This document shows positions 1 through 64,000 of a DNA stretch of 64,000 nt, piece after piece. Every line of letters begins with the position of its first letter. Positions within the stretch are counted from its first letter, which is position 1. The position numbers were made by a program, and so were the translations under genes. Under the pieces are notes generated by a model. That model saw only the letters and a list, made by a program, of their open reading frames with translations, was not told the DNA's origin and searched no databases. The DNA is from Maritalea myrionectae DSM 19524 (lineage in GTDB: Bacteria > Pseudomonadota > Alphaproteobacteria > Rhizobiales > Devosiaceae): NCBI RefSeq assembly GCF_000423365.1, contig NZ_AUHV01000002.1, positions 729,270-793,269 on the forward strand, read 5' to 3'.

Positions 1-1254
1 GTCGCGTTCTATTTATTGCACATGGCCTATGCCGTACCCCGGTTCAGTCGCCACTATGAGCGGTTTGAAGCGGCGAAAACCGATTTAACCAGCCTGTTGG
101 TGGACAATTATGCCAATATCGAAACGGTCAAGCTTTATGCCGACCAAAGCTATGAAGATCAGCATGCGCTCACCAAATTCAGGCGCGCCTTCACGGCATT
201 TGTTGGTGTCCAACGTTTTGAAGTGGTGATCAATGTTGGCATGGTTGTGTTGAGCAACATGTTGCTGGTGGGGCTGATCGGGTATGCGCTTTATTTGTGG
301 CACGTGGGGGCGGCTCAATTGGGCCTGGTGGCCGCATCGCTGGCATTGGCGACACGCGTTTCCAGCATGGCGGAATGGATGATGGACGCAGTTGCCTCGA
401 TTTACGGCAATATTGGTGCAACCCGCGAGGCCTTGCGCTCCGTCGCGCAGCCTTTGGATATGCCCGCCAACCCCAATGCACCGAACCTGAATTTTAAAGG
501 CGGTGCGATTGAGTTTCGTGATATTTCGCATCACTATGGACAGGGTGCTGGCGGCTTGGACAGGCTGTCGCTTCACATCGAGCCGGGCCAGAAGGTAGCG
601 CTGGTCGGGGCCTCGGGCGCTGGCAAATCAACGCTGGTCAATTTGATGCTGCGCCATTACGCGCCCGAACGGGGAAAAATCTTACTGGATGGGCAAGATA
701 TCAGCCATATCGATCAAAATTCGTTGCGCCAAAACATCGCCCATGTCTCGCAAGATGTTTCACTGCTAAACCGTTCTCTTCGCGACAATATTGCATTTGG
801 CCACTCTCAGGCGTCGCAGTCTGACCTTTATGATGCCGCCCGTCGCGCCCATGCACATCAGTTTATCCAAAACACGGTGGATGACATGGGCAACCAGGGT
901 TATGATGCCATTGTGGGCGAACGCGGGGTGCGGCTTTCAGGTGGACAAAAGCAGCGCATTTCGTTGGCACGGGCACTGCTGCGCAACGCCCCCATCCTGA
1001 TATTGGATGAAGCAACATCGGCGCTCGATTCCGAGGTTGAAGCCGACATTCTGGATGCTCTTTATACGTTTATGGCGGACAAAACCGTGATTGCGATTGC
1101 GCACCGCCTGTCCACCATTGCACATATGGACAAAATCGCGTTTATCGAGAATGGGCGGATCGTTGAACTGGGGCGTCATGATGAGCTGCTGGCGCGCAAT
1201 GGACGATATGCCAGCTTGTGGCATACACAAAGCCGCGACAAGCTAACCGAATAA
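1..1254 (+). CDS. ABC exporter, permease-ATPase fusion (5' partial)
   Basis: The frame is open from the first base, so the start lies outside the window and only the last part of the membrane domain plus the whole ATPase is present. Two hydrophobic helices remain (about bases 220-360), followed by a nucleotide-binding domain with Walker [10 protein letters not shown] (near 607-633), signature LSGGQKQR (near 937-960), Walker [13 protein letters not shown] and the H-loop IAHRLS. This order (membrane domain then ATPase on one chain) is that of half-size exporters of the MsbA/Atm1/multidrug type. The substrate cannot be told from the sequence. An in-frame TTG at 16 is not the true start. Confidence 0.93.
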
Positions 1255-1301
1255 TTGTTGCGGCAGCGGCATCAAAAATGGGCGAAAAGCGGCCTTTTCC
1301 C

Positions 1302-1330
1302 TTGACTTCAAAGGGATTCTCCAGCATAAC
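1302..1330 (+). promoter_or_regulatory. Candidate sigma70-type promoter for rplU-rpmA
   Basis: TTGACT at 1302-1307 and CATAAC at 1325-1330 are separated by 17 bases, in the 238-base gap between the ABC exporter and rplU. It is the best -35/-10 pair seen in the gap and would give a leader of roughly 155 bases. Inferred from sequence only. Confidence 0.45.
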
Positions 1331-1492
1331 CGCCCTCGAATTGAAGCGTAGCTGGGGACAGGTGCGCCGATTTTCATTGGAAAAACTGCAGCTTAAGGCT
1401 TTCAGGTTGACCTGAATAAAAGACCGGTAATCCGGCGCCGCACAGCGCGTGACAACACTCTGGCCCACGAACGGCCTTTGAAAGGAATAAAT

Positions 1493-2101
1493 ATGTTTGC
1501 TGTGATTAAGACAGGCGGCAAGCAGTACAAAGTTGCTGCTGATGACGTCTTGAATGTTGAAAAACTTGATGCCGAAGCCGGCGACACCGTCACCTTTGAT
1601 CAAGTGTTGATGGTTGGCGCTGAAGGCGACGTAACAATCGGTGCTCCGTTGGTAGACGGTGCTTCTGTTGTTGCTGAGTTGGTTGAGCAAAAGCGCGATA
1701 AGAAAATTGTGATCTTCAAAAAGAAGCGTCGCCAAAACTATCGCCGCAAAAATGGTCACCGTCAGCATTTGAGCGTTGTGCGCATCACCGACATTTTGAC
1801 CGGTGGCGCAAAGCCAAAAGCAACGAAGAAAGCAGCGCCGAAAAAAGAAGCTGCTAAAGAAACAGCAAAGTCTGAAGCACCTGCCGCTAAAGCAGACGCA
1901 AAAGACGATTTGAAATTGATCTCTGGTGTTGGCCCAGCTTTGGAAAAGAAATTGCACGCTGCAGGCGTGACCTCTTTGAAGCAAGTGGCGGAATTCACCA
2001 AAGCGGACATTGAACGCATTGATGCCGAGCTGAACTTTAAAGGCCGCATTGAACGCGAAGATTGGATTAGCCAAGCTAAAGAATTGATGGCTGGCAAGTA
2101 A
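1493..2101 (+). CDS. rplU: 50S ribosomal protein L21 with C-terminal HhH extension
   Basis: L21 binds 23S rRNA in the large subunit. The first ~100 residues are a normal L21 ([14 protein letters not shown] start; [18 protein letters not shown]-binding motif). They are followed by a Lys/Ala-rich linker (about residues 108-140) and a helix-hairpin-helix-like module with [12 protein letters not shown] near residue 145. The total of 202 aa is about twice the bacterial norm; such extensions are known in alphaproteobacterial L21. ATG 1493 is chosen because AAAGGAA lies just upstream; an in-frame TTG at 1478 is less likely. It is followed 19 bases later by rpmA, the usual operon. Confidence 0.97.
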
Positions 2102-2120
2102 GTTATAGGAGACTGACAGA

Positions 2121-2387
2121 ATGGCACATAAAAAAGCAGGCGGTTCATCCCGTAACGGTCGTGATTCAGCTGGTCGTCGTCTCGGCGTGAAAAAGTTTGG
2201 TGGCGAGCACGTCGTGCCCGGCAACATCCTTGTGCGTCAGCGCGGCACAAAATGGAATCCAGGTGAAAACGTGGGTCTTGGCAGAGACCACACAATTTTC
2301 GCGCTTGTGGAAGGCAAAGTGACCTTCTCCACACGTCGCAACAACAAGACTTTTGTATCCGTGATGCCACAAGAGGCAGCGGAATAA
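2121..2387 (+). CDS. rpmA: 50S ribosomal protein L27
   Basis: 88-residue L27, whose N-terminal tail reaches the peptidyl transferase centre. The start [16 protein letters not shown] and the segment [19 protein letters not shown] are characteristic. The AHKKAGGS N-terminus needs only Met removal, unlike the cleaved Firmicutes form. A ribosome binding site (ATAGGAG) lies upstream. It is co-transcribed with rplU and followed by a strong terminator hairpin near 2467-2498. Confidence 0.98.
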
Positions 2388-2403
2388 CGGCGGTTCACAT
2401 ATC

Positions 2404-2433
2404 ATCCGCCGGTTTAACCAAACCCCGGCGGAT
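2404..2433 (+). other. Stem-loop downstream of rpmA
   Basis: ATCCGCCGG (2404-2412) pairs with CCGGCGGAT (2425-2433) around a 12-base loop. It has no T-tract, so it may be an mRNA 3' stabilising hairpin rather than a terminator; the true terminator follows at 2467. Confidence 0.5.
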
Positions 2434-2466
2434 CGATTGAGACCTGCTAAAAAGCTTCAAAGTTTT

Positions 2467-2498
2467 AAAGGGGATTGGTGAAAACCGGTCCCCTTTTT
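2467..2498 (+). terminator. Rho-independent terminator after rplU-rpmA
   Basis: AAAGGGGATTGGT (2467-2479), tetraloop GAAA, ACCGGTCCCCTTT (2484-2496) form a 13-bp stem with G-U pairs, followed by Ts to 2498. It separates the ribosomal operon from the GNAT cluster, so the acetyltransferases probably depend on read-through or on their own promoter. Confidence 0.85.
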
Positions 2499-2513
2499 GT
2501 TTGGAGCATTAAA

Positions 2514-3077
2514 ATGACTAAATCAGTTTTGAAAACCACTCTTCCTTCAACCATCCGCTCAAAGCGTTTGGTGATGCGTCCGTTGGGCGATCAGGATGTG
2601 GCGCAACTGGTGGTGCTCGCAAACAATAAAAAGATTGCCGATGTGCTGGCGCGGCTGCCCCATCCTTATGGGGAAGAAGACGCCAAATTCTTTATCAATC
2701 TGGCCAACTCCGATGGCGAAGAAAAAGTGTGGGCAATCACGCTCGACGACACGCTTGTCGGCGTTTGTGGCCTTACCTTTTCCGATGACCTGTCAACGCC
2801 TGAACTTGGCTATTGGCTTGGGGAACCCTATTGGGGTCAAGGTATTGGTTCTGAAGCTATTTCTGCTTTGTTGAACGCGGTGAAAGAAACCGAGAAAGCG
2901 GCGGAACTATTCGCCCGTTGTCTCGTTTCCAACAAGGCTTCCAAGGCACTGCTCACCAAGTGTGGGTTTGTGCATCAGAAGACCCTCACCGAAGAAAGCG
3001 GCCTTCATGCCGACAAGGAAATGCACCATTTCCTGTTCAACCACAAAGACGAGCGGATAGATAATGACTTACATTGA
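2514..3077 (+). CDS. GNAT N-acetyltransferase, RimJ/RimL type (1 of 4)
   Basis: 187-residue acetyl-CoA-dependent N-acetyltransferase of the RimJ/RimL-like GNAT group. Visible marks are the N-terminal RSKRLVMRPL strand, the LGYWLGEPYWGQGIGSEA segment carrying the acetyl-CoA pyrophosphate loop (GQGIG), and a C-terminal SNKASKALLTKCGF motif typical of the family. ATG 2514 is preferred over GTG 2475 because GGAG lies at 2503 and the earlier start would sit inside the terminator. Its stop overlaps the next start by 14 bases. The substrate (protein N-terminus, antibiotic or small amine) is unknown. Confidence 0.9.
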   Translation: MTKSVLKTTLPSTIRSKRLVMRPLGDQDVAQLVVLANNKKIADVLARLPHPYGEEDAKFFINLANSDGEEKVWAITLDDTLVGVCGLTFSDDLSTPELGYWLGEPYWGQGIGSEAISALLNAVKETEKAAELFARCLVSNKASKALLTKCGFVHQKTLTEESGLHADKEMHHFLFNHKDERIDNDLH

Positions 3078-3621
3078 GACCAAGAACCTGCTGCTGCGTC
3101 CGGTTGAAATAGGGGATGCAGCGAACCTTGCTGAAGCCTTGAATGACTTTGAAATTGCGCGGAATTTGAAAAACGTGCCAACCCCCTGCCGCCCTAAAGA
3201 TGTGTTGGCATGGTTGGGGCGCACGGTGCATGACCGTTCGCGCGACAATATTGCGTTTATCATCGAAGTTGAGCCCATGAAGCTGGGCGGCTTGATCGAT
3301 TTTGGGAAGACCGAACGGGGCGTCAATATTGGCTATTGGCTGAAGAAAAACTATTGGGGCAAGGGCCATATGGGCGAGGCGCTGCGCGCGGCGCTTGACT
3401 GGTATTTCCTGGAAGATGATCGGGACTTTATCGTCTCGGACATTTTTGAGGACAATTTCGCATCGCGCAAATTGCAAGCCAATCTGGGCTTTGAGGAAGT
3501 GGGCACCTGCCAGTTTAACTGCCAAACGCGCGGCGAAACCGTCACGGCAGTCGACACGGTTTTGACCCGGCAAGCCTATTGGGACCTTCGGAGACAGAGC
3601 CATGCTCAAATTGAATATTGA
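3064..3621 (+). CDS. GNAT N-acetyltransferase, RimJ/RimL type (2 of 4)
   Basis: 185-residue paralogue of its neighbours. It has the TKNLLLRPVEIGDAANLAEAL N-terminus, the central IGYWLKKNYWGKGHMGEALRA motif (acetyl-CoA loop GKGHMG), and the C-terminal NFASRKLQANLGFEEVG motif. The start lies 14 bases inside the preceding gene and its stop lies 20 bases inside the next, implying translational coupling. One or two GNAT genes at this position between rpmA and obgE are familiar in Hyphomicrobiales; the target is not known to me. Confidence 0.9.
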   Translation: MTYIETKNLLLRPVEIGDAANLAEALNDFEIARNLKNVPTPCRPKDVLAWLGRTVHDRSRDNIAFIIEVEPMKLGGLIDFGKTERGVNIGYWLKKNYWGKGHMGEALRAALDWYFLEDDRDFIVSDIFEDNFASRKLQANLGFEEVGTCQFNCQTRGETVTAVDTVLTRQAYWDLRRQSHAQIEY

Positions 3622-4147
3622 GGGATGGCGGCTGCGTCCAATGGAAAAAGCGGATGCTGCCGATTTCCAGCGCATCTTGGAACAATATGATGTGGCGAAA
3701 TTTCTCATGCCCATTAAGCACCCCTTCCCCGAAGGGGCTGCTGAGGTGTGGGTCCGCGAAAAGCTGAAAAACGGCGCATTGCAAAATACCAGTTTTGCCA
3801 TTCTCAACCCAGCAGGCGATGTGAGCGACAATGTGGGGTTTGATCAGGATGGTGACAATTGCCATCTTGGTTACTATTTGGACATGCCCTATTGGGGAAA
3901 GGGCGTGATGTCAGGTGCGGTTGCAACCGTTCTGGCTTGGCTATTCGACGCCTCAGAAACCACTTTGGTTCACTCGGGTGCATTTGAGATCAATCCTGCT
4001 TCGCTCGCCATTCAAAAGAAGCTGGGTTTCATAGAGACTGGACGCGGCACAGCATACTGCGCGGCGCAGGAGCAAGAGCTTGGCCATATAGATACAGCGC
4101 TGAGCCGCGATCGGTTTTTGAAAAACAGGGTGGGTTCCAATGCTTAA
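3602..4147 (+). CDS. GNAT N-acetyltransferase, RimJ/RimL type (3 of 4)
   Basis: 181-residue GNAT paralogue with LGYYLDMPYWGKGVMSGAV as acetyl-CoA loop region and the C-terminal NPASLAIQKKLGFIETG motif. In place of the strongly conserved Glu after the loop (GEA or SEA in copies 1 and 2) it reads SGA, so it is the most divergent copy at that site. GGAGA precedes the ATG. It overlaps the preceding gene by 20 bases and the next by 8. Function is unknown beyond the family. Confidence 0.88.
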   Translation: MLKLNIEGWRLRPMEKADAADFQRILEQYDVAKFLMPIKHPFPEGAAEVWVREKLKNGALQNTSFAILNPAGDVSDNVGFDQDGDNCHLGYYLDMPYWGKGVMSGAVATVLAWLFDASETTLVHSGAFEINPASLAIQKKLGFIETGRGTAYCAAQEQELGHIDTALSRDRFLKNRVGSNA

Positions 4148-4700
4148 ACTCGCCACTGATCGGCTCTATTTGCGGCCACCACAAATGGATGATGCAGCGG
4201 CGATTGCTGCTGCATTATCGCGTTATGAGGTGGCGAAGGATATGGCACATGTGCCTCACCCTTATTCGTTGGAAGATGCTCAAGCGTGGTTGGAGAGACA
4301 ACCGAAAGTTTTGCCTCCTTACGGGCAAAAATTTGCGATTTTCACCCATGAGGATCAATTTTGCGGCATGACGGGTTTTACCGAACGAGAGGAATTACCC
4401 TCGCTTGGCTATTATATGCATCCCGATTTTTGGGGCCAAGGCCTGATGACCGAGGCGAACTGGGCCCTGATCAAATGGCTGTTTAATGGACCGGGCGCAG
4501 CAAAAATCACGTCTGGCGTGTTTGATTATAATATTGCGTCATTAAAGGTGCAGCAGAAGTTGGGTTTTCAAACTGTCGGTCAATCTCAGGTACAATCCCT
4601 TGCACAAAACAAAGAATTCGCGCATATCGATACAGAACTGACAAAGGATGCGTTTGAAAATGCCGCGCCAACGCTGGCAACCTTGCGTAAAAACACATGA
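4140..4700 (+). CDS. GNAT N-acetyltransferase, RimJ/RimL type (4 of 4)
   Basis: 186-residue GNAT paralogue: [20 protein letters not shown] at the N-terminus, [20 protein letters not shown] as acetyl-CoA loop region, [17 protein letters not shown] at the C-terminus. Its stop codon overlaps the obgE start (ATGA, 4697-4700), so the GTPase is translated directly after it. The four copies share the same motif order but clearly differ in sequence, pointing to old duplications with separate substrates rather than a recent amplification. Confidence 0.9.
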
Positions 4701-5737
4701 AATTTCTAGACCAAGCAAAAATCTTTATTAAATCAGGTAGCGGCGGCGCAGGTTCTGTTTCGTTTCGGCGTGAGAAATATGTCGAATTTGGTGGCCCTGA
4801 TGGCGGCAGCGGCGGTCGCGGCGGCGATGTAATCGTGCAATGCGTCGATGGGCTGAACACGCTGATCGATTATCGCTATCAACAGCACTTTAAAGCCGGC
4901 ACCGGGACACACGGCATGGGCCGGCAGCGAACGGGCGGCGATGGCGCCGATGTGATCTTGAAGGTGCCTGTGGGCACGCAGATTTTTGCCGAGGACAATG
5001 AAACATTGATGGCGGACTTCACCGAAGTGGGCCAAGAAATGGTTTTGCTTAAAGGCGGCAATGGCGGCTTTGGCAACATGCATTTTAAAAACTCCACCAA
5101 CCAAGCGCCTCGCCACGCCAATCCCGGGCTGGCGGGCGAGGAAATGTGGATTTGGCTGCGCCTGAAACTGATTGCGGATGCGGGCCTTGTGGGTCTACCC
5201 AATGCGGGAAAATCGACGTTTCTCGCCTCGGTCACCTCCGCAAAGCCGAAAATCGCTGACTATCCCTTCACCACATTGCACCCCAATTTGGGCGTGGTGA
5301 AAATCGGCAACCGTGAATTTGTGATGGCAGATATTCCAGGGCTCATTGAAGGCGCACATGAAGGTGCTGGCATTGGCGACCGATTTTTGGGCCATGTCGA
5401 ACGCACCCGCACCATTGTGCACTTGATTGATGGCACACAAGAAGATGTTGTGGCAGCTTATAAAACCATTCGTGGTGAGCTTGAAGCCTATGGCCATGGC
5501 CTTGGCGAAAAACATGAGATTTTGGCGCTGAACAAGGTGGACGCGATTTCGGACGATGACCTTGCTGAAAAACAGGCCGCGCTTGAAGCGGCGAGCGGCA
5601 AAAAGGTGCATTTGATCTCTGCGGTCGCGGGCAAGGATGTGGATAAGGTGCTGTTTGACGTGCTGGGCCAATTGGACGACGCCAAAGACGCCGAAGCGCA
5701 AGAGGCGCTTGACGAAGACGCGCCTTGGACGCCTTAA
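4697..5737 (+). CDS. obgE: GTPase Obg/CgtA
   Basis: 346-residue Obg GTPase acting in 50S subunit maturation and stress control. The Gly-rich Obg domain spans about residues 1-158 ([17 protein letters not shown]-type repeats), followed by a G domain with G1 [11 protein letters not shown]3 DIPGLIEGA and G4 NKVD. It ends in a short acidic tail without the longer C-terminal domain of Gram-positive Obg, as usual in proteobacteria. Start overlaps the stop of the fourth GNAT by 4 bases. Association with rplU-rpmA is nearly universal. Confidence 0.97.
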
Positions 5738-5767
5738 GCGCGATCAATAGGCGGAAATGAGAGTTTT

Positions 5768-6907
5768 ATGGCAGATGCGCTCAACGATTTTTTTGGCTTT
5801 AAGCGCCTAACGATCAAAATCGGCTCTGCCCTTTTGGTGGACGCTGAAACGGGTGCGCTGCGCAAAGCGTGGTTGGAAAGCCTTGCTGCCGATATCGCGG
5901 CGCTCAAGGCCCATGGCGTTGAAGTGGTGATCGTATCGTCGGGCGCCATCTCGCTAGGTCGGCGCATGTTGGGCCTCGAGGCGGTGAGTTTACCGCTGGA
6001 CCAAAGCCAGGCGGCTGCGGCAGTGGGGCAGATTGCCCTCTCCCAAGCCTTTAGCGACATTTTGCGCACGCATAATATTGTGGCGGGCCAAATTTTGGTG
6101 ACCCCCAATATAACAGAACAGCGGCGGCATTTTCTCAATGCCAAGACCACCATGAACACCTTGCTCGATATGGGGGCCGTGCCGATCATCAATGAAAATG
6201 ACAGCGTGGCCACCAGCGAAATTCGCTATGGCGATAATGATCGGCTGAGTGCGCGTGTCGCCACCATGGTGGAGAGCGACGGGCTGATCATATTTTCAGA
6301 TGTGGACGGGCTTTACACAGCGCCACCGCATCTGGACCCAGACGCTGAGTTTTTGCCTCGTATAGAACGCATCACCCCGGAAATTGAAGCGATGGCGGGC
6401 GGCGCGGCCAGCCATTTGTCACGCGGGGGCATGCGGACGAAAATTGAAGCGGCAAAAATGGCGGTAAACGCCGGCACCGCGATGATCATTGCCAAAGGGG
6501 CCATTGATCATCCATTGCGTGCAGTGGCAAATGGCGCCCGGCACAGCTTTTTCGTGCCTGTGGCGACCAAACGCGCAGCGCGGAAAAACTGGATCATGTC
6601 GGCTCTGCCCGCTGGACGCGTGGTGATCGATGCAGGGGCCGCCACCGCTTTGGCCAAAGGCACAAGTTTGTTGCCCATTGGCGTGACCCAGATTGAAGGC
6701 ACATTTGGTCGCGGGGATGCGATTTCCATTTTCGATCAAGCTGGGATAGAACGTGCGCGCGGCCTTTCAAATTTTGATGCGGCTGATGCACAATTGGTGT
6801 TGGGCAAACGCTCAGCCGATATTGCTGAGATTTTAGGACCTGTCTCGCGCACTGAACTGGTGCATCGCGACAATATGGTTTTGCTGCAAGTTGAAGAGGC
6901 AAGTTGA
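5768..6907 (+). CDS. proB: Glutamate 5-kinase
   Basis: First step of proline synthesis: phosphorylation of the gamma-carboxyl of glutamate by ATP. The 379-residue protein has an amino acid kinase domain ([30 protein letters not shown]) and a C-terminal PUA domain from about residue 280 ([13 protein letters not shown]), as in E. coli ProB. The next enzyme, proA, begins 3 bases after its stop, so the pair makes glutamate-5-semialdehyde in one transcriptional unit. Confidence 0.97.
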
Positions 6908-6910
6908 ACA

Positions 6911-8182
6911 ATGACAGATCATGCCGATATTCATACGCTAATGATGGGGCTGGGCGAGCGGGCCCGCTTGGCCGCCCGCGGATTGGCCATTGCTCCAACT
7001 GACCAAAAAGACCAAGCCCTGCGTGAAGCGGCAGCGCTGCTGCGCGCCAATGTTGAAGGCATTCTGGCAGCAAACCAAAAAGATGTGGCGGCGGCGAAGG
7101 CCAACGGCGTGGGTGCGGCCTTTATCGACCGTTTGACACTGGACGCCCAGCGCATCGAAGCGATTGCCGATGGGTTGGAGCAAATTGCCCTGTTGGACGA
7201 TCCTGTGGGCACCAAACTGGCCGAAATTCGTCGACCCAACGGGTTGGTGATTGATCGCGTGCGCACGCCTTTGGGTGTAATTGGGGTGATTTTTGAAAGC
7301 CGCCCCAATGTGACCGCTGATGCTGGCGCGCTTTGCCTTAAAGCGGGCAATGCGGCGATCTTGCGTGGCGGGTCTGACAGTTTTCACAGTTCGCGCGCCA
7401 TCCATCAATGTTTGGTGGACGGGCTTGAGGCGGCAGGATTGTCGAAAGACGCCATTCAATTGGTGCCAGTGACCGACCGCGAAGCCGTGGGCAAAATGCT
7501 GCAAGGGCTGAATGGCAATATTGACGTGATTGTGCCGCGTGGCGGCAAAGGGCTTGTGGGTCGTGTGCAACAAGAGGCACGCGTGCCTGTGTTCGCGCAC
7601 CTTGAAGGCATTTGCCATATTGTGGTGGACCAAAGTGCGGATCTGGACATGGCTGAAGAGATTATTCTGAACGCCAAAATGCGGCGCACCGGCATTTGCG
7701 GTGCGGCAGAAACCGTGTTGATTGATCAAAAAATTGCACCACTCTTTGTGCCGCAACTGGTGGATGCATTGATGGCAAAAGGCTGCGAAGTGCGCGGATG
7801 CGCTCGCACCGCTGACCTTGATGATCGTGTGGTTGCCGCCACGGAAGAGGATTGGTCTACCGAATATTTGGATGCGATCATTTCCGTGCGGGTGGTGGAT
7901 GATTTTGATGCGGCTCTTGATCATATTGCCCACTATTCATCCCATCACACAGAAGCCATTTTGGCTGAGAACGACGAGGTGGTTGAACGCTTTTTCCGCG
8001 AAGTGGATTCAGCGATATTGATGCACAATGCTTCAACCCAGTTTGCCGATGGTGGCGAGTTTGGCATGGGGGCCGAAATTGGCATCGCCACAGGCAAAAT
8101 GCATGCGCGTGGCCCGGTGGGTGTGGAACAGCTCACCAGCTTTAATTATCGCGTGCATGGCAAAGGACATACGCGTCCGTGA
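6911..8182 (+). CDS. proA: Glutamate-5-semialdehyde dehydrogenase (gamma-glutamyl phosphate reductase)
   Basis: Reduces gamma-glutamyl phosphate with NADPH to glutamate-5-semialdehyde, which cyclises for proline synthesis. 423 residues of the aldehyde dehydrogenase superfamily; visible are [21 protein letters not shown], a Gly-rich IVPRGGKGL region and the catalytic Cys in [13 protein letters not shown]. Follows proB with a 3-base gap; its TGA overlaps the GTG start of nadD. Confidence 0.97.
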
Positions 8183-8811
8183 CAAGCATTATCAAAAACA
8201 GTCACGCTGATCTCAGCCTGCCCCATTCCACACCCGGGATGCGGATTGGCCTATTTGGCGGCAGCTTTAACCCGGCCCATGAGGGCCATAGATTGGTGAC
8301 GCGGCAAGCGCTAAAGCGGCTCGGGCTGGATGCGATTTGGTGGCTGGTGACCCCCGGCAATCCACTGAAAGACCATAGCGAACTCAAACCCTTGTCAGAG
8401 CGCATTGCGGCGGCGCGAAATTTGATGGACCATCCGCGCGTGCGCATCACCGGCTTTGAAGCCAAGCATGGCTTTAAATACAGCTATGACACTTTGGCCT
8501 ATTTGAAACAGACCTTGCCCGGCCGCAAATTCGTTTGGATTATGGGGGCCGACAATTTGGTGAGCTTCCATAAGTGGGACCGCTGGCAGGATATGGCGCA
8601 ATTGATGCCGATTGCGGTTTATGTGCGCCCCGGGGCAACCCATAATGCGCCGTTTGCGCCTGCGGCCCAAGCCATGGCGCGGTGGCGCGTGGATGAAACC
8701 GACGCCGCACGCTTTGCTGACATGCCCGCCCCGGCTTGGATCTATTTGCATGGCATTATGTCTGATCTTTCGTCCACACAACTGCGCCAAGGGGCAAAGC
8801 GCCGCGGCTAA
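8179..8811 (+). CDS. nadD: Nicotinate-nucleotide adenylyltransferase
   Basis: Transfers AMP from ATP to nicotinate mononucleotide in NAD synthesis. The nucleotidyltransferase signature [14 protein letters not shown], the [11 protein letters not shown] region and the C-terminal SSTQLRQ (the ISST-x-R motif) are visible. The GTG start at 8179 overlaps the proA stop and gives 210 aa; an in-frame ATG at 8239 right before RIGLFGGSF would give about 190 aa, so the exact start is open. nadD-rsfS-rlmH is a common order. Confidence 0.95.
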
Positions 8812-8930
8812 CACAGCGCAGAAGACTTGAAAAACACGCGCAATAAGCGCATATTAAAAGCATTGGAAATAAGCGTGAAAGATGATCGAGCCACAATGGT
8901 TTCTATCTCACTGAAATTGGGCCTTGGTGC

Positions 8931-9320
8931 ATGACGCCCCAAACCCATAACAAGGGCGCAGCGCCTGAATCTGCTGCATCATCAGAAAATCTTTTGGATG
9001 TTGTACTTGGGCTTTTGGACGATGCAAAAGCTGAAGACACGGTATCTATTGATATTCGCGGCAAATCAAGCTTGGCGGACAATATGATCGTGGCCTCTGG
9101 CCGATCAAACCGCCATGTGGGAGCGATCGCCGACCAATTGTCGCGCACATTGCGTGAAAAGGGTTTTGGCAAACCTAAGATTGAAGGCGTTCCACAGTGC
9201 GACTGGGTGCTGGTGGATGCGGGCGATGTGATCGTGCATCTGTTCCGCCCTGAAGTGCGCGAATTCTACAACATTGAAAAAATGTGGTCTGCTAATTTGC
9301 CAAATGACGCGACGCACTAG
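8931..9320 (+). CDS. rsfS: Ribosome silencing factor RsfS
   Basis: 129-residue RsfS (Iojap/YbeB family), which binds L14 and blocks joining of the subunits under starvation. Characteristic segments are DNMIVASGRSNRHVGAIAD and CDWVLVDAGDVIVHLFRPE followed by YNIEKMW. No strong ribosome binding site precedes ATG 8931, so the start is by length and homology. A 119-base gap without recognised features separates it from nadD; rlmH follows after 13 bases. Confidence 0.95.
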   Translation: MTPQTHNKGAAPESAASSENLLDVVLGLLDDAKAEDTVSIDIRGKSSLADNMIVASGRSNRHVGAIADQLSRTLREKGFGKPKIEGVPQCDWVLVDAGDVIVHLFRPEVREFYNIEKMWSANLPNDATH

Positions 9321-9333
9321 CGTTTAGACCCTT

Positions 9334-9816
9334 ATGAAAGTGCATATTCTGGCAGTGGGGCGGTTGAAAGACGGCCCCGAACGCCAACTTGTTGATCGCT
9401 ACATTGAACGTGCTAAATCGGTGGGTAAACAGCTCGGCTTTGGCGATGTGAGCGTGCGAGAGCTGCCCGAGAGCCGCGCCAAGCAATCCGAACAACGCAA
9501 AAAAGAAGAAGCAGACGCCATACTCGCCCAGGTGCAGGATGGCGCGGTGCTCGTGTTTTTGGACGAACGCGGCAAAAGCCTGACCAGCGAAAAATTTGCC
9601 CAACATATGGGTGATTGGCGCGACAATGGCGCACGCGAATGCTGGTTTGTTATCGGCGGCGCGGACGGACTCGACAAAGACCTGCGCCAGCGGGGCAAGC
9701 TCACCCTGAATTTTTCTAATTTAACCTGGCCGCACCAGATTGTGCGCATCATGCTGGCGGAGCAAATTTATCGCACCATGACGATTTTGAGCGGTCACCC
9801 GTACCACCGTGGCTAG
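9334..9816 (+). CDS. rlmH: 23S rRNA (pseudouridine1915-N3)-methyltransferase
   Basis: 160-residue SPOUT methyltransferase modifying helix 69 of 23S rRNA. The knotted SAM site is seen in VIGGADGLDKDLRQR and the C-terminal tail LAEQIYRTMTILSGHPYHRG is diagnostic of RlmH (YbeA). It follows rsfS closely, and the next gene is the EnvC-like activator, an order known in Hyphomicrobiales. Confidence 0.97.
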   Translation: MKVHILAVGRLKDGPERQLVDRYIERAKSVGKQLGFGDVSVRELPESRAKQSEQRKKEEADAILAQVQDGAVLVFLDERGKSLTSEKFAQHMGDWRDNGARECWFVIGGADGLDKDLRQRGKLTLNFSNLTWPHQIVRIMLAEQIYRTMTILSGHPYHRG

Positions 9817-9897
9817 AAACATAGCGAAAACCGGGGGGTACGGCCCAAAAAAGGTCAAACTTAAACGCGACAAAAGCGTTGCCTTTGATACATTAGA

Positions 9898-11268
9898 GTG
9901 GTGATTCGCCATTTTGCGTGGAGCCGAAATTTACCCGTGAGCCTTTATTTGCGCCAAATTGGAAAAGCCAGTCGATGGAGCGCTGGATTGTTGCTGGCCA
10001 GCGCCATGATAATGGGGCCGAGCCTTGCGCAATTCAATGACCCCACCACAACCCAAGATGCGCAGATTGAACTTGACCAAGTTAAGCTGACCATTGAGCT
10101 GACCGAAGAGCGGGTGGCGGAGCTTAAAGCGCAAGTGGAAGAGTTTTCGGGCGATCGCACCCAGCAAACCGCCGCGCTCATCGAAGCGGCGCAAAGGGTG
10201 AAGCTGGCGGAGATTGAAGCCAACGCGATTGCCGAGCGTATGGCCAGCCTGCGCGCAGAAGAAGAGACCATCCGCGCAACATTGGACGATGAAAATCAGG
10301 AAATTGGCACCCTTCTCACTGCGTTGCAGCAATTGGGGCGCAACCCGCCCCCTGCCCTGATTATTGAACCGGGCAATGCCGTCGATTCTGCGCGTGCCGG
10401 GAGTTTGTTGGCGTCTGTTTTGCCGCAATTGGCCAGCCGGGCTGATGCGGTGCGCATGGAACTTGATAGTTTGTTGGCGATTGCGGAAGAAGCCGAGGCG
10501 GAACAAAAGCTACTTGTGGCCAACCTTACCGTTTTGCGGGAAGAACGCCTGCGCATTGCAACCCTGATTGAAGCCCGCAAGCGCGGCCTGGAACGGGTGG
10601 GCGAAGAGCTGGAAGCGGAGCAACGCGAAGCCGAATTGTTGGCCAGCCGCGCCACTTCCCTGACGCAACTGATCAATACGCTTGAAGATAAAGTTCAATC
10701 GGTGAGCAATGCGAATGCTGAGGCAGATGCATCCGATGAGGACCAAAATAATGTTGGCGAAGAATTAGAGCAAAGCGTGATTGATTTGGCTTTGGCCGAT
10801 AAATCACGCACAGAGCCCGCCTTCCCGTTTGCCCTGGGCAAGGGGCACTTGACCCCGCCAGTGGTTGGCGTGGAAGTCGTCGCCTATGGCGCAGATGATC
10901 GATTTGGCGGCACGTCGCAAGGCGAATATGTTGTGACGCGGCCCGAAGCGCAAATTGTTGCCCCTGCCGATGGATGGGTGGTTTATAAAGGCCCTTATCT
11001 TAATTATGGCCAAATTATCATTTTGAATATGGGTCAAGGATATCACCTGCTGTTGGCAGGCATGGAAAGCGCAGACGTCAATTTGGGACAATTTGTTTTG
11101 ATGGGTGAACCACTGGGTAAAATGGGCACCAACACAAATTCTCAAACGATCGCGACCAGTGCTGGAAACTCTCGGCCAACGCTTTATATTGAAATTCGAA
11201 ATGAAGATACGCCTATTGACCCCACCGGATGGTGGGACAAAGGGTCCAGGACAGCACAGAATGGATAG
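9898..11268 (+). CDS. EnvC-like murein hydrolase activator (M23/LytM)
   Basis: 456-residue exported protein with a signal-type N-terminus (hydrophobic WSAGLLLASAMIMGPSLAQ), a long coiled coil rich in Glu/Ala/Arg (about residues 45-280) and a C-terminal LytM-fold domain (about 325-440). The metal-binding His/Asp set of active M23 peptidases is not evident (GQGYHLLLAGMESADV), as in EnvC proteins that activate amidases rather than cut peptidoglycan. Start is uncertain: GTG 9898, GTG 9901 or GTG 9937. Stop overlaps the ctpA start by 8 bases. Confidence 0.88.
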   Translation: MVIRHFAWSRNLPVSLYLRQIGKASRWSAGLLLASAMIMGPSLAQFNDPTTTQDAQIELDQVKLTIELTEERVAELKAQVEEFSGDRTQQTAALIEAAQRVKLAEIEANAIAERMASLRAEEETIRATLDDENQEIGTLLTALQQLGRNPPPALIIEPGNAVDSARAGSLLASVLPQLASRADAVRMELDSLLAIAEEAEAEQKLLVANLTVLREERLRIATLIEARKRGLERVGEELEAEQREAELLASRATSLTQLINTLEDKVQSVSNANAEADASDEDQNNVGEELEQSVIDLALADKSRTEPAFPFALGKGHLTPPVVGVEVVAYGADDRFGGTSQGEYVVTRPEAQIVAPADGWVVYKGPYLNYGQIIILNMGQGYHLLLAGMESADVNLGQFVLMGEPLGKMGTNTNSQTIATSAGNSRPTLYIEIRNEDTPIDPTGWWDKGSRTAQNG

Positions 11269-12604
11269 TCAATTTATGAAACCGACCATGAAATCAGCTC
11301 TTCTTGCCCTCTCAATTGGTCTTTTTGCTGGCGCGGCGGCGCCCGCGTTTGCACAAGAGGCCACGCAAGAAAATGAGGGGCCGCTGGAACAGCAACAAGT
11401 TTATGAAGAACTGAACCTATTTGGTGAAATCTTCGACCGCATTCGCTCCGAATATGTGGATGCACCAAATGAAAAAGAACTGGTGCGCGCGGCTATTCAA
11501 GGCATGCTGACCAGCCTTGACCCCCACTCGGGCTATCTTGATCCAGATGATTACGCTGATGTGCGCGAAGACACGCAAGGCACATTCGGCGGCCTGGGCA
11601 TTGAAGTGCAGATGGAAGATGAAGTGATCAAGGTTATCTCACCCATCGACGAGACCCCCGCTGCTGAGGCCGGGGTGTTGGCCAATGATTATATCGTTGA
11701 GTTGGATGGCGAGCCTGTTCGCGGCAAATCATTGGACCAAGCGGTTGAATTGATGCGCGGCGAAGTGGGCACCGATATCGAACTGACCATTATTCGGGAA
11801 GGTGTTGAGGAACCAATCACGCTGACCATCACCCGGGATGTGATCACCTTCCAAGTGGTACGCTCCTTCACTCAAGATAATGTTGGGATCATCCGGCTCG
11901 CACGCTTTACCGGCCAAGCCTATGCTGGTGTGGAAAAAGCGATCAATGACATCCAAGAAGAACTTGGCGATGACCTTGAAGGCATCATCCTGGATTTGCG
12001 CAATAATCCAGGCGGGCTTGTGGATCAGGCGGTCTTTATCTCAGATGCGTTTCTATCGCGTGGCAATGTTCTGTCGACCAGAGGCCGGTCGGCAGAGGAA
12101 AATTCGCGCTATGACGCCAACCCAGATGATTTGGACAAGCGCGTTGAAAACCTTGATATGATCGTCCTGATCAATGGCGGGTCAGCCTCCGCATCTGAAA
12201 TTGTGGCCGGGGCGCTGCAAGACCAAAAGCGGGCGACCCTTGTGGGCACACGCTCCTTCGGTAAAGGCTCAGTGCAATCGATTATTTCACTTGGACAAAA
12301 CGGGGCGATGCGCTTGACCACCTCGCGCTATTACACCCCAAGTGGGCGCTCAATCCAAGCAGCTGGCATTGTGCCTGATATTGAGATCTTCCAGGATGTA
12401 CCGGACGAACTCAAAGGGCGTGACGAAATCATTGGGGAAGCTGCACTTGATGGTCAAATTGGCGGCGGCACAGAAGATGAGGCCACAACTGGTTCATCGG
12501 TTTATGTGCCCTCAGATCGCGAAAAAGACAACCAATTGCAGTTTGCAATTGATTTGATCACCGGGGAAAAGACCAACGAAGCTTTTCCACCTGATCCTAA
12601 ATAG
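11261..12604 (+). CDS. ctpA: C-terminal processing peptidase, S41 family
   Basis: Periplasmic serine protease cutting protein C-termini. Signal peptide (MKSALLALSIGLFAGAAAPAFA), PDZ domain (about residues 90-175, FGGLGIEVQMED), and S41 catalytic core with Ser in NGGSASASEIVAG and Lys in RSFGKGSVQS. ATG 11261 overlaps the preceding stop (ATGGATAG) and gives 447 aa; ATG 11276 and 11288 are alternatives, and the open frame back to 11105 lies inside envC. Together with the EnvC-like neighbour it points to control of cell-wall hydrolases. Confidence 0.95.
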   Translation: MDSQFMKPTMKSALLALSIGLFAGAAAPAFAQEATQENEGPLEQQQVYEELNLFGEIFDRIRSEYVDAPNEKELVRAAIQGMLTSLDPHSGYLDPDDYADVREDTQGTFGGLGIEVQMEDEVIKVISPIDETPAAEAGVLANDYIVELDGEPVRGKSLDQAVELMRGEVGTDIELTIIREGVEEPITLTITRDVITFQVVRSFTQDNVGIIRLARFTGQAYAGVEKAINDIQEELGDDLEGIILDLRNNPGGLVDQAVFISDAFLSRGNVLSTRGRSAEENSRYDANPDDLDKRVENLDMIVLINGGSASASEIVAGALQDQKRATLVGTRSFGKGSVQSIISLGQNGAMRLTTSRYYTPSGRSIQAAGIVPDIEIFQDVPDELKGRDEIIGEAALDGQIGGGTEDEATTGSSVYVPSDREKDNQLQFAIDLITGEKTNEAFPPDPK

Positions 12605-12665
12605 ATCATTCGGTTTGGCCCCGCATTCAGTGGGGCCAACACCAAACCACAAGTTGCGGCGGCAT

Positions 12666-13808
12666 ATGGCGGACAACATTAATAAGCCTCTTGGGCGCAA
12701 AAAAAATGAGCGCCGAGACAACCCATCGAAGATTCGTGTCGGTGGGTTTCCGCTATTGCCTGTGTCTATCGCCCTGCTGGTGACCGTTATTGCGGTGCCC
12801 GTCGCGTGGGTGGCCTATGTGGAAAGCCCTTTGGAGGGGCGGCCACAAATTGAAGTGGGCGTTTCATCTACCGGCAACAACGAATTGGCCCGCAATCTTT
12901 CTACCGAAGGCGGCGAAGATATTGTTGAAGAGGAACCTATCGACCCCGTTGAAAGCCCCTCCTTTATAAATATTGACGCCTTTCCGGAAGCAGCCGAAGC
13001 CGCCCGCGCAGCAGCGCCCCTGCCCGAATTACTGGAAAAAACCCAACATGGCTTTATTCCGCAAGTGGGCCCGAACGGGGACCGACCTGCAGACGTGTAT
13101 GCGCGGGCATCGCTCACGCCTGACAGCGCCAATGGCCGCGGCCTGATCGCTGTTGTTGTTGAAGGATTGGGCCTTTCAGAGGAAAACACACGGTCGGCAA
13201 TTGAACGGCTGCCAGATGAAATAACATTGGCCTTTGCCCCCTATGGCAAAGATGTGGGCAGCCTTGCCCTCGCCGCACGCATTGGCGGCCACGAAATCAT
13301 GCTGCAATTACCGCTTGAGCCGTTTGATTACCCGCAAAATGATCCCGGCCCGCAAACGCTTTTGGTGGGACAAGCCGCCCGCGCCAATTTGGATCGTTTA
13401 TACTGGCTGATGTCGCGCATGGGCGGTTATACTGGCGTCATCAACTTTTTGGGCGCCCGCTTCACCTCCTCTGCCAACGATATGCAACCCGTTATGGAAG
13501 AAATTGCCCTGCGGGGACTAACATTTTTGGATGATGGGGCCTCAAACCGTTCACTCGCACCGCAGCTGGCGAAACAGGCCGGGGTGGATTTTGCACGGGC
13601 CGATCTGAGTTTGGATGAATCGCCCTCACGCAGCGATATTTTGCGCCAATTGAGCAAATTAGAGGCACTCGCCCTTGAAAATGGCTCGGCCATCGGCACG
13701 GCTACATCTTTGCCCGTGACCGTGCGCACCATTGCGGAATGGGCCAAAGAGCTGGAAGACAAAAATCTGGTTTTGGTGCCCGCAAGTGCATTGATGCAAG
13801 ACAATTAG
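12666..13808 (+). CDS. Divergent polysaccharide deacetylase, YibQ/DUF610 family
   Basis: 380-residue protein with one N-terminal membrane helix (LLPVSIALLVTVIAVPVAWVAYV, about residues 33-55), an acidic linker, and a divergent polysaccharide deacetylase domain from about residue 155 (GLIAVVVEGLGLSEENTRSAI; MLQLPLEPFDYPQNDPGPQTLL; GGYTGVINFLGARFTS). Family members usually follow ctpA, as here. Whether it deacetylates anything is unproven. ATG 12666 is preferred since upstream codons from 12615 read through the intergenic stretch. Confidence 0.88.
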   Translation: MADNINKPLGRKKNERRDNPSKIRVGGFPLLPVSIALLVTVIAVPVAWVAYVESPLEGRPQIEVGVSSTGNNELARNLSTEGGEDIVEEEPIDPVESPSFINIDAFPEAAEAARAAAPLPELLEKTQHGFIPQVGPNGDRPADVYARASLTPDSANGRGLIAVVVEGLGLSEENTRSAIERLPDEITLAFAPYGKDVGSLALAARIGGHEIMLQLPLEPFDYPQNDPGPQTLLVGQAARANLDRLYWLMSRMGGYTGVINFLGARFTSSANDMQPVMEEIALRGLTFLDDGASNRSLAPQLAKQAGVDFARADLSLDESPSRSDILRQLSKLEALALENGSAIGTATSLPVTVRTIAEWAKELEDKNLVLVPASALMQDN

Positions 13809-13818
13809 GACAGAATTT

Positions 13819-14343
13819 ATGACTCAGCCAATTGATCGCGAGAAAATGCCCTATCGGTTTTGCGCGGGCGTTTGCGTCGTCAATGACAAGGGCGAAGTTT
13901 TTACGGGTCGGCGGCTGGCAAAGCCCGGCGTGCCCCAATCGCATGAATGGCAATTCCCGCAAGGTGGCATCGACAAGGGCGAAGATCCGCTGGAAGCCGC
14001 CAAGCGCGAGCTTTATGAAGAGTCCAACATGTCCTCCATTGAGCTGATTTACGAGGTGCCAAAGTGGCTTAGCTATGATTTGCCGGAGGAGCTTTTGGGC
14101 AAGGCCTTGAAGGGCAAATATCGGGGCCAGCAACAAAGATGGTTTGTGTTCCGCTTTGTCGGAGACGAAAGCGAAATCAATGTCGAACGACCAGCAGATG
14201 GCACGCATCCCGCAGAGTTTTCTGAATGGGCGTGGCGGCCGATTGGCGATATGCCGGACCTTATCGTTCCGTTCAAGAAAGAGCTCTATCAAGAGTTGGT
14301 GGCGTTGGTGCGGCCCCAAATTGAAGGGGAGCACCAGATATGA
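13819..14343 (+). CDS. rppH: RNA pyrophosphohydrolase (Nudix)
   Basis: 174-residue Nudix hydrolase that removes pyrophosphate from mRNA 5' ends to start decay. The Nudix box is complete: GGIDKGEDPLEAAKRELYEE. The YRFCAGVCVVND start, HEWQFPQGGID and QQQRWFVFRFVGDESEIN segments match RppH/IalA proteins of alphaproteobacteria. It begins 10 bases after the YibQ-like gene and its stop overlaps the racemase start (ATGA). Confidence 0.95.
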   Translation: MTQPIDREKMPYRFCAGVCVVNDKGEVFTGRRLAKPGVPQSHEWQFPQGGIDKGEDPLEAAKRELYEESNMSSIELIYEVPKWLSYDLPEELLGKALKGKYRGQQQRWFVFRFVGDESEINVERPADGTHPAEFSEWAWRPIGDMPDLIVPFKKELYQELVALVRPQIEGEHQI

Positions 14344-15026
14344 AAACCATCGGCCTATTGGGTGGCATGAGCTGGGAATCCACAGCGCTTTACTATCAAC
14401 AGCTGAACCAATTGGTGCGCACCAAATTGGGTGGCTTGCACAGTGCTGAATTGTTGCTGCGGTCCGTCGATTTTGCCCCCATTGCCGCCATGCAAAAGAG
14501 TGGGGCCTGGGATGAAGCCGGCACCCTTTTGGCTGACCACGCAAAAGGGCTCGAACGGGCCGGCGCCGAGTTTTTGCTGCTGGCGACAAATACCATGCAC
14601 CTGGTGGCGCCGCAGATTGAGGCGGCTACCGATATTCCCCTGCTTCACATCGCTGACAGCACCGCGCAGGCGTTGAAATCGGATGGGTTTGAGCGGGTGG
14701 GCCTGCTCGGCACTGCCTTTACGATGGAAAAGCCATTTTTGATTGATCGACTTCAAGGTCATGGGCTGGATATCATTGTGCCCGAGGTGGACCGCACCAA
14801 TTTGAATGCGATCATTTTTGATGAGTTATGCCAAGGCATCGTGTCGGACAAGTCACGCGAAACCTATCAGCGTGCCATTGATGGAATGATGGCGCGTGGC
14901 GCCGAAGCCGTTATTTTGGGATGTACTGAAATCACACTGTTGATCAGCGATGATGACAGCCCCATCCCCACCTATGACAGCACCGACCTACATGTGCGCG
15001 CCGCTGTTGAAATGGCGCTGGGCTAA
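14340..15026 (+). CDS. YgeA-type amino acid racemase (Asp/Glu racemase superfamily)
   Basis: 228-residue cofactor-independent racemase. It starts MKTIGLLGGMSWESTALYY, as E. coli YgeA does, and carries ATNTMH at the first catalytic site and GCTEI at the second. Aspartate racemases have Cys at the first site (PCNTAH); YgeA-like enzymes have Thr, as here, and act on a broad set of amino acids. Likely role: D-amino acid formation or recycling, possibly linked to peptidoglycan, though the overlap with rppH is probably only positional. Confidence 0.85.
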   Translation: MKTIGLLGGMSWESTALYYQQLNQLVRTKLGGLHSAELLLRSVDFAPIAAMQKSGAWDEAGTLLADHAKGLERAGAEFLLLATNTMHLVAPQIEAATDIPLLHIADSTAQALKSDGFERVGLLGTAFTMEKPFLIDRLQGHGLDIIVPEVDRTNLNAIIFDELCQGIVSDKSRETYQRAIDGMMARGAEAVILGCTEITLLISDDDSPIPTYDSTDLHVRAAVEMALG

Positions 15027-15054
15027 GACCAACACCGCGTCTAGCCAATGAAAA

Positions 15055-15082
15055 GCCCGCCAAAATGCTTGGCGGGCTAATT
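15055..15082. terminator. Hairpin between convergent racemase and BCCT genes
   Basis: GCCCGCCAA (15055-15063), loop AATGC, TTGGCGGGC (15069-15077): a perfect 9-bp stem with short A and T runs on either side, placed to end transcription from both directions. Confidence 0.8.
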
Positions 15083-15104
15083 CAGTTTAATTGTGCATCA
15101 TTAT

Positions 15105-16751
15105 CTAGTTGTGCTTCATCTCACTCATCAAGCCTTTCACCAAAGCAAAGCATGCCAGGAGAATGACAATGGTGAACGGGAAGCCCGTGGACACCGCCAT
15201 GGCTTGAAGCGCCCCAAGGCCACCACCAAGCAACAACGCGATCGCAACGATACCTTCAAAGCTCGCCCAGAACACACGCTGCGGTGTGGGGGCATTCACT
15301 TTACCGCCAGCTGTCATGGTGTCGATCACCAATGAGCCAGAGTCTGATGACGTCACGAAGAACACGATCACCAAACAGATACCCACAAATGAGGTGAGCT
15401 GTGCCAATGGCAATGGTTCCAGCATTTCAAACAGCTTCAACTCCAAAGCGGCATCAGCCACGGCTGTGTAGCCCTGATTAACGATCTGATCGATCGCTGT
15501 GCCACCGAATGAGGTCATCCACAAGACAGACACCAGAGACGGGATGATCAACACACATGTGATGAACTCGCGCACGGTGCGACCACGGCTAACGCGGGCG
15601 ATAAACATGCCCACAAATGGTGACCAGGAAATCCACCACGCCCAATAGAACGATGTCCAGCCTTGTGAGAAGTTTGCATCTTCGCGGCCAAACGGCATCG
15701 ATAGAGCCGGGAGATACTCAACATAGGCCCATAGGTTTTGGAAAAAGCCGGTCAGGATAGCGAGGGTTGGACCCACAATTATCACAAAGACGAGCAAAAT
15801 TATCGCCAAGACCATGTTGATCTCAGACAAGCGCTTCACGCCTGCATCCAAGCCTGCAACAACAGAAACTAGCGCCATCCCGGTAATCACGACGATCAAA
15901 AACACCATGCTGGCATCGCCGACAGGCAAACCGAACAGCGCGTTCAGACCGGCATTCGCTTGCTGCGCCCCAATACCCAGAGAAGTGGCCAAGCCAAACA
16001 ATGTGGCGAACACCGCCAGAATGTCGATGATGTGACCTGTCCAGCCCCATACGCGTTCGCCAAAGATTGGGTAGAACACTGAACGCATGGTAAGCGGCAG
16101 CCCCTTATTGTAGGAAAAGATCGCCAATGACAGGGCGACCACTGCATAAATTGCCCACGGGTGAAGACCCCAGTGGAAGATGGTTGCAGCCATGCCCAAG
16201 CGCGCGGCCTCGGCCGCATTGCCTTCAGCACCGCCCAAAGGCGCCCAGTCTGTGCGGACACCATTTTCGGAAGCGACGCCCCCCAGCGCGCTGGTAAAGT
16301 GCGAAATCGGTTCGCTCACACCATAGAACATCAGCCCGATGCCCATACCGGCGGCAAACAACATGGAAAACCAGCCTATATATGAAAAATCTGGCGTCGC
16401 ATCTTTGCCCCCAATGCGCACCTTGCCCATTGGCGTCACAATCAACACCAAACACAAGATCACAAAGATATTGCCTGCCAACAGGAAGAACCAATCAAAT
16501 GTCTGGGTCAGCCAATTGCGCAAATTGTTGAACAAGGGTTCAACTTCAGATTGGAATGCCAATGTGAGCAACACAAAGGCCACTACGGTTAAGCCGGAAA
16601 TCACAAATACCGGGTTGTGAATGTCCAGACCAAACGGGCCGATATTGGTTTCAATATTATCCTGACCGATTTCGTAATCACTCTCGATGATCTCGGTCGG
16701 ACCTTCGGGCGCGGGAATCGCGTCCAGTTCGGGTTCGTTGTTGTCCGTCAA
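15105..16751 (-). CDS. BCCT family transporter, betaine type
   Basis: 548-residue secondary transporter with about 12 membrane helices. The Trp-rich BCCT signature (SFYWAWWISWSPFVGMFIARVSRG) and GMGIGLMFYGVSEPISHF are visible. The MGIG form of that second motif is typical of Na+-coupled glycine betaine carriers such as BetP rather than choline or carnitine carriers. It lacks the long C-terminal osmosensing tail. The start is TTG (16749-16751) with GGAGG five bases upstream, not an ATG. Likely role: osmoprotectant uptake. Confidence 0.93.
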   Translation of the reverse strand: MTDNNEPELDAIPAPEGPTEIIESDYEIGQDNIETNIGPFGLDIHNPVFVISGLTVVAFVLLTLAFQSEVEPLFNNLRNWLTQTFDWFFLLAGNIFVILCLVLIVTPMGKVRIGGKDATPDFSYIGWFSMLFAAGMGIGLMFYGVSEPISHFTSALGGVASENGVRTDWAPLGGAEGNAAEAARLGMAATIFHWGLHPWAIYAVVALSLAIFSYNKGLPLTMRSVFYPIFGERVWGWTGHIIDILAVFATLFGLATSLGIGAQQANAGLNALFGLPVGDASMVFLIVVITGMALVSVVAGLDAGVKRLSEINMVLAIILLVFVIIVGPTLAILTGFFQNLWAYVEYLPALSMPFGREDANFSQGWTSFYWAWWISWSPFVGMFIARVSRGRTVREFITCVLIIPSLVSVLWMTSFGGTAIDQIVNQGYTAVADAALELKLFEMLEPLPLAQLTSFVGICLVIVFFVTSSDSGSLVIDTMTAGGKVNAPTPQRVFWASFEGIVAIALLLGGGLGALQAMAVSTGFPFTIVILLACFALVKGLMSEMKHN

Positions 16752-17000
16752 TTTAGCCTCCTATTGACTGAGGCGAGTGCCGAGCACAGAAATCAAGACA
16801 TCAATTCAAAATAAAGCTGCTCGCACAAAACAAAACGAAGCAAATATCGCCATGTCTACTGCGGTCGTCATAATATGATCAATTTCACCAGCAACCGCGA
16901 CCGCGATTACAGTAATTGTCAAAAGGCCCCAGTTTATACTACCCCATCTGAGGCCCAAATTTACTTCCGGCTTCCGCAGACCTCGCCTTCAGTATAAAGG

Positions 17001-17283
17001 CTAGCACACCGAATATGTTATTTGTAGTATTCTTTGTGGATAAACTATTCGGCCCACCAAAATGCCAGCCACCCATTGATCACTTGGCGCTGCGTCTTGG
17101 GCCGAAGTTTCCCCCTCCCTGCTAGCGATCAAAGCCTTCATTTTGGCAATTTCATTTTCTGGCGCTTTGATGATTTTATCGACCAAATTGTGAACGCGTG
17201 GATCCGAAACCCGCATGCTCACGGGTCAGAATCGCGATGAGATGGTGAGGTATCAGGACGAAGAATCGCCTACACCTCATCAT
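17001..17283 (-). pseudogene. Remnant of a DUF305 protein, frameshifted
   Basis: On the minus strand, after an AAGGAG site, ATG at 17283 opens MMRCRRFFVLIPHHLIAILT, which holds the PHHxxAI metal-binding core of DUF305. Near 17215 the homology passes to another frame: VSDPRVHNLVDKIIKAPENE then IAKMKALI, the usual DUF305 C-terminal helix (SDP-V--L---II--Q--EI--M). In the first frame the reading leaves the family, and in the second a TGA lies just upstream, so one base has been lost or gained. The N-terminal part is missing too. Called a decayed gene; a sequencing error is the alternative. Confidence 0.55.
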
Positions 17284-17311
17284 CTCCTTCTTTTTTGCAC
17301 CCATGCGGGAG

Positions 17312-18265
17312 TTAAGCCCCAACGATGTTGCCACCATTGGGATGGAGCACCTGCCCCGTCATATAGCTTGCGTCAGATGAGGCGAGGAAAATGTAGCTCG
17401 GGGCGACCTCATCAGGTTGCCCGACACGCCCCATAGGTGCGCCTTCACCGAAATGTTCGACATGCTCAGCATCGAATGACGCGGGGATCAACGGTGTCCA
17501 GATCGGACCGGGCGCCACAGCGTTTACCCGCACATGTTTTTCCGCAAGGTTAGACGCCAATGATCGGGTAAGGCCCAATATCGCGCCCTTGGAGGCGGCA
17601 TAGTCCATCAACACATCATTGCCGCGATAGGCCACAACCGACGTTGTGTTGATGATGCAATCATCCTTGCCCAAAAACTTGAGTGCGGCTTGGCTGAGGA
17701 AAAACGCCCCGAAAAAGTTAGTATCGAATGTGCGGCGCACCTGGTCTTCTGGAATATCTTCCAACCGTTCTTGCACGTGCTGTTCGGCGGCGTTGTTGAC
17801 CAGAATATTGAGATAGCCAAATTCTTTGAGCACCTTCTCCACCGCGGCATCGCAAAATGCTTTTTCGCCAATATCACCCTTGATCGCGAGGGCCTTTTGG
17901 CCGGTCTTTTCAATATGGCGGACCGTTTCGTCGGCGTCGTCATCCTCATCAAGATAGATAAATGCTACGTTGGCGCCTTCCTTGGCGTAGCCAATGGCGA
18001 CCGCCCGGCCAATGCCGCTATCGCCGCCGCTGATCAGCGCCACCTTGCCAGTGAGCTTGCCTGCACCTTTATAGTTTTCCATCAGCGACTGCGGGCGTGG
18101 CTGCATGATGCTCTCCACGCCGGGCTGATGGTCTTGGTGTTGCGGTGGCCGGGTTTCCCCTTGAACGCCAACTTCACCTGGTGTCCATGACGGTGGATCA
18201 CTGGCGGGGAAAGATTCGTCCAACGCCTCATCTATCTCTGGAACCTTCTTCTTTTTATCTGCCAT
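17312..18265 (-). CDS. Short-chain dehydrogenase, general-stress type
   Basis: 317-residue SDR oxidoreductase with a ~70-residue N-terminal extension before the Rossmann fold, containing DEALDESFPASDPPS, a segment shared with many stress-type SDRs (YhdF/YdaD-like). NAD(P)-binding GGDSGIGRAVAIGYA, NNAAE and catalytic YAASKGA (Tyr-x3-Lys) are present. A good ribosome binding site (GAGGTGATCAA) precedes the ATG. The substrate is unknown. Near the BCCT transporter it may belong to an osmotic or desiccation response, but the two are not clearly one operon. Confidence 0.92.
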   Translation of the reverse strand: MADKKKKVPEIDEALDESFPASDPPSWTPGEVGVQGETRPPQHQDHQPGVESIMQPRPQSLMENYKGAGKLTGKVALISGGDSGIGRAVAIGYAKEGANVAFIYLDEDDDADETVRHIEKTGQKALAIKGDIGEKAFCDAAVEKVLKEFGYLNILVNNAAEQHVQERLEDIPEDQVRRTFDTNFFGAFFLSQAALKFLGKDDCIINTTSVVAYRGNDVLMDYAASKGAILGLTRSLASNLAEKHVRVNAVAPGPIWTPLIPASFDAEHVEHFGEGAPMGRVGQPDEVAPSYIFLASSDASYMTGQVLHPNGGNIVGA

Positions 18266-18819
18266 TTGATCACCTCATTGATTGTGTTGTGTGAACAACG
18301 CAGGGCCTCCGGCCAGAGTTCCGCAACCAAATCGACAGCAATTGCACTGGTGCATGCCTTGTGACTATTTTTTTGCGAGATGTCAGATTGTCCTGAACAA
18401 TCAAAAAGCCCGCGCCAGCGATGCGCAGATTTCCATTTTGGAATGGCTTGTCACGCCCGCCGTGCTTTGCGCCCAAAAGGCACCTGCAGTGCCGACAAGA
18501 AGCCCTGACAGCATTTTGAAAACACCATGACGGCAAACGCGCAGCATCCCACCGCACATGAGGCAAAATCATTTATCGATTTGGGTGGGAAATGTCACAC
18601 TGCTCCGACTCTACAGGTCGGCAAAACGGGGCAAATGATCGGACCCGGGTCAGACAATCCCACCCCAAAACGTCAATCAAATCTGACCTAAAGTGATCAG
18701 CACTCGTTGTCTTCAAAGGACCGCTTCGAGCTCGATTGTAGGCTTTGAGATGATATGGAGATTGGGCCTAGCCTAAATCAACTTTCCAGCCACAAGCCAT
18801 TCGAATGGCTCGATTGTGT
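18266..18819. other. 554-base stretch without a recognised gene
   Basis: Lies upstream of the SDR gene and downstream of the orphan small protein. Only short open frames occur (for example about 55 codons on + from 18528 and 100 codons on - at 18270-18572), none with a recognisable product or convincing ribosome binding site. No hairpin with T-tract or tRNA-end repeat was found. Confidence 0.5.
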
Positions 18820-19233
18820 CTAAGCAAGTTTCGAGTACCAAACACCATCGAGACAATATTCTTGAACGATAACTTCTTTTTCCAAGAGCTTGCCATGCTC
18901 CATAACAGAGACCGGCCTCTCACGGTGAAATCTCGTTCGAGTATACAACCTAGATGCTCTGCGAATTTGCGCCTCTTCGTGAGCCATTGCCTCAATACGA
19001 GAGGAAAAACATTTCTTTTCGTAGAACCTTAGGAAATCCGTTTCTTGACCTACTTCAAATTCCGAAACGAGATTTATTCCCGCCGAGAAATCTATTCTAT
19101 TGTCGTGCTTCCAAACCGTAACTAAGCAATAAACATTACGTAGGTCTAAGGTCCCTAATGCACCCCTATTGTTTTGGATTAGACGATTGAATCTTCCTGC
19201 TAAATCCAGTTTCAATATTTCTGTAAATTTCAT
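18820..19233 (-). CDS. Orphan hypothetical protein, 137 aa
   Basis: The frame opens MKFTEILKLDLAGRFNRLIQ after a G-rich site (GGGGGGCGG) and ends DGVWYSKLA. It is soluble, charged and rich in Arg/Lys/Glu, with no signal peptide or membrane helix. I do not recognise a family. Its DNA is visibly richer in A+T than the surrounding genes, and it stands alone between the gene-poor stretch and tRNA-Arg, which fits acquired DNA. It is the longest frame there on either strand, so a real but unknown gene is more likely than not. Confidence 0.5.
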   Translation of the reverse strand: MKFTEILKLDLAGRFNRLIQNNRGALGTLDLRNVYCLVTVWKHDNRIDFSAGINLVSEFEVGQETDFLRFYEKKCFSSRIEAMAHEEAQIRRASRLYTRTRFHRERPVSVMEHGKLLEKEVIVQEYCLDGVWYSKLA

Positions 19234-19468
19234 CCGCCCCCCCAGCGTTCGCCTTTACACCTTGAAATGGAGCATATCTTACAAATGTGGATTGTCACAT
19301 GCTATCGATCCAAATGAACGGCAAAACACCTAAATCCCTTCCGGCCAAGAATATTGCTGTGCACGCTCTCGCCCACATTGCTGCCATTCAAGTGAATAGT
19401 GCAAAGACAGATTTTGGCCCAACTGTGGCGGTTGGGTCAGGTTCGTTTGACGATCAACATAGGGGAAA

Positions 19469-19545
19469 TGGTGCACCGGGGAAGATTCGAACTCCCGACC
19501 CCTAGATTCGTAGTCTAGTGCTCTATCCAGCTGAGCTACCGGTGC
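19469..19545 (-). tRNA. tRNA-Arg (anticodon ACG)
   Basis: Read on the minus strand: acceptor GCACCGG pairs with CCGGTGC, D-arm AGCTCAGCTGGATAGAGC, anticodon stem CTAGA/TCTAG around loop CTACGAA (anticodon ACG, wobble A probably deaminated to inosine), T-arm GGGAGTTCGAATCTTCCC-type loop with TTCGAAT, discriminator A and an encoded CCA at 19471-19469. It reads CGU/CGC/CGA codons. It lies downstream of the histidine kinase gene on the same strand. Confidence 0.97.
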
Positions 19546-19673
19546 TTAAAATCAACGGTTCGAAAGTTCCGTCGATCAACAGCGCAAAGCCATATACTGG
19601 CTTTGAAATGATTGCAAGACCCACAATCGCAACTTTTTCATCTGATTGTCATTTTGCAGCGAAAAAGCCCGGA

Positions 19674-21095
19674 TTAGCGGGGCAAACAAATCTCAAATTT
19701 TGTGCCTTTTTCAGTTTCGATATAATTGAGCTGTCCGCCATGTGCTTCGACAAGCTCCTTGGCGATGGCCAAACCGAGGCCCGTGCCGCCAGCACGGCCC
19801 GATCCCTCAAACGCACGGAACAGATTCTCTTTGGCGCGCGGCGACAAACCAGGCCCGTTATCTTCGATAAATAAACGCACTTGCTGGTCATTGGCGATCA
19901 GGGTGGCGGCGATGGACAGGTTTTGGCCATCTTGCAAGCTCAGTGGCTCCAATGCCTCACGCGCATTTTTGAGCAAATTGGTGAGGACGCGCGCGATCTG
20001 ATCCGGGTCCACGCGGATGATGACATCATCTTCCACCTGATTGTGCCACTCGATTTCGGGGTGCATCCGCACCGCCGCATCGGTCGCGCATTCATCCAAC
20101 AGTGCGCGTAAATCCACAGGCTCAAACCGTGGGGCCACCGATTTGTGGCGACCATAATCAAGCACCGACTGACAAAAATTGATGGCGCGATCCAGCGTAT
20201 GCACCAATCGCGGCGCTAAACGCTGCACATGCGGGTCATCCAAATTGGCCACCTGATCCGAGAGTAATTGCGCCGCACCGAGGGTATTGCGCAAATCGTG
20301 ATTGATCTTGGCGACGGCCAAGCCAAGGTCGGCCAAATGCTGCTTTTGTTTGAGCATGGCGAACAGATTGCTCTCCATTGCGGCTAGTTCCCGCTCAGCA
20401 ACGCCAACTTCGTCGCCGCGTTCGGAAGGGATGATGATTTTGCGGGCGTCGTCAGGATCCTGCCGAAAGGAGATCATGTTCCGCGTCAGCCGGGTAATCG
20501 GGCGAATCAGCAATCCATTTAGAAACAAGAAGATCGCGAATGACGTGAAGCTGGCGACCAACAGCGAAAGCCAAAAAATATTGCGGGAATAGGTGATCAA
20601 TTCTTCGCGCAACAGCGCTTCATTGACCAGCACCTCCACCACAACATCCTGGTTGTCCATGGGTACACCAATGACCCGCATGGTGCGGTTGGACCCGAAA
20701 AACAGCACTTCCAATGCGCGGCCAATCAAGTCCAATGGCGCGCGCTCTCGCGTATCAGCGGCATAGGCGGCCACGGGCATGGGCATATCTGCGCGCTCAA
20801 TCAATTGGGATTGGCCCTGCGTGCGCACCACCAACGCCTCTGCCTGAGCAGAGCTTAACAATTTGCTGACGGTGTCTGGCGTCAAATCCATCGTGTCTGG
20901 CACGGTTTCAATGACCCGCGCAGCAACGCCAGCGACATGCACGCGATCATCCATCCAATTGATGCGGAAATTGGCGACTGAGGGCAGGTAGATCAACACC
21001 TCCACCACCATAATCATCGCGATGATCATGGTGATCAATTTCATTGAAAGGCCGAAAATGACCCGCTTTGGAGCGTCAATTTGTTCGTTCGCCAT
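19674..21095 (-). CDS. Orphan membrane sensor histidine kinase
   Basis: 473 residues: helix 1 (about residues 17-40), a periplasmic sensor segment, helix 2 (about 172-196), HAMP region (IRPITRLTRNMISFRQDPDD), phosphoacceptor H-box KINHDLRNTLGAAQLLSDQ (His near 268), and an ATPase domain with N-box (LTNLLKNAREAL), G1 (EDNGPGLS) and G2 (GGTGLGLAIAKEL). The HDLRN form of the H-box is less usual than HELRT. No response regulator lies next to it, so its partner must be elsewhere. The signal is unknown. Confidence 0.92.
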   Translation of the reverse strand: MANEQIDAPKRVIFGLSMKLITMIIAMIMVVEVLIYLPSVANFRINWMDDRVHVAGVAARVIETVPDTMDLTPDTVSKLLSSAQAEALVVRTQGQSQLIERADMPMPVAAYAADTRERAPLDLIGRALEVLFFGSNRTMRVIGVPMDNQDVVVEVLVNEALLREELITYSRNIFWLSLLVASFTSFAIFLFLNGLLIRPITRLTRNMISFRQDPDDARKIIIPSERGDEVGVAERELAAMESNLFAMLKQKQHLADLGLAVAKINHDLRNTLGAAQLLSDQVANLDDPHVQRLAPRLVHTLDRAINFCQSVLDYGRHKSVAPRFEPVDLRALLDECATDAAVRMHPEIEWHNQVEDDVIIRVDPDQIARVLTNLLKNAREALEPLSLQDGQNLSIAATLIANDQQVRLFIEDNGPGLSPRAKENLFRAFEGSGRAGGTGLGLAIAKELVEAHGGQLNYIETEKGTKFEICLPR

Positions 21096-21119
21096 AATTG
21101 CCTTTGCAGCGCTTAAAGA

Positions 21120-22550
21120 TCAGCCCAACATGCGGTTGAGCTGAAGCAAGAATTTCAGCGCCGGATGATCGACTTTATCTTTATAGAACTCCACCGCGAT
21201 GCGCTTTGCAATCTCGAATTGCGTTGGGTAAGGCGCGACCATCTTGGTAAACGCCCCAACCTTCATTTTGTTGGCCACAGCCAAAGCATAGATATTGATC
21301 AATTCGCCCGCATTGTTGCCCACGGCCCCCGCGCCCAGGATTTTGCCTGACGGGGTGGTGATGACTTTAAGCAGCCCTTCCTCAACATGCTCGGCGCGAG
21401 CGCGGTCATTTTCAGCAAAACTCCAGCGCAGCACTTTGAATTTGTCGCCATATTTTTCCCGTGCGTCGGCCTCTGTGAGCCCGACATTTGCGATTTCGGG
21501 ATCGGTATAGGTTGCCCAGGGAATAATGGTGGGATCGTTTTTGATCGGCAAACGGTATAGCGCGTTACGCACCACCAAGCCCCCATGATAACCCGCAACA
21601 TGGGTAAATTGCAGGCCGCCAGCAACGTCGCCGATGGCATAGATGCGCTTGTTCGACGTTTTCAGCGATTTATTGACCTGAATGCCGCGGCCATCATAAT
21701 TGACCTTCGCCTTTTCCAAATCCAAGGCTTCAACATTTGGCTTGCGCCCGGCCGCCAGCAGCAAATGCGACCCGACAATTTCTTCTGTATCGCCGTTTTT
21801 CAGTTCAATCGTCACAGCAATGTTTTTGGCCTTCTGCCCGACTTGCGTGACCTTCACGCCCTGACGGATCACCACGCCTTCGCGGCGAATTTGCTTGAGC
21901 GCAATATCGCTCAATTCCGGATCATCTTTGGCCAACGGGGTTTGCATTTCGAGCACGGTCACGTCGCTGCCGAGGCGGTGATGCGCCTGCGCCATTTCCA
22001 TGCCAATCGGGCCGCCACCCACAACAATCAAATGTTGCGGCTTACGGGTCAGGTTAAAAATCGTTTCATTGGTGTGATACTCAATTTCGCTCAAGCCCGG
22101 AATCGGCGGCGACATGGGCCGCGAGCCTGTGGCAATTACAAACCGGCGGGGCTTGACGGCCTGATCACCCACCATCACGGTTTTGGCATCGGTGAATTTC
22201 GCTTCGCCCTGCAACACTGTGGCACCAAGACCCTCAAAACGCTCCACCGAATCGTGGGGTGCGATGTCGGCAATTACCCTGTGCACATGTTCATTCACGC
22301 GGCCAAAATTAATCTTGGGATCTTCTGCCGCGATGCCAAATTTGGTGGCGGTGCGCATATATTGCGCGCGTTTGGCTGAGGCAATGAGCGATTTTGACGG
22401 TACACAGCCATAGTTGAGGCAATCCCCGCCCATCTTGTCGCGCTCGACCAGCACAACGCTTGCGCCCAGCGATAAAGCAGCGGCCGCGACGGTTAAGCCG
22501 CCGGAACCGCCACCGATAACACAGAGATCAGGTTGAAGAATTTTTGCCAT
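21120..22550 (-). CDS. FAD-dependent pyridine nucleotide-disulfide oxidoreductase (LPD/MerA-like)
   Basis: 476-residue flavoenzyme with FAD site VIGGGSGGLTVAAAA, redox-active disulfide GGDCLNYGCVPSKSL (Cys44, Cys49), NAD(P) site VVGGGPIGMEMAQ and a dimerisation domain. At the C-terminus the His of lipoamide dehydrogenases (HPT--E) is replaced: VAPYPTQFE. The MerA heavy-metal domain and C-terminal Cys pair are absent, so neither a true LPD nor a mercuric reductase is likely. It stands 43 bases downstream of a TVP38/TMEM64 gene, a repeated pairing. The substrate is unknown. Confidence 0.9.
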   Translation of the reverse strand: MAKILQPDLCVIGGGSGGLTVAAAALSLGASVVLVERDKMGGDCLNYGCVPSKSLIASAKRAQYMRTATKFGIAAEDPKINFGRVNEHVHRVIADIAPHDSVERFEGLGATVLQGEAKFTDAKTVMVGDQAVKPRRFVIATGSRPMSPPIPGLSEIEYHTNETIFNLTRKPQHLIVVGGGPIGMEMAQAHHRLGSDVTVLEMQTPLAKDDPELSDIALKQIRREGVVIRQGVKVTQVGQKAKNIAVTIELKNGDTEEIVGSHLLLAAGRKPNVEALDLEKAKVNYDGRGIQVNKSLKTSNKRIYAIGDVAGGLQFTHVAGYHGGLVVRNALYRLPIKNDPTIIPWATYTDPEIANVGLTEADAREKYGDKFKVLRWSFAENDRARAEHVEEGLLKVITTPSGKILGAGAVGNNAGELINIYALAVANKMKVGAFTKMVAPYPTQFEIAKRIAVEFYKDKVDHPALKFLLQLNRMLG

Positions 22551-22593
22551 AAATAAAACTATCCTCGCACAATGTGCGCTTCCGTTCTTTTGT

Positions 22594-23364
22594 TTAAGCG
22601 GGCGTTTTGCGCACGCGCTTAATGATGATCGGGATCAAAGATGCGAGCCCCAAGGCACCCAACGCGATCAACAAATCTGTTGTGATGATATTGCCCACTT
22701 TCAGCGAAATGCCGCAAGTGGCATTTCCCGCTGCCATGCAAGCCTCGTATGCATCGGCCTGTGCCCGAACGATTGAATCAAGCCCCTCGCCCGCATAAGC
22801 GTAAGCGAACGTGCCCGGCGCAATGCCGACCAGTGTGGTCCAGAAAAAGATGGAGAACGGGACGCCCAGAATGCCGGGGACAATGTTGACCAATGTGAAG
22901 GGAAACACAGGGGTGAGCCGCAAAAACAGCATGTAATTCACGGCGTCTTTTTGGAAACCATCCCGCATACGCTGCACATAGCCTTTTGCGTTTTGCCGCA
23001 TATGCTCGCCAAGCGATGTTTTGGCAATGAAAAAGAGAATCGATGCGCCCATCGTGGCGGCAACGATGGTAGCGAGGCCGGCTATCCACCAGCCCAAAAG
23101 CAAGCCACCCGAGACGGTGAGCACCCACGCGGCAGGAAATGAAAGCGCCACCGCCACCACATAAAATGCCATGTAGATGAGCACAGCGAACAATAAATAG
23201 TCCGCCACAAATTGGGACATGCGGGTATAGTTTTGAACCAATGCCTCAACGGAAAGCCATTTATAAGTGCCGGTGAAATAGAGCGCGGCAATGATGAGCA
23301 CAAGAAGCGCCAACGGCAGCCAGCGCTTGGCGAGTGAAATCTTGTTTTGGTGCGACAAAGACAT
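22594..23364 (-). CDS. TVP38/TMEM64 family membrane protein (VTT domain)
   Basis: 256-residue integral membrane protein with about six hydrophobic segments. The VTT/SNARE-associated motif is seen in FPAAWVLTVSGGLLLGWWIA followed by FFIAKTSLGEHMRQ, LRLTPVFPFTLVNIVPGILG, and TFAYAYAGEGL. Relatives (DedA-like, human TMEM41B/VMP1) move lipids between leaflets; whether this bacterial branch does so is unproven. ATG 23364 (MSLSHQNK) is preferred to ATG 23403, having a weak GGGA site. It precedes the flavoenzyme gene in what is probably a two-gene operon. Confidence 0.9.
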   Translation of the reverse strand: MSLSHQNKISLAKRWLPLALLVLIIAALYFTGTYKWLSVEALVQNYTRMSQFVADYLLFAVLIYMAFYVVAVALSFPAAWVLTVSGGLLLGWWIAGLATIVAATMGASILFFIAKTSLGEHMRQNAKGYVQRMRDGFQKDAVNYMLFLRLTPVFPFTLVNIVPGILGVPFSIFFWTTLVGIAPGTFAYAYAGEGLDSIVRAQADAYEACMAAGNATCGISLKVGNIITTDLLIALGALGLASLIPIIIKRVRKTPA

Positions 23365-23513
23365 AGTTGGTCCCAAAGTTTGTGGTTGGTCCAGACTAAT
23401 CATGGGTCGCGTCTGGACCCAAGTAAATTATGATGACAGAATGATCACTCAGATTTGAGGGTCAGGTGTGAAACAAAGGACGGAAAAAGTACGTCCGCGC
23501 ACGAGGGTTTTGA

Positions 23514-23542
23514 TTGACTTGGGCACTATGATTGCCTATAAG
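23514..23542 (+). promoter_or_regulatory. Strong promoter for rpmH-rnpA-yidC
   Basis: TTGACT (23514-23519) and TATAAG (23537-23542) with 17 bases between them, about 140 bases ahead of rpmH. This is the closest match to a consensus housekeeping promoter noticed in the window, as expected for a ribosomal protein gene. Confidence 0.7.
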
Positions 23543-23681
23543 CCAGCCCAACTCGACCATTTAATGATGGTGCGGTCGGTATTTGTTTTGTCAAAATCAA
23601 AAGCCGTTGTGCCCTTTGGTCAATCAGGAATTAAACAGTAAAAGAGGAACCGTGTCCTTTAAGATGCGGTCTTGAAGAGCA

Positions 23682-23816
23682 ATGAAGCGTACATTTCAGC
23701 CTAGCAATCTTGTTCGCACACGTCGTCACGGTTTCCGCGCACGTATGGCCACCAAGAACGGTCGTAAGATTTTGAATGCGCGTCGCGCACGTGGCCGCAA
23801 GCGTTTGTCAGCTTAA
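23682..23816 (+). CDS. rpmH: 50S ribosomal protein L34
   Basis: 44 residues, too short for many gene finders. [20 protein letters not shown], then MATKNGRK and [11 protein letters not shown]: the complete, highly basic L34. Followed 37 bases later by rnpA, the near-universal bacterial order. Confidence 0.98.
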
Positions 23817-23853
23817 GTGACGATTTGGGCACGATAAGGGTCCGAAGAGCGAG

Positions 23854-24234
23854 ATGACAACCATGCGCCAGTTGAAAAAAAGGGCGCAATTTTTGAAAGC
23901 CGCGCGTGGACGTAAAATTGTCCGGCGCGGCTTTGTGCTGCAAGCCGTTGCGCACAATGAAGATTGCGAGTTGGGTCCGGCGCTGGGCTACACAGTGACC
24001 AAGAGGGTGGGCAACGCACCGCAGCGCAATCGGATAAAGCGACGTTTACGCGCACTTTCCAAAGAATTCGCTGAAAAATTTGACCCAAATTTCAACTATG
24101 TGTTGATTGGTCGTCAAGAAGCGTTACATGAACCCTTTAACGAACTTAAAAAGAACCTCGCAAGAGCTCTTGAAAAGATACATGTCGAAAGAAGCGCTGC
24201 TTCGCATGCAATAGATCGGAAGTCAAAATCATGA
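23854..24234 (+). CDS. rnpA: Ribonuclease P protein component
   Basis: Basic protein subunit of RNase P, assisting the RNA in 5' maturation of tRNA. 126 residues with RRGFVLQAVAHN and the RNP signature RNRIKRRLRAL. Its stop overlaps the yidC start by 4 bases (ATGA). The small yidD gene found between rnpA and yidC in many bacteria is not present here. Confidence 0.96.
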   Translation: MTTMRQLKKRAQFLKAARGRKIVRRGFVLQAVAHNEDCELGPALGYTVTKRVGNAPQRNRIKRRLRALSKEFAEKFDPNFNYVLIGRQEALHEPFNELKKNLARALEKIHVERSAASHAIDRKSKS

Positions 24235-26060
24235 ATGAAGGCCGCAATTACGTCTTGGCAATCGGGTTGTCGATTTTGGTGCTGGTGGGGTGGCAATATT
24301 TTGTTGCTGGACCGCAACTGGAAAAAGCCCAACGGCAAGCTGAAATCGCTGCGCAGCAGGAGCAAGGCACATCAAGCACCGCGGATCTACCGACCCCATC
24401 TGCTGATGGCGACCCAAGCGATATTGCTGCGCCTGTAACCGGCGTTACTGGCAGCCGTGATGACGTGATCTCCCAAGGTGAACGCGTTGATATTTCGACC
24501 GATGCTTTGACAGGTTCGATTAATCTAACCGGCGGTCGCATCGATGATCTGCGCTTGAAGCGCTATCGCGAGACTGTGGATGAGACCAGCCCGATCATCA
24601 CGCTTTTGTCGCCTGAAGGCACACCAGAGCCATTCTTTGTTGAGCAAGGCTGGGTAAGTGCCACTGGATCGACAGCAAACCTGCCGAAATCTGATACGCA
24701 GTGGGATGTTGTTGGCAACAGCACCTTGGGTGTGAATTCACCAGTGACGTTGCAGTATGACAATGGCAATGGGCAAATCTTTAAGCGCACATTCAATGTC
24801 GACGAAAACTATCTCTTCACTGTGACCCAGGCCGTTGAGAACAATGGTTCTGGCGATATTGCGCTGTTCCCTTATTCTCGCGTTACCCGGCAAGAAACGC
24901 CCAAGACTTCGGGCTTCTTTATTTTGCATGAAGGCCCAATCGGCGTTCTTTCCGACAATAATCTGGTTGAGCTTTCCTATGGCGACCTCGCTGAAGATGG
25001 TCGCAAAGACTTTTCATCCAATGGCGGCTGGCTTGGCTTCACCGATAAATATTGGGCCGCCGCAGTTGTGCCAACACCAGACACATCTGTGAATGCGCGT
25101 TTCTCCTATCGCACAGCGGGCGGACGCCCGACCTATCAGTCCAGCTTTGTAGCGCAGGACCCGATTGTTGTAGGGGCGAGCCAATCCGGCTCATTTACAA
25201 GCCACGTTTTTGCCGGCGCTAAAGTTGAAGAATATATCGACGACTATGAGCAGAATCTCGGCTTTGACCGATTTGAACTGTTGATTGACTGGGGTTGGTT
25301 CCACTTTATCACCAAACCCATTTTCTACATGATCCGGTTCCTCAATGGCATTTTGGGCAATTTCGGTCTCGCTATTTTGGCGGTGACCGTGATCATCAAA
25401 GCCTTGTTCTTCTGGTTCGCGAACAAATCTTACGCCTCCATGGCTGCCATGAAAAAAGTGCAGCCTGAGATGAAAGAAATTCAAGAGCGCCACAAAGATG
25501 ATCGCATGCAGCAACAGCAGGCGATGATGGAGCTTTACAAGCGCGAAAAGATCAACCCGATGAGCGGTTGTTGGCCGGTTCTGATTCAGATCCCTGTGTT
25601 CTTCTCGCTCTACAAAGTGTTGTTTGTGACCATCGAAATGCGCCATGCGCCGTTCTTTGGCTGGATTCAGGATTTGGCGTCACCAGACCCGACCAACGTG
25701 TTCAACCTGTTCGGCTTGTTGCCATTTGACCCAACAGGCCTGCCCTTGTTGGGCGGTTTCCTGGCCTTGGGTGCATGGCCATTGATCATGGGTATCACCA
25801 TGTTCGTGCAAATGCGCTTGAACCCTCCACCAGCAGATCCCACACAGGCAGCGATCTTTGCCTGGATGCCTGTGATATTCACATTCATGCTGGCAGGCTT
25901 CCCAGCTGGCTTGGTGATTTACTGGGCATGGAACAACTTCCTGTCCATCATCCAGCAATATGTGATTATGCGTCGCCATGGCGTGGATGTTGATTTGTTT
26001 GGCAACATCGCGGCCACCTTCAAGCGGAAAAAACCCGCTGAAGAAGAGGAAGCGAAATAA
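24231..26060 (+). CDS. yidC: Membrane protein insertase YidC
   Basis: 609 residues. Helix 1 (LAIGLSILVLVGWQYFVAG), a large periplasmic beta-sandwich domain (about residues 60-355, NGGWLGFTDKYWAA motif), then the conserved five-helix insertase core (FGLAILAVTVIIKALFFWFAN; NPMSGCWPVLIQIPVFFSLY; LVIYWAWNNFLSIIQQYVI). Works with SecYEG or alone to insert and fold inner-membrane proteins. Ends with a basic tail (FKRKKPAEEEEAK) used for ribosome contact. Part of the rpmH-rnpA-yidC-engB run. Confidence 0.98.
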   Translation: MNEGRNYVLAIGLSILVLVGWQYFVAGPQLEKAQRQAEIAAQQEQGTSSTADLPTPSADGDPSDIAAPVTGVTGSRDDVISQGERVDISTDALTGSINLTGGRIDDLRLKRYRETVDETSPIITLLSPEGTPEPFFVEQGWVSATGSTANLPKSDTQWDVVGNSTLGVNSPVTLQYDNGNGQIFKRTFNVDENYLFTVTQAVENNGSGDIALFPYSRVTRQETPKTSGFFILHEGPIGVLSDNNLVELSYGDLAEDGRKDFSSNGGWLGFTDKYWAAAVVPTPDTSVNARFSYRTAGGRPTYQSSFVAQDPIVVGASQSGSFTSHVFAGAKVEEYIDDYEQNLGFDRFELLIDWGWFHFITKPIFYMIRFLNGILGNFGLAILAVTVIIKALFFWFANKSYASMAAMKKVQPEMKEIQERHKDDRMQQQQAMMELYKREKINPMSGCWPVLIQIPVFFSLYKVLFVTIEMRHAPFFGWIQDLASPDPTNVFNLFGLLPFDPTGLPLLGGFLALGAWPLIMGITMFVQMRLNPPPADPTQAAIFAWMPVIFTFMLAGFPAGLVIYWAWNNFLSIIQQYVIMRRHGVDVDLFGNIAATFKRKKPAEEEEAK

Positions 26061-26075
26061 TTGACGATCTAGCAT

Positions 26076-26106
26076 GAGGCGGCTAATTTAGCCGCCTCAA
26101 TTGTTT
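26076..26106 (+). terminator. Terminator after yidC
   Basis: GAGGCGGCTAA (26076-26086) pairs with TTAGCCGCCTC (26088-26098), a near-perfect hairpin followed by AATTGTTTTT. It ends the rpmH-rnpA-yidC transcript and suggests that the next gene has its own promoter. Confidence 0.85.
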
Positions 26107-26198
26107 TTAGGGGTAGGCTCAGCCAATGATTCAATAACCGTACACCACCTTCGATGTGGACACGCTATTTGCTCACTCTTTTTTGCAAAGGACAGCCA

Positions 26199-26849
26199 AT
26201 GTACGGCCCGAATCCGAATACCCCCTTTCCGATCAAAGATGTTGATCGGGTGATCTTCTTGAAAAACCACATTACCAATCCGCTGATCGAGGTTGGCGAT
26301 TTCACCTATTACGATGATGGTGATCGACCGCAAGATTTCGAACAGCGCAATGTTCAATATCATTTTGAGTTTATCGGCGACAAACTCACCATCGGCAAAT
26401 TCTGTGCCTTGGCCCAAGGCTGCCAGTTTATCATGAATGGCGCCAACCATTTGATGGAGGGGTTCTCCACTTTTCCATTTCAAATCTTCTCTGAGGACTG
26501 GGCAGATGGGTTTGACGCCAATAAGTGGGTTGAAAATTCCAAGGGGGACACCAGCATTGGTCATGATGTGTGGATCGGGCGGGACGCCACGATCATGCCC
26601 GGGGTGACCATCAGCAATGGCGCGATCATTGGCAGCAATGCCGTTGTGGCAAAAGACGTGCCAGCCTACGCCATCGTGGTTGGCAATCCGGCCCGCATTG
26701 TAAAGATGCGATTTGGCGATGGAATAATTGCGCGATTGGAGCAAATTGCGTGGTGGCATTGGCCGGTAGAAAAGATTACAAAGCACAAAGATGCGATAAT
26801 GGGCGCGGAAATTGCGGCGCTAGAAAAGGCAAGTTTAGACGATGACTGA
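26199..26849 (+). CDS. CatB-like hexapeptide-repeat acetyltransferase
   Basis: 216-residue left-handed beta-helix O-acetyltransferase of the xenobiotic type (CatB/Vat group). Characteristic stretches: [20 protein letters not shown] near the start, the active-site region [10 protein letters not shown] (catalytic His), [20 protein letters not shown] hexapeptides, and [13 protein letters not shown]. CatB acetylates chloramphenicol and Vat streptogramins, but many chromosomal relatives have no known substrate, so resistance should not be assumed. ATG 26199 follows AAAGGA; the frame continues upstream to GTG 26154 without a good site. Overlaps engB by 8 bases. Confidence 0.88.
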
Positions 26850-27471
26850 GTATTCTCCGGCAGAATTGGAAGCAGGCCGCCTGCTGTTTGCACGCCCTTG
26901 GGATTTCATCAAGGGGTGTGTGCGCATTGACGACCTTCCGCCAACCGACCGCACAGAGATCGCCTTTGCCGGCCGCTCAAATGTGGGCAAGTCTTCTTTA
27001 ATCAACGCATTGACAGGGCGGGTAAATCTGGCGCGGACCTCTAACACGCCAGGGCGCACGCAGGAGCTGAATATTTTTGAAGCCAATGACGCACCGCTGC
27101 GCATTGTGGATATGCCCGGCTATGGCTTTGCCAAAGCGCCGAAAAAGACCGTTGAGACGTGGACCAAACTGATCCATTCCTATTTGAAGGGCCGCCCCAA
27201 CCTGCGGCGGGTCTTTGTGTTGATCGATGGCCGACATGGGCCAAAACCCGCCGACGAAACGGTGATGAATGAGTTGGATGGTGCCGCGGTCTCTTATCAG
27301 ATTGTGATCACCAAAGCGGATAAGCCAAAAGCTGAAGAATTGGCCAAAGTCATCGAGCGCACGACGCAAATCGTCAGCAAGCATGGCGCCGCCCATCCCG
27401 AACTGTTGGTCACCTCATCTGAAAAGAAAGATGGTATCGCTGAATTGCGCGCCGTAATCTCGATGCTTTAG
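26842..27471 (+). CDS. engB: Ribosome biogenesis GTP-binding protein EngB (YihA/YsxC)
   Basis: 209-residue TrmE-Era-family GTPase needed for late 50S assembly. G1 [14 protein letters not shown], switch region [13 protein letters not shown]3 [12 protein letters not shown] and G4 TKADK are all intact. Its start lies inside the acetyltransferase gene (8-base overlap). In related genomes engB is usually followed directly by argB; here two minus-strand genes intervene. Confidence 0.97.
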
Positions 27472-27480
27472 GATTGTGCG

Positions 27481-30204
27481 CTAAATGCTGACCATGCGGG
27501 GCCACTCTGTTTCAGCATTGTGGTCCGTGATAAACCGCTCAAGATCATCCGCCCCCATTGGGCGGCCAAACAAGTAGCCTTGGAATGCGTCACAGCCCAG
27601 CAAACGCAGGATGCGTACCTGATCCTCGTGCTCAACGCCTTCCGCCAACACTTCAATGTTGAGCGACTTGCCCATATCGATAATCGATTTGATCAGGCGG
27701 CGTTGTTCGGCAGATTTGGTGAGCGGTGCCACAAATTGCCGATCGATCTTGAGCCGTTTCGGATGAAGGCGCACAAGGCCCACAATTGAGGCGTGCCCCG
27801 TACCAAAATCATCAATGTCGATATCGATGCCCATTTCCTGAAGGCGTTCCAGATTTTCATCCACGATCTTTTTGGATTCATCCAAGAAGATGGTTTCCAC
27901 CAGCTCGAATGTGATTTGACCTGGTTTGATATCAAACTCCGATAGCGCGCTAATCAAGTCTTCGTCTTCCAGGCGGCTGGAGGATACGTTGACTGACGCG
28001 TTGGGCATTTCAAGCCCCTTGGCGCGCCAACGCGCCATGTCGTCGAGCACCGTTTGCAAGATCATGTGATCAAGCTTGTCCATCACATTCAGTTCTTGAG
28101 CGGTGGCCATAAACTCGTAGGGCGACAATAGCCCTTTGGTGGGATGATCCCACCGCGCCAGCGCCTCAACCCCGATGATTTTAAGCGAGTGTGCATCGAA
28201 TTGCGGTTGATAGAATGGCACAAATTGAGCCTGCTCTATGCCGCGCAATACTTCATCCGCCAATGCGCGCGACTTGACGATGCTGGTCTGCAACTCGTCT
28301 GTGAAGAATGAAAAGCAATTTCGGCCATCTTGTTTCGCCCGATATAGCGCGATATCTGAGCGGACCAACAAATCCGTATATCGTGTATCATTGTCAGGGC
28401 TGCAGGCAATCCCCACACTTGCGCCAAAGCGACAGATTTGGCCTTCAAAGTTTAGCGGTCGATTGGCAGCGGCGATAATGCTGCGGGCTAGATCAGACAA
28501 CATGTCCAAATCGCCGTCACATTCCATCACCACAACAAATTCATCCCCGCCCACGCGGCCGATAAAGCCATTTTTCGGCGCATTGGCGCGCAGGGCACCC
28601 GCGAAATAACAAAGGGTGGCGTCGCCCGCTCGGTGGCCCAACGTGTCGTTGATCTGCTTGAACCGATCCAAATCGATGGACAAGATGGCAAGGCCGCGCC
28701 CCTCTTCAGCAATGCTTTGCATATGGCTCAAATGCTGATCGAGCAGGCGGCGGTTGGGCAATCCGGTGAGTTCGTCATGCATCGCCAGATGCTCAATTTG
28801 CTGATGCGCGGACTCGAGCTCTTCGTTTTTGCCCTCGGTAATTTTCTTGGCGCTCAACAGCGCATTCTTCATCTCAACTTCTTCTGTTACGTCCCAGTTC
28901 ACCCCGACCATCTTCGGATCGCCGCCAGCGGGGTGGTAATAGGAACACCGAGACTGGAGATGCCTGATTTGACCTTTGGGCAACACAATTCGGAACTGTG
29001 AATTCAAATTGCCCTTCGTGGCAATCGCGATTTCAAATTCCTTTTTGGCCCTTTCCCGATCTTCAGGATGAAGTGCATCCTCCCAATCTTTTTGTGAGCG
29101 GATATAGATGCAATCATCGTAGCCGAACAGATCGTTGGTGCGTTCGTCCCATACGTTTTCGCGCGTTCTTAAATTAACTTCCCAAACGCCAATAGCGGAC
29201 GCAGAGAGCGCCACGCGCAAGCGCTCGTGCAGCAGCTCCAATTGTTGCTCGCGCGCCTCAAGCTCAACATTTTGTTTGCTGCGAAGCCGAATGAGATGGG
29301 CGGTATAGAGCAGCGGCACCACCACAATGAACAACGCAAGAACAAAGAAAAGTCTGAATTGCCAAATTGTCGGGGAACCATGGGCCCAGCCCTCACGCGG
29401 GGTGGCCAACAGAACCCAGCTACCGAATGGCAGGTTGACGCCAACGGTGACCGGATTGTGCTGTTGCATCGAAGGGTCGCCAAAAAACACATCGCCGGAA
29501 ATGCCAGAGCCGTCCTGGCCCTGAAGGGCAATATCGAGATCTAGATCGTCGCTGAGAAGGCCGCTATCTTGATAAAGGCGCTCCGCATCAATTACGGCAG
29601 ATACAATGCCCCAAAACTTCTTTTCGCCTGTAAAATCATTGAGAAAAACCGGGTAACGCCCGATAAAGCCGCGCCCGCCTTGCACGAGATCGACCGGCCC
29701 CGCCAAGACCAGCTCACCCGTATCACGCGCGCGCAAGGCCGCGGTGCGTTGCTGTTCATTTTGCTTATAGTCCAAGCCGATGACGCTTTCATTGCCAACA
29801 TAGGGATAGATCATGTTGACTTTGAGATCAGGCGCCCCGGCCAACACCCGGAGTTGTTGTGAATCGTCAAAAAGACTACGCGCCAGAAAGGAAAACCGAA
29901 CCTGCCCCATATCCGGCTCTGAGGCGATGACGCTCACCAACCCCTTCACCAATTGCAAATTGGCGTTGACCGTGTGTTCCAACTCCGCGCGCAAAACACT
30001 TGCTTTCGCCAGCACTTCGTTGCGCTGTTCCTGCATAAAGAGGCGATTGCGCTGATCTTCGGCGAAAATCCAAAAAAGGAAAATAAAGACAATACTGATC
30101 AGAGCCGGCAAATTTGTTAAATGCCAGACATATCGGCTCCAAAAGCCGTTTCTATGCCCCTGTTTGATCACGGTAATGTTTGCCCCGCCTTTCGTCTTCG
30201 TCAA
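27481..30204 (-). CDS. Membrane GGDEF-EAL cyclic-di-GMP protein with PAS
   Basis: 907 residues in order: helix 1 (about 30-52), a ~225-residue periplasmic sensor of CHASE-like make-up, helix 2 (about 282-305), a PAS/PAC segment (about 325-440), a GGDEF domain with intact GGDEF near residue 551, and an EAL domain with GVEALARWDHP near 677, IDDFGTG and EGVEHEDQ. Both halves keep their catalytic motifs, so it may make and break c-di-GMP, one activity being governed by the periplasmic signal. It is transcribed against engB and argB and looks inserted between them. Confidence 0.94.
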   Translation of the reverse strand: MTKTKGGANITVIKQGHRNGFWSRYVWHLTNLPALISIVFIFLFWIFAEDQRNRLFMQEQRNEVLAKASVLRAELEHTVNANLQLVKGLVSVIASEPDMGQVRFSFLARSLFDDSQQLRVLAGAPDLKVNMIYPYVGNESVIGLDYKQNEQQRTAALRARDTGELVLAGPVDLVQGGRGFIGRYPVFLNDFTGEKKFWGIVSAVIDAERLYQDSGLLSDDLDLDIALQGQDGSGISGDVFFGDPSMQQHNPVTVGVNLPFGSWVLLATPREGWAHGSPTIWQFRLFFVLALFIVVVPLLYTAHLIRLRSKQNVELEAREQQLELLHERLRVALSASAIGVWEVNLRTRENVWDERTNDLFGYDDCIYIRSQKDWEDALHPEDRERAKKEFEIAIATKGNLNSQFRIVLPKGQIRHLQSRCSYYHPAGGDPKMVGVNWDVTEEVEMKNALLSAKKITEGKNEELESAHQQIEHLAMHDELTGLPNRRLLDQHLSHMQSIAEEGRGLAILSIDLDRFKQINDTLGHRAGDATLCYFAGALRANAPKNGFIGRVGGDEFVVVMECDGDLDMLSDLARSIIAAANRPLNFEGQICRFGASVGIACSPDNDTRYTDLLVRSDIALYRAKQDGRNCFSFFTDELQTSIVKSRALADEVLRGIEQAQFVPFYQPQFDAHSLKIIGVEALARWDHPTKGLLSPYEFMATAQELNVMDKLDHMILQTVLDDMARWRAKGLEMPNASVNVSSSRLEDEDLISALSEFDIKPGQITFELVETIFLDESKKIVDENLERLQEMGIDIDIDDFGTGHASIVGLVRLHPKRLKIDRQFVAPLTKSAEQRRLIKSIIDMGKSLNIEVLAEGVEHEDQVRILRLLGCDAFQGYLFGRPMGADDLERFITDHNAETEWPRMVSI

Positions 30205-30253
30205 AAGACTAGCGGCGGGATGTTTAAATTTTGATTATATTTGGGACAGAACC

Positions 30254-30964
30254 TTATTTTTGTTGGAAAAATCGAACAAATAACCGCCCCAATAAGGCTG
30301 ATGATGATGTTTTTTGCAACGAGACGAGCGCTTCGTCTGCATCATCGGGGTCAAAAACAACGCCTTTGCGCTTGGTGAAGAGCGTTCTTGAAAACTCATC
30401 ATCAAACTCGGGATGCGGTTGTACGCTGATCGCCGGGCCGTTTGGATAATAAAGACCAGCAAATGGCGTAAAGTCACTCTTGGCAATAATCTGCGCTTCC
30501 GGCGGTGCTTGAAGCACCTGATCCTGGTGTGAGGCGGTGACACTGACGTGGCTGGCCTCAAGGGCCAGTTTTTCGGGCAGATTGACCAATTGATAGTCAT
30601 GCCGCCCAAGGCCCCATCCCTTTTCGGATTTGCCCGCATGGCCGCCAAGGGCCTCGGCCATGATCTGATGGCCAAAACAGATGCCCACCATGGGTAAATG
30701 GCGTGCATAGGCCTGCTTGATAAACTCTTTTAAAGGCGCAATCCATGGCAGCGGATCATAGACACCGTGGGAACTGCCTGTGATCAATATGGCCTCAACT
30801 TGATCAATAGGCGGCAGGGTCTCATTTTCAACAACACTGACCACTTCATAGTCAAAATCGCCACCTGCGGTTTCCAGCATTTTTTGCATCATGGTGCCGT
30901 AGGTGTCGAAATCATCCCGCATAGGCTCGGGCACAAGCCCCGTTTGAAGAATGGTTATTTTCAT
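30254..30964 (-). CDS. Class I glutamine amidotransferase-like protein
   Basis: 236 residues. Catalytic triad in place: nucleophile in GICFGHQIMAEALGG (Cys96), and His184 and Glu186 in VQPHPEFDDEF. It resembles stand-alone GMP-synthase-type amidotransferases, some of which hydrolyse gamma-glutamyl compounds (PuuD-like) rather than deliver ammonia to a synthase. ATG 30964 (MKITILQTG) is chosen over an upstream in-frame start at 31009. It lies 49 bases past the GGDEF-EAL gene's start, same strand, so it could be co-transcribed ahead of it. Confidence 0.85.
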   Translation of the reverse strand: MKITILQTGLVPEPMRDDFDTYGTMMQKMLETAGGDFDYEVVSVVENETLPPIDQVEAILITGSSHGVYDPLPWIAPLKEFIKQAYARHLPMVGICFGHQIMAEALGGHAGKSEKGWGLGRHDYQLVNLPEKLALEASHVSVTASHQDQVLQAPPEAQIIAKSDFTPFAGLYYPNGPAISVQPHPEFDDEFSRTLFTKRKGVVFDPDDADEALVSLQKTSSSALLGRLFVRFFQQK

Positions 30965-31107
30965 AATTGTGGCCTCAATATAATTTTGACCACATAAGAC
31001 TATTGACAATTACCTGACAAGAGCGGTTTTACTCTGGACAAAGTCAGGTGAACCTGCACGATGGGGTTCGACCAAATCGCGATCATTCCCAAGGAATTTC
31101 CAAACGC

Positions 31108-32022
31108 ATGACCAGCGAACCCAAGCCAAACAAATCTAAAGAAGCGGCCATTTTGGCCCAAGCCCTGCCCTATATGTTGCGCTATGACGACCGCGTGGTG
31201 GTTGTTAAATATGGCGGCCATGCCATGGGGGACGAGCAATTGGCACGCGCCTTTGCCCGCGACATTGTTCTTTTGCGCCAGTCTGGTGTGCACCCGATTG
31301 TGGTGCATGGGGGCGGGCCACAAATTGGCAAAATGCTCGAACGCCTAAACATCACGTCTGAATTTAAAGACGGGCTGCGGGTGACCGACCAGGCCACGGT
31401 CGACGTGGTGGAAATGGTGCTGGCGGGCGCAATCAACAAACAGATTGTAACCGCGATTACCCAGGAAGGTGGCCGCGCCATCGGCCTTTGCGGCAAGGAT
31501 GCCAACATGGTCTCTGCCAAAAAACTGCGCCGCACCAAGATGGACCCGGACAGCAATATTGAGCGCATTGTTGATTTGGGTTTTGTTGGCGAGCCGAGCG
31601 AAGTACGGCCCGAGATTTTGCATCGCCTGATTTCAGAAGAAATTATCCCCGTGATCGCGCCGATTGCCGCTGGTGAAAAGGGCGACACGTTCAACATCAA
31701 CGCTGACACGTTTGCTGGTGCCATTGCCTCGGCCATGGATGCCAAACGTTTCTTGCTGCTGACCGACGTTGAGGGCGTTTTGGGCGCGGATGGCGAGCTG
31801 ATCACCGATATGGATGTGGATGGTGCCCGCAAGCTGATCGAAGACGGCGTGGCCAAAGGCGGCATGATCCCGAAACTGGAAACAGCGATTTCTGCGGCAG
31901 AAAATGGCGTGGAAGCGGTGGTGATTGTAAATGGCAAAACCGAACATGCGGTGCTATTGGAACTGTTCACAGAACATGGTGCTGGCACCCTGATTCATGT
32001 CAATCAAGATGAGGAGCTTTAA
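31108..32022 (+). CDS. argB: Acetylglutamate kinase
   Basis: Second step of arginine synthesis, phosphorylating N-acetylglutamate. 304-residue amino acid kinase with [34 protein letters not shown] and a C-terminal [11 protein letters not shown] region. ATG 31108 has AAGGAA upstream; the frame extends to 31048 but without a better site. Its stop overlaps the next start (TAATG). Confidence 0.97.
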
Positions 32023-32711
32023 TGTCACTTTCGCATGTCGACTGTTGGATCTTTGATCTCGACAATACCCTTTATCCCCGCACCTGCCGGTTGTTCGATC
32101 AGGTGGACAAGCTGATCACATCTTATGTGGTCGATGTAACGGGTTATGAATGGGCCGACGCGCGCAAGCTGCAAAAAGAGTTCTTCGCTGAATATGGCAC
32201 AACCTTGAACGGTTTGATGGCCACCCGCAATATTGATCCGCATGACTATTTGCAAAAAGTGCATGACATTGATTATTCGCCGGTGCAGCCCAACCCGGCG
32301 CTGATGGACACTATTCGGGCGCTGCCGGGCCGCAAAATCATCTTCACCAATGCCGATCGTGGCCATGCGGAAAATGTGTTGAACCGCTTGGGCGGGGACG
32401 ATGTGTTTGAAGACATTTTTGGCATTATTGAAGCCGAATTCGCGCCCAAGCCGCATAACCCATCTTACGAGAAATTTTTGGCCGCCCATGCAGTAACGCC
32501 AAAAAGCGCGGCCTTTTTCGAGGATATGGAAGTCAATTTGAAAGTGCCTCACAATTTGGGCATGCGCACGGTGCATGTGGTGCCCGGTGCAGACTTTGAC
32601 GGCAGTGAATTGGAACCATTTGAGCTTGAGCGCAAGGATGGTGAAGCGCATATCCACCATGTGACCGACGATTTGGGCACCTTTTTGAGCCCGTTTGGGC
32701 GCCGAAGCTAG
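32022..32711 (+). CDS. HAD pyrimidine 5'-nucleotidase (SDT1/Phm8-like)
   Basis: 229-residue HAD hydrolase: motif I DLDNTLYP, motif II FTNADR, and motif III/IV FAPKPHNPSYEKF with FFEDME. DLDNTLYP is the form seen in SDT1-type nucleotidases that dephosphorylate UMP/CMP. It is translationally coupled to argB, an arrangement also known in related bacteria. Physiological substrate not proven. Confidence 0.9.
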   Translation: MSLSHVDCWIFDLDNTLYPRTCRLFDQVDKLITSYVVDVTGYEWADARKLQKEFFAEYGTTLNGLMATRNIDPHDYLQKVHDIDYSPVQPNPALMDTIRALPGRKIIFTNADRGHAENVLNRLGGDDVFEDIFGIIEAEFAPKPHNPSYEKFLAAHAVTPKSAAFFEDMEVNLKVPHNLGMRTVHVVPGADFDGSELEPFELERKDGEAHIHHVTDDLGTFLSPFGRRS

Positions 32712-33388
32712 CCCTCAAATCTCTTGAGATAGGTTTGCAGCGTTTGGTGCGGCGCGAGTTTGAACTTCTCGCGTGCCAGAACCATCTGCTCAAACCGATC
32801 CATACGGAAATCACGAAAGTCCTGTCGGCTGGTACACCAGGCGGTCATCAACCAGATCGGGCCAAAATTGGCGAGCGCCAACGGGTAAAGCTGGCGTTCG
32901 CTCACTCTGTCATCTAGCGCGCGGTAGGTGACCTGCAAAATGCGGTTTTCATCAATTGCCTTGCGCACCAAACGTAGTTCTTTTTGCGGCATTTTCATGC
33001 CTTGCGGCGGAATCACCATCAGATGTGGACTGTCCAACTTGGCCTGATGGCTTTGCGGCACGGCATCGCGGATTTTGGCCAGCGCTTCCTTGGCGGCGGC
33101 GGACATATCCTTGTCGGCAATCAGGGCGAGGGTTTTTGCGCCGAGGGCCAGCGCTTCCAGCTGCTCAAAAGTGAAGCTGAGTGGCGGCAAGTCAAATTCG
33201 TCGCGCAGCATAAAGCCCACGCCAGGTTCAGAATCAATTGGTGCGCCAGAACCGATCAAATGCGCCATATCACGGTAGACAGAGCGTTTGGAGATTTCCA
33301 ACTTCTCGCCAATTTGCTGCGCGGTCAGCGCGCCATTGGCGGTGCGCATAATTTGAATGATGCGGAAAAGGCGTTCGGCACGGCGCAT
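32708..33388 (-). CDS. YafY-type transcription regulator (HTH + WYL)
   Basis: 226 residues: N-terminal winged HTH (LFRIIQIMRTANGALTAQQIG; EKLEISKRSVYRDMAHL) and a WYL-type ligand domain with RILQVTYRALDDRVSERQLYPL and GPIWLMTAWCTSRQDFRDFRM. Such regulators usually control the divergent neighbour, here the small ABM-like gene starting 89 bases away, with two adjacent 12-base repeats between them. Converges on the HAD gene with a 4-base overlap. Confidence 0.9.
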   Translation of the reverse strand: MRRAERLFRIIQIMRTANGALTAQQIGEKLEISKRSVYRDMAHLIGSGAPIDSEPGVGFMLRDEFDLPPLSFTFEQLEALALGAKTLALIADKDMSAAAKEALAKIRDAVPQSHQAKLDSPHLMVIPPQGMKMPQKELRLVRKAIDENRILQVTYRALDDRVSERQLYPLALANFGPIWLMTAWCTSRQDFRDFRMDRFEQMVLAREKFKLAPHQTLQTYLKRFEG

Positions 33389-33409
33389 TTTATGGGTCCC
33401 TACTCAACA

Positions 33410-33435
33410 TTGTGGCCACAAGGGTGGCAACAGGG
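33410..33435. promoter_or_regulatory. Candidate operator between YafY-type regulator and ABM-like gene
   Basis: GTGGCCACAAGG (33412-33423) and GTGGCAACAGGG (33424-33435) are directly adjacent 12-base copies matching at 10 positions; the first lies in a perfect palindrome TTGTGGCCACAA (33410-33421). Placement in an 88-base divergent intergenic gap fits an autoregulated operator. Confidence 0.5.
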
Positions 33436-33476
33436 GGATGCTAGATCGCTTTCCATCAACAGGAAAGGAAAATCAA

Positions 33477-33773
33477 ATGTCTCATGTTTTTGAATTGGTC
33501 AGCTACACTGCAAAGAACGCCGAAAACGCCCTTAAGCTGCGGCGCGAGGCCATGGACCACGCTAAGGAGTTGAAGGGCTTTGTGCGCTATCATGCGTTGG
33601 TGAACACTGAAGATAACAAGCATTTTGCCGATTTGGTGGAATGGGCCAGCCTTGAAGATGCACACGCGGCGGCGGAAAAGGTGATGACCTTGCCCGCCTT
33701 CCAAGGGATGATGGCTGAAATTGAGAGTGTTGAAAGCATGAAGCATTTCAACATTGATAAAATCTCCGAATAA
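33477..33773 (+). CDS. Small dimeric alpha-beta barrel protein (ABM-like)
   Basis: 98 residues starting MSHVFELVSYTAKNAENALK, with ATG 33477 behind AGGAAAGGAA. The pattern VFELVSYTxKxG...FVRYHALVNTEDNKHFADLVEWASLEDAHAAAEKV...MAEIESVESMKHF resembles antibiotic-biosynthesis-monooxygenase fold proteins. No catalytic residue can be named. It is transcribed away from a YafY-type regulator and is probably its target; it is monocistronic, closed by a terminator at 33778. Confidence 0.8.
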   Translation: MSHVFELVSYTAKNAENALKLRREAMDHAKELKGFVRYHALVNTEDNKHFADLVEWASLEDAHAAAEKVMTLPAFQGMMAEIESVESMKHFNIDKISE

Positions 33774-33777
33774 AAAG

Positions 33778-33802
33778 AAGCCCGGCTCGTGCCGGGCTTT
33801 TC
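33778..33802. terminator. Bidirectional terminator between ABM-like gene and LOG gene
   Basis: AAGCCCGGC (33778-33786), loop TCGT, GCCGGGCTTTT (33791-33801), with As before and Ts after, serving both convergent genes. Confidence 0.88.
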
Positions 33803-34678
33803 TTATTCTGGTGTGTCGCAACCTTCATCGGTGATTTTGGGCAAATTGTAGAATTCGCGCACAATGCACCAAGCTTCTTCTGCCGTGTCTACCGTTTCAA
33901 ACAGGTCGAGATCGCCCGGCGAGATAGTGCCCTCTTCCGCCAAGGCTTCAAGATTGATCACGCGTGACCAAAAATCCTTGCCGAACAAGAGCACAGGCAC
34001 GCGCTCCATACGCCCTGTCTGGATCAGCGTCAGGGCTTCAAAGAACTCATCCATTGTGCCAAAACCACCGGGGAATACGGCGATCACCCGAGCGCGCAGC
34101 AGGAAGTGAATTTTGCGGGTGGCAAAATAGTGAAAGTTAAAACAAAGGTCTGGCGTCACATATTGGTTGGGCGCCTGCTCGTGCGGCAAGACAATGTTGA
34201 GACCAATATTGGGCGCGCCAACTTCTACAGCACCTTTGCTGCCCGCTTCCATAACGCCGGGTCCGCCGCCTGTTACGACAACATATTCTTTATAGTCCAA
34301 TGTCTCAGACGTCAGCGACGCCAGCCGCGAAAATTTGCGAGCCTCTTCATAATATTTGGAGTTCTTTTCCAAATTTTTCTTCTGAACATCGTTTTTGGCT
34401 GCCCATGCCTCTGCGCCGGGCGCAGGCAAACGCGCACCGCCGAACAGAACCACGGTGGAATTAATGCCGCGCTCGGCCAACCACAATTCAGGCTTTAAAA
34501 TTTCCAATTGCAACCGAATGGGGCGGGTTTCTTCCGCGGTCATAAACTCTTCGTCGGAAAAGGCCAGCTTATAGGCTGCAGATTCGGTTTGCGGCGTGCG
34601 CGGCACCCGACGGGCAACGTTGATGTCCTCTTCGGAAGTGCGAAGCGAAGTGTGGTGCTGTCTGCGGCGTCTTGCCAT
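33803..34678 (-). CDS. LOG family protein (nucleotide 5'-monophosphate nucleosidase type)
   Basis: 291 residues with the LOG motifs GGGPGVMEAGSKGA and PGGFGTMDEFFEAL, and a ~80-residue N-terminal extension (MARRRRQHHTSLRTSEEDIN). Family members are wrongly called lysine decarboxylases; known ones are cytokinin-activating phosphoribohydrolases or AMP/pyrimidine-nucleotide nucleosidases (PpnN). The extended form is common in alphaproteobacteria. Divergent from dapD. Confidence 0.9.
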   Translation of the reverse strand: MARRRRQHHTSLRTSEEDINVARRVPRTPQTESAAYKLAFSDEEFMTAEETRPIRLQLEILKPELWLAERGINSTVVLFGGARLPAPGAEAWAAKNDVQKKNLEKNSKYYEEARKFSRLASLTSETLDYKEYVVVTGGGPGVMEAGSKGAVEVGAPNIGLNIVLPHEQAPNQYVTPDLCFNFHYFATRKIHFLLRARVIAVFPGGFGTMDEFFEALTLIQTGRMERVPVLLFGKDFWSRVINLEALAEEGTISPGDLDLFETVDTAEEAWCIVREFYNLPKITDEGCDTPE

Positions 34679-34853
34679 TATATTTTCCCTTCAAGGTGCC
34701 TAGGTCTTGCGTTATCTTTGCGCGTGAAGCGTTAAAGATGTTTTGGCTTCAGATCAATTTTACGGCCAAAGCGCGAAAAAGCGAGGTTGACAGGTGCACC
34801 TTGCACGCTAATGTCGCGCAAAAGACAATGCCCATCACCAAGGAGACCCTCAA

Positions 34854-35702
34854 ATGGATCGCGCCGAACTGGCTCAAACTATTGATAACGCGTTTGATAA
34901 TCGCGATGAGATCACTTTTGCAACACAAGGTGTTGTCCGCGATGCGGTCAATGAAGCCCTTGAGTTGATGGACCGCGGCGAAGCCCGCGTTGCCGAACAA
35001 AATGTGCAAGGCGAATGGGTGGTCAATCAATGGCTGAAAAAAGCTGTGCTTTTGTCGTTCCGCTTGAACGATATGGAAGTGATTGAAGGCGGACCTGGCG
35101 GCGCCACATGGTGGGACAAAGTGCCGTCTAAATTTGCAGGCTGGGGCGACAATCGTTTCCGCGAAGCAGGCTTTCGCGCGGTGCCGGGCGCGATTGTGCG
35201 CAAATCAGCGCATATCGGCCGCAATGTGGTTTTGATGCCATCTTTCGTGAACCTGGGCGCCTATGTTGATGATGGCTGCATGGTGGACACATGGGCCACT
35301 GTGGGCTCTTGCGCGCAAATCGGTAAGGGTGTTCACCTTTCCGGCGGCGTTGGCATTGGCGGCGTATTGGAGCCGCTGCAAGCTGGCCCAGTGATCATTG
35401 AAGATGATTGTTTTATCGGGGCGCGTTCTGAAATTGTGGAAGGCGTGCGCGTGGGCAAAGGCTCCGTGATTTCCATGGGCGTGTTTATTGGCCAATCTAC
35501 AAAGATCGTGAACCGGGAAACTGGCGAAATTCATATTGGCGAAGTGCCGCCCTATTCTGTTGTGGTGTCTGGCTCTATGCCGGGCAAACCCTTCCCAGAT
35601 GGCACACCGGGTCCAAGCCTTTATTGTGCAGTGATCGTGAAGCAGGTGGACGAGCGCACGCGCTCTAAAACCTCCATCAATGATTTGTTGCGGGAGGCGT
35701 AA
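34854..35702 (+). CDS. dapD: 2,3,4,5-tetrahydropyridine-2,6-dicarboxylate N-succinyltransferase
   Basis: Succinyl-CoA-dependent step of the DAP/lysine pathway. 282 residues: helical N-domain, then a hexapeptide beta-helix ([40 protein letters not shown]), ending [15 protein letters not shown] 34854 follows GGAGACCCTCAA. dapE starts one base after its stop, so steps of the succinylase branch are made together. Confidence 0.97.
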
Positions 35703-36863
35703 GTGAGTCAGGCACTCGACCTATTGCGTGATCTGATCCGCTGCAAATCTGTGACGCCTGCCAATGACGGCGCGTTGGAGATTTTGCAAGATTTTCTGAC
35801 GCCATTGGGCTTCGAGTGCCAAATCGTCACCTTTGATGGCGATGGGTCTTACCCAGTGAACAACCTGTTCGCCACGCGCAACCGTGGCGGACGGCATTTG
35901 CTGTTTGCCGGGCACACAGATGTGGTGCCTGTGGGCGATGAAGCCGCCTGGACCCACGATCCGTTTGGCGCTGAGGAAGTGGACGGCGTGATGTGGGGCC
36001 GTGGCGCAGTCGACATGAAAAGCGGTGTGGCCGCTTTTTGCGCGGCACTGCCTGAGCTGGTGGACAGCGGTGAAGCCGACAATGGCACCATCTCGCTGTT
36101 GATCACAGGCGATGAGGAAAGCGACGCGGTGAACGGCACCGTCAAAACCTTGCAATGGGCGAAAGAGCAAGGCCATCAGTTTGACTTCGGCTTGGTGGGC
36201 GAACCCTCCAGCACAGAAGAGTTTGGCGATGTGGTCAAAATTGGTCGGCGTGGCTCACTGAGCTTCACCATCACGGTGGCAGGCGAGCAAGGCCATGTGG
36301 CCTACCCGCATAAGGCCAATAATCCGATCCCGGTTTTGTCCAAAATTGCAGCGCAATTGTCGTCAGAGCCATTGGATGAGGGCAACGAGAATTTTCAAGC
36401 AACCAACCTGGAACTGGTGACTATTGATGTGGGCAACAGCGCCAGTAATGTGATCCCCGCCAGCGGTCGCATGAGCGGCAATATCCGTTTCAATGACCTT
36501 TGGGACGCGTTCAAACTGGAATATTGGTTGGGGCAACAAATCCTCAAAGTGCCCGCCAATGGGTGCGATATTGAGCTGAAAATTCATCATCCGGTGTCGC
36601 GCTCATTTGTCTCCAATGAGTCAAAAGATGTCGATCTGCTTATTGAAACTGTGAAGAAGCACGCCAATATTACACCAGAGCGCTCCACTGGCGGTGGCAC
36701 GTCAGATGCGCGGTTTATTGCTGATTATTGCCCTGTCGCAGAGTTTGGCCTTGTGGGCAAAAGCATGCACCAGGTAGACGAGCATGTGCCAACAGCTATG
36801 GTGGACCGATTGCAAGCGGTTTACACTGACTATGTCCGCGCCTTCCTAGATCAAAAGAGTTGA
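35703..36863 (+). CDS. dapE: Succinyl-diaminopimelate desuccinylase
   Basis: 386-residue M20 zinc hydrolase. Metal ligands are visible in LLFAGHTDVVPVG (His), GRGAVDMKSG (Asp), TGDEESDA (catalytic Glu pair) and the final SMHQVDEHV (His). The start is GTG 35703, immediately after the dapD stop. Together with dapD it supplies meso-DAP for peptidoglycan and lysine. Confidence 0.97.
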   Translation: MSQALDLLRDLIRCKSVTPANDGALEILQDFLTPLGFECQIVTFDGDGSYPVNNLFATRNRGGRHLLFAGHTDVVPVGDEAAWTHDPFGAEEVDGVMWGRGAVDMKSGVAAFCAALPELVDSGEADNGTISLLITGDEESDAVNGTVKTLQWAKEQGHQFDFGLVGEPSSTEEFGDVVKIGRRGSLSFTITVAGEQGHVAYPHKANNPIPVLSKIAAQLSSEPLDEGNENFQATNLELVTIDVGNSASNVIPASGRMSGNIRFNDLWDAFKLEYWLGQQILKVPANGCDIELKIHHPVSRSFVSNESKDVDLLIETVKKHANITPERSTGGGTSDARFIADYCPVAEFGLVGKSMHQVDEHVPTAMVDRLQAVYTDYVRAFLDQKS

Positions 36864-36864
36864 T

Positions 36865-37458
36865 ATGAACAATCGTCCCTACCTTGAAGAAATGATTGAT
36901 GCCGCCAAGGGCGTCTTTGCGCTGATCCGAGGTGAAAAGGATAAGTTGGGATATTTCAACTTTTCGCAATCTGGTTTGGTCGGCAGCTTTATCGCGGTGT
37001 TGATCGGCTTGGCGTTGCAGGAAGTGTTTTCGGGGCCAGGGCCAGAAGATTTGCAGGTGCCCGCATGGGCGAACTTGATCAGCTATGCGTTGTTATATGC
37101 GACACCGTTTTTGGTTGCCTACGGATTTTTGAGCATCATCGGCGAGCGAGACCGGATGTTGGGCTATATGGTCGCGAACAATTGGGCCAGCTTCTTTTTC
37201 ACGCTAATACTCGTGGCGATCTTTATCTTCCAACTGCTCGCCAGCGTTGGGTATTTTGTGATCGTGGTCCTGACCATTTTGGTATTTTGGCGCACCGCGC
37301 GGCTCATTTTGGGCTTCACCATACCGCAAACCATCATCTTTTTTGTGGCGACCATTATGGCCGTTCTGATGGCAGCGATGCTAACGGTGAACATTCTATT
37401 CGCAGCGGCAGGTGTTGATCCGGCTGTATTTTTGGACGCGCAAACCTCAGGCGTCTAA
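36865..37458 (+). CDS. Conserved membrane protein between dapE and truA
   Basis: 197 residues with about four to five hydrophobic segments (GLVGSFIAVLIGLALQEVF; YALLYATPFLVAYGFLSII; FFFTLILVAIFIFQLLASVG; VIVVLTILVFWRTARLILGF; a last helix near 170-190). No catalytic motif or recognised domain. It starts one base after dapE, so it is probably co-transcribed with dapD-dapE, and its end overlaps truA on the other strand by 12 bases. Function unknown. Confidence 0.75.
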   Translation: MNNRPYLEEMIDAAKGVFALIRGEKDKLGYFNFSQSGLVGSFIAVLIGLALQEVFSGPGPEDLQVPAWANLISYALLYATPFLVAYGFLSIIGERDRMLGYMVANNWASFFFTLILVAIFIFQLLASVGYFVIVVLTILVFWRTARLILGFTIPQTIIFFVATIMAVLMAAMLTVNILFAAAGVDPAVFLDAQTSGV

Positions 37459-38199
37459 ATCGGGATAATCCACACCGATCAAATACAGGCCATCTGGCGG
37501 AGACACCGGACCGCATGCTTTACGGTCTGCCGCATCGAGCGCCGCGCGAAAATCCTGCGGCGTCCATCTTTCCCGTCCCACTTCCACCAGCGAGCCAACC
37601 ATGGAACGGACCTGGTTGTGCAAGAAGCTGCGTGCAGACGCGAACACATGGATCATCTCGCCCCGTCGCTCCACATCCAGCCGATCAAGCGTGCGGATGG
37701 GTGAGTTGGCCTGACACATGGACGCGCGGAACGTGGTGAAATCATGCTTACCCAAGATCAGCTGCGCCGCCTCGTGCATCTTATCGGCATCCAGCGCGTG
37801 GGGCACATGCCAGACGCGATTGCGCATGAAGGTGGGCCGCGCTTTTCGGTTTAGGATGAGAAATTCATAGTGTCGCGATAGCGCCGAAAAGCGCGCTTCA
37901 AAATGGTCGGGCACTGGCACATGGCCGGTGATGGCGATGGGCAACGGCTTTAGATGAAAGTTCATCGCTTCGGCGATGCGAAACGAATCCCATTGCTTGG
38001 ATAAATCCAGGTGAAACACTTGCCCCGTGGCGTGCACCCCTGAATCGGTGCGCCCTGCGGCTTGTACCTTCACGCGTTCGCCAGAGAATTTTTCAATCGC
38101 GTCTTCAATGGCGTCCTGCACCCCCTTGCCGTCGAGTTGGGACTGCCACCCGTGAAACGGGGTGCCATAATATTCAACTGTGAGCTTGTAGCGGGGCAC
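37447..38199 (-). CDS. truA: tRNA pseudouridine(38-40) synthase
   Basis: 250 residues; catalytic Asp in AAGRTDSGVHATGQVFH, N-terminal YKLTVEYYGTPFHGWQ, and FLHNQVRSMVGSLVEVG near the C-terminus, all diagnostic of TruA. Its start is at the fmt stop (1-base overlap), giving the alphaproteobacterial order def-fmt-truA on the minus strand. Confidence 0.97.
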   Translation of the reverse strand: MPRYKLTVEYYGTPFHGWQSQLDGKGVQDAIEDAIEKFSGERVKVQAAGRTDSGVHATGQVFHLDLSKQWDSFRIAEAMNFHLKPLPIAITGHVPVPDHFEARFSALSRHYEFLILNRKARPTFMRNRVWHVPHALDADKMHEAAQLILGKHDFTTFRASMCQANSPIRTLDRLDVERRGEMIHVFASARSFLHNQVRSMVGSLVEVGRERWTPQDFRAALDAADRKACGPVSPPDGLYLIGVDYPDLDA

Positions 38200-39125
38200 T
38201 ATTGTGCAACCTTGCCTTTAAGCGAGCCGGGGCCGCGCAAAAAGGTTTCCACATCCATGGCGCCTTTGCCTTCGCGCTGAACAGTGAGTGGCAAAATGGC
38301 CCCCTCGCCGCAAGCGATGCGCAAATCATCGTCGAGCACGGTGCCGGGTGCACCGCTTCCATCCACTAGGCTGGCTTTGATGATCTTGATGCGGACAGGC
38401 TTGTCATTGATCTCAATTTCGAACCACGCGCCAGGAAAGGGCGACAGGCCGCGAATTTGGTTGTGCACCACCGCCGCAGGCTGGGTCCAATCGATCCGCG
38501 CTTCGGCCTTCTCTATCTTTTTGGCGTAGGTCACGCCTTCAGTGCTTTGCGGCGTGAAATCCATGCTGTCGCGTTCCAACGCCGAAAGGGCTCGGCCCAT
38601 CATATCGGCGCCACGCACCATCATTTCATCGTGCAATTCGCCCGCGGTCATGTTGGGTGAGATGGGGATTTCATCAATCAAACCGACATCGCCTGTGTCC
38701 AGGCCTTTGTCCATTTTCATGATCATGATGCCGGTTTGAGTGTCGCCTGCCATGATTGCCCGTTGGATGGGCGCAGCGCCACGCCAGCGCGGCAGCAAGG
38801 AGCCGTGCAAATTCAAGCAGCCTTTTTCTGGTGCATCCAAAATGGCTTGCGGCAGCAACAGCCCATAGGCCACGACAACGGCAACATCAGCATCAAGCGC
38901 TTGGAATGCTTCGACATCGGCCGGGTCTTTGAAATTGAGCGGCGTGCGGACTTCAAGCCCAAACCCTTCGGCCAATTCGTGCACCGGCGATTTACGGTCT
39001 TTTTTGCCCCGGCCCGCTGGGCGCGGCGGCTGGGTATAGACCGCCACGACATCGTGGCCACGGCCAATAATCTCACTCAAAGTTGGCACGGCAATTTCTG
39101 GCGTGCCCATAAAGATGACCCGCAT
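38199..39125 (-). CDS. fmt: Methionyl-tRNA formyltransferase
   Basis: 308 residues: formyltransferase domain with the folate/catalytic site [20 protein letters not shown] and [20 protein letters not shown], then the C-terminal tRNA-binding OB-like domain. Formylates initiator Met-tRNA. It lies one base after def, whose product removes the same formyl group. Confidence 0.97.
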
Positions 39126-39126
39126 A

Positions 39127-39642
39127 TTACCCCGCTGCGCGTTTAGCGATTTTTTGGAATTTTTTGGTGACCCGCTCGCGCTTTAACCGCGACAGATAGT
39201 CGATGAACAATTTGCCGTCCAAATGGTCGATCTCGTGCTGCACAACGGTGGACAAAAGCTCTTCGGCTTCCAGCTCTTGCGCCGCGCCGTTCTCATCCAG
39301 ATATTTTACGCGGATTTTGACCGGGCGCTCCACATCCTCATAATATTCAGGGATCGACAGGCAGCCTTCTTGATAGACCCATGTTTCGTCCGACGCCCAG
39401 GTGATTTCTGGATTGACCATGGCGATCGGGTTTGGCTCGTCCTCTTCTTTGGAGGGGTCCATCACGATGACCCGATGCAGCTCGCCAATTTGCGGCGCGG
39501 CAAGGCCAACGCCGGGCGCGTCATACATCGTTTCAAACATATCTTTAATCAGTGTTTTGATCTCGTCATTCACGGTTTCAACAGGCGTGGCGACCTTGCG
39601 CAAAACATCGTTTGGGATATGCAAAATGGGGCGGATGGTCAT
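39127..39642 (-). CDS. def: Peptide deformylase
   Basis: 171-residue metal hydrolase with all three motifs: [20 protein letters not shown] (Cys ligand) and QHEIDHLDG (two His ligands and catalytic Glu). ATG 39642 ([11 protein letters not shown]) is chosen over the in-frame TTG at 39663. First gene of def-fmt-truA. Confidence 0.97.
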
Positions 39643-39818
39643 GGTATTAATCTCTTGGTTCAACTTTGGGTGCTTGGATAGGCCGATTAGCCCTTCGGGT
39701 CAAGAAATTCGGCGCATAGCTGCCCTGCTTCTGTGAGATATAGGCAGAGAATCGTTCAAGTTAAAGCCACCAGCGCTTTAAGGCGGCACATGGGCGCGAA
39801 TCACGATATGTTCTCCCT

Positions 39819-40970
39819 ATGAATGATGTACTTTTTTATGCCTTCGGGCATGGCTTTACCGCACTAGAACTCACTTTGACGGGCGTTGGCCTGTTGCTGA
39901 TTTTGGCGATTGTGGCGCTGATCGGAAGTTGGCGAGCTGGCCAGCAAAGGGCGATTGAAGCCGCGCGCATTGCCGAGCGCAATCAAGAGATGGAACGGCA
40001 CATGGCCGACCTAATGCGGGTGCAAAGCGAGATGACCGGGCGCATGCACACCATGTCGGAGATTTTTGGCAGCCGCACATCGGATTTGGCCAAGGCATTG
40101 ACCGACCGGATTGATAGCGCCAGCCACCGCATGGGACAAACGGTGACGGAATCGCGCACCAAGACCGAGGAGAGCCTCTCCAAGCTGAATGAACGGCTGG
40201 CGGTGATTGATCGCGCGCAAGCCAATATTTCCGAGCTGTCACACGAGATGGTCTCTTTGCGCGATATTCTGGCCAACAAGCAATCGCGCGGGGCATTTGG
40301 GCAAGGGCGGATGGAAGCGATTATTTCCGATGGCTTGCCCTCCAGCTCCTTCCAGTTTCAAGCCACCCTTTCCAACAATTCGCGGCCCGATTGTTTGGTG
40401 CTGATGCCCAACAAGGCGCCCGATTTGGTGGTGGACGCAAAGTTTCCGCTGGAAAGCTGGCAGCGGATTAATGACGCGCAAGATGCGGTGGAACTGAAAG
40501 GCGCGATGACCCAGTTCCGCACCGACATGACCAAGCATATGAAGGATATTTCGGAAAAATATCTGATCGCCGGGGAAACACAGGACACGGCCTTTATGTT
40601 TGTGCCCTCCGAGGCCATTTTTGCGGATATTCATGAGAAGTTCGATGATCTGGTGCAAAAAGCTTTGCGGATGCGGGTGGTGATTGTGTCGCCCTCGCTT
40701 TTGATGCTCTCAATCCAAGTGATCCAAGCACTGCTGCGCGACGTGAAAATGCGCGAACAGGCGCATATTATCCAGTCCGAAGTCACCAATCTTCTGGCCG
40801 ATGTGGGCCGCTTGTCTGACCGCGTGCACAAGCTGCAAACCCATTTCCAACAAGCTAACCGCGATGTGGAACAGATTTTGATTTCCACCGGCAAGGTCAA
40901 CAAACGCGGCGAACGGATCGAGCAGCTTGAGTTTGAGGAAACTAAGGTGATGTTGGAGGGGGATGGGTAG
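39819..40970 (+). CDS. rmuC: DNA recombination protein RmuC
   Basis: 383 residues: one N-terminal membrane helix (ALELTLTGVGLLLILAIVALIGSW), a coiled coil (about residues 40-135), and the RmuC nuclease-like core (GRMEAIISDGLPSSSFQFQA; RPDCLVLMPNKAPDLVVDAK; DTAFMFVPSEAIFADIHEKF). RmuC limits inversions at short repeats in E. coli. It is divergent from def, an order common in Hyphomicrobiales. Everything beyond it until about 50 kb is accessory in character. Confidence 0.95.
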   Translation: MNDVLFYAFGHGFTALELTLTGVGLLLILAIVALIGSWRAGQQRAIEAARIAERNQEMERHMADLMRVQSEMTGRMHTMSEIFGSRTSDLAKALTDRIDSASHRMGQTVTESRTKTEESLSKLNERLAVIDRAQANISELSHEMVSLRDILANKQSRGAFGQGRMEAIISDGLPSSSFQFQATLSNNSRPDCLVLMPNKAPDLVVDAKFPLESWQRINDAQDAVELKGAMTQFRTDMTKHMKDISEKYLIAGETQDTAFMFVPSEAIFADIHEKFDDLVQKALRMRVVIVSPSLLMLSIQVIQALLRDVKMREQAHIIQSEVTNLLADVGRLSDRVHKLQTHFQQANRDVEQILISTGKVNKRGERIEQLEFEETKVMLEGDG

Positions 40971-41379
40971 TTTTTTCCGAGGTCTGCTTTGAGCCCTTTG
41001 TCGCCATTGAATTTTGTTTCCTGATGGGCAATTCCGGCCCAAAGCTGCCGTTGGCCATTGCCACTCGATGCTGCATCTGCAGCCAGCATTGCCGACATTC
41101 GCCGCGCACACACAAAGCCTGAAGGCATATAAGTGATAGAGGAGTGCTTGCGATGACCCGAACGCATTGCACCGTACTCGACTATGCGGAGCAGATGGTC
41201 CGTGTGCCGTAAGCGTCGAAAGCGAGCGTTGGCATTGACAGCGATGCATGGAAAACGTGAATAAGTATCCCAGATGCCGCCCTTTTAGAGCACATCCTAC
41301 CGAGCGGGGTTTTATCCTGTGTCCGAGGACAAAGGGCGCCCGGTTGTCATGATAGATGCGAGATTTTGATATATTTTAG

Positions 41380-41404
41380 TAGATCAATATCACCATATGA
41401 TCTA
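41380..41404. promoter_or_regulatory. Candidate HipB operator 1
   Basis: TAGATCA (41380-41386) and TGATCTA (41398-41404) are perfect 7-base inverted arms with 11 bases between, a centre spacing suited to a dimeric HTH repressor. Located 92 bases before hipB. Confidence 0.45.
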
Positions 41405-41441
41405 TATTAGCATATCGAATTTGATTGCTGCGTTGAAAGTG

Positions 41442-41461
41442 TGATACATTATTCTATATCA
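41442..41461. promoter_or_regulatory. Candidate HipB operator 2 / hipBA promoter
   Basis: TGATA (41442-41446) and TATCA (41457-41461) form a second dyad with a 10-base spacer. It overlaps the place expected for a -10 box downstream of TTGATT (41421-41426), so repressor binding would block transcription. Weak evidence, by position and symmetry only. Confidence 0.35.
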
Positions 41462-41496
41462 AAAGTGGCTCTTGATGTGTGAAAGTAGATCGGAAT

Positions 41497-42096
41497 ATGA
41501 GTTACGCCACCGAAAACATCGCCGCTTCCCTGAAGTCGGCACGTGAAAACAAGGGGTTAAGCCAAAGAGAGCTTAGCGCTCGATCAGGCGTGCCGCAATC
41601 GCATATCTCAAAGATTGAGAGCAACGCAGTCGATCTGCGGCTTTCGAGTCTTGCTTCACTTGCCCATGCGCTTGACCTTGAACTGACGATGATACCAAGA
41701 AAATCGGCGCCGGCAGTCAGATCGATTGTGCGCAGTACGGGCAGTCACAAACCTCAAAGCAACAACGATGCACTGCGCGAGCTTGCGCGCGCGCAACGTG
41801 CTCTTGATGCGCTCCCCAAGGCTTTGCATGAGAACTCTGCGATGGAAACGCTACAAAGACAATTTCAAGAAATGAATAATTTCCGCAACATCTTGCAAGA
41901 AACTGACGCCATTAGGAATATACGCAGCGCGATCGAAGCAATTGAGAATTCTGGGGGGCACAAGAACCTAGAAAAAATTGCCAAAGATGCTCAACGTCTC
42001 CGCAATATGTTGGCGCACAGTATGCCGTCACACAAGATCAACGAACTAGCCAGTAGACCGGCCTACAGCCTAGACGAGGATGACAGTGATGGCTGA
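41497..42096 (+). CDS. HipB-like antitoxin/regulator with long C-terminal extension
   Basis: 199 residues. Residues 10-65 are an XRE-type helix-turn-helix (SLKSARENKGLSQRELSARS, then PQSHISKIE). Classical HipB is about 90 residues; here a helical, charged region of ~130 residues follows (90-175, LRELARAQRALDALPKAL and further amphipathic stretches), ending in an acidic tail EDDSDG. ATG 41497 is used; GTG 41479 is possible. It overlaps hipA by 8 bases, the usual coupling of antitoxin and toxin. The role of the extension is unknown. Confidence 0.85.
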   Translation: MSYATENIAASLKSARENKGLSQRELSARSGVPQSHISKIESNAVDLRLSSLASLAHALDLELTMIPRKSAPAVRSIVRSTGSHKPQSNNDALRELARAQRALDALPKALHENSAMETLQRQFQEMNNFRNILQETDAIRNIRSAIEAIENSGGHKNLEKIAKDAQRLRNMLAHSMPSHKINELASRPAYSLDEDDSDG

Positions 42097-43321
42097 TGTT
42101 TCTGTTCTAAATGTTGAGCTTTATGGGGAGGCTATCGGCACGTTGACACGCGTCGCGGGGGATCGCAGCCTTTTCGCGTTCAACGAAGAGTATATTGAAA
42201 ACTCTGACCGCCCGACACTTAGCTTGTTCTTCAAGGATGAGCTTGGCGAGTTGCGCACGGAATTTAAACCTGTCCAAAAGCAGGTCATGCCGTTCTTTTC
42301 CAACCTATTGCCGGAGGGGCACTTGCGCAAGTACCTCGCAGAGCAAGCAGGGGTGAATGCTGAACGAGAATTCTTCTTGCTTTGGGCCTTAGGGCGCGAC
42401 CTTCCTGGCGCTATTACAATCAAACCGGCGGACGGCGAAATCTGGCCACCGGAGGCCGCGCATGTAGGTGGCGAAGACGCGCCAAAATCCAAAGACAACA
42501 TGCTTCGGTTCTCTCTTGCCGGTGTTCAATTGAAATTCTCAGCCGTTGAGGGCGCGAGTGGTGGGCTGACTATTCCCGCGTCGGGCATCGGCGGTGACTG
42601 GATCGTCAAGCTGCCGTCACGGGAATACATGGGTGTCCCTGAAAACGAATTCTCAATGATGCGGCTGGCCAGCATGCTCGGCATGGACGTGCCTCGTATT
42701 GATCTGGTCGACATCGATAGTATCGCAAATCTGCCAGATGGCACTGATCGCTTTGGAACAAAGGCCTTCGTTATCGAACGCTTTGACCGGCACCCCAGCG
42801 GAGAGCGGGTGCATATCGAAGACTTCGCGCAAGTCTTTGGTGTCTACGGCGAAGACAAATATAAAAAGGCGAGCATGCGCAACATTGCTGCCGTCATTGG
42901 AGCAGAAGGGTCGGATGAAGACATCCGCGAGTTCGTACGCCGCTTGACGTTCAGCACGCTGATTGGCAATGGGGACATGCATCTTAAGAACTGGTCGCTG
43001 ATCTATCCTGATCGACGCACTGCCGCCCTTTCGCCAGCCTATGATTTTGTATCGACAGTTCCATACATTAAGGGTGACAGCTTCGCACTGAACTACAGCC
43101 GCGTGCGAGATTTTGCTGCCTTTGATGAAGATGAAATCTCCCATCTCGCCGCGAAAGCAGCGTTGCCCGGCAAAATGGTTCTTGAAGTGGCACGAGAAAC
43201 CACGAGCGATTTTGCATCGCTCTGGAAGCGTGAAAAATATGCGTTGCCGATGCGCGACGACGTTAGGGCGGCGATTGATGCACTACTGCCAATCCTCCCT
43301 TTGATGAAAGAACACCTTTAG
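42089..43321 (+). CDS. hipA: HipA family serine/threonine kinase toxin
   Basis: 410 residues. N-terminal HipA subdomain (ELYGEAIGTLTRVAGDR), LPEGHLR, a Ser-containing loop SLAGVQLKFS (Ser142, the region that is autophosphorylated in E. coli HipA), catalytic Asp296 in GNGDMHLKNWS and metal-binding Asp319 in AYDFVST. All kinase motifs are present, so it should be active. E. coli HipA phosphorylates GltX and HipT-type relatives other tRNA synthetases; the target here is unknown. ATG 42089 has GAGGA upstream; ATG 42080 is in frame too. Confidence 0.92.
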   Translation: MADVSVLNVELYGEAIGTLTRVAGDRSLFAFNEEYIENSDRPTLSLFFKDELGELRTEFKPVQKQVMPFFSNLLPEGHLRKYLAEQAGVNAEREFFLLWALGRDLPGAITIKPADGEIWPPEAAHVGGEDAPKSKDNMLRFSLAGVQLKFSAVEGASGGLTIPASGIGGDWIVKLPSREYMGVPENEFSMMRLASMLGMDVPRIDLVDIDSIANLPDGTDRFGTKAFVIERFDRHPSGERVHIEDFAQVFGVYGEDKYKKASMRNIAAVIGAEGSDEDIREFVRRLTFSTLIGNGDMHLKNWSLIYPDRRTAALSPAYDFVSTVPYIKGDSFALNYSRVRDFAAFDEDEISHLAAKAALPGKMVLEVARETTSDFASLWKREKYALPMRDDVRAAIDALLPILPLMKEHL

Positions 43322-43631
43322 AAAGCCAATTTTATGAAGATTTTCCCAAGTTGCGAAGTAAAAATTCTATCGGAATGCCCAAGCGAAGGTCCGAAATGTC
43401 CGCATAGCTGTCATTCCATCATAAGCTGCTATTCTATGGCTTTCATCAGGTGATCTCATCAATAGAGATATATCAGCGTTTCCTTTTTGGTCGTGCCGGA
43501 TGGGCCAATCACAGTGCCGCGATTTTGGCGCCTGTGCGGCGTCACGGCATATGAACAATAGAGCGCCATTTTGCCGAAAATGGCCGGAGGTGGTATTCTT
43601 GGACCACCATAGGGCGTCAGGGGGAGGCGAA
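43322..43631. other. 310-base stretch after hipA
   Basis: No gene recognised. Base composition changes from A+T rich near hipA to the local average toward the methyltransferase gene. No terminator hairpin with T-tract, direct repeat or integrase remnant noticed. An open frame reaches back from the methyltransferase to 43500 but the ribosome binding site favours the later start. Confidence 0.5.
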
Positions 43632-44441
43632 ATGGGGAACGAGACTGAATCTGTTATTGATCATTATACCCGTCATAATCTGATGCAACGCATCCGCGAT
43701 GCCTTGCGATCAGCCGGGCACGACCCGGAAAATCCCACGCGGGAGATGCTGGCGGAACTCGACCATTTGCACGGCGGTGGCTTCACCACAACCGAAACGC
43801 AGGTGGCGCTGGCCGAAATTCCAACGGGCTGTCACGTGCTTGATGCGGGCTGTGGCATTGGCGGGCCAAGCCGGTTTCTGGCGGGGCAACATGGGTGCAC
43901 AGTTGAGGGCATCGATTTAACGCCGGAATATATCGACGTGGCCACGCAGTTAAATGAAATGGTTGGGCTTGACGACAAAATCTCCTTGTCTGTCGGCAGC
44001 GTGACGGAGCTGCCTTATGACAATGAAAGGTTCGATGCGGTGTTATGCCAGAATGTCTCCATGAATGTTTCCGACAAGGAAACCCTGTTCTGCGAGGCTT
44101 TCCGGGTGCTCAAACCGGGCGGCATCTATACCATCAGCCATATTGCTGAAGGCCCTAACGCGCCGCCCATCTACCCGCTGCCCTGGGCGCGCACGTCGGA
44201 TGGGAGCTTTCTGGAAACGCCGGAACGCATTTTGATGCTGCTCAAGCAAGCGGGATTTGAAGCGATTGAAGATCGCGCCGCCACCGCACCATCGCAACCC
44301 GGCGGCGGTCCCCAGCCAGGGACAATCGGAGCAATTCCCGCAATGGGCGATGATATGCCGGAGCGCACTGGCAACAGCGCACGATCCATTGAACAAGGGC
44401 GGCTGGTGGCGATGATGGTGGTCGCGCATCGACCCCAATAA
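43632..44441 (+). CDS. Class I SAM-dependent methyltransferase
   Basis: 269 residues. SAM-binding motif I VLDAGCGIGGPSRFLA near residue 70, acidic motif VEGIDLTPEY, motif GSVTELPYDNERFDAVLCQN, and the post-motif FRVLKPGGIYTISH. The general plan resembles sarcosine/dimethylglycine and ubiquinone-type methyltransferases (UbiE/Methyltransf_11); a link to betaine synthesis is possible but unsupported. The C-terminal part is Pro/Gly rich (PSQPGGGPQPG). ATG 43632 is preceded by GGGGAGGCGA. Substrate unknown. Confidence 0.85.
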   Translation: MGNETESVIDHYTRHNLMQRIRDALRSAGHDPENPTREMLAELDHLHGGGFTTTETQVALAEIPTGCHVLDAGCGIGGPSRFLAGQHGCTVEGIDLTPEYIDVATQLNEMVGLDDKISLSVGSVTELPYDNERFDAVLCQNVSMNVSDKETLFCEAFRVLKPGGIYTISHIAEGPNAPPIYPLPWARTSDGSFLETPERILMLLKQAGFEAIEDRAATAPSQPGGGPQPGTIGAIPAMGDDMPERTGNSARSIEQGRLVAMMVVAHRPQ

Positions 44442-44552
44442 TTGGTTGGCGGAGATCGAGGAATTGGCAGCGACAAAGTGACCGCCGCCTAATGATCTGG
44501 AACCATCCCCCGGTCCCATACGTTTCTCCTTACAATGAAAGGAGTGCGAGAT

Positions 44553-45035
44553 ATGATTGATTTTAAGAAGGAATTCTGGAAGCGCCTCTCTAATGTTAAA
44601 TCTGGTTTGATGGATGTGGACGGGCGTTTGTTTCCGATGACGCCGAACCTGACGCCAGAGGATGACGGGGCGATCTGGTTTATCACCTCGAAAGGCACAG
44701 ATGCGGCGGATGCGGCGGAAGCGGGGAAAACCATTCGCTTTGCCCTGTCCGACAACAGTGCCGGTTTGCACGGCTATGTGAACGGCAAAGTCTCCACATC
44801 GCCCAACCAGGAAAAGCTGGAAGAAATCTGGAGCGTTGTGGCTTCAGCATGGTTCGAGGACGGCAAATATGATCCCGATCTGGTCTTGGTCAAATTTGAG
44901 CCGCAGGATGGTGAAATTTGGCTGAGCACGGAAAGCGGTGCTGTCTTCCTGTTTGAAACCATCAAGGCCAATTTGACCCATCATGAGCCGGATGTGGGCC
45001 AACGTGCCACGTTGGATTTTAAGAAGGCCGCTTAA
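44553..45035 (+). CDS. Pyridoxamine 5'-phosphate oxidase-like general stress protein
   Basis: 160 residues with the split beta-barrel flavin-binding pattern of the general stress protein 26 group (MIDFKKEFWKRLSNVKSGLM; DDGAIWFITSK; ALSDNSAGLHGYVNGKVSTS; KLEEIWSVVASAWFEDGKYD). Relatives bind FMN, FAD or F420; the catalytic role is generally unknown. ATG 44553 has AAAGGAG eight bases upstream; ATG 44535 lies before that site and is less likely. Confidence 0.88.
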   Translation: MIDFKKEFWKRLSNVKSGLMDVDGRLFPMTPNLTPEDDGAIWFITSKGTDAADAAEAGKTIRFALSDNSAGLHGYVNGKVSTSPNQEKLEEIWSVVASAWFEDGKYDPDLVLVKFEPQDGEIWLSTESGAVFLFETIKANLTHHEPDVGQRATLDFKKAA

Positions 45036-45057
45036 ATCTGGCAAAAGGACATTCAAT

Positions 45058-45097
45058 TGTGCCGCCGGTGCTTAGGCATCTGGCGGCACATTATTTT
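45058..45097. terminator. Terminator between PNPOx-like gene and AraC regulator
   Basis: TGTGCCGCC (45058-45066) pairs with GGCGGCACA (45082-45090), with inner TGC/GCA pairing, followed by TTATTTTG. It sits between two convergent genes. Confidence 0.75.
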
Positions 45098-45104
45098 GTG
45101 CACC

Positions 45105-46127
45105 CTACACCACCTCATGGTTTTGACGGAACGCGCGCGGGCCTTGGCCTGTCCAGCGCTTAAAGGCGCGGGAGAAGGCCGCGACGTCCGAGAACCCCAG
45201 TAAATAGGCAATGTCGCCCACGCTGAGCTTTTGGCTTTTCAGATGCGACATGGCCATGGTGTGGCGCAGCTCTTCCAGCACGTCACGATAGGCTGTGTTC
45301 TCCTCTTTCAGGCGACGAAACAGTGTTTGACGACTCATGCCCAATTGGGCGGCGATTTGATCTGCCCCCGGATTGCCCAAATGCAAAAGCGGCAAAAGCG
45401 CCTGCTCCACTTGGCCGCGAGTGCTTTTTTGTGTCGATAACTTTGCCAAAAGCTGATCGGCCCGCTCGGCCAGGAGATTGGACATATAGGTTGGGCTTTG
45501 CGCGACGGGCCATGCGGCGACCTCCGGGTGCAGCTCCAACGCGTTCCACTTGGTCTCAAAATGTACCGGACATTGAAATATACGGGCATATTCATCCCTG
45601 TAAGACGGTGCTGCATGCGTAAAGTGGACTGAAAGGATATGCGGGGCGTCAAGAAATTGGCGCGGCCCACACGTCAGCCGCGCAAAGGCATTTTCCACCA
45701 GTTCCGGCACATTTTGTGCGGGTGCCGCCTGATAAACCATATAGGGACGCCCGTCCTGCTGGGTCAGTTCAAAATGCGGGCTGCCCGCTGGATCATTGAT
45801 CTCCATGGCCAGCCGCCCATAGTGCTGCAATTGCTGAAATGCCGCGCCCATAGTGGGGGCGGCATTCATGATCAGGCCGACGATTGAAAGATCGGCCATG
45901 TCCACATCTTCGCCCCAATGCAGCGCGAGCGCGAGATCGCCGGTTTCCTTTTGCGCTTGATGCATGAGCGCGAGATAGTGCTTGAACGGCACCCGCGTGT
46001 CCGGATCCGTCAGATCCATATCGACGAGCCCCACCTTGAGCCGCAAATCGGCAGCATCTGCCCCGCGTGAGGCCGCATAGGTCAAGAGGCCCGCTGCTAA
46101 ACCGGCTGACACTGTGGAATACGCCAA
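45105..46127 (-). CDS. AraC family transcription regulator
   Basis: 340 residues: an N-terminal Arabinose_bd-type ligand domain (LMHQAQKETGDLALALHWGE; VGLIMNAAPTMGAAFQQLQ) and a C-terminal double HTH (AAQLGMSRQTLFRRLKEENT; SVGDIAYLLGFSDVAAFSRA, then FKRWTGQGPRAFR). This is the OruR/ArgR-like subgroup. The start is TTG at 46127 with AGGAG upstream. It is divergent from a small membrane protein gene, which is a plausible target. Confidence 0.92.
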   Translation of the reverse strand: MAYSTVSAGLAAGLLTYAASRGADAADLRLKVGLVDMDLTDPDTRVPFKHYLALMHQAQKETGDLALALHWGEDVDMADLSIVGLIMNAAPTMGAAFQQLQHYGRLAMEINDPAGSPHFELTQQDGRPYMVYQAAPAQNVPELVENAFARLTCGPRQFLDAPHILSVHFTHAAPSYRDEYARIFQCPVHFETKWNALELHPEVAAWPVAQSPTYMSNLLAERADQLLAKLSTQKSTRGQVEQALLPLLHLGNPGADQIAAQLGMSRQTLFRRLKEENTAYRDVLEELRHTMAMSHLKSQKLSVGDIAYLLGFSDVAAFSRAFKRWTGQGPRAFRQNHEVV

Positions 46128-46255
46128 TTCTATCTCCTGTTACAAAGGATCAAGTTTCAAGCAACCTAAGATCATGGACTTAATCTTATATCCGGCTACA
46201 AATCTATGTTCACTAGATCGCTATTCTCTCTGCGAATTGCAAGAAGGACAAAAAA

Positions 46256-46666
46256 TTGAAGCCCGTTTCGCTGTTGCGCCTTTATTTATTGCGCGGATGT
46301 TATTTGTTGTTGTTGGTTGGCCTGTCGATACAGATCGTGCCTGACCTGTTTGGCCCGGTGGTGACCATGCCCATGATGGATGGCGTTGTTACCGCCATGT
46401 TGAGCGCTTTGGCGGTGCTCTCCATTCTCGGGCTGTTCGCGCCCCTCTTTATGCTGCCGCTGCTTTGGTTTGAGCTTTGTTGGAAGCTCCTTTGGGTGCT
46501 GTTTGTGGCCCTGCCCCGCTGGCAAACGGGCACCATGGATGAAGGGACCATCGAGGTCTTGTTTGCCTGCGCCTTTGTGGTGCCATTTGTGTTTATCATC
46601 CCGTGGCGTTATGCGATTGCCCGCTATTTAGCGGCACTGGATCCGTGGCGCGCCAAGAACGATTGA
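46256..46666 (+). CDS. Four-helix membrane protein of unknown function
   Basis: 136 residues, start TTG 46256 behind AAGGAC. Four hydrophobic segments (YLLRGCYLLLLVGLSIQIV; MLSALAVLSILGLFAPLFML; LLWFELCWKLLWVLFVAL; IEVLFACAFVVPFVFIIPW) and a basic C-terminal end (ARYLAALDPWRAKND). The plan is like DoxX-type proteins but no motif confirms it. It is divergently transcribed from the AraC regulator and closed by a strong terminator, so it is probably a single-gene unit controlled by that regulator. Confidence 0.75.
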   Translation: MKPVSLLRLYLLRGCYLLLLVGLSIQIVPDLFGPVVTMPMMDGVVTAMLSALAVLSILGLFAPLFMLPLLWFELCWKLLWVLFVALPRWQTGTMDEGTIEVLFACAFVVPFVFIIPWRYAIARYLAALDPWRAKND

Positions 46667-46687
46667 TTGAGCGGAAGCGCGGCATAA

Positions 46688-46717
46688 AAAAAAGCCCCGG
46701 TCAAACGGGGCTTTTTT
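46688..46717. terminator. Bidirectional terminator before sulP-like gene
   Basis: AAAAAAGCCCCG, loop GTCAAA, CGGGGCTTTTTT: a symmetric hairpin with A and T runs, able to end both the membrane protein gene and the convergent SulP gene. Confidence 0.92.
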
Positions 46718-46728
46718 CGTTCAACGCC

Positions 46729-48030
46729 TTAGCGATTGGGCGGTCGCCAATCGCTTTTGATCGGCTTTTGCTTATTCAGATTTAGCGCCAAGCCGATGAT
46801 AACGCCGACACCAATGGCGACGGTTAGGTCTACAGCGACGGTGAGGACAAGGGTGAGCAATAAGAGGAACAGATCGCTCTTTTTGCCGTGTGCATATTCA
46901 CCCCATTTGTCCACTTCCATCATGTTCCACGCGGTGACCATCAGTAATGCAGCCAGGGCAGGCATGGCCAGATAGCCCGCGAGCGGCGTGGCCAGCAACA
47001 TGACGATCAAGATGGTGACAGCATGCACCAACCCGGCCACAGGCGTTTTGCCGCCAGCTTTGATGTTGGTCGCCGTACGTGCGATGGCGCCCGTAGCGGG
47101 CAGCCCGGTGAACAAGGCCGATCCGATATTAGCGATACCTTGCGCTGTTAGCTCCGCATTTGGGCGATGATGACCTTCGATCATCTTGTCCGCCACCATG
47201 GCAGACAACAGCGATTCCACGCCTGCCAGAAAGGCGATGATAAAGGCCAAGGGGAGCAGTTCAATAATACGATCCAATGTAAGCACGGGCAGTTGCGGCA
47301 TGGGCAAGCCGCTGGGCAGTTCGCCAAATTGCGACCCGAGGGTGCTGACAGGCAGGGCAAAGGCAAACACCGCGAGCGAGCCAATGCTAACCGCCACAAT
47401 GAGACCTGGAAATTTGGGGGCCATGCGACGCAGGGCGACAATCATCACCAAAGTTGCCAAGGCAATGGCCAAAGTGACCAAGCTCATCGTATCGCGGGCG
47501 CCCCAGAAGGCGTGCACTTTTTCGAAAAACTCTGCGGGCACTTCTGCCAAGGACAGGCCGAAGAAACTGTTGAGCTGGCTGGTGCCAATGATGATGCCGA
47601 TTCCGATGGTGAACCCAGCCACCACGGCTTCAGGCACAAAGGCGATGAGATTGCCTGCCCGGAAATATCCGGCGATCAACAAAATGATCCCCGCCATGAA
47701 GGTGGCCAACACCAAACCATCATATCCATGCTCAGCGATGACACCGAACACCACCACAATAAAGGCCCCGGTTGGCCCGCCAATTTGAACTCGGCTGCCG
47801 CCAAACAAGGAAATCAAGAAGCCCGCAACAATTGCGGTGACAATTCCTTTTTCTGGTGTTGCGCCCGAGGCGATAGCGATGGCCAAGCTGAGCGGCAGCG
47901 CCACCATCGCAACCGTGATGCCTGCGATCAGGTCAGCGAGAAAAAGTGGCCAACTATAGGATTGAATCGTGGTGAGTATTTTTGGGAGTCGCATGGGAAA
48001 ATCATACATCGCCGGTTCAGCGACTGTCAT
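46729..48030 (-). CDS. SulP family anion transporter lacking a STAS domain
   Basis: 433 residues with 12-14 predicted helices. SulP marks: ITVAMVALPLSLAIAIASGA, GGSRVQIGGPTGAFIVVVFG, PEAVVAGFTIGIGIIIGTSQ, and ELTAQGIANIGSALFTGLPA near the STG-like loop. The chain stops after the last helix (ALNLNKQKPIKSDWRPPNR), so the cytoplasmic STAS domain of ~100 residues typical of SulP is absent. Substrate could be sulfate, bicarbonate or a dicarboxylate. Start ATG 48030 is provisional; ATG 48009 and 47994 are in frame. Confidence 0.88.
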   Translation of the reverse strand: MTVAEPAMYDFPMRLPKILTTIQSYSWPLFLADLIAGITVAMVALPLSLAIAIASGATPEKGIVTAIVAGFLISLFGGSRVQIGGPTGAFIVVVFGVIAEHGYDGLVLATFMAGIILLIAGYFRAGNLIAFVPEAVVAGFTIGIGIIIGTSQLNSFFGLSLAEVPAEFFEKVHAFWGARDTMSLVTLAIALATLVMIVALRRMAPKFPGLIVAVSIGSLAVFAFALPVSTLGSQFGELPSGLPMPQLPVLTLDRIIELLPLAFIIAFLAGVESLLSAMVADKMIEGHHRPNAELTAQGIANIGSALFTGLPATGAIARTATNIKAGGKTPVAGLVHAVTILIVMLLATPLAGYLAMPALAALLMVTAWNMMEVDKWGEYAHGKKSDLFLLLLTLVLTVAVDLTVAIGVGVIIGLALNLNKQKPIKSDWRPPNR

Positions 48031-48067
48031 GAATTTTCTTTATGCCGCGCCGAAATGGCGCAAAGAA

Positions 48068-48089
48068 AAGCCCCGGCGAACCGGGGCTT
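48068..48089. terminator. Terminator between SulP and cyclodeaminase genes
   Basis: AAGCCCCGG, loop CGAA, CCGGGGCTT (48068-48089), a compact 9-bp hairpin downstream of the cyclodeaminase stop on the minus strand and upstream of the SulP start. Confidence 0.85.
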
Positions 48090-48092
48090 CTG

Positions 48093-49166
48093 TTATTCCG
48101 CTGCTGTCATATTCTGTTTGGCGGCGCGTTGCACCATGCCATAGAGATCCCGCGGATCGTCTGGATCGGCGAGCATGTCCAAATCTTCATAGAACTGGGT
48201 GCCTTGGATGGCCTGATAGATAAAGCGCAGGGCAGAGAAATCTTCGACGGCGAAGCCGACACTGTCAAACAATGTGATTTGCCCTTCGGCTTTGCGGCCT
48301 TCTTTTTGGCCTGACATCACTTCCCACAATTCGGTGACTTCATAGTCACCCGGCAATTGTTGAATTTCGCCTTCAATGCGGGTTTGCGGGGTGAACTCGG
48401 TGAAGATTTCTGAGCGGTACAAAATGTCTTTATGTAGCTCGGTCTTGCCCGGGCAATCGCCGCCAATGGCGTTGATGTGCATGCCAGAGCCGACCATATT
48501 GTCGGTGAGGATGGTGGCATATTGCTTATCCGCCGTGCAGGTGGTGATGATCTCGGCCCCGGCCACACAATCTTCGCCGGTGCTACAAGAAGTGAGGTTA
48601 AGCCCACTATTTTGCAGGTTGAACATGGCCTTTTCGGTGGCTTTCGGGTCCGTATCATAAAGGCGGACATTTTCAATGCCGCAGATTTTTTTGAAGGCCA
48701 GAGCCTGGAATTCGCACTGGGCGCCATTGCCGATGATGGCCATGGTTTTTGCATTTTTGGGCGCCAGATATTTGGCGGCCACGGCGGACATGGCAGCGGT
48801 GCGCAAGGCGGTGAGGATCGTCATTTCAGACAGGAGCACCGGATAGCCATTTGCCACATCCGCCAATAGACCGAACGCGGTGACAGTTTGCATGCCGTCC
48901 TTGGTGTTTTTGGGGTGGCCATTCACATATTTAAAGCCATAAACCTCACCATCGCTGGTGGGCATCAGCTCGATCACACCTTCATTTGAATGGGAGGCGA
49001 CGCGTGGGGTTTTATCAAACAATTCCCAACGCACAAAATCCTCTTCGATGGCTTTGGCGATGCCTGCCATCACCTCATCCACACCGATATGCAAGATGAG
49101 TTTCATCATATTGTCGACGCTGACAAAAGGCACAAGATTGAGTGTGTCGCGGTGGAATTTTGCCAT
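48093..49166 (-). CDS. Ornithine cyclodeaminase / mu-crystallin family protein
   Basis: 357 residues. NAD-binding GNGAQCEFQALAFK, preceding KYVNGHPKN and AAMSAVAAKYLAP, and INAIGGDCPGKTELHKDIL match long-form ornithine cyclodeaminases (ornithine to proline plus ammonia). Family members also include ketimine reductases and alanine dehydrogenases, so the substrate is tentative. ATG 49166 (MAKFHRD) has GAGGG upstream; 49187 is less likely. Its divergent neighbour is an Lrp/AsnC regulator, typical for amino acid catabolic genes. Confidence 0.9.
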   Translation of the reverse strand: MAKFHRDTLNLVPFVSVDNMMKLILHIGVDEVMAGIAKAIEEDFVRWELFDKTPRVASHSNEGVIELMPTSDGEVYGFKYVNGHPKNTKDGMQTVTAFGLLADVANGYPVLLSEMTILTALRTAAMSAVAAKYLAPKNAKTMAIIGNGAQCEFQALAFKKICGIENVRLYDTDPKATEKAMFNLQNSGLNLTSCSTGEDCVAGAEIITTCTADKQYATILTDNMVGSGMHINAIGGDCPGKTELHKDILYRSEIFTEFTPQTRIEGEIQQLPGDYEVTELWEVMSGQKEGRKAEGQITLFDSVGFAVEDFSALRFIYQAIQGTQFYEDLDMLADPDDPRDLYGMVQRAAKQNMTAAE

Positions 49167-49235
49167 TGAATATCCCTCGTCATCCAAAGCTAAAGTAAGA
49201 GAAACAAATCATACGCAATGGTTCAGTCAAAAAAA

Positions 49236-49262
49236 ATGGCAATGATTTATAATTCTTGCCAT
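49236..49262. promoter_or_regulatory. Candidate Lrp/AsnC operator
   Basis: ATGGCAA (49236-49242) and TTGCCAT (49256-49262) are perfect 7-base inverted arms with a 13-base A+T-rich spacer, in the 150-base gap between the divergent cyclodeaminase and Lrp-type genes. Such AT-centred dyads are the usual binding sites of this regulator family. Confidence 0.55.
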
Positions 49263-49316
49263 CTATTTTGATAAAATCGTATAGTCAGATTGTGCAATTT
49301 TACATTGGATCGCAAG

Positions 49317-49757
49317 ATGGCTGAGAATCCCTATTATGTGTATGACGCACTAGACCGCGAATTGATTGCGCTTTTGCGCCGGGATGGGCGCGCGTCGTTG
49401 GCCAAAATCGCCAATATTTTAGGCGTTTCACGCGGCACGGTGCAAAACCGGCTGGACCGATTGACCGAGGTCGGCGCCCTGCTCGGCTTTACGGTGCGGG
49501 TGCGTGAAGATTACGGCCACGACATGGTGCGGGCCATCATGATGGTGGAAGTGGTGGGCAAGACCACCAGCGATGTGATCAAAAAGCTGCGCGGCATGCC
49601 TGAAGTGCAACACATACACTCCACCAATGGTGCTTGGGATCTGGTGGTGGAGATTCAGGCGTCAAGCCTGCCTGAATTTGATCGGGTGCTACGCGAAGTG
49701 CGTATGATCGACAATATTTTAAACAGCGAAACCAGCATTTTGCTGAGTTCGGTTTAA
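49317..49757 (+). CDS. Lrp/AsnC family transcription regulator
   Basis: 146 residues: HTH (LDRELIALLRRDGRASLAKI, then ANILGVSRGTVQNRLDRL) and a C-terminal RAM/ACT-like ligand domain (AIMMVEVVGKTTSDVIKKL; VQHIHSTNGAWDLVVEIQAS). ATG 49317 gives the usual family length. Divergent from the ornithine-cyclodeaminase-family gene, which it most likely controls in response to an amino acid. Confidence 0.93.
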   Translation: MAENPYYVYDALDRELIALLRRDGRASLAKIANILGVSRGTVQNRLDRLTEVGALLGFTVRVREDYGHDMVRAIMMVEVVGKTTSDVIKKLRGMPEVQHIHSTNGAWDLVVEIQASSLPEFDRVLREVRMIDNILNSETSILLSSV

Positions 49758-50158
49758 AAGGGCTCGAAGCAATCGTAATTGCGCTGGCGAAATATCTTTT
49801 GGTCTTTAAATTCGAAGACACACGCGAAGTGTGCTTTCATTTCATCGCCGGGCTGTAAGCTGCCGATGGGAACGGCGAGATTCCCAATCCAAATCACTTC
49901 AGCGAGCGCGCCATTCTGATCGTCTTCCATATAATTGACGATCTCAAAGCTCTGCCCCTGCAAAACCTTCCGCCCAGCTTCGGCGCCTTGCAGCATCGCT
50001 GCGAGATCACGTGTGTTTTTTTGTTTGGTGAGCGCGTTGGGAAATTCGACTTGTTCGATTTGAGGATGGAGAAAGACTGAAAGAGCGTCGCCAACTGCCA
50101 TTTTCGATAAAGCGGCGAGATAATCGATGATCCACTGCTTCTTCGAAAATTCCGGCAT
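49754..50158 (-). CDS. SnoaL/NTF2-like protein
   Basis: 134 residues with the cone-shaped NTF2 fold pattern: N-terminal helices ending MAVGDALSVFLHPQIEQVEF, LAAMLQGAEAGRKVLQGQSF, then strands ALAEVIWIGNLAVPIGSLQP and HFACVFEFKDQKIFRQRNYD. Members are isomerases, hydrolases or carrier folds; no catalytic residue can be assigned. ATG 50158 follows GAGGAG; GTG 50164 is possible. Its start is close upstream to the recR stop, so it may be the last gene of the dnaX-ybaB-recR operon. Confidence 0.75.
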   Translation of the reverse strand: MPEFSKKQWIIDYLAALSKMAVGDALSVFLHPQIEQVEFPNALTKQKNTRDLAAMLQGAEAGRKVLQGQSFEIVNYMEDDQNGALAEVIWIGNLAVPIGSLQPGDEMKAHFACVFEFKDQKIFRQRNYDCFEPF

Positions 50159-50172
50159 GTCCACTCCTCAAC

Positions 50173-50781
50173 TCAAAAGTCTGTGCGCGCTTTCAATGCT
50201 TGCGACAAGGTGCCCTCGTCCAGATAATCCAGTTCGCCGCCAACCGGCACACCATGGGCCAGCCGTGAGATTTTTACGCCGAATGATTGCAACTGATCTG
50301 TAATGTAGTGCGCGGTGGTTTGCCCGTCCACAGTGGCGTTTACAGCCAAAACGATTTCAGTGATGTTGCCCGCTTCCACGCGCTCAACCAAACTATGGAT
50401 GTTCAAATCTTCCGGTCCAATGCCATCGAGCGGTGACAAGGTGCCACCCAGCACGTGATAAAGCGCGGCGCCAACGCCCGCCCGCTCCAAGGCCCACAGG
50501 TCGGCCACATCCTCCACGACGATCAACAGGCCAGCGGTGTTGCGCTTTGGGTCAGTGCAGATATGGCAGGGGGAAATAGTATCGACATTGCCGCAGCTTT
50601 GGCAGGTCATGACCGTATCAACAGCACGTTCAAGCGCGCCAGCAAGCGGCACCATCAAGGTCTCTTTTTTCTTGATCAGGTGCAACACAGCACGGCGTGC
50701 CGACCGCGGGCCAAGGCCCGGCAGTCGCGCCAACAATTGGATAAGCTGATCAATTTCGGGGCCGCCCGACCGTGAGGACAT
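50173..50781 (-). CDS. recR: Recombination protein RecR
   Basis: 202 residues: HhH N-terminus ([20 protein letters not shown]), C4 zinc finger [16 protein letters not shown], and Toprim domain ([39 protein letters not shown]). With RecF/RecO it loads RecA at gaps. Belongs to the dnaX-ybaB-recR operon on the minus strand. Confidence 0.97.
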
Positions 50782-50798
50782 GAAAAATGTCTCTTGGC

Positions 50799-51122
50799 TT
50801 AGAACGGCATCTTCATGCCAGGAGGAATAGGCAAGCCAGCGGTGACTTCCTTCATTTTCTCCTGTGCCATTTCTTCTGATTTTTGCTTGGCATCAGCATG
50901 GGCCGCAATGATCAAATCTTCGACGATTTCAGCTTCATCAGGCTTGAGCAGGCTTGGGTCGACTTTTACGCCCCGCATCTCGCCCTTGCCCGTCAAGGTC
51001 ACCTGCACGGCGTCGCCACCAGCGGTGCCGACAACTTCCAGCGCTTCCAGCTCAGCTTGCATTTCTCCCATGCGCGCCTGCATTTCCTGCGCCTTTTTCA
51101 TCATGCCCATCATGTCTTTCAT
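50799..51122 (-). CDS. Nucleoid-associated protein, YbaB/EbfC family
   Basis: 107 residues beginning [20 protein letters not shown], a Met-rich amphipathic helix, then [20 protein letters not shown] and a C-terminal [12 protein letters not shown]. Binds DNA as a dimer. Sits between dnaX (4-base overlap) and recR, its standard place. Confidence 0.96.
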
Positions 51123-52888
51123 AGGTCACCTTCTTCATTTTCTAAATCAATATCCAGCCAGTCTTCGGGCTGATCTTCATCAATCAAAGAGCGAATATTC
51201 ACCAGTTTTGCGCCGGGGAATGCATCCAACACCGCTTTGACTTCGGGTATTTGCTCCGCCTTTTTTTGCCGCGCGTCTCGGGCGCGTTGTTTTTGCGCCG
51301 CGATGGTGTCGCCTGCTTTTTCGCGGGCGACGGATACCATCCATGTCTGGTTGGTCCATTCACGCAGTTTAGCCGACAATAGCGGCACGAATGTGTGGTC
51401 TGCTTCTTCCGTCAGCGCCAATTCAATACGGCCCGTGGCAAACGATACCGGGCTGGCATGCGCTTCCAAAGCGTGCTTGAGCACTAGTTCGCGATTTTCG
51501 CCCGCCAACTGGATCAATTCCTCATAGGTTTTGATTTCCAATGTGGGCTCTTGCGCCGCGGCGGGTGTTGGGTCTGGATTGGTGGCCATGGCGCGCAACG
51601 GACTTTGATCCCGCGATGCCGTGGGTGCTTTTTGGCCCAGTGCATTGATGCCACCACCATTGGCCATGGCGCGCGGTGCGTCTGCACCATTGCCGCCACC
51701 GCTGTGCTGCGGTGCTGACGCGCCCTGTGGGTTGGCTTGTATCTTTTTGATCAACTCGTCTGGCGACGGCAGGTCAGCAGCATATCCCAAGCGGATCAAC
51801 ACCATCTCAGCCGCCTGCAAGGCGTCGTGGCTGTTGTTGATTTCGCTGATGCCTTTGTTGAGAATTTGCCAAGCGCGCGACAATATTTTGACGCTGAGTT
51901 TTTGCGCCATTTCGCGGCCGCGCTCTTTTTCGTCAGGCGTCAATGCCGGGTCGTCTACGGCGCTGGGCACCACTTTTAGACGGGTCACCAAATGGGTCAC
52001 TGTCGCCAAATCAGACATGATCGTCTGTGGGTCTGCGCCTGAATCATACTGGTGGCGCAACTGTTCAAATGCGCCCGCCATATCGCCGCGCATCAATGTT
52101 TCAAACAAGTCGAGCACCAGGGCGCGATCGGCCAGCCCCAGCATTTGCTTTACCGTGTCCGTGCCAATCTCACCGCCCGCATGGGCAATAGCTTGATCGA
52201 GCAAGGAAAGACTGTCGCGCACCGAGCCTTCGCCCGCACGAATGATCATTTGCAGCGCATCCGGCTGGAAGGCGATGCCCTCCTTTTCCAAAATGCTGGT
52301 CAGATAGGTGTTGAGGGTGCCGCTTTCGACACGCCGCAGATCAAATCGCTGACAGCGTGACAGGATGGTCACCGGTACTTTGCGGATTTCTGTCGTCGCA
52401 AAGATAAACTTCACGTAAGGGGGTGGCTCTTCCAGCGTTTTCAGCAGCCCGTTGAAGGCCGCTTTGGAGAGCATGTGCACCTCATCGATGATGAAGACTT
52501 TATAGGGGGCGGACACCGGGCCATAGCGCACGCTGTCGATGATCTCACGAATATCATCAATGCCCGTATGAGACGCCGCATCCATTTCCACCACGTCCAC
52601 GTGACGGCTTTCAATGATCGCGCGACAATGCTTGCCTTCTTCCGCCAATTCGAGATTGGGGCGCGGGCCATTGTCATCTTCAAAATTGAGCGCACGGGCC
52701 AAAATACGTGCTGTGGTTGTTTTACCCACGCCGCGCACCCCAGTGAGCATAAAGGCATGGGCGATGCGGTTGGCTTCAAACGCGTTCTTTAGCGTTTGCA
52801 CCATAGCTTCTTGACCAATAAAGGTTTCAAAGCTCTCCGGGCGATATTTTCGCGCGAGCACCACATATGAGGAATTTTGATCTGCCAA
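51119..52888 (-). CDS. dnaX: DNA polymerase III subunit gamma/tau
   Basis: 589 residues: AAA+ clamp loader core with Walker A GVRGVGKTTTARI and Walker B FIIDEVHML, then linker and tau C-terminal part (VSVAREKAGDTIAAQKQRAR). The zinc-binding module, normally four Cys between Walker A and the EMDAAS strand, keeps only one Cys (KHCRAI), a loss I recall as common in Hyphomicrobiales. Lies just downstream of the SRP RNA and upstream of ybaB and recR. Confidence 0.96.
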   Translation of the reverse strand: MADQNSSYVVLARKYRPESFETFIGQEAMVQTLKNAFEANRIAHAFMLTGVRGVGKTTTARILARALNFEDDNGPRPNLELAEEGKHCRAIIESRHVDVVEMDAASHTGIDDIREIIDSVRYGPVSAPYKVFIIDEVHMLSKAAFNGLLKTLEEPPPYVKFIFATTEIRKVPVTILSRCQRFDLRRVESGTLNTYLTSILEKEGIAFQPDALQMIIRAGEGSVRDSLSLLDQAIAHAGGEIGTDTVKQMLGLADRALVLDLFETLMRGDMAGAFEQLRHQYDSGADPQTIMSDLATVTHLVTRLKVVPSAVDDPALTPDEKERGREMAQKLSVKILSRAWQILNKGISEINNSHDALQAAEMVLIRLGYAADLPSPDELIKKIQANPQGASAPQHSGGGNGADAPRAMANGGGINALGQKAPTASRDQSPLRAMATNPDPTPAAAQEPTLEIKTYEELIQLAGENRELVLKHALEAHASPVSFATGRIELALTEEADHTFVPLLSAKLREWTNQTWMVSVAREKAGDTIAAQKQRARDARQKKAEQIPEVKAVLDAFPGAKLVNIRSLIDEDQPEDWLDIDLENEEGDL

Positions 52889-52984
52889 ACTCTGCCTGCC
52901 TAAAAGGATGTGCGTTTTATATTAAGACGCCTATTTGACACCGATTCTGAGGTGGGGCGCAAAATATTTGGGCAAAGATATAAA

Positions 52985-53084
52985 GGAGACTGGCAACGAC
53001 CCGTTCCTAACTCGTTAGGGCTGCTTCCTTCCGGACCTGACCCAGTTGGCGAGCGGTTCGTCCGCGCCAATCTCCCGACGCCCT
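52985..53084 (-). ncRNA. ffs: Signal recognition particle RNA, small bacterial type
   Basis: Read on the minus strand, the universally conserved tip GGTCAGGTCCGGAAGGAAGC and the following AGCC are exact. The ends GGGAGATTGGC (5', about 53082) and GCCAGTCTCC (3', about 52985) pair to close the long hairpin, giving about 100 nt. It lies about 100 bases upstream of dnaX, as in other alphaproteobacteria. End positions are good to a few bases. Confidence 0.95.
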
Positions 53085-53145
53085 ATATCATGCACTTTGC
53101 GCCAAAGTGCAAGGGGGTGCGCCGAAAGAATTTGCGCCCAAAAGC

Positions 53146-53976
53146 CTAATCCTGCTTCGTGGCGGCGGGATAGACACCCAAAATATCGATATGGTGGGTG
53201 AAAAAGGCCAGCTCTTCAAACGCGTCCTGCACGCCTGGATCATCAGGATGGCCTTCAATATCGGCATAAAACTGGGTTGCGGTGAAGCTGCCATCCACCA
53301 TATAGCTTTCCAGCTTGGTCATGTTGACCCCGTTGGTGGCAAAGCCGCCCATCGCTTTATAAAGCGCAGCAGCCACGTTGCGCACACGGAACACAAAGGT
53401 GGTTTTCACCTTGTGCTTGGTGGGATCAACCTCGATCATATTGCGCGACATCACCAAAAAGCGGGTGGTGTTGTGATCAGCGTCTTCAATGTCGCTGGAG
53501 ATCAGATCAAGCCCATAGATTTCGCCTGCCAGTTTGGATGCAATCGCCGCGCGGCTTTTATCGCCCCGCTCTGCCACTTCGCGAGCTGAGCCGGCGGTGT
53601 CCACGGCGTTGATCGCCTTCAAATTATGATCTTTGATAAAGTTGCGGCATTGGCCGAGCGCAACAGAAAGGCTTTGCACTTCCTTGATGTCATCAAGTTT
53701 CGCGCCCTTCACCCCAAGTAGGTTCATGTTCACCCGGTGAAAATATTCACCAATGATTTTCAATCCACTTTCCGGCAACAGATGATGGATGTCGGTGATG
53801 CGGCCATAAAGCGAGTTTTCCACCGGCACCATGGCATAATCAGCCGTGCCGTTTTGCACAGCGGCAACCGTTTGCTCAAACGTGGTGCATGGCAGTTCTT
53901 GCTCATTTGGAAATGTGGCGCGCACCGCCGCATGTCCGAAAGCTCCCAATTCACCCTGAAACGCCACTTTAAGCAT
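53146..53976 (-). CDS. pheA: Prephenate dehydratase
   Basis: 276 residues converting prephenate to phenylpyruvate in phenylalanine synthesis. Dehydratase domain with VPVENSLYGRITDIHHLL and the catalytic NTTRFLV (TRF), then an ACT domain (TTFVFRVRNVAAALYKAMGG). The GALV/ESRP regulatory motifs are altered (LESYMVDGSF), which I recall as usual in this lineage. No chorismate mutase domain. ATG 53976 follows GAGGA; the frame extends to 54012. Confidence 0.95.
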   Translation of the reverse strand: MLKVAFQGELGAFGHAAVRATFPNEQELPCTTFEQTVAAVQNGTADYAMVPVENSLYGRITDIHHLLPESGLKIIGEYFHRVNMNLLGVKGAKLDDIKEVQSLSVALGQCRNFIKDHNLKAINAVDTAGSAREVAERGDKSRAAIASKLAGEIYGLDLISSDIEDADHNTTRFLVMSRNMIEVDPTKHKVKTTFVFRVRNVAAALYKAMGGFATNGVNMTKLESYMVDGSFTATQFYADIEGHPDDPGVQDAFEELAFFTHHIDILGVYPAATKQD

Positions 53977-54258
53977 CGATTTTTCCTCAAATTTTGATTT
54001 TTCGCCGCGCACTATTCATTTTTTTTGTTTGGGAAGTCAATTGAGGGGTGATTAATGCTGGAAATTAGGCAAATATTTATGCGAAATGTCGCAGAACGCC
54101 AATAGGCTGTTGCGCTGCAAGCGGCGAGTGGATATGGTCCGCGCGCAAAAGCATGACAATTTGGCATGCAAGAATCATTTTGGCCCTCTTTCTACCGAAA
54201 AGATGGGCTCAGGCGGAATTTGTCGCTGGCGGGGAAGCGACGCGGAGAAAGCTGAACA

Positions 54259-54972
54259 ATGAATCGGATTGATCTGGAAAAGTTTATTGGGGCTGCATTG
54301 GGCACCCTTGTGTTTGTGTTTAGCGTTGGCTTCTTGTCAGACGCGATTTACCACACCGAAGCTGGCGCGGGTGGCGGATACACCTTGGAAGAGCCTGAAG
54401 AGGGCGGCGCTGAAGTGGCCGAAGTCGAAGAGGAAACTGTTCCTTTGGCTGATCTTTTGGTTGCAGCATCAGCCGAAGATGGCGCAGATGTCACCAAGAA
54501 ATGCTCCTCATGTCACAGCTTTGAAGAAGGTGGCGCCAACAAGGTAGGCCCTGCCCTTTACGGCATCGTTGGCCGCACAATTGCAGGACTTGATGATTTC
54601 TCTTATTCAGACGTGCTGAATGAAATGGGCGCTGAGGGCAAAGTTTGGACCTATGAAGCGTTGAACGCATTCCTGGAAGATCCAAAAGGATATGCAGCAG
54701 GCACAAAAATGAGCTTTGCTGGTTTGAGAAAAGAAACAGACCGCGCAGACCTGTTGGCCTATATGCAGACTCTTAGCGCAGATCCTGTGCCTTTCCCAGC
54801 CGCTGAAGATGCAGCTGTGATCGAGGAAGAAGACGTGAACGCTGACGCCACTTCAACGGAAGAAGTGATGGAAGACAATAGCGAGGCGACCACTGAAGAA
54901 GAAATGGCGCCTGCGGCCGAAGAAGAAGCCGCACCTTCTGAAGACGCAAACGCTGAAGAAACAAACGGCTAA
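54259..54972 (+). CDS. Membrane-anchored c-type cytochrome (CycM-like)
   Basis: 237 residues. An uncleaved N-terminal helix (FIGAALGTLVFVFSVGFLSD) anchors a periplasmic class I cytochrome domain with heme site CSSCH (Cys82, Cys85, His86), NKVGPALYGIVGRTIAG, and axial Met151 in GTKMSFAG. A long acidic tail of Glu/Ala repeats follows (from about residue 185). In rhizobia such proteins pass electrons from the bc1 complex to terminal oxidases. Divergent from pheA; kdsB, often between them, is absent. GGAGAA precedes the ATG. Confidence 0.93.
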   Translation: MNRIDLEKFIGAALGTLVFVFSVGFLSDAIYHTEAGAGGGYTLEEPEEGGAEVAEVEEETVPLADLLVAASAEDGADVTKKCSSCHSFEEGGANKVGPALYGIVGRTIAGLDDFSYSDVLNEMGAEGKVWTYEALNAFLEDPKGYAAGTKMSFAGLRKETDRADLLAYMQTLSADPVPFPAAEDAAVIEEEDVNADATSTEEVMEDNSEATTEEEMAPAAEEEAAPSEDANAEETNG

Positions 54973-55002
54973 CGCCGAAGCGAACAGCTTGAAAAATTTG
55001 CG

Positions 55003-55034
55003 AAGACCGTGCCATAAAGGCGCGGTCTTTTTTT
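55003..55034 (+). terminator. Terminator after cytochrome c gene
   Basis: AAGACCGTGCC (55003-55013), loop ATAAA, GGCGCGGTCTT (55019-55029) followed by seven Ts: an 11-bp stem with one T-G pair. Confidence 0.92.
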
Positions 55035-55064
55035 ATTCCAGCAACAATCGATTGGAGGGGCAGC

Positions 55065-56009
55065 ATGACGCTTCTTGTACATTTGGGCGGCATTGATGAG
55101 CAGGAATGGGCTGACGCCTTCCAAGCCAAAATGCCGGATCTCAAAATTGTCACCTCCTCTGATGCGTTTGATCCTGCAGAAATCAAATATCTCTATGTGT
55201 GGAAGCCCCGCGATGATGTGTTTGATGGCCTGGACAATCTTGAAGCTATCTTCTCGCTCGGGGCGGGTGTGGACCCCATTTTGAAGCACCCCCATTTGCC
55301 CCAAAATGTGCCGATCACCCGATTTGTCGATGAGACGCTGACACAATGTATGAGCGATTATGTGATCGCCAATGTGACGATGCACCATCGAGAGCTCACG
55401 CACTATCGCCACGAGCAACGACAGCATTTCTGGACGCAATATTATCCTGCGCCTGCCACCGACATTGCTGTAGGCGTGATGGGGCTGGGCCAATTGGGTT
55501 TAGATGCCGCGCAAAAGCTCACCATGCTTGGCTATCAAGTTAATGGATGGAGCCGACGCCCAAAAGAAATTGAGGGCGTCACCTCCTTTTCAGGCGACGC
55601 GGGCTTTGACCAGTTTTTGGCCGCCACAGATATTTTGGTAAACCTGCTGCCCTTGACCTCGGATACCCGCGATATTTTAAACCGCCGCACGTTCGAAAAA
55701 CTTCGGCGTGATGTCATGCCCCACGGACCGGTGATGATCAACGCGGCCCGAGGTGGCCATCAGGATGAGGATGATGTGGTCGCCTGCCTGAAAGACGGTA
55801 CTTTGGGGGCGGCGAGTCTGGATGTGTTTAAAACAGAGCCATTGCCAAAAGACAGCCCGCTATGGGATCTCGACAATTGCTATATCACGCCGCACATCGC
55901 GGCCATTTCCTCATTTGAGGGGGGCGTTGAATTGGTGGCGCGGCAAATAGAAAGCTATGAGCGGGATGGTACCTTGCAACATGTGGTTGATCCCGTCCAA
56001 GGCTATTAG
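55065..56009 (+). CDS. GhrA-like D-2-hydroxyacid dehydrogenase (glyoxylate/hydroxypyruvate reductase)
   Basis: 314 residues. NAD(P)-binding VGVMGLGQLGLDAAQKL, LLPLTSDTRDILNRRTF, NAARGGHQDEDDVVACLKDG, and catalytic TPHIAAIS (His). The pattern is that of GhrA (YcdW), which reduces glyoxylate and hydroxypyruvate with NADPH. It follows a terminator, so is transcribed on its own, and converges with the aminopeptidase gene 2 bases away. Confidence 0.9.
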   Translation: MTLLVHLGGIDEQEWADAFQAKMPDLKIVTSSDAFDPAEIKYLYVWKPRDDVFDGLDNLEAIFSLGAGVDPILKHPHLPQNVPITRFVDETLTQCMSDYVIANVTMHHRELTHYRHEQRQHFWTQYYPAPATDIAVGVMGLGQLGLDAAQKLTMLGYQVNGWSRRPKEIEGVTSFSGDAGFDQFLAATDILVNLLPLTSDTRDILNRRTFEKLRRDVMPHGPVMINAARGGHQDEDDVVACLKDGTLGAASLDVFKTEPLPKDSPLWDLDNCYITPHIAAISSFEGGVELVARQIESYERDGTLQHVVDPVQGY

Positions 56010-56011
56010 GA

Positions 56012-57364
56012 CTATTTTTTGCCGTAACGTGCTTTGAGCACACGATAGGCCGCGCGCTGGCCTTGCTCTGTGGCCCCCACAGGGCGACCGGGGCGTGCCA
56101 ATGGGGCCCAGGCCATAATGTCCATATGGGTCCAGCTCTTGGCGTTTTTCACAAAACGACGCAAAAACAACGCTGCCGTGATCGACCCCGCCAAGGGGCC
56201 ATTTGAGATGTGGTTTACATCGGCAATGTTTGATTTGAGCATGTCATCATACTCATCCCAAAGCGGCATCTGCCAAAGGGGATCGGCGCTGGCTTTACCC
56301 TGTGCGACCAACTCTTGCGCCAGCTTGTCATCTGTTGAATAAAGCGCCCCCAAATCAGCGCCGACCGCCACACGGGCAGCACCTGTAAGGGTCGCCATAT
56401 CAATAATCATGTCGGGCTTTTCTTCATCAGCGAGACTGAGCGCATCGGCCAACACGAGCCGCCCCTCAGCGTCGGTATTGCCGATTTCGACCGTCATGCC
56501 GTTGCGCGAATCCAAGATGTCACCAGGGCGGAACGCGTTTGCGGAAATGGAGTTTTCGACGACGGGAATCAGGACGCGCAAACGCACTTTAAGGTTGGCT
56601 TTCATGATCGCGTGGGCCAGGCCCAAAATGTTGGCTGAGCCCCCCATATCCTTGCGCATAAGCAGCATGGATTGTGGTGGCTTGATGTCCAATCCGCCTG
56701 TATCAAATACAACACCTTTACCCACAAGGGTTACTTTGGGATCGCTCTCGTCGCCCCAGGTAAAATCAAGCAAACGCGGCGCTTCATACGCGGCGCGACC
56801 CACCGCATGGATCAAGGGGAAATTTTGATCCAGCAAATCATCCCCAACGATAGAGGTAACCTTCGCCCCATGCTGTTTGGCAAAGTCGCGAATTTCTTTT
56901 TCGTAGGTTTCTGGCCCCAAATCATTTGCGGGGCGATTGGTTAGGTCGCGGGCCAAGGTGGCGGCTTCGACCAACAAATCAACTTCATCTTCATCTGCGC
57001 CTTTGAGCGAGGCAAGCTTTACGGTTTTGGGCGTTTTGCGAAACCGATCAAAATCATAGGCGCCAAGGCGGAAACCGGCGGCAGCTAAAGTTGGATCATT
57101 GAAATCACCCTCAAGGGCATATTCCCCTTCCGGCAGGCTAGCGGCAGCCAATCCGGTGACAAACGGATCAGCCTGTTCCTTTGGGCCCATACCGAAAAGA
57201 TATGCGGAAACCTCACCGTCTTTTCCAGGTAACGCCACCAGTTCCCCCTTCTTGCCCGCAAAATTGTGGGCCTTTACCCACGCGCTTTGCTGCGCGTTGA
57301 GGGCACCTGGGAGATCTTGGTCCTGCCAAAGACAATGGACTGAAAAAGATTTTGAAACAGACAT
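56012..57364 (-). CDS. Leucyl aminopeptidase, M17 family
   Basis: 450 residues. Two-metal site: VGKGVVFDTGGLDIKP (Lys, Asp), LMRKDMGGSANI (Asp), and the signature NTDAEGRLVLADAL (Asp, Glu, Arg). The N-terminal domain is shorter and different from E. coli PepA, as in the PepB-like alphaproteobacterial branch. A cytosolic exopeptidase releasing N-terminal residues; PepA-type DNA binding is not implied. Divergent from tadD. Confidence 0.92.
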   Translation of the reverse strand: MSVSKSFSVHCLWQDQDLPGALNAQQSAWVKAHNFAGKKGELVALPGKDGEVSAYLFGMGPKEQADPFVTGLAAASLPEGEYALEGDFNDPTLAAAGFRLGAYDFDRFRKTPKTVKLASLKGADEDEVDLLVEAATLARDLTNRPANDLGPETYEKEIRDFAKQHGAKVTSIVGDDLLDQNFPLIHAVGRAAYEAPRLLDFTWGDESDPKVTLVGKGVVFDTGGLDIKPPQSMLLMRKDMGGSANILGLAHAIMKANLKVRLRVLIPVVENSISANAFRPGDILDSRNGMTVEIGNTDAEGRLVLADALSLADEEKPDMIIDMATLTGAARVAVGADLGALYSTDDKLAQELVAQGKASADPLWQMPLWDEYDDMLKSNIADVNHISNGPLAGSITAALFLRRFVKNAKSWTHMDIMAWAPLARPGRPVGATEQGQRAAYRVLKARYGKK

Positions 57365-57539
57365 ATTTCCGCTTTCGGTTGCATTGGTTTGACCAAGATT
57401 TAACGTGAAGCACGGGCCAATGCAAACGCAATGAGGATCGCACTTCGCAAGGCATTTTAACTGACTATTAGGGTTAATGATTTATTGCATAGTAAGGTTG
57501 CGCAGTTTGCGTACCGCTTGATTTTGTACAGAGGTTCGC

Positions 57540-58322
57540 ATGTCTTATCGGCAAAGTAGCATGTCCAATAGAATAAAACTGCTGGCCCTTGCCGGTGTTG
57601 CGGCCATTGCGCTGAACGCCTGCGCCTCACCACGCGGCCATAGCGGCGGTACAGCGACCCCAGATTTCTCCAGCATGTCCAACGAAGCAAAACATGCAGC
57701 TGTGCAGGATTTAGGCGCAAAATTCCAACAAAACCCCAATAAACAAAGCGCGATCTATTTTGCCGCAGCTCTGCGTGCAATTGGTCAAACGGGGCAAGCT
57801 GTGTCCGTGTTGGAACAAGCGCAGCTTAAATATAAGAACGATCAAGATGTTGCCCTCGCCTACGCCAAGGCGTTGGCAGAAGATGGCAAGTTTAATCGTG
57901 CCATCAATGTGCTTGATGCGAGCATTCGCCTTGAACGGCCAGACTGGAATGCGCTGAGCGTTAAAGGCGCCGTTTTTGATCAGATGGGTCAGAACGCGGA
58001 AGCGCGCGCGCTTTACAATCAAGCACTGGTGATCGCGCCAAATGAACCCTCACTTTATGCAAATCTCGGCTTGTCCTATGCGATGTCGAACCAATTGGAC
58101 CAAGCGGAAAAAGCGCTTCGCCGCGCTGTTTCGATGCCCAAGGCAACACGCAAGATCAGATTGAATTTGGCGCTTATTGTGGGCCTGCAGGGCCGATTTG
58201 ATGAAGCCCGCAGCCTTTATGCCCGAGAACTGCCAGCAGCGGATGTTGAAGCCAACATGGCTTACATCAGGGCGCTATTGACCCAACAAAATAAGTGGGA
58301 CCGGATCAAGAGCAGCTCTTAA
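57540..58322 (+). CDS. tadD: TadD-like pilus assembly lipoprotein (TPR)
   Basis: 260 residues. Lipoprotein signal LAGVAAIALNAC (lipid-modified Cys28), then TPR repeats (QSAIYFAAALRAIGQTGQAV; QDVALAYAKALAEDGKFNRA; PSLYANLGLSYAMSNQLDQA). TadD supports Tad/Flp pilus assembly, probably as a pilotin-like partner of the secretin. It converges with tadC, so unlike the usual operon order it has its own promoter. ATG 57540 has AGAGG upstream. Confidence 0.88.
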   Translation: MSYRQSSMSNRIKLLALAGVAAIALNACASPRGHSGGTATPDFSSMSNEAKHAAVQDLGAKFQQNPNKQSAIYFAAALRAIGQTGQAVSVLEQAQLKYKNDQDVALAYAKALAEDGKFNRAINVLDASIRLERPDWNALSVKGAVFDQMGQNAEARALYNQALVIAPNEPSLYANLGLSYAMSNQLDQAEKALRRAVSMPKATRKIRLNLALIVGLQGRFDEARSLYARELPAADVEANMAYIRALLTQQNKWDRIKSSS

Positions 58323-58345
58323 GCAAGCTCTCTCCCCTTTCAACG

Positions 58346-58383
58346 CAAAACACCCAACTGGCACTACCAGTTGGGTGTTTTTG
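58346..58383. terminator. Bidirectional terminator between tadD and tadC
   Basis: AAACACCCAACTGG, loop CACTA, CCAGTTGGGTGTTT: a perfect 14-bp stem flanked by A and T runs, placed between convergent tadD and tadC. Confidence 0.95.
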
Positions 58384-58407
58384 TTTGGGTGCCCACCTAC
58401 GAGGTGA

Positions 58408-59391
58408 TTAGCCCACGCTAGGCGCTGCAAAGATGGTGATCATTGCTGGCGACATAATAACGATGAACAGAACGGGCAAAAAGAACAAGATCAACGGAAC
58501 GGTTAGTTTTGGCGGCAAGGAAGCGGCCTTTTTCTCCGCTTCCATCATGCGCATATCGCGTCCCTCTTCCGCCATTACGCGCAAAGAACTGCCCACGGAA
58601 GTACCGTACCGTTCAGATTGAATCAGTGCTGTCATGACAGATTTGACTTCATCAAGATTGATCCGCTGCGCCATATTTTCATAGGCTTTTGCGCGACTTT
58701 CCAAGAAGTTCAATTCAGCCGTCGTTAGTGTCATTTCCTCGCCCAGTTCAGGACTTTGGGTCACAATCTCAATCGACACTTTTTGAAACGCGGCCTCAAT
58801 GGACATGCCACTCTCAACACATAGGAGCATCAAGTCCAAGCAGTCAGACCAGGCGCGGCGAATTGAACTTTGCCGCTTCTTGACCTTGTTGGTTAGAAGC
58901 AGAACCGGCAAATAGGATGAAATAATCCCCGCGCCCATCGCGTACGTTATCTGCAAAAACAGCAGCGCATCCGGCATAATGATGAATTTGATATAGAATA
59001 GCGCAAGGACGAACACGCCGAGTGGGATGGCAAAGCGCATGAAAACATATGTCATCACGGCATTGGGGCCACGATAGCCCGCGCGGGCCAATTTTAGGCT
59101 CGTTTGCTCATCCGCGAATGCTTTTTTCAGCGAGAAGCGCTCAACTGTCTTTTGAATAAAGTCTTTGCGACGACCACTTGCGCCTACTTTTTTGTCTTCG
59201 CCACGCAAACGAGCCAACTCATCGGTGCGAAGGCGTTCCCGCTCGCTCGCCACTCGGCGAATGCGGCTTTTCATATCCTTACCGTCAGCGAATTGGGCGC
59301 CAAAAGTAAACACGATCGCCGCCGCTGAAATTGCAGCCAAAAGTGCAATCAAAAACTGCCGGTCTGTTAGTGTTTCAACGAGCGCTTCCAT
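58408..59391 (-). CDS. tadC: Tad pilus inner-membrane platform protein TadC
   Basis: 327-residue T2SSF-domain protein: N-terminal helix (FLIALLAAISAAAIVFTFGA), mid helices around residue 115-170, the T2SSF core RRAWSDCLDLMLLCVESGMS followed by ALIQSERYGTSVGSSLRVMA, and a final helix (VPLILFFLPVLFIVIMSPAM). With TadB it forms the platform driven by the CpaF ATPase. Last gene of the minus-strand tad operon in this window. Confidence 0.94.
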   Translation of the reverse strand: MEALVETLTDRQFLIALLAAISAAAIVFTFGAQFADGKDMKSRIRRVASERERLRTDELARLRGEDKKVGASGRRKDFIQKTVERFSLKKAFADEQTSLKLARAGYRGPNAVMTYVFMRFAIPLGVFVLALFYIKFIIMPDALLFLQITYAMGAGIISSYLPVLLLTNKVKKRQSSIRRAWSDCLDLMLLCVESGMSIEAAFQKVSIEIVTQSPELGEEMTLTTAELNFLESRAKAYENMAQRINLDEVKSVMTALIQSERYGTSVGSSLRVMAEEGRDMRMMEAEKKAASLPPKLTVPLILFFLPVLFIVIMSPAMITIFAAPSVG

Positions 59392-59411
59392 GTGCTTACT
59401 TTCGTCCCAAA

Positions 59412-60401
59412 TTAATATTCAAACTGAACCATGCGATACATGACAAACAAACCCGTCGACATCATCAAGCCCGCAACGGCGAGGCAAATGTTTCCAACCG
59501 GAGTTTGAAATAAAGGCAAAAGGTAGGTTGGGCTCACAAGTGAAACCAATGTCGCCACGATAAAGGGCAATGAGCCGATGATGCCTGCGGACGCTTTCGC
59601 CTCCGAGCTCATGGCCTTGACCTTTGCTTTCATCTTCTTGCGGTTGCGCAAAACCGTCGCCAAGTTGCCCAAAGCTTCGGACAAGTTGCCGCCTGATTGT
59701 TGCTGCACGGTAATCACCACAACGAAGAAGTTCACTTCCGCGATCGGCAGCCGTTCAAACATGATTGGAATTGCTTCCCCCATGTTCTTGCCCACAGATT
59801 GCTGCTCCACCACGCGGATAAACTCAGTTTTCACCGGCTCCTTCGCCTCAGCCGCAACCACTTTCATTGAATCATTTAGTGGCATACCGGCCTTCACGCC
59901 GCGCACAATCGCCTCAATCGCGTTGGGGAACTCGTCCAAAAACTTCGACCGGAATCTTTTGGTACGGTTGGCCAAATACCAACGCGGCAAAACATAAAAG
60001 CCAGCCAAGCCAAACACTAAGGCGAAATGGATCGGCACGCCGGTAAACCATGTGAATATAAACATGCACACGCCGACGATCACTGAATTGCGATAAAACG
60101 CAGCTACATTGCCCTTCAATCCAGCTTGGATAAGTCGCTTTTTGACTGTCCGCTTTTTTCGCTGTTTGTTGGCTTCGTTTTGTTCATCAAGGACTTCTTG
60201 CAGCGATTTCCGCCGTTTGTCGCGGTTTTTGCGACCGTCCGCTTCAACACGACTTTTTCGCCCGCTATTCTGTGGCCCCGGTTGGCGAAGTGCTTTCATG
60301 CGTTTGCTGGCACGGCCGCCCCCTGCCACGCCGGGAACAAATGCGAGACCGATGGCGCCTATGGCCACTGCCGTCAGCAAAAAGAGAACGATTGGCGACA
60401 T
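59412..60401 (-). CDS. tadB: Tad pilus inner-membrane platform protein TadB
   Basis: 329 residues: N-terminal helix, a basic cytoplasmic linker (KSRVEADGRKNRDKRRKSLQ; EANKQRKKRTVKKRLIQAG), then a T2SSF core (FPNAIEAIVRGVKAGMPLND; VQQQSGGNLSEALGNLATVL) and C-terminal helices (GSLPFIVATLVSLVSPTYLL). Starts 4 bases after the cpaF stop and ends 20 bases before tadC. Confidence 0.95.
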   Translation of the reverse strand: MSPIVLFLLTAVAIGAIGLAFVPGVAGGGRASKRMKALRQPGPQNSGRKSRVEADGRKNRDKRRKSLQEVLDEQNEANKQRKKRTVKKRLIQAGLKGNVAAFYRNSVIVGVCMFIFTWFTGVPIHFALVFGLAGFYVLPRWYLANRTKRFRSKFLDEFPNAIEAIVRGVKAGMPLNDSMKVVAAEAKEPVKTEFIRVVEQQSVGKNMGEAIPIMFERLPIAEVNFFVVVITVQQQSGGNLSEALGNLATVLRNRKKMKAKVKAMSSEAKASAGIIGSLPFIVATLVSLVSPTYLLPLFQTPVGNICLAVAGLMMSTGLFVMYRMVQFEY

Positions 60402-60405
60402 CCGG

Positions 60406-61905
60406 CTAACCTCTCATTTCTTCATCATTTACAGCTGCGGCTTCCAGCGCTTCAACAAGGTTCAGCTCCTCATTGTAATAACGTGCACGCTCAGCAAACT
60501 TAGGCTTGGTGATGCCTGTTGAACGGTGTCTGCCAATCAAATTGCTGTTCGAGTCCTCACCGATGATGTCGTAAAGGAAGACATCCTGCGTGACGATGAC
60601 GTCACCTTCCATGCCCAACACTTCAGAGATGTGGGTGATGCGCCGCGAACCGTCGCGCAAACGGGCGGCTTGCACGACCACATCGACGGACGACACGATC
60701 ATTTCACGGATCGTGCGCGATGGCAGCGAATACCCGCCCATTGTAATCATTGATTCAAGACGGCTCAGGGCTTCACGCGGCGAGTTGGCGTGCAATGTGC
60801 CCATGGACCCATCGTGGCCCGTGTTCATGGCCTGCAAAAGGTCAAATGCTTCTGGTCCCCGCACCTCACCCACGATGATCCGTTCAGGACGCATCCGCAA
60901 ACAGTTTTTCACCAAGTCGCGCATTGTGATTTCACCCTCACCTTCAAGGTTGGGTGGGCGTGTTTCCAGCCGGACCACATGCGGCTGTTGCAATTGCAGT
61001 TCGGCACTGTCTTCGCAGGTGATGATCCGCTCATCAGGTTCGATAAAGGCCGTCAAACAGTTGAGCAATGTGGTTTTACCCGAACCTGTACCACCGGAGA
61101 TCAAAACGTTGGCACGAACACGTCCCAAAATCTCCAGGACCTTCGCGCCCTCAGGCGAGATCGATCCGAACTTCATCAACTGATCCAACGTCAGCTTGTC
61201 TTTTTTAAACTTACGAATGGTCAGCGAGGCGCCGTCAATGGCCAAGGGCGGCCCAATCACGTTCACACGAGAACCGTCAGGCAAACGCGCATCACATATC
61301 GGGCTGGATTCGTCGACACGACGGCCAACTTGGCTCACGATGCGCTGACACACATTCATCAAATGGGAATTATCACGGAACCGCACATTGGTGAGACGCA
61401 CTTTGCCGTCCACCTCGATATAGGTTCGGCCAGCCCCGTTGACCATGATGTCGGCGATATCATCGCGGGCCAATAGTGGCTCCAACGGGCCATAGCCAAG
61501 CACGTCGTTACAGATATCTTCAAGCAGATCTTCCTGCTCTGAAATCGACATCACGATGGACTTCAGCGTGATGATTTCAGACACAATATCGCGGATTTCT
61601 TCGCGCGCAGAATCCTGCTCCATTGTCGCCAATTGGCTCAAATCAATGGAATCAATCAGGGCGTTAAAGACGGAGGATTTGGTTTTAAAATATTCGGAAT
61701 CAACACCGCGGTCCTTGGGTGCTTTTTCAACATCCACGACCTCTTCTTTGCCTATGGTAGGCTTTTTGATTTTCAGGTCTGGCTTTGGCCCGCCCTGTGG
61801 TTTGGGCGTTGGTTTTTCAGCCGCAGGAATAGGGGCAGGCTTCGGCTGAGGCTTTGCCTGCTGCTGATTTGTATTTCCGCCAAAACTTGTGCGTTTCCCA
61901 AACAT
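60406..61905 (-). CDS. cpaF: Tad pilus secretion ATPase CpaF/TadA
   Basis: 499-residue PilT/VirB11-type ATPase. Walker A GGTGSGKTTLLNCL near residue 268, Asp box and Walker B-like ERIIVGEVRGPEAFDLLQAM, His box TGHDGSMGTLHANSP. A ~90-residue Pro/Lys/Gln-rich N-terminal tail (QQQAKPQPKPAPIPAAEKP) precedes the core. Powers Flp pilin assembly and retraction. Between cpaE and tadB in the operon. Confidence 0.96.
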   Translation of the reverse strand: MFGKRTSFGGNTNQQQAKPQPKPAPIPAAEKPTPKPQGGPKPDLKIKKPTIGKEEVVDVEKAPKDRGVDSEYFKTKSSVFNALIDSIDLSQLATMEQDSAREEIRDIVSEIITLKSIVMSISEQEDLLEDICNDVLGYGPLEPLLARDDIADIMVNGAGRTYIEVDGKVRLTNVRFRDNSHLMNVCQRIVSQVGRRVDESSPICDARLPDGSRVNVIGPPLAIDGASLTIRKFKKDKLTLDQLMKFGSISPEGAKVLEILGRVRANVLISGGTGSGKTTLLNCLTAFIEPDERIITCEDSAELQLQQPHVVRLETRPPNLEGEGEITMRDLVKNCLRMRPERIIVGEVRGPEAFDLLQAMNTGHDGSMGTLHANSPREALSRLESMITMGGYSLPSRTIREMIVSSVDVVVQAARLRDGSRRITHISEVLGMEGDVIVTQDVFLYDIIGEDSNSNLIGRHRSTGITKPKFAERARYYNEELNLVEALEAAAVNDEEMRG

Positions 61906-61935
61906 GACTAACCTTACTTCACGCTACGCCGTGGG

Positions 61936-63195
61936 TTATCCCAGCTTTAATTTTTTCAAAATGCCCGGCAGCAGACCGTTTGCATCCTGATGCGTCGCCG
62001 CATCACGACCGCTCACCCGCCGCGCCAGACTGTTAAATCCGTCGTTTAGTTTGTGCGTTGCATTTACTTCCGCGATCATCTGACCGTTGTTTGCCGCCGT
62101 GCCGAACAGAGCCGGTTCAAAACCAAGTTCAGCAAAAATGTCGACTTCGATTGTGTTCGCGAATTCAGAGGTGCTCAATTCTGGCCGTTTCGGCACACCC
62201 ACTTTGTTCATCATCAAAATGGGCTCTGCCTCCGACATGCGCAATGATTTGAGCGTGTCCATCATGAATTTCACATTGCGCAAATTCGCCAAATCGGGCT
62301 CGGCCACAATCACAACTTCATCAACGGTTGATAAGGTGTGCCGCACCCAGCCGTTCCACGCATGTGGCAAATCAAGCACCACAAGCGGCATGTTCTTTTG
62401 ACAAATCTCGATAATGTTCTCGAACGCTTGCTCATGAAAATCATAATCGCGATTTAGATTGGCTGGCGCTGTCAACAGATTGATGTGATTGGCACATTTA
62501 GACATCAAACGCTCAATAACGACATCATCAACATCATCATTGGAGAACACAGCGTCGGCAATGCCATGCGGTGGTTCCTGATTGAAATTGAGGCCCGCAG
62601 TGCCGAACGGCAAATCCATATCCATGATCAGCACATCGCGGCGCACTTGCTGGCTCAAGGCCCATGCAGTGTTGTGTGCGATTGTTGAAGAGCCGGCGCC
62701 GCCTTTTGCTGAAACAAAGGCGATGGTACGTCCAATAGGATCTGCGCCTTCGGCAGTAAACAAATCCGCAATTGTATCCACCAAGGCAGGCGTTTCCACT
62801 GGCGTCACCAAATATTCAGAAACACCATAGCGGATCAAGCGACGGTATAGTTCAACGTCATTCACATTCCCGATGACGACAACTCGGGTTGATGCGTCAC
62901 ACACCTCAGCCAAGCGATCCAAAGCTGACAGCAAATCATTGCCGGCCAGATTTGATTCAATAATGATCAGGTTTGGCGTTGGGTTGATCTTGTAGGTTTC
63001 AACCGCCGCTTCAATGCCGCCATTATGGGTCGTCAAGGCAACTTTGTGCATGCGACGATCATTGACTGCGCTTTCAACCGACTGCGCCGTCATGGCGTTT
63101 TCACAAAAGGCTTGAATGGTGATGTGTGGCACCAAACGCGCGCCCGAGGGAATATCCGAAGCGCCGCTCACGTTTTGACGAATATCATCTGACAT
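61936..63195 (-). CDS. cpaE: Tad pilus localisation ATPase CpaE/TadZ
   Basis: 419 residues: an atypical receiver domain (about 25-150, NLIIIESNLAGNDLLSALDR) and a ParA/MinD-like ATPase with deviant Walker A SAKGGAGSSTIAHNTAW and LIMDMDLPFG. TadZ/CpaE sets the polar site of pilus assembly. It starts only 34 bases after the cpaC stop, leaving no room for cpaD, normally found between them. Confidence 0.95.
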   Translation of the reverse strand: MSDDIRQNVSGASDIPSGARLVPHITIQAFCENAMTAQSVESAVNDRRMHKVALTTHNGGIEAAVETYKINPTPNLIIIESNLAGNDLLSALDRLAEVCDASTRVVVIGNVNDVELYRRLIRYGVSEYLVTPVETPALVDTIADLFTAEGADPIGRTIAFVSAKGGAGSSTIAHNTAWALSQQVRRDVLIMDMDLPFGTAGLNFNQEPPHGIADAVFSNDDVDDVVIERLMSKCANHINLLTAPANLNRDYDFHEQAFENIIEICQKNMPLVVLDLPHAWNGWVRHTLSTVDEVVIVAEPDLANLRNVKFMMDTLKSLRMSEAEPILMMNKVGVPKRPELSTSEFANTIEVDIFAELGFEPALFGTAANNGQMIAEVNATHKLNDGFNSLARRVSGRDAATHQDANGLLPGILKKLKLG

Positions 63196-63229
63196 AATTT
63201 ATACTTCCAACTCGTTTTCGCGCTCGTTC

Positions 63230-64000
63230 TTAATCCAACACAAAGCCAACGCCGCCCTTGAGATCTTGCCCTTTAGGGCCGTCACCCACGCCGTATAGCT
63301 TCTCCATCCGTCCCAAGAAAATCGCCTCAGCATCGCCAGCGAAATCCATTTTATCCGTGGGCAAGGTGTAGTCGTTCATATGGCCCGGTGCGGTGAGATA
63401 AGGCGTCACCAAGATCAACAATTCAGTTTCGGCACGGACGAAATCACGTGACCGGAACAGCGCACCAAGCACGGGGATTTTCCCCAGGCCCGGCACTTCA
63501 TTGAACCGTTGGCGAGATTTTTCCTCAATCAGACCGGCGATAGCCAAAGTCGAGCCCGTCGGCAATTTCACCGACGTTTTGGCCCGGCGTTCTTTTGTCG
63601 CCGGAATGGTAACAGGACCAGCCGTGTAGCCACCTTCTGCATTCAATTCGGAGACCTTTGTTTCCACATCAAGCGAGATGACATTGTTAGAATGCACAAC
63701 TGGCGTGAAATTCAGCTCTACGCCGAATTGCTTGAATTCGTAAGTGATCTCACCCTCATCATAACCGACAGGTACAGGGAACTCACCACCGGCCAGGAAT
63801 TCTGCGCTTTTGCCTGAAAGGGCCGTCAACGTGGGTTCCGCCAGAGTCCGCAATGCGCCACGGCGCTCCAATGCCTTAACTGTTGCATCGACCGAGAGGT
63901 TACCAAAGGAGAACCCTAGCTTGCCTGAGTTGGATGCAACCACATTGGATACACCGCCCAAACCGGGATTGGTCAACAAGGACGTTGCCACACCACCAAC
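63230..64000 (-). CDS. cpaC: Tad pilus outer-membrane secretin CpaC/RcpA (5' partial)
   Basis: The frame is open to the window edge, so only the C-terminal ~256 residues are seen. They are the secretin core: LRTLAEPTLTALSGKSAEFL, AGGEFPVPVGYDEGEITYEF, RRAKTSVKLPTGSTLAIAGL, VPGLGKIPVLGALFRSRDFV, and ELLILVTPYLTAP. The pilus passes through this channel. It is followed by a ~65-residue tail ending GPKGQDLKGGVGFVLD. Confidence 0.93.
   Translation of the reverse strand, partial: VGGVATSLLTNPGLGGVSNVVASNSGKLGFSFGNLSVDATVKALERRGALRTLAEPTLTALSGKSAEFLAGGEFPVPVGYDEGEITYEFKQFGVELNFTPVVHSNNVISLDVETKVSELNAEGGYTAGPVTIPATKERRAKTSVKLPTGSTLAIAGLIEEKSRQRFNEVPGLGKIPVLGALFRSRDFVRAETELLILVTPYLTAPGHMNDYTLPTDKMDFAGDAEAIFLGRMEKLYGVGDGPKGQDLKGGVGFVLD

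Follow-up and report, generated by a model that had tools for sequence, protein, structure and literature searches.

The hipBA locus of Maritalea myrionectae DSM 19524 encodes a HipB that, judged from homology and structure modelling, is a member of an unannotated HipB subclass made of three parts: an HTH domain, a four-helix domain of about 90 residues and a C-terminal tail. HipBA itself is already known; the new element is a HipB with an inserted, conserved helical domain. Among the matches listed for PMC titles and abstract starts on HipA/HipB, no such HipB is described, and the consulted part of Gerdes et al. 2021 (PMC8262856) makes no mention of a long three-part HipB. The locus was analysed within a stretch of 64,000 nucleotides, here called the window. 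The reading that we prefer, to which we give about an even chance, is that of a mobile, autoregulated type II HipBA system in which the inserted domain would serve as a regulatory sensor or as a brace.

The locus displays the sequence features of HipBA membership, namely a HipA-type kinase, an upstream, overlapping HTH gene and paired palindromes further upstream. Its coding parts are as follows:

41497–42096, plus strand: hipB, long HipB antitoxin/repressor (ORF, relatives)
41530–41688, plus strand: HTH_3 domain, HipB residues 12–64 (Pfam PF01381, 3.6e-13)
42089–43321, plus strand: hipA, predicted 410-aa Ser/Thr kinase toxin (PF07804, 2.2e-48; PF13657, 5.6e-21; motifs)

According to the ORF call, hipB starts with ATG, encodes 199 aa and overlaps hipA by 8 nt; an in-frame GTG at 41479, the alternative start, would fall within operator 4 (see below). 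HipA reaches 75 bits with Pfam Couple_hipA (PF13657; cut-off 22.5) and 165 bits with HipA_C (PF07804; cut-off 30.5). Both scores are far above the cut-offs, and the first-pass annotation was right in assigning the genes to a true HipBA module. The kinase motifs are also intact and at the positions that had been claimed, with SLAGVQ running from Ser142, Asp296 within NGDMHLKN and Asp319 within YDFV; the catalytic and Mg-binding Asp residues and the loop Ser are likewise present when HipA is aligned to HipT chains. This HipA is the sole HipA match within its genome. On the HipB side, the NCBIfam HipB models stay below their curated cut-offs (NF007271, 30.2 versus 79; TIGR03070, 38.2 versus 71.65).

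Several known systems resemble the locus in part. The E. coli K-12 hipBA shares with it the gene order, an HTH-type HipB, the HipA kinase motifs and N-subdomain, and four operators in two pairs. In E. coli K-12, HipA is a kinase of GltX and HipB has 88 aa, whereas the window HipB has an added domain of about 90 residues; the tails also end differently, in PAYxLDEDD in the window and in a C-terminal Trp in E. coli. The two HipA proteins are distant (66 bits with phmmer), and the best PDB matches of the window's HipA are HipT-type core kinases, at 79 bits; E. coli HipA is likewise among its closest solved relatives by phmmer. HipT-type kinases belong to HipBST (E. coli O127, Legionella). Unlike HipBST, Couple_hipA lies within the 410-aa HipA chain of the window instead of in a separate HipS gene, and no third gene was found between or adjoining hipB and hipA. 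An alphaproteobacterial HipBA is represented by hipBA1 and hipBA2 of Caulobacter crescentus. The HipAD pair (DS-6) also joins a HipA-type kinase to a partner protein under a predicted toxin-antitoxin logic; according to the consulted part of its description, it is a phage-defence pair whose DUF3037/DUF1829 partner lacks similarity to HipB (PMC13092281), while the partner in the window is an HTH HipB.

The modular nature of the long HipB emerges from a class survey of 91 HipA loci, L001 together with 30 given and 60 fetched loci, of which 86 yielded a HipA ORF; HipA places that were incomplete, interrupted or of low coverage are not included, nor is G003:C60. The search for HTH partners used a profile of the window's HipB family at E 0.01, which misses divergent partners, and partner lengths are ORF lengths counted from the first start codon. 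A phmmer score of at least 400 to the window's HipA was obtained by 8/86 HipA ORFs, seven of them with an HTH gene visible upstream. The tail motif P-x-[YH]-x-L-[DEN] closes each of these seven HipBs; four, the window's included, have 199–230 aa, and three (L082, L088, L117) only 98–112 aa. At the remaining 78 loci an upstream HTH gene was in view in 33 (71–142 aa), none of which carries the tail motif, and no upstream HTH was detected with this profile at the other 45. Against this range of partners of less related kinases, known for 33/78 loci, the view that a HipB of 199 aa is oversized holds good. Two further short HipBs of the family have the C-termini RPAHSLDNEDE (L053, 138 aa) and SPAYSLDNDDE (L055, 116 aa). 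Since short HipBs run from the HTH through PRKALPAV and a short linker to the tail, without the helical domain, that domain is, from these sequences, an insert between the HTH and the C-terminal tail.

Conservation within the long form was followed in 33 rows of HipBs of at least 185 aa, from which L056 (frameshifted) and the duplicates L046, L096 and L106 had been taken out. Removal of L002, L006, L051, L054, L154 and L167, close relatives of retained rows, gave alignment A4 with 27 rows. Pairwise dN/dS, rough values from eight pairs and small regions, was 0.02–0.07 for the HTH, 0.07–0.26 for the inserted domain and 0–0.13 for the tail wherever it was defined, and 0.16–0.89 for the linker between domain and tail, where it was defined in 4/8 pairs. 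By this measure the inserted domain is under purifying selection and the linker behind it is freer. On a HipA tree of 39 rows, three of which have very long branches, three changes between long and short HipB are needed, two of them forced by starred branches, so that gain or loss of the insert has taken place repeatedly. The tree leaves out L046, L096, L106 and L056, the distant L018, L031, L095, L119 and L137, and also L053, L138 and L157, whose HipA was not in view. These three changes mark the domain as dispensable over evolution, a point that was counted against the sensor or clamp reading.

Within the insert, two features can be placed:

41752–42021, plus strand: inserted four-helix domain, residues 86–175 (AlphaFold2 of residues 82–180, dN/dS)
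42001–42018, plus strand: R-N-x-x-x-H motif, R169–H174 (conserved in A4)

AlphaFold2, run on residues 82–180 with 10 rows, returned a compact four-helix prediction (pLDDT 85.7, pTM 0.76) with helices at 86–104, 108–111, 114–127, 136–152 and 155–175. This agrees with the proposal that the extension is a separate folded domain. It had initially been described as charged helical sequence with an acidic tail; the prediction makes the helical part a compact domain, and the tail is a conserved motif of its own. A coiled-coil-only extension was dropped on the same cropped model. The model of full-length HipB is poor (pLDDT 58) and contains no helix past residue 175. No Pfam or NCBIfam model scores above its cut-off on residues 66–199, and the extension thus passed the check set beforehand, in which a common annotated domain would have refuted the first-pass interpretation. 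Foldseek with the model of the inserted domain gave no match at E ≤ 0.001, and in a VIA fold comparison the best rows were generic bundles with Z of 9.7 or lower. Because four-helix bundles are common, the fold alone says little.

The residue pattern says more. The most conserved positions between residues 80 and 182 in A4 are R169 (26/27), N170 (25/27), H174 (24/27) and R98 (22/27), the R-N-x3-H motif being lost in 3/27 rows. From this conservation, R169, N170 and H174, perhaps with R98, are a conserved polar site rather than packing positions, and such a polar cluster points to a site of binding or catalysis, given that the helical bundle around it changes fast. The same pattern weighs on the most serious rival, in which the inserted domain would be passive and sense nothing, either setting the distance of the tail as a spacer or stabilising the HipB dimer as an additional dimerisation bundle. 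This rival fits with long and short HipBs both serving related kinases, with an extension whose length varies from 127 to 157 aa (counted from residue 66), with the identity of no more than 40% to the window's extension in 19/26 A4 relatives, and with the generic fold; but the top conserved residues are polar and clustered instead of occupying hydrophobic packing positions, and we consider a mere spacer to be distinctly less probable than a sensor or brace.

A bolder proposal is that the insert represents a divergent or truncated HEPN domain, through which HipB would cleave or bind RNA by means of R-N-x3-H and couple the state of RNA to kinase release. HEPN RNases (HepT, DUF4145, CARF-HEPN/Csm6) also have R-N-x3-H near a helix end. 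The HEPN signature has been given as Rx4-6H, in which R is mostly followed by N, D or H, and DUF4145 has been placed in HEPN, as far as the consulted part of the source goes (PMC3710099). R-[NDHK]-x3-H, present in 24/27 A4 rows, fits that signature with a polar residue after R. Two PADLOC CARF_HEPN models are matched by 9/27 and 6/27 members, with a best value of 8.5e-5, and by 0/10 reversed controls, one of which matches another CARF_HEPN model at 0.02; these controls are 10 of the 27 rows, trimmed, do not form a matched set, and one of the ten retained the tail. Six HEPN-type Pfam families are each matched by two members below cut-off. In hhalign comparisons with HepT, DUF4145 and Apea sets built for the analysis, with Hpt as control and 40 column shuffles, the insert scored 25.2 with DUF4145 (shuffle maximum 14.0, reached by 0/40), 19.3 with HepT (shuffle maximum 12.9) and 17.2 with Apea (shuffle maximum 13.8).

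Other results count against a HEPN domain. The unrelated Hpt control scored 18.0, also out of reach of all 40 shuffles (maximum 17.3), and the HepT alignment covers only 13 columns round the motif. No match attains a curated cut-off, the best of the window being HEPN_Apea at 16.8 versus 24.4 bits. Com_YlbF is matched by more members (7/27, best 0.0013), and non-HEPN families do equally well in single members, as is the case for EzrA (1.9e-4, Pfam), SP_VI (2.2e-4) and Csm2 (3.5e-4, both PADLOC). In HEPN domains, a helix typically follows the one that bears Rx4-6H. The HepT, DUF4145 and Apea sequences do extend well beyond the motif, whereas in HipB the motif stands at the end of the last helix and nothing but a short linker and the tail comes after it. 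No HEPN entry is found among the best 50 VIA rows, which is not decisive. Unlike the HEPN RNases, then, the insert has no helix after the motif and no curated match, and it shares its chain with an HTH and a HipA-side tail. HEPN membership was rejected on the missed curated cut-offs and on the absence of a helix after the motif, the low-confidence full model having none past residue 175. We regard a divergent HEPN origin as improbable, and give equally little credence to a HipB that would be an enzyme or RNA sensor, with the insert as a permuted or truncated HEPN-like RNase or RNA-binding module and R169, N170 and H174 (R98) as its active site. If true, HipB would read an RNA or nucleotide signal, e.g., RNA induced by phage, and release or retain the HipA kinase accordingly, and the HEPN and Hip toxin classes would be joined in one operon.

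Whichever role the domain has, the probable element of contact with HipA lies behind it:

42055–42093, plus strand: C-terminal tail RPAYSLDEDDSDG, residues 187–199, probable HipA-docking element (conservation)

The tail motif is R-P-A-Y-x-L-D-E/D, with A189, Y190 and L192 in 27/27 A4 rows, and the tail is present in the short HipBs L082, L088 and L117 too. Since short HipBs that partner kinases of this group have it too, the last ~12 residues are more likely than the helical extension to be the kinase-contacting element. On this point the first-pass interpretation changes. For E. coli HipB, the consulted part of one study proposes that a hydrophobic C-terminal residue reaches the cleft between N-subdomain 1 and the core of HipA (PMC10627512). 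In another, likewise as far as the consulted part goes, E. coli HipB without its 16-residue tail retained its affinity for HipA and DNA, and Lon degradation was affected (PMC3376134). As tail removal in E. coli acted on Lon degradation and not on affinity, the tail of the long HipB may by analogy be a degron. Of the points that speak against docking of the tail on HipA, this E. coli result carries the most weight.

Upstream of hipB, four 18-bp palindromes of the form GATNTA-N6-TANATC lie at -129, -98, -54 and -23 from the hipB ATG, with a spacing of 31/44/31:

41368–41385, no strand: operator 1 (predicted), GATATATTTTAGTAGATC, 10/10 fixed bases
41399–41416, no strand: operator 2 (predicted), GATCTATATTAGCATATC, 9/10 fixed bases
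41443–41460, no strand: operator 3 (predicted), GATACATTATTCTATATC, 9/10 fixed bases, conserved in alignment A2
41474–41491, no strand: operator 4 (predicted), GATGTGTGAAAGTAGATC, directly 5′ of the hipB start, 9/10 fixed bases

In the shuffled upstream region, 0.24 sites with at least 8/10 fixed bases are expected. The first-pass annotation had placed two dyads here. Operators upstream of the genes were thus foreseen correctly, and their number was not: the dyad at 41380–41404 joins the facing half-sites of operators 1 and 2, and that at 41442–41461 corresponds to operator 3, one of four sites. Operator 3 may overlap the -10 region, judging from its position; a promoter consensus scan gave nothing on the hipBA strand and overall no more than in shuffles. 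Four sites spaced 31/43–48/31 also occur in L002–L006, L008, L011, L012, L155, L156 and L157. The array is found amid extra overlapping matches in L007 and L138, and in part in L154, L013, L014 and others; the short-HipB loci L082, L088 and L117 have one site of the consensus each. No GATNTA-N6-TANATC sites lie upstream in the rhizobial and sphingomonad relatives L158, L162, L163 and L165. In E. coli hipBA, the operators are TATCC-N8-GGATA at -134, -106, -67 and -39 (spacing 28/39/28), and the two-pair layout, with about three helical turns within pairs and four between them, is common to both systems, whereas operator sequence and HipB architecture differ. Two 8/10 matches to GATNTA-N6-TANATC occur upstream of E. 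coli hipB. In Caulobacter crescentus, hipBA1 and hipBA2 have three operator sites each, according to the consulted part of the source (PMC8545095).

The distribution of relatives establishes the long HipB as a subclass that is sparse but wide, on alphaproteobacterial plasmids and chromosomes. A scan of genome contigs found eight HipB relatives with 46–94% identity and matches spanning residues 1 to 192–199. Among 72,556 plasmid records, 81 match HipB, 72 of them over at least 80% of the protein; 39 of the 81 are typed conjugative, and 69 belong to ten named genera, all alphaproteobacterial, including Sinorhizobium, Agrobacterium, Rhizobium, Bradyrhizobium and Sulfitobacter. On the viral side there is a single relative, L138 (45% identity); 0/50,697 phage records match HipB, and three further viral scans gave one HTH-only match and two empty results. 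In the class, the extension profile matches at least 8/385 genomes, five of them over nearly the whole profile (G000, G331, G022, G182, G075), and in the phylum the A5 profile is matched near full length in at least 6/349 genomes, with 23 other matched genomes showing the HTH part only (E 1e-12); both are lower bounds, as the best 10 (class) or 9 (phylum) candidates per genome were scored. In the family, a near full-length HipB occurs in 7/136 genomes, one of the seven, G446, being broken.

In the window, the module looks acquired. A HipA gene occurs in only one of five congeners (G498), and in G495 and G496 other ORFs lie between rmuC and the pyridoxamine-oxidase-like gene, a site at which these two contain no DNA resembling hipBA. 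DNA homology to L002, L003, L004 and L011 begins at 41236–41237 and ends at 43304–43327, and the surroundings of hipBA in these loci differ from those in the window. The shared block of about 2.1 kb comprises the operators and hipBA and, ahead of them, a small ORF of which a disrupted 3′ end is left:

41237–41290, plus strand: degenerate relic of the 3′ end of a small ORF that precedes hipBA in relatives (homology start; broken frame)

In L002, a 95-aa ORF ends in this region; its frame is broken in the window. The upstream neighbours in L002 and L004 include an ORF of about 300 aa with a zincin-like HELTH motif, presumably ArdC-like; at plasmid loci, DUF736 is found near hipBA in L156 and a zincin-like metallopeptidase in L159. 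Acquisition, already suspected from a composition shift, is better supported by the congener comparison and the shared block than by composition itself: GC dips to 0.47–0.48 between the genes and to about 0.50 within hipB, but hipA, at 0.52–0.55, is like its neighbours. The gene-free gaps of 526 and 310 nt reported around the module are correct provided that the methyltransferase starts at ATG 43632. It is unlikely that the locus is in decay and represents an old mobile fragment whose HipB now serves only as a local repressor, for the degenerate upstream remnant and the broken or disrupted hipBA copies in G446 and L157 are set against two intact genes, low hipB dN/dS, intact kinase motifs and the retention of four predicted operators.

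In the reading that we prefer, a mobile, autoregulated HipBA with a sensor or brace in its HipB, the HTH dimer would bind the four operators as two pairs and thereby repress the operon. The tail, RPAYxLDEDD, would dock on HipA and help to keep the kinase, a putative toxin, inactive, a role that has been proposed for the hydrophobic C-terminus of HipB in E. coli. The inserted domain, with R169, N170 and H174 and perhaps R98, would either sense a ligand or partner or brace the HipB2-HipA2 complex, and in this way set the timing of HipA release. Among the roles considered for this domain, sensor or clamp is favoured, followed by spacer, and an RNA-acting module is the least likely. A role of hipBA in phage defence is possible by analogy, since the HipA-related kinase pair HipAD is reported to defend in the consulted part of its description (PMC13092281).

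The long HipB separates functions that are fused in the small HipBs used as models, that is, DNA binding, the tail on the toxin side and an inserted domain that may be present or absent. Related kinases with and without a domain-bearing HipB provide natural pairs that bear on the trigger of HipA release, a debated point, and the conserved R-N-x3-H site offers a direct target for point changes.

Directly downstream of the window hipBA, and in the same variable region bounded by rmuC and the pyridoxamine-oxidase-like gene, lies a SAM methyltransferase gene. DNA homology to this methyltransferase gene was not found at the same site in the congener genomes G495 and G496.

Gene downstream of the window hipBA, and long-form loci in relatives
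Window 43632-44441: SAM methyltransferase gene
G446:C2:318161-319875: broken long-hipB/hipA pair
L157 3001-5339: long hipB, then IS6 transposase (Sulfitobacter sp. D7 plasmid p2SUD7)
L138 5001-5585: long HipB, 45% identity (IMG/VR contig)
L155 4001-5825: long hipB-hipA pair (Sulfitobacter faviae plasmid)

Among the relatives, the loci L032 and L110 encode 92-residue HipBs beside moderately related HipAs, and the acidic tails of these HipBs carry Trp (EPLW, DPW) in place of PAYxL. Such Trp-bearing tails possibly form a link towards the Trp tail of the E. coli type.

In G446, a genome of the family, the long-hipB/hipA pair is broken, with a frameshift in hipB and a hipA split into two pieces with a stop. 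On p2SUD7, the IS6 transposase directly adjoins the long hipB, and no HipA was found nearby in the 6.6 kb of plasmid examined; this HipB is perhaps an orphan antitoxin left by insertion. The L138 contig is classified as viral and has the long HipB at its edge; in contrast, the long HipB is absent from the phage records of the INPHARED collection.

For the Sulfitobacter faviae plasmid, the examined part of a published toxin-antitoxin table (PMC10221251) lists a HipAB whose coordinates differ and whose HipB has ~84 aa, and the long pair of L155 is not among the entries of that part. The long HipB form may escape standard toxin-antitoxin predictors.
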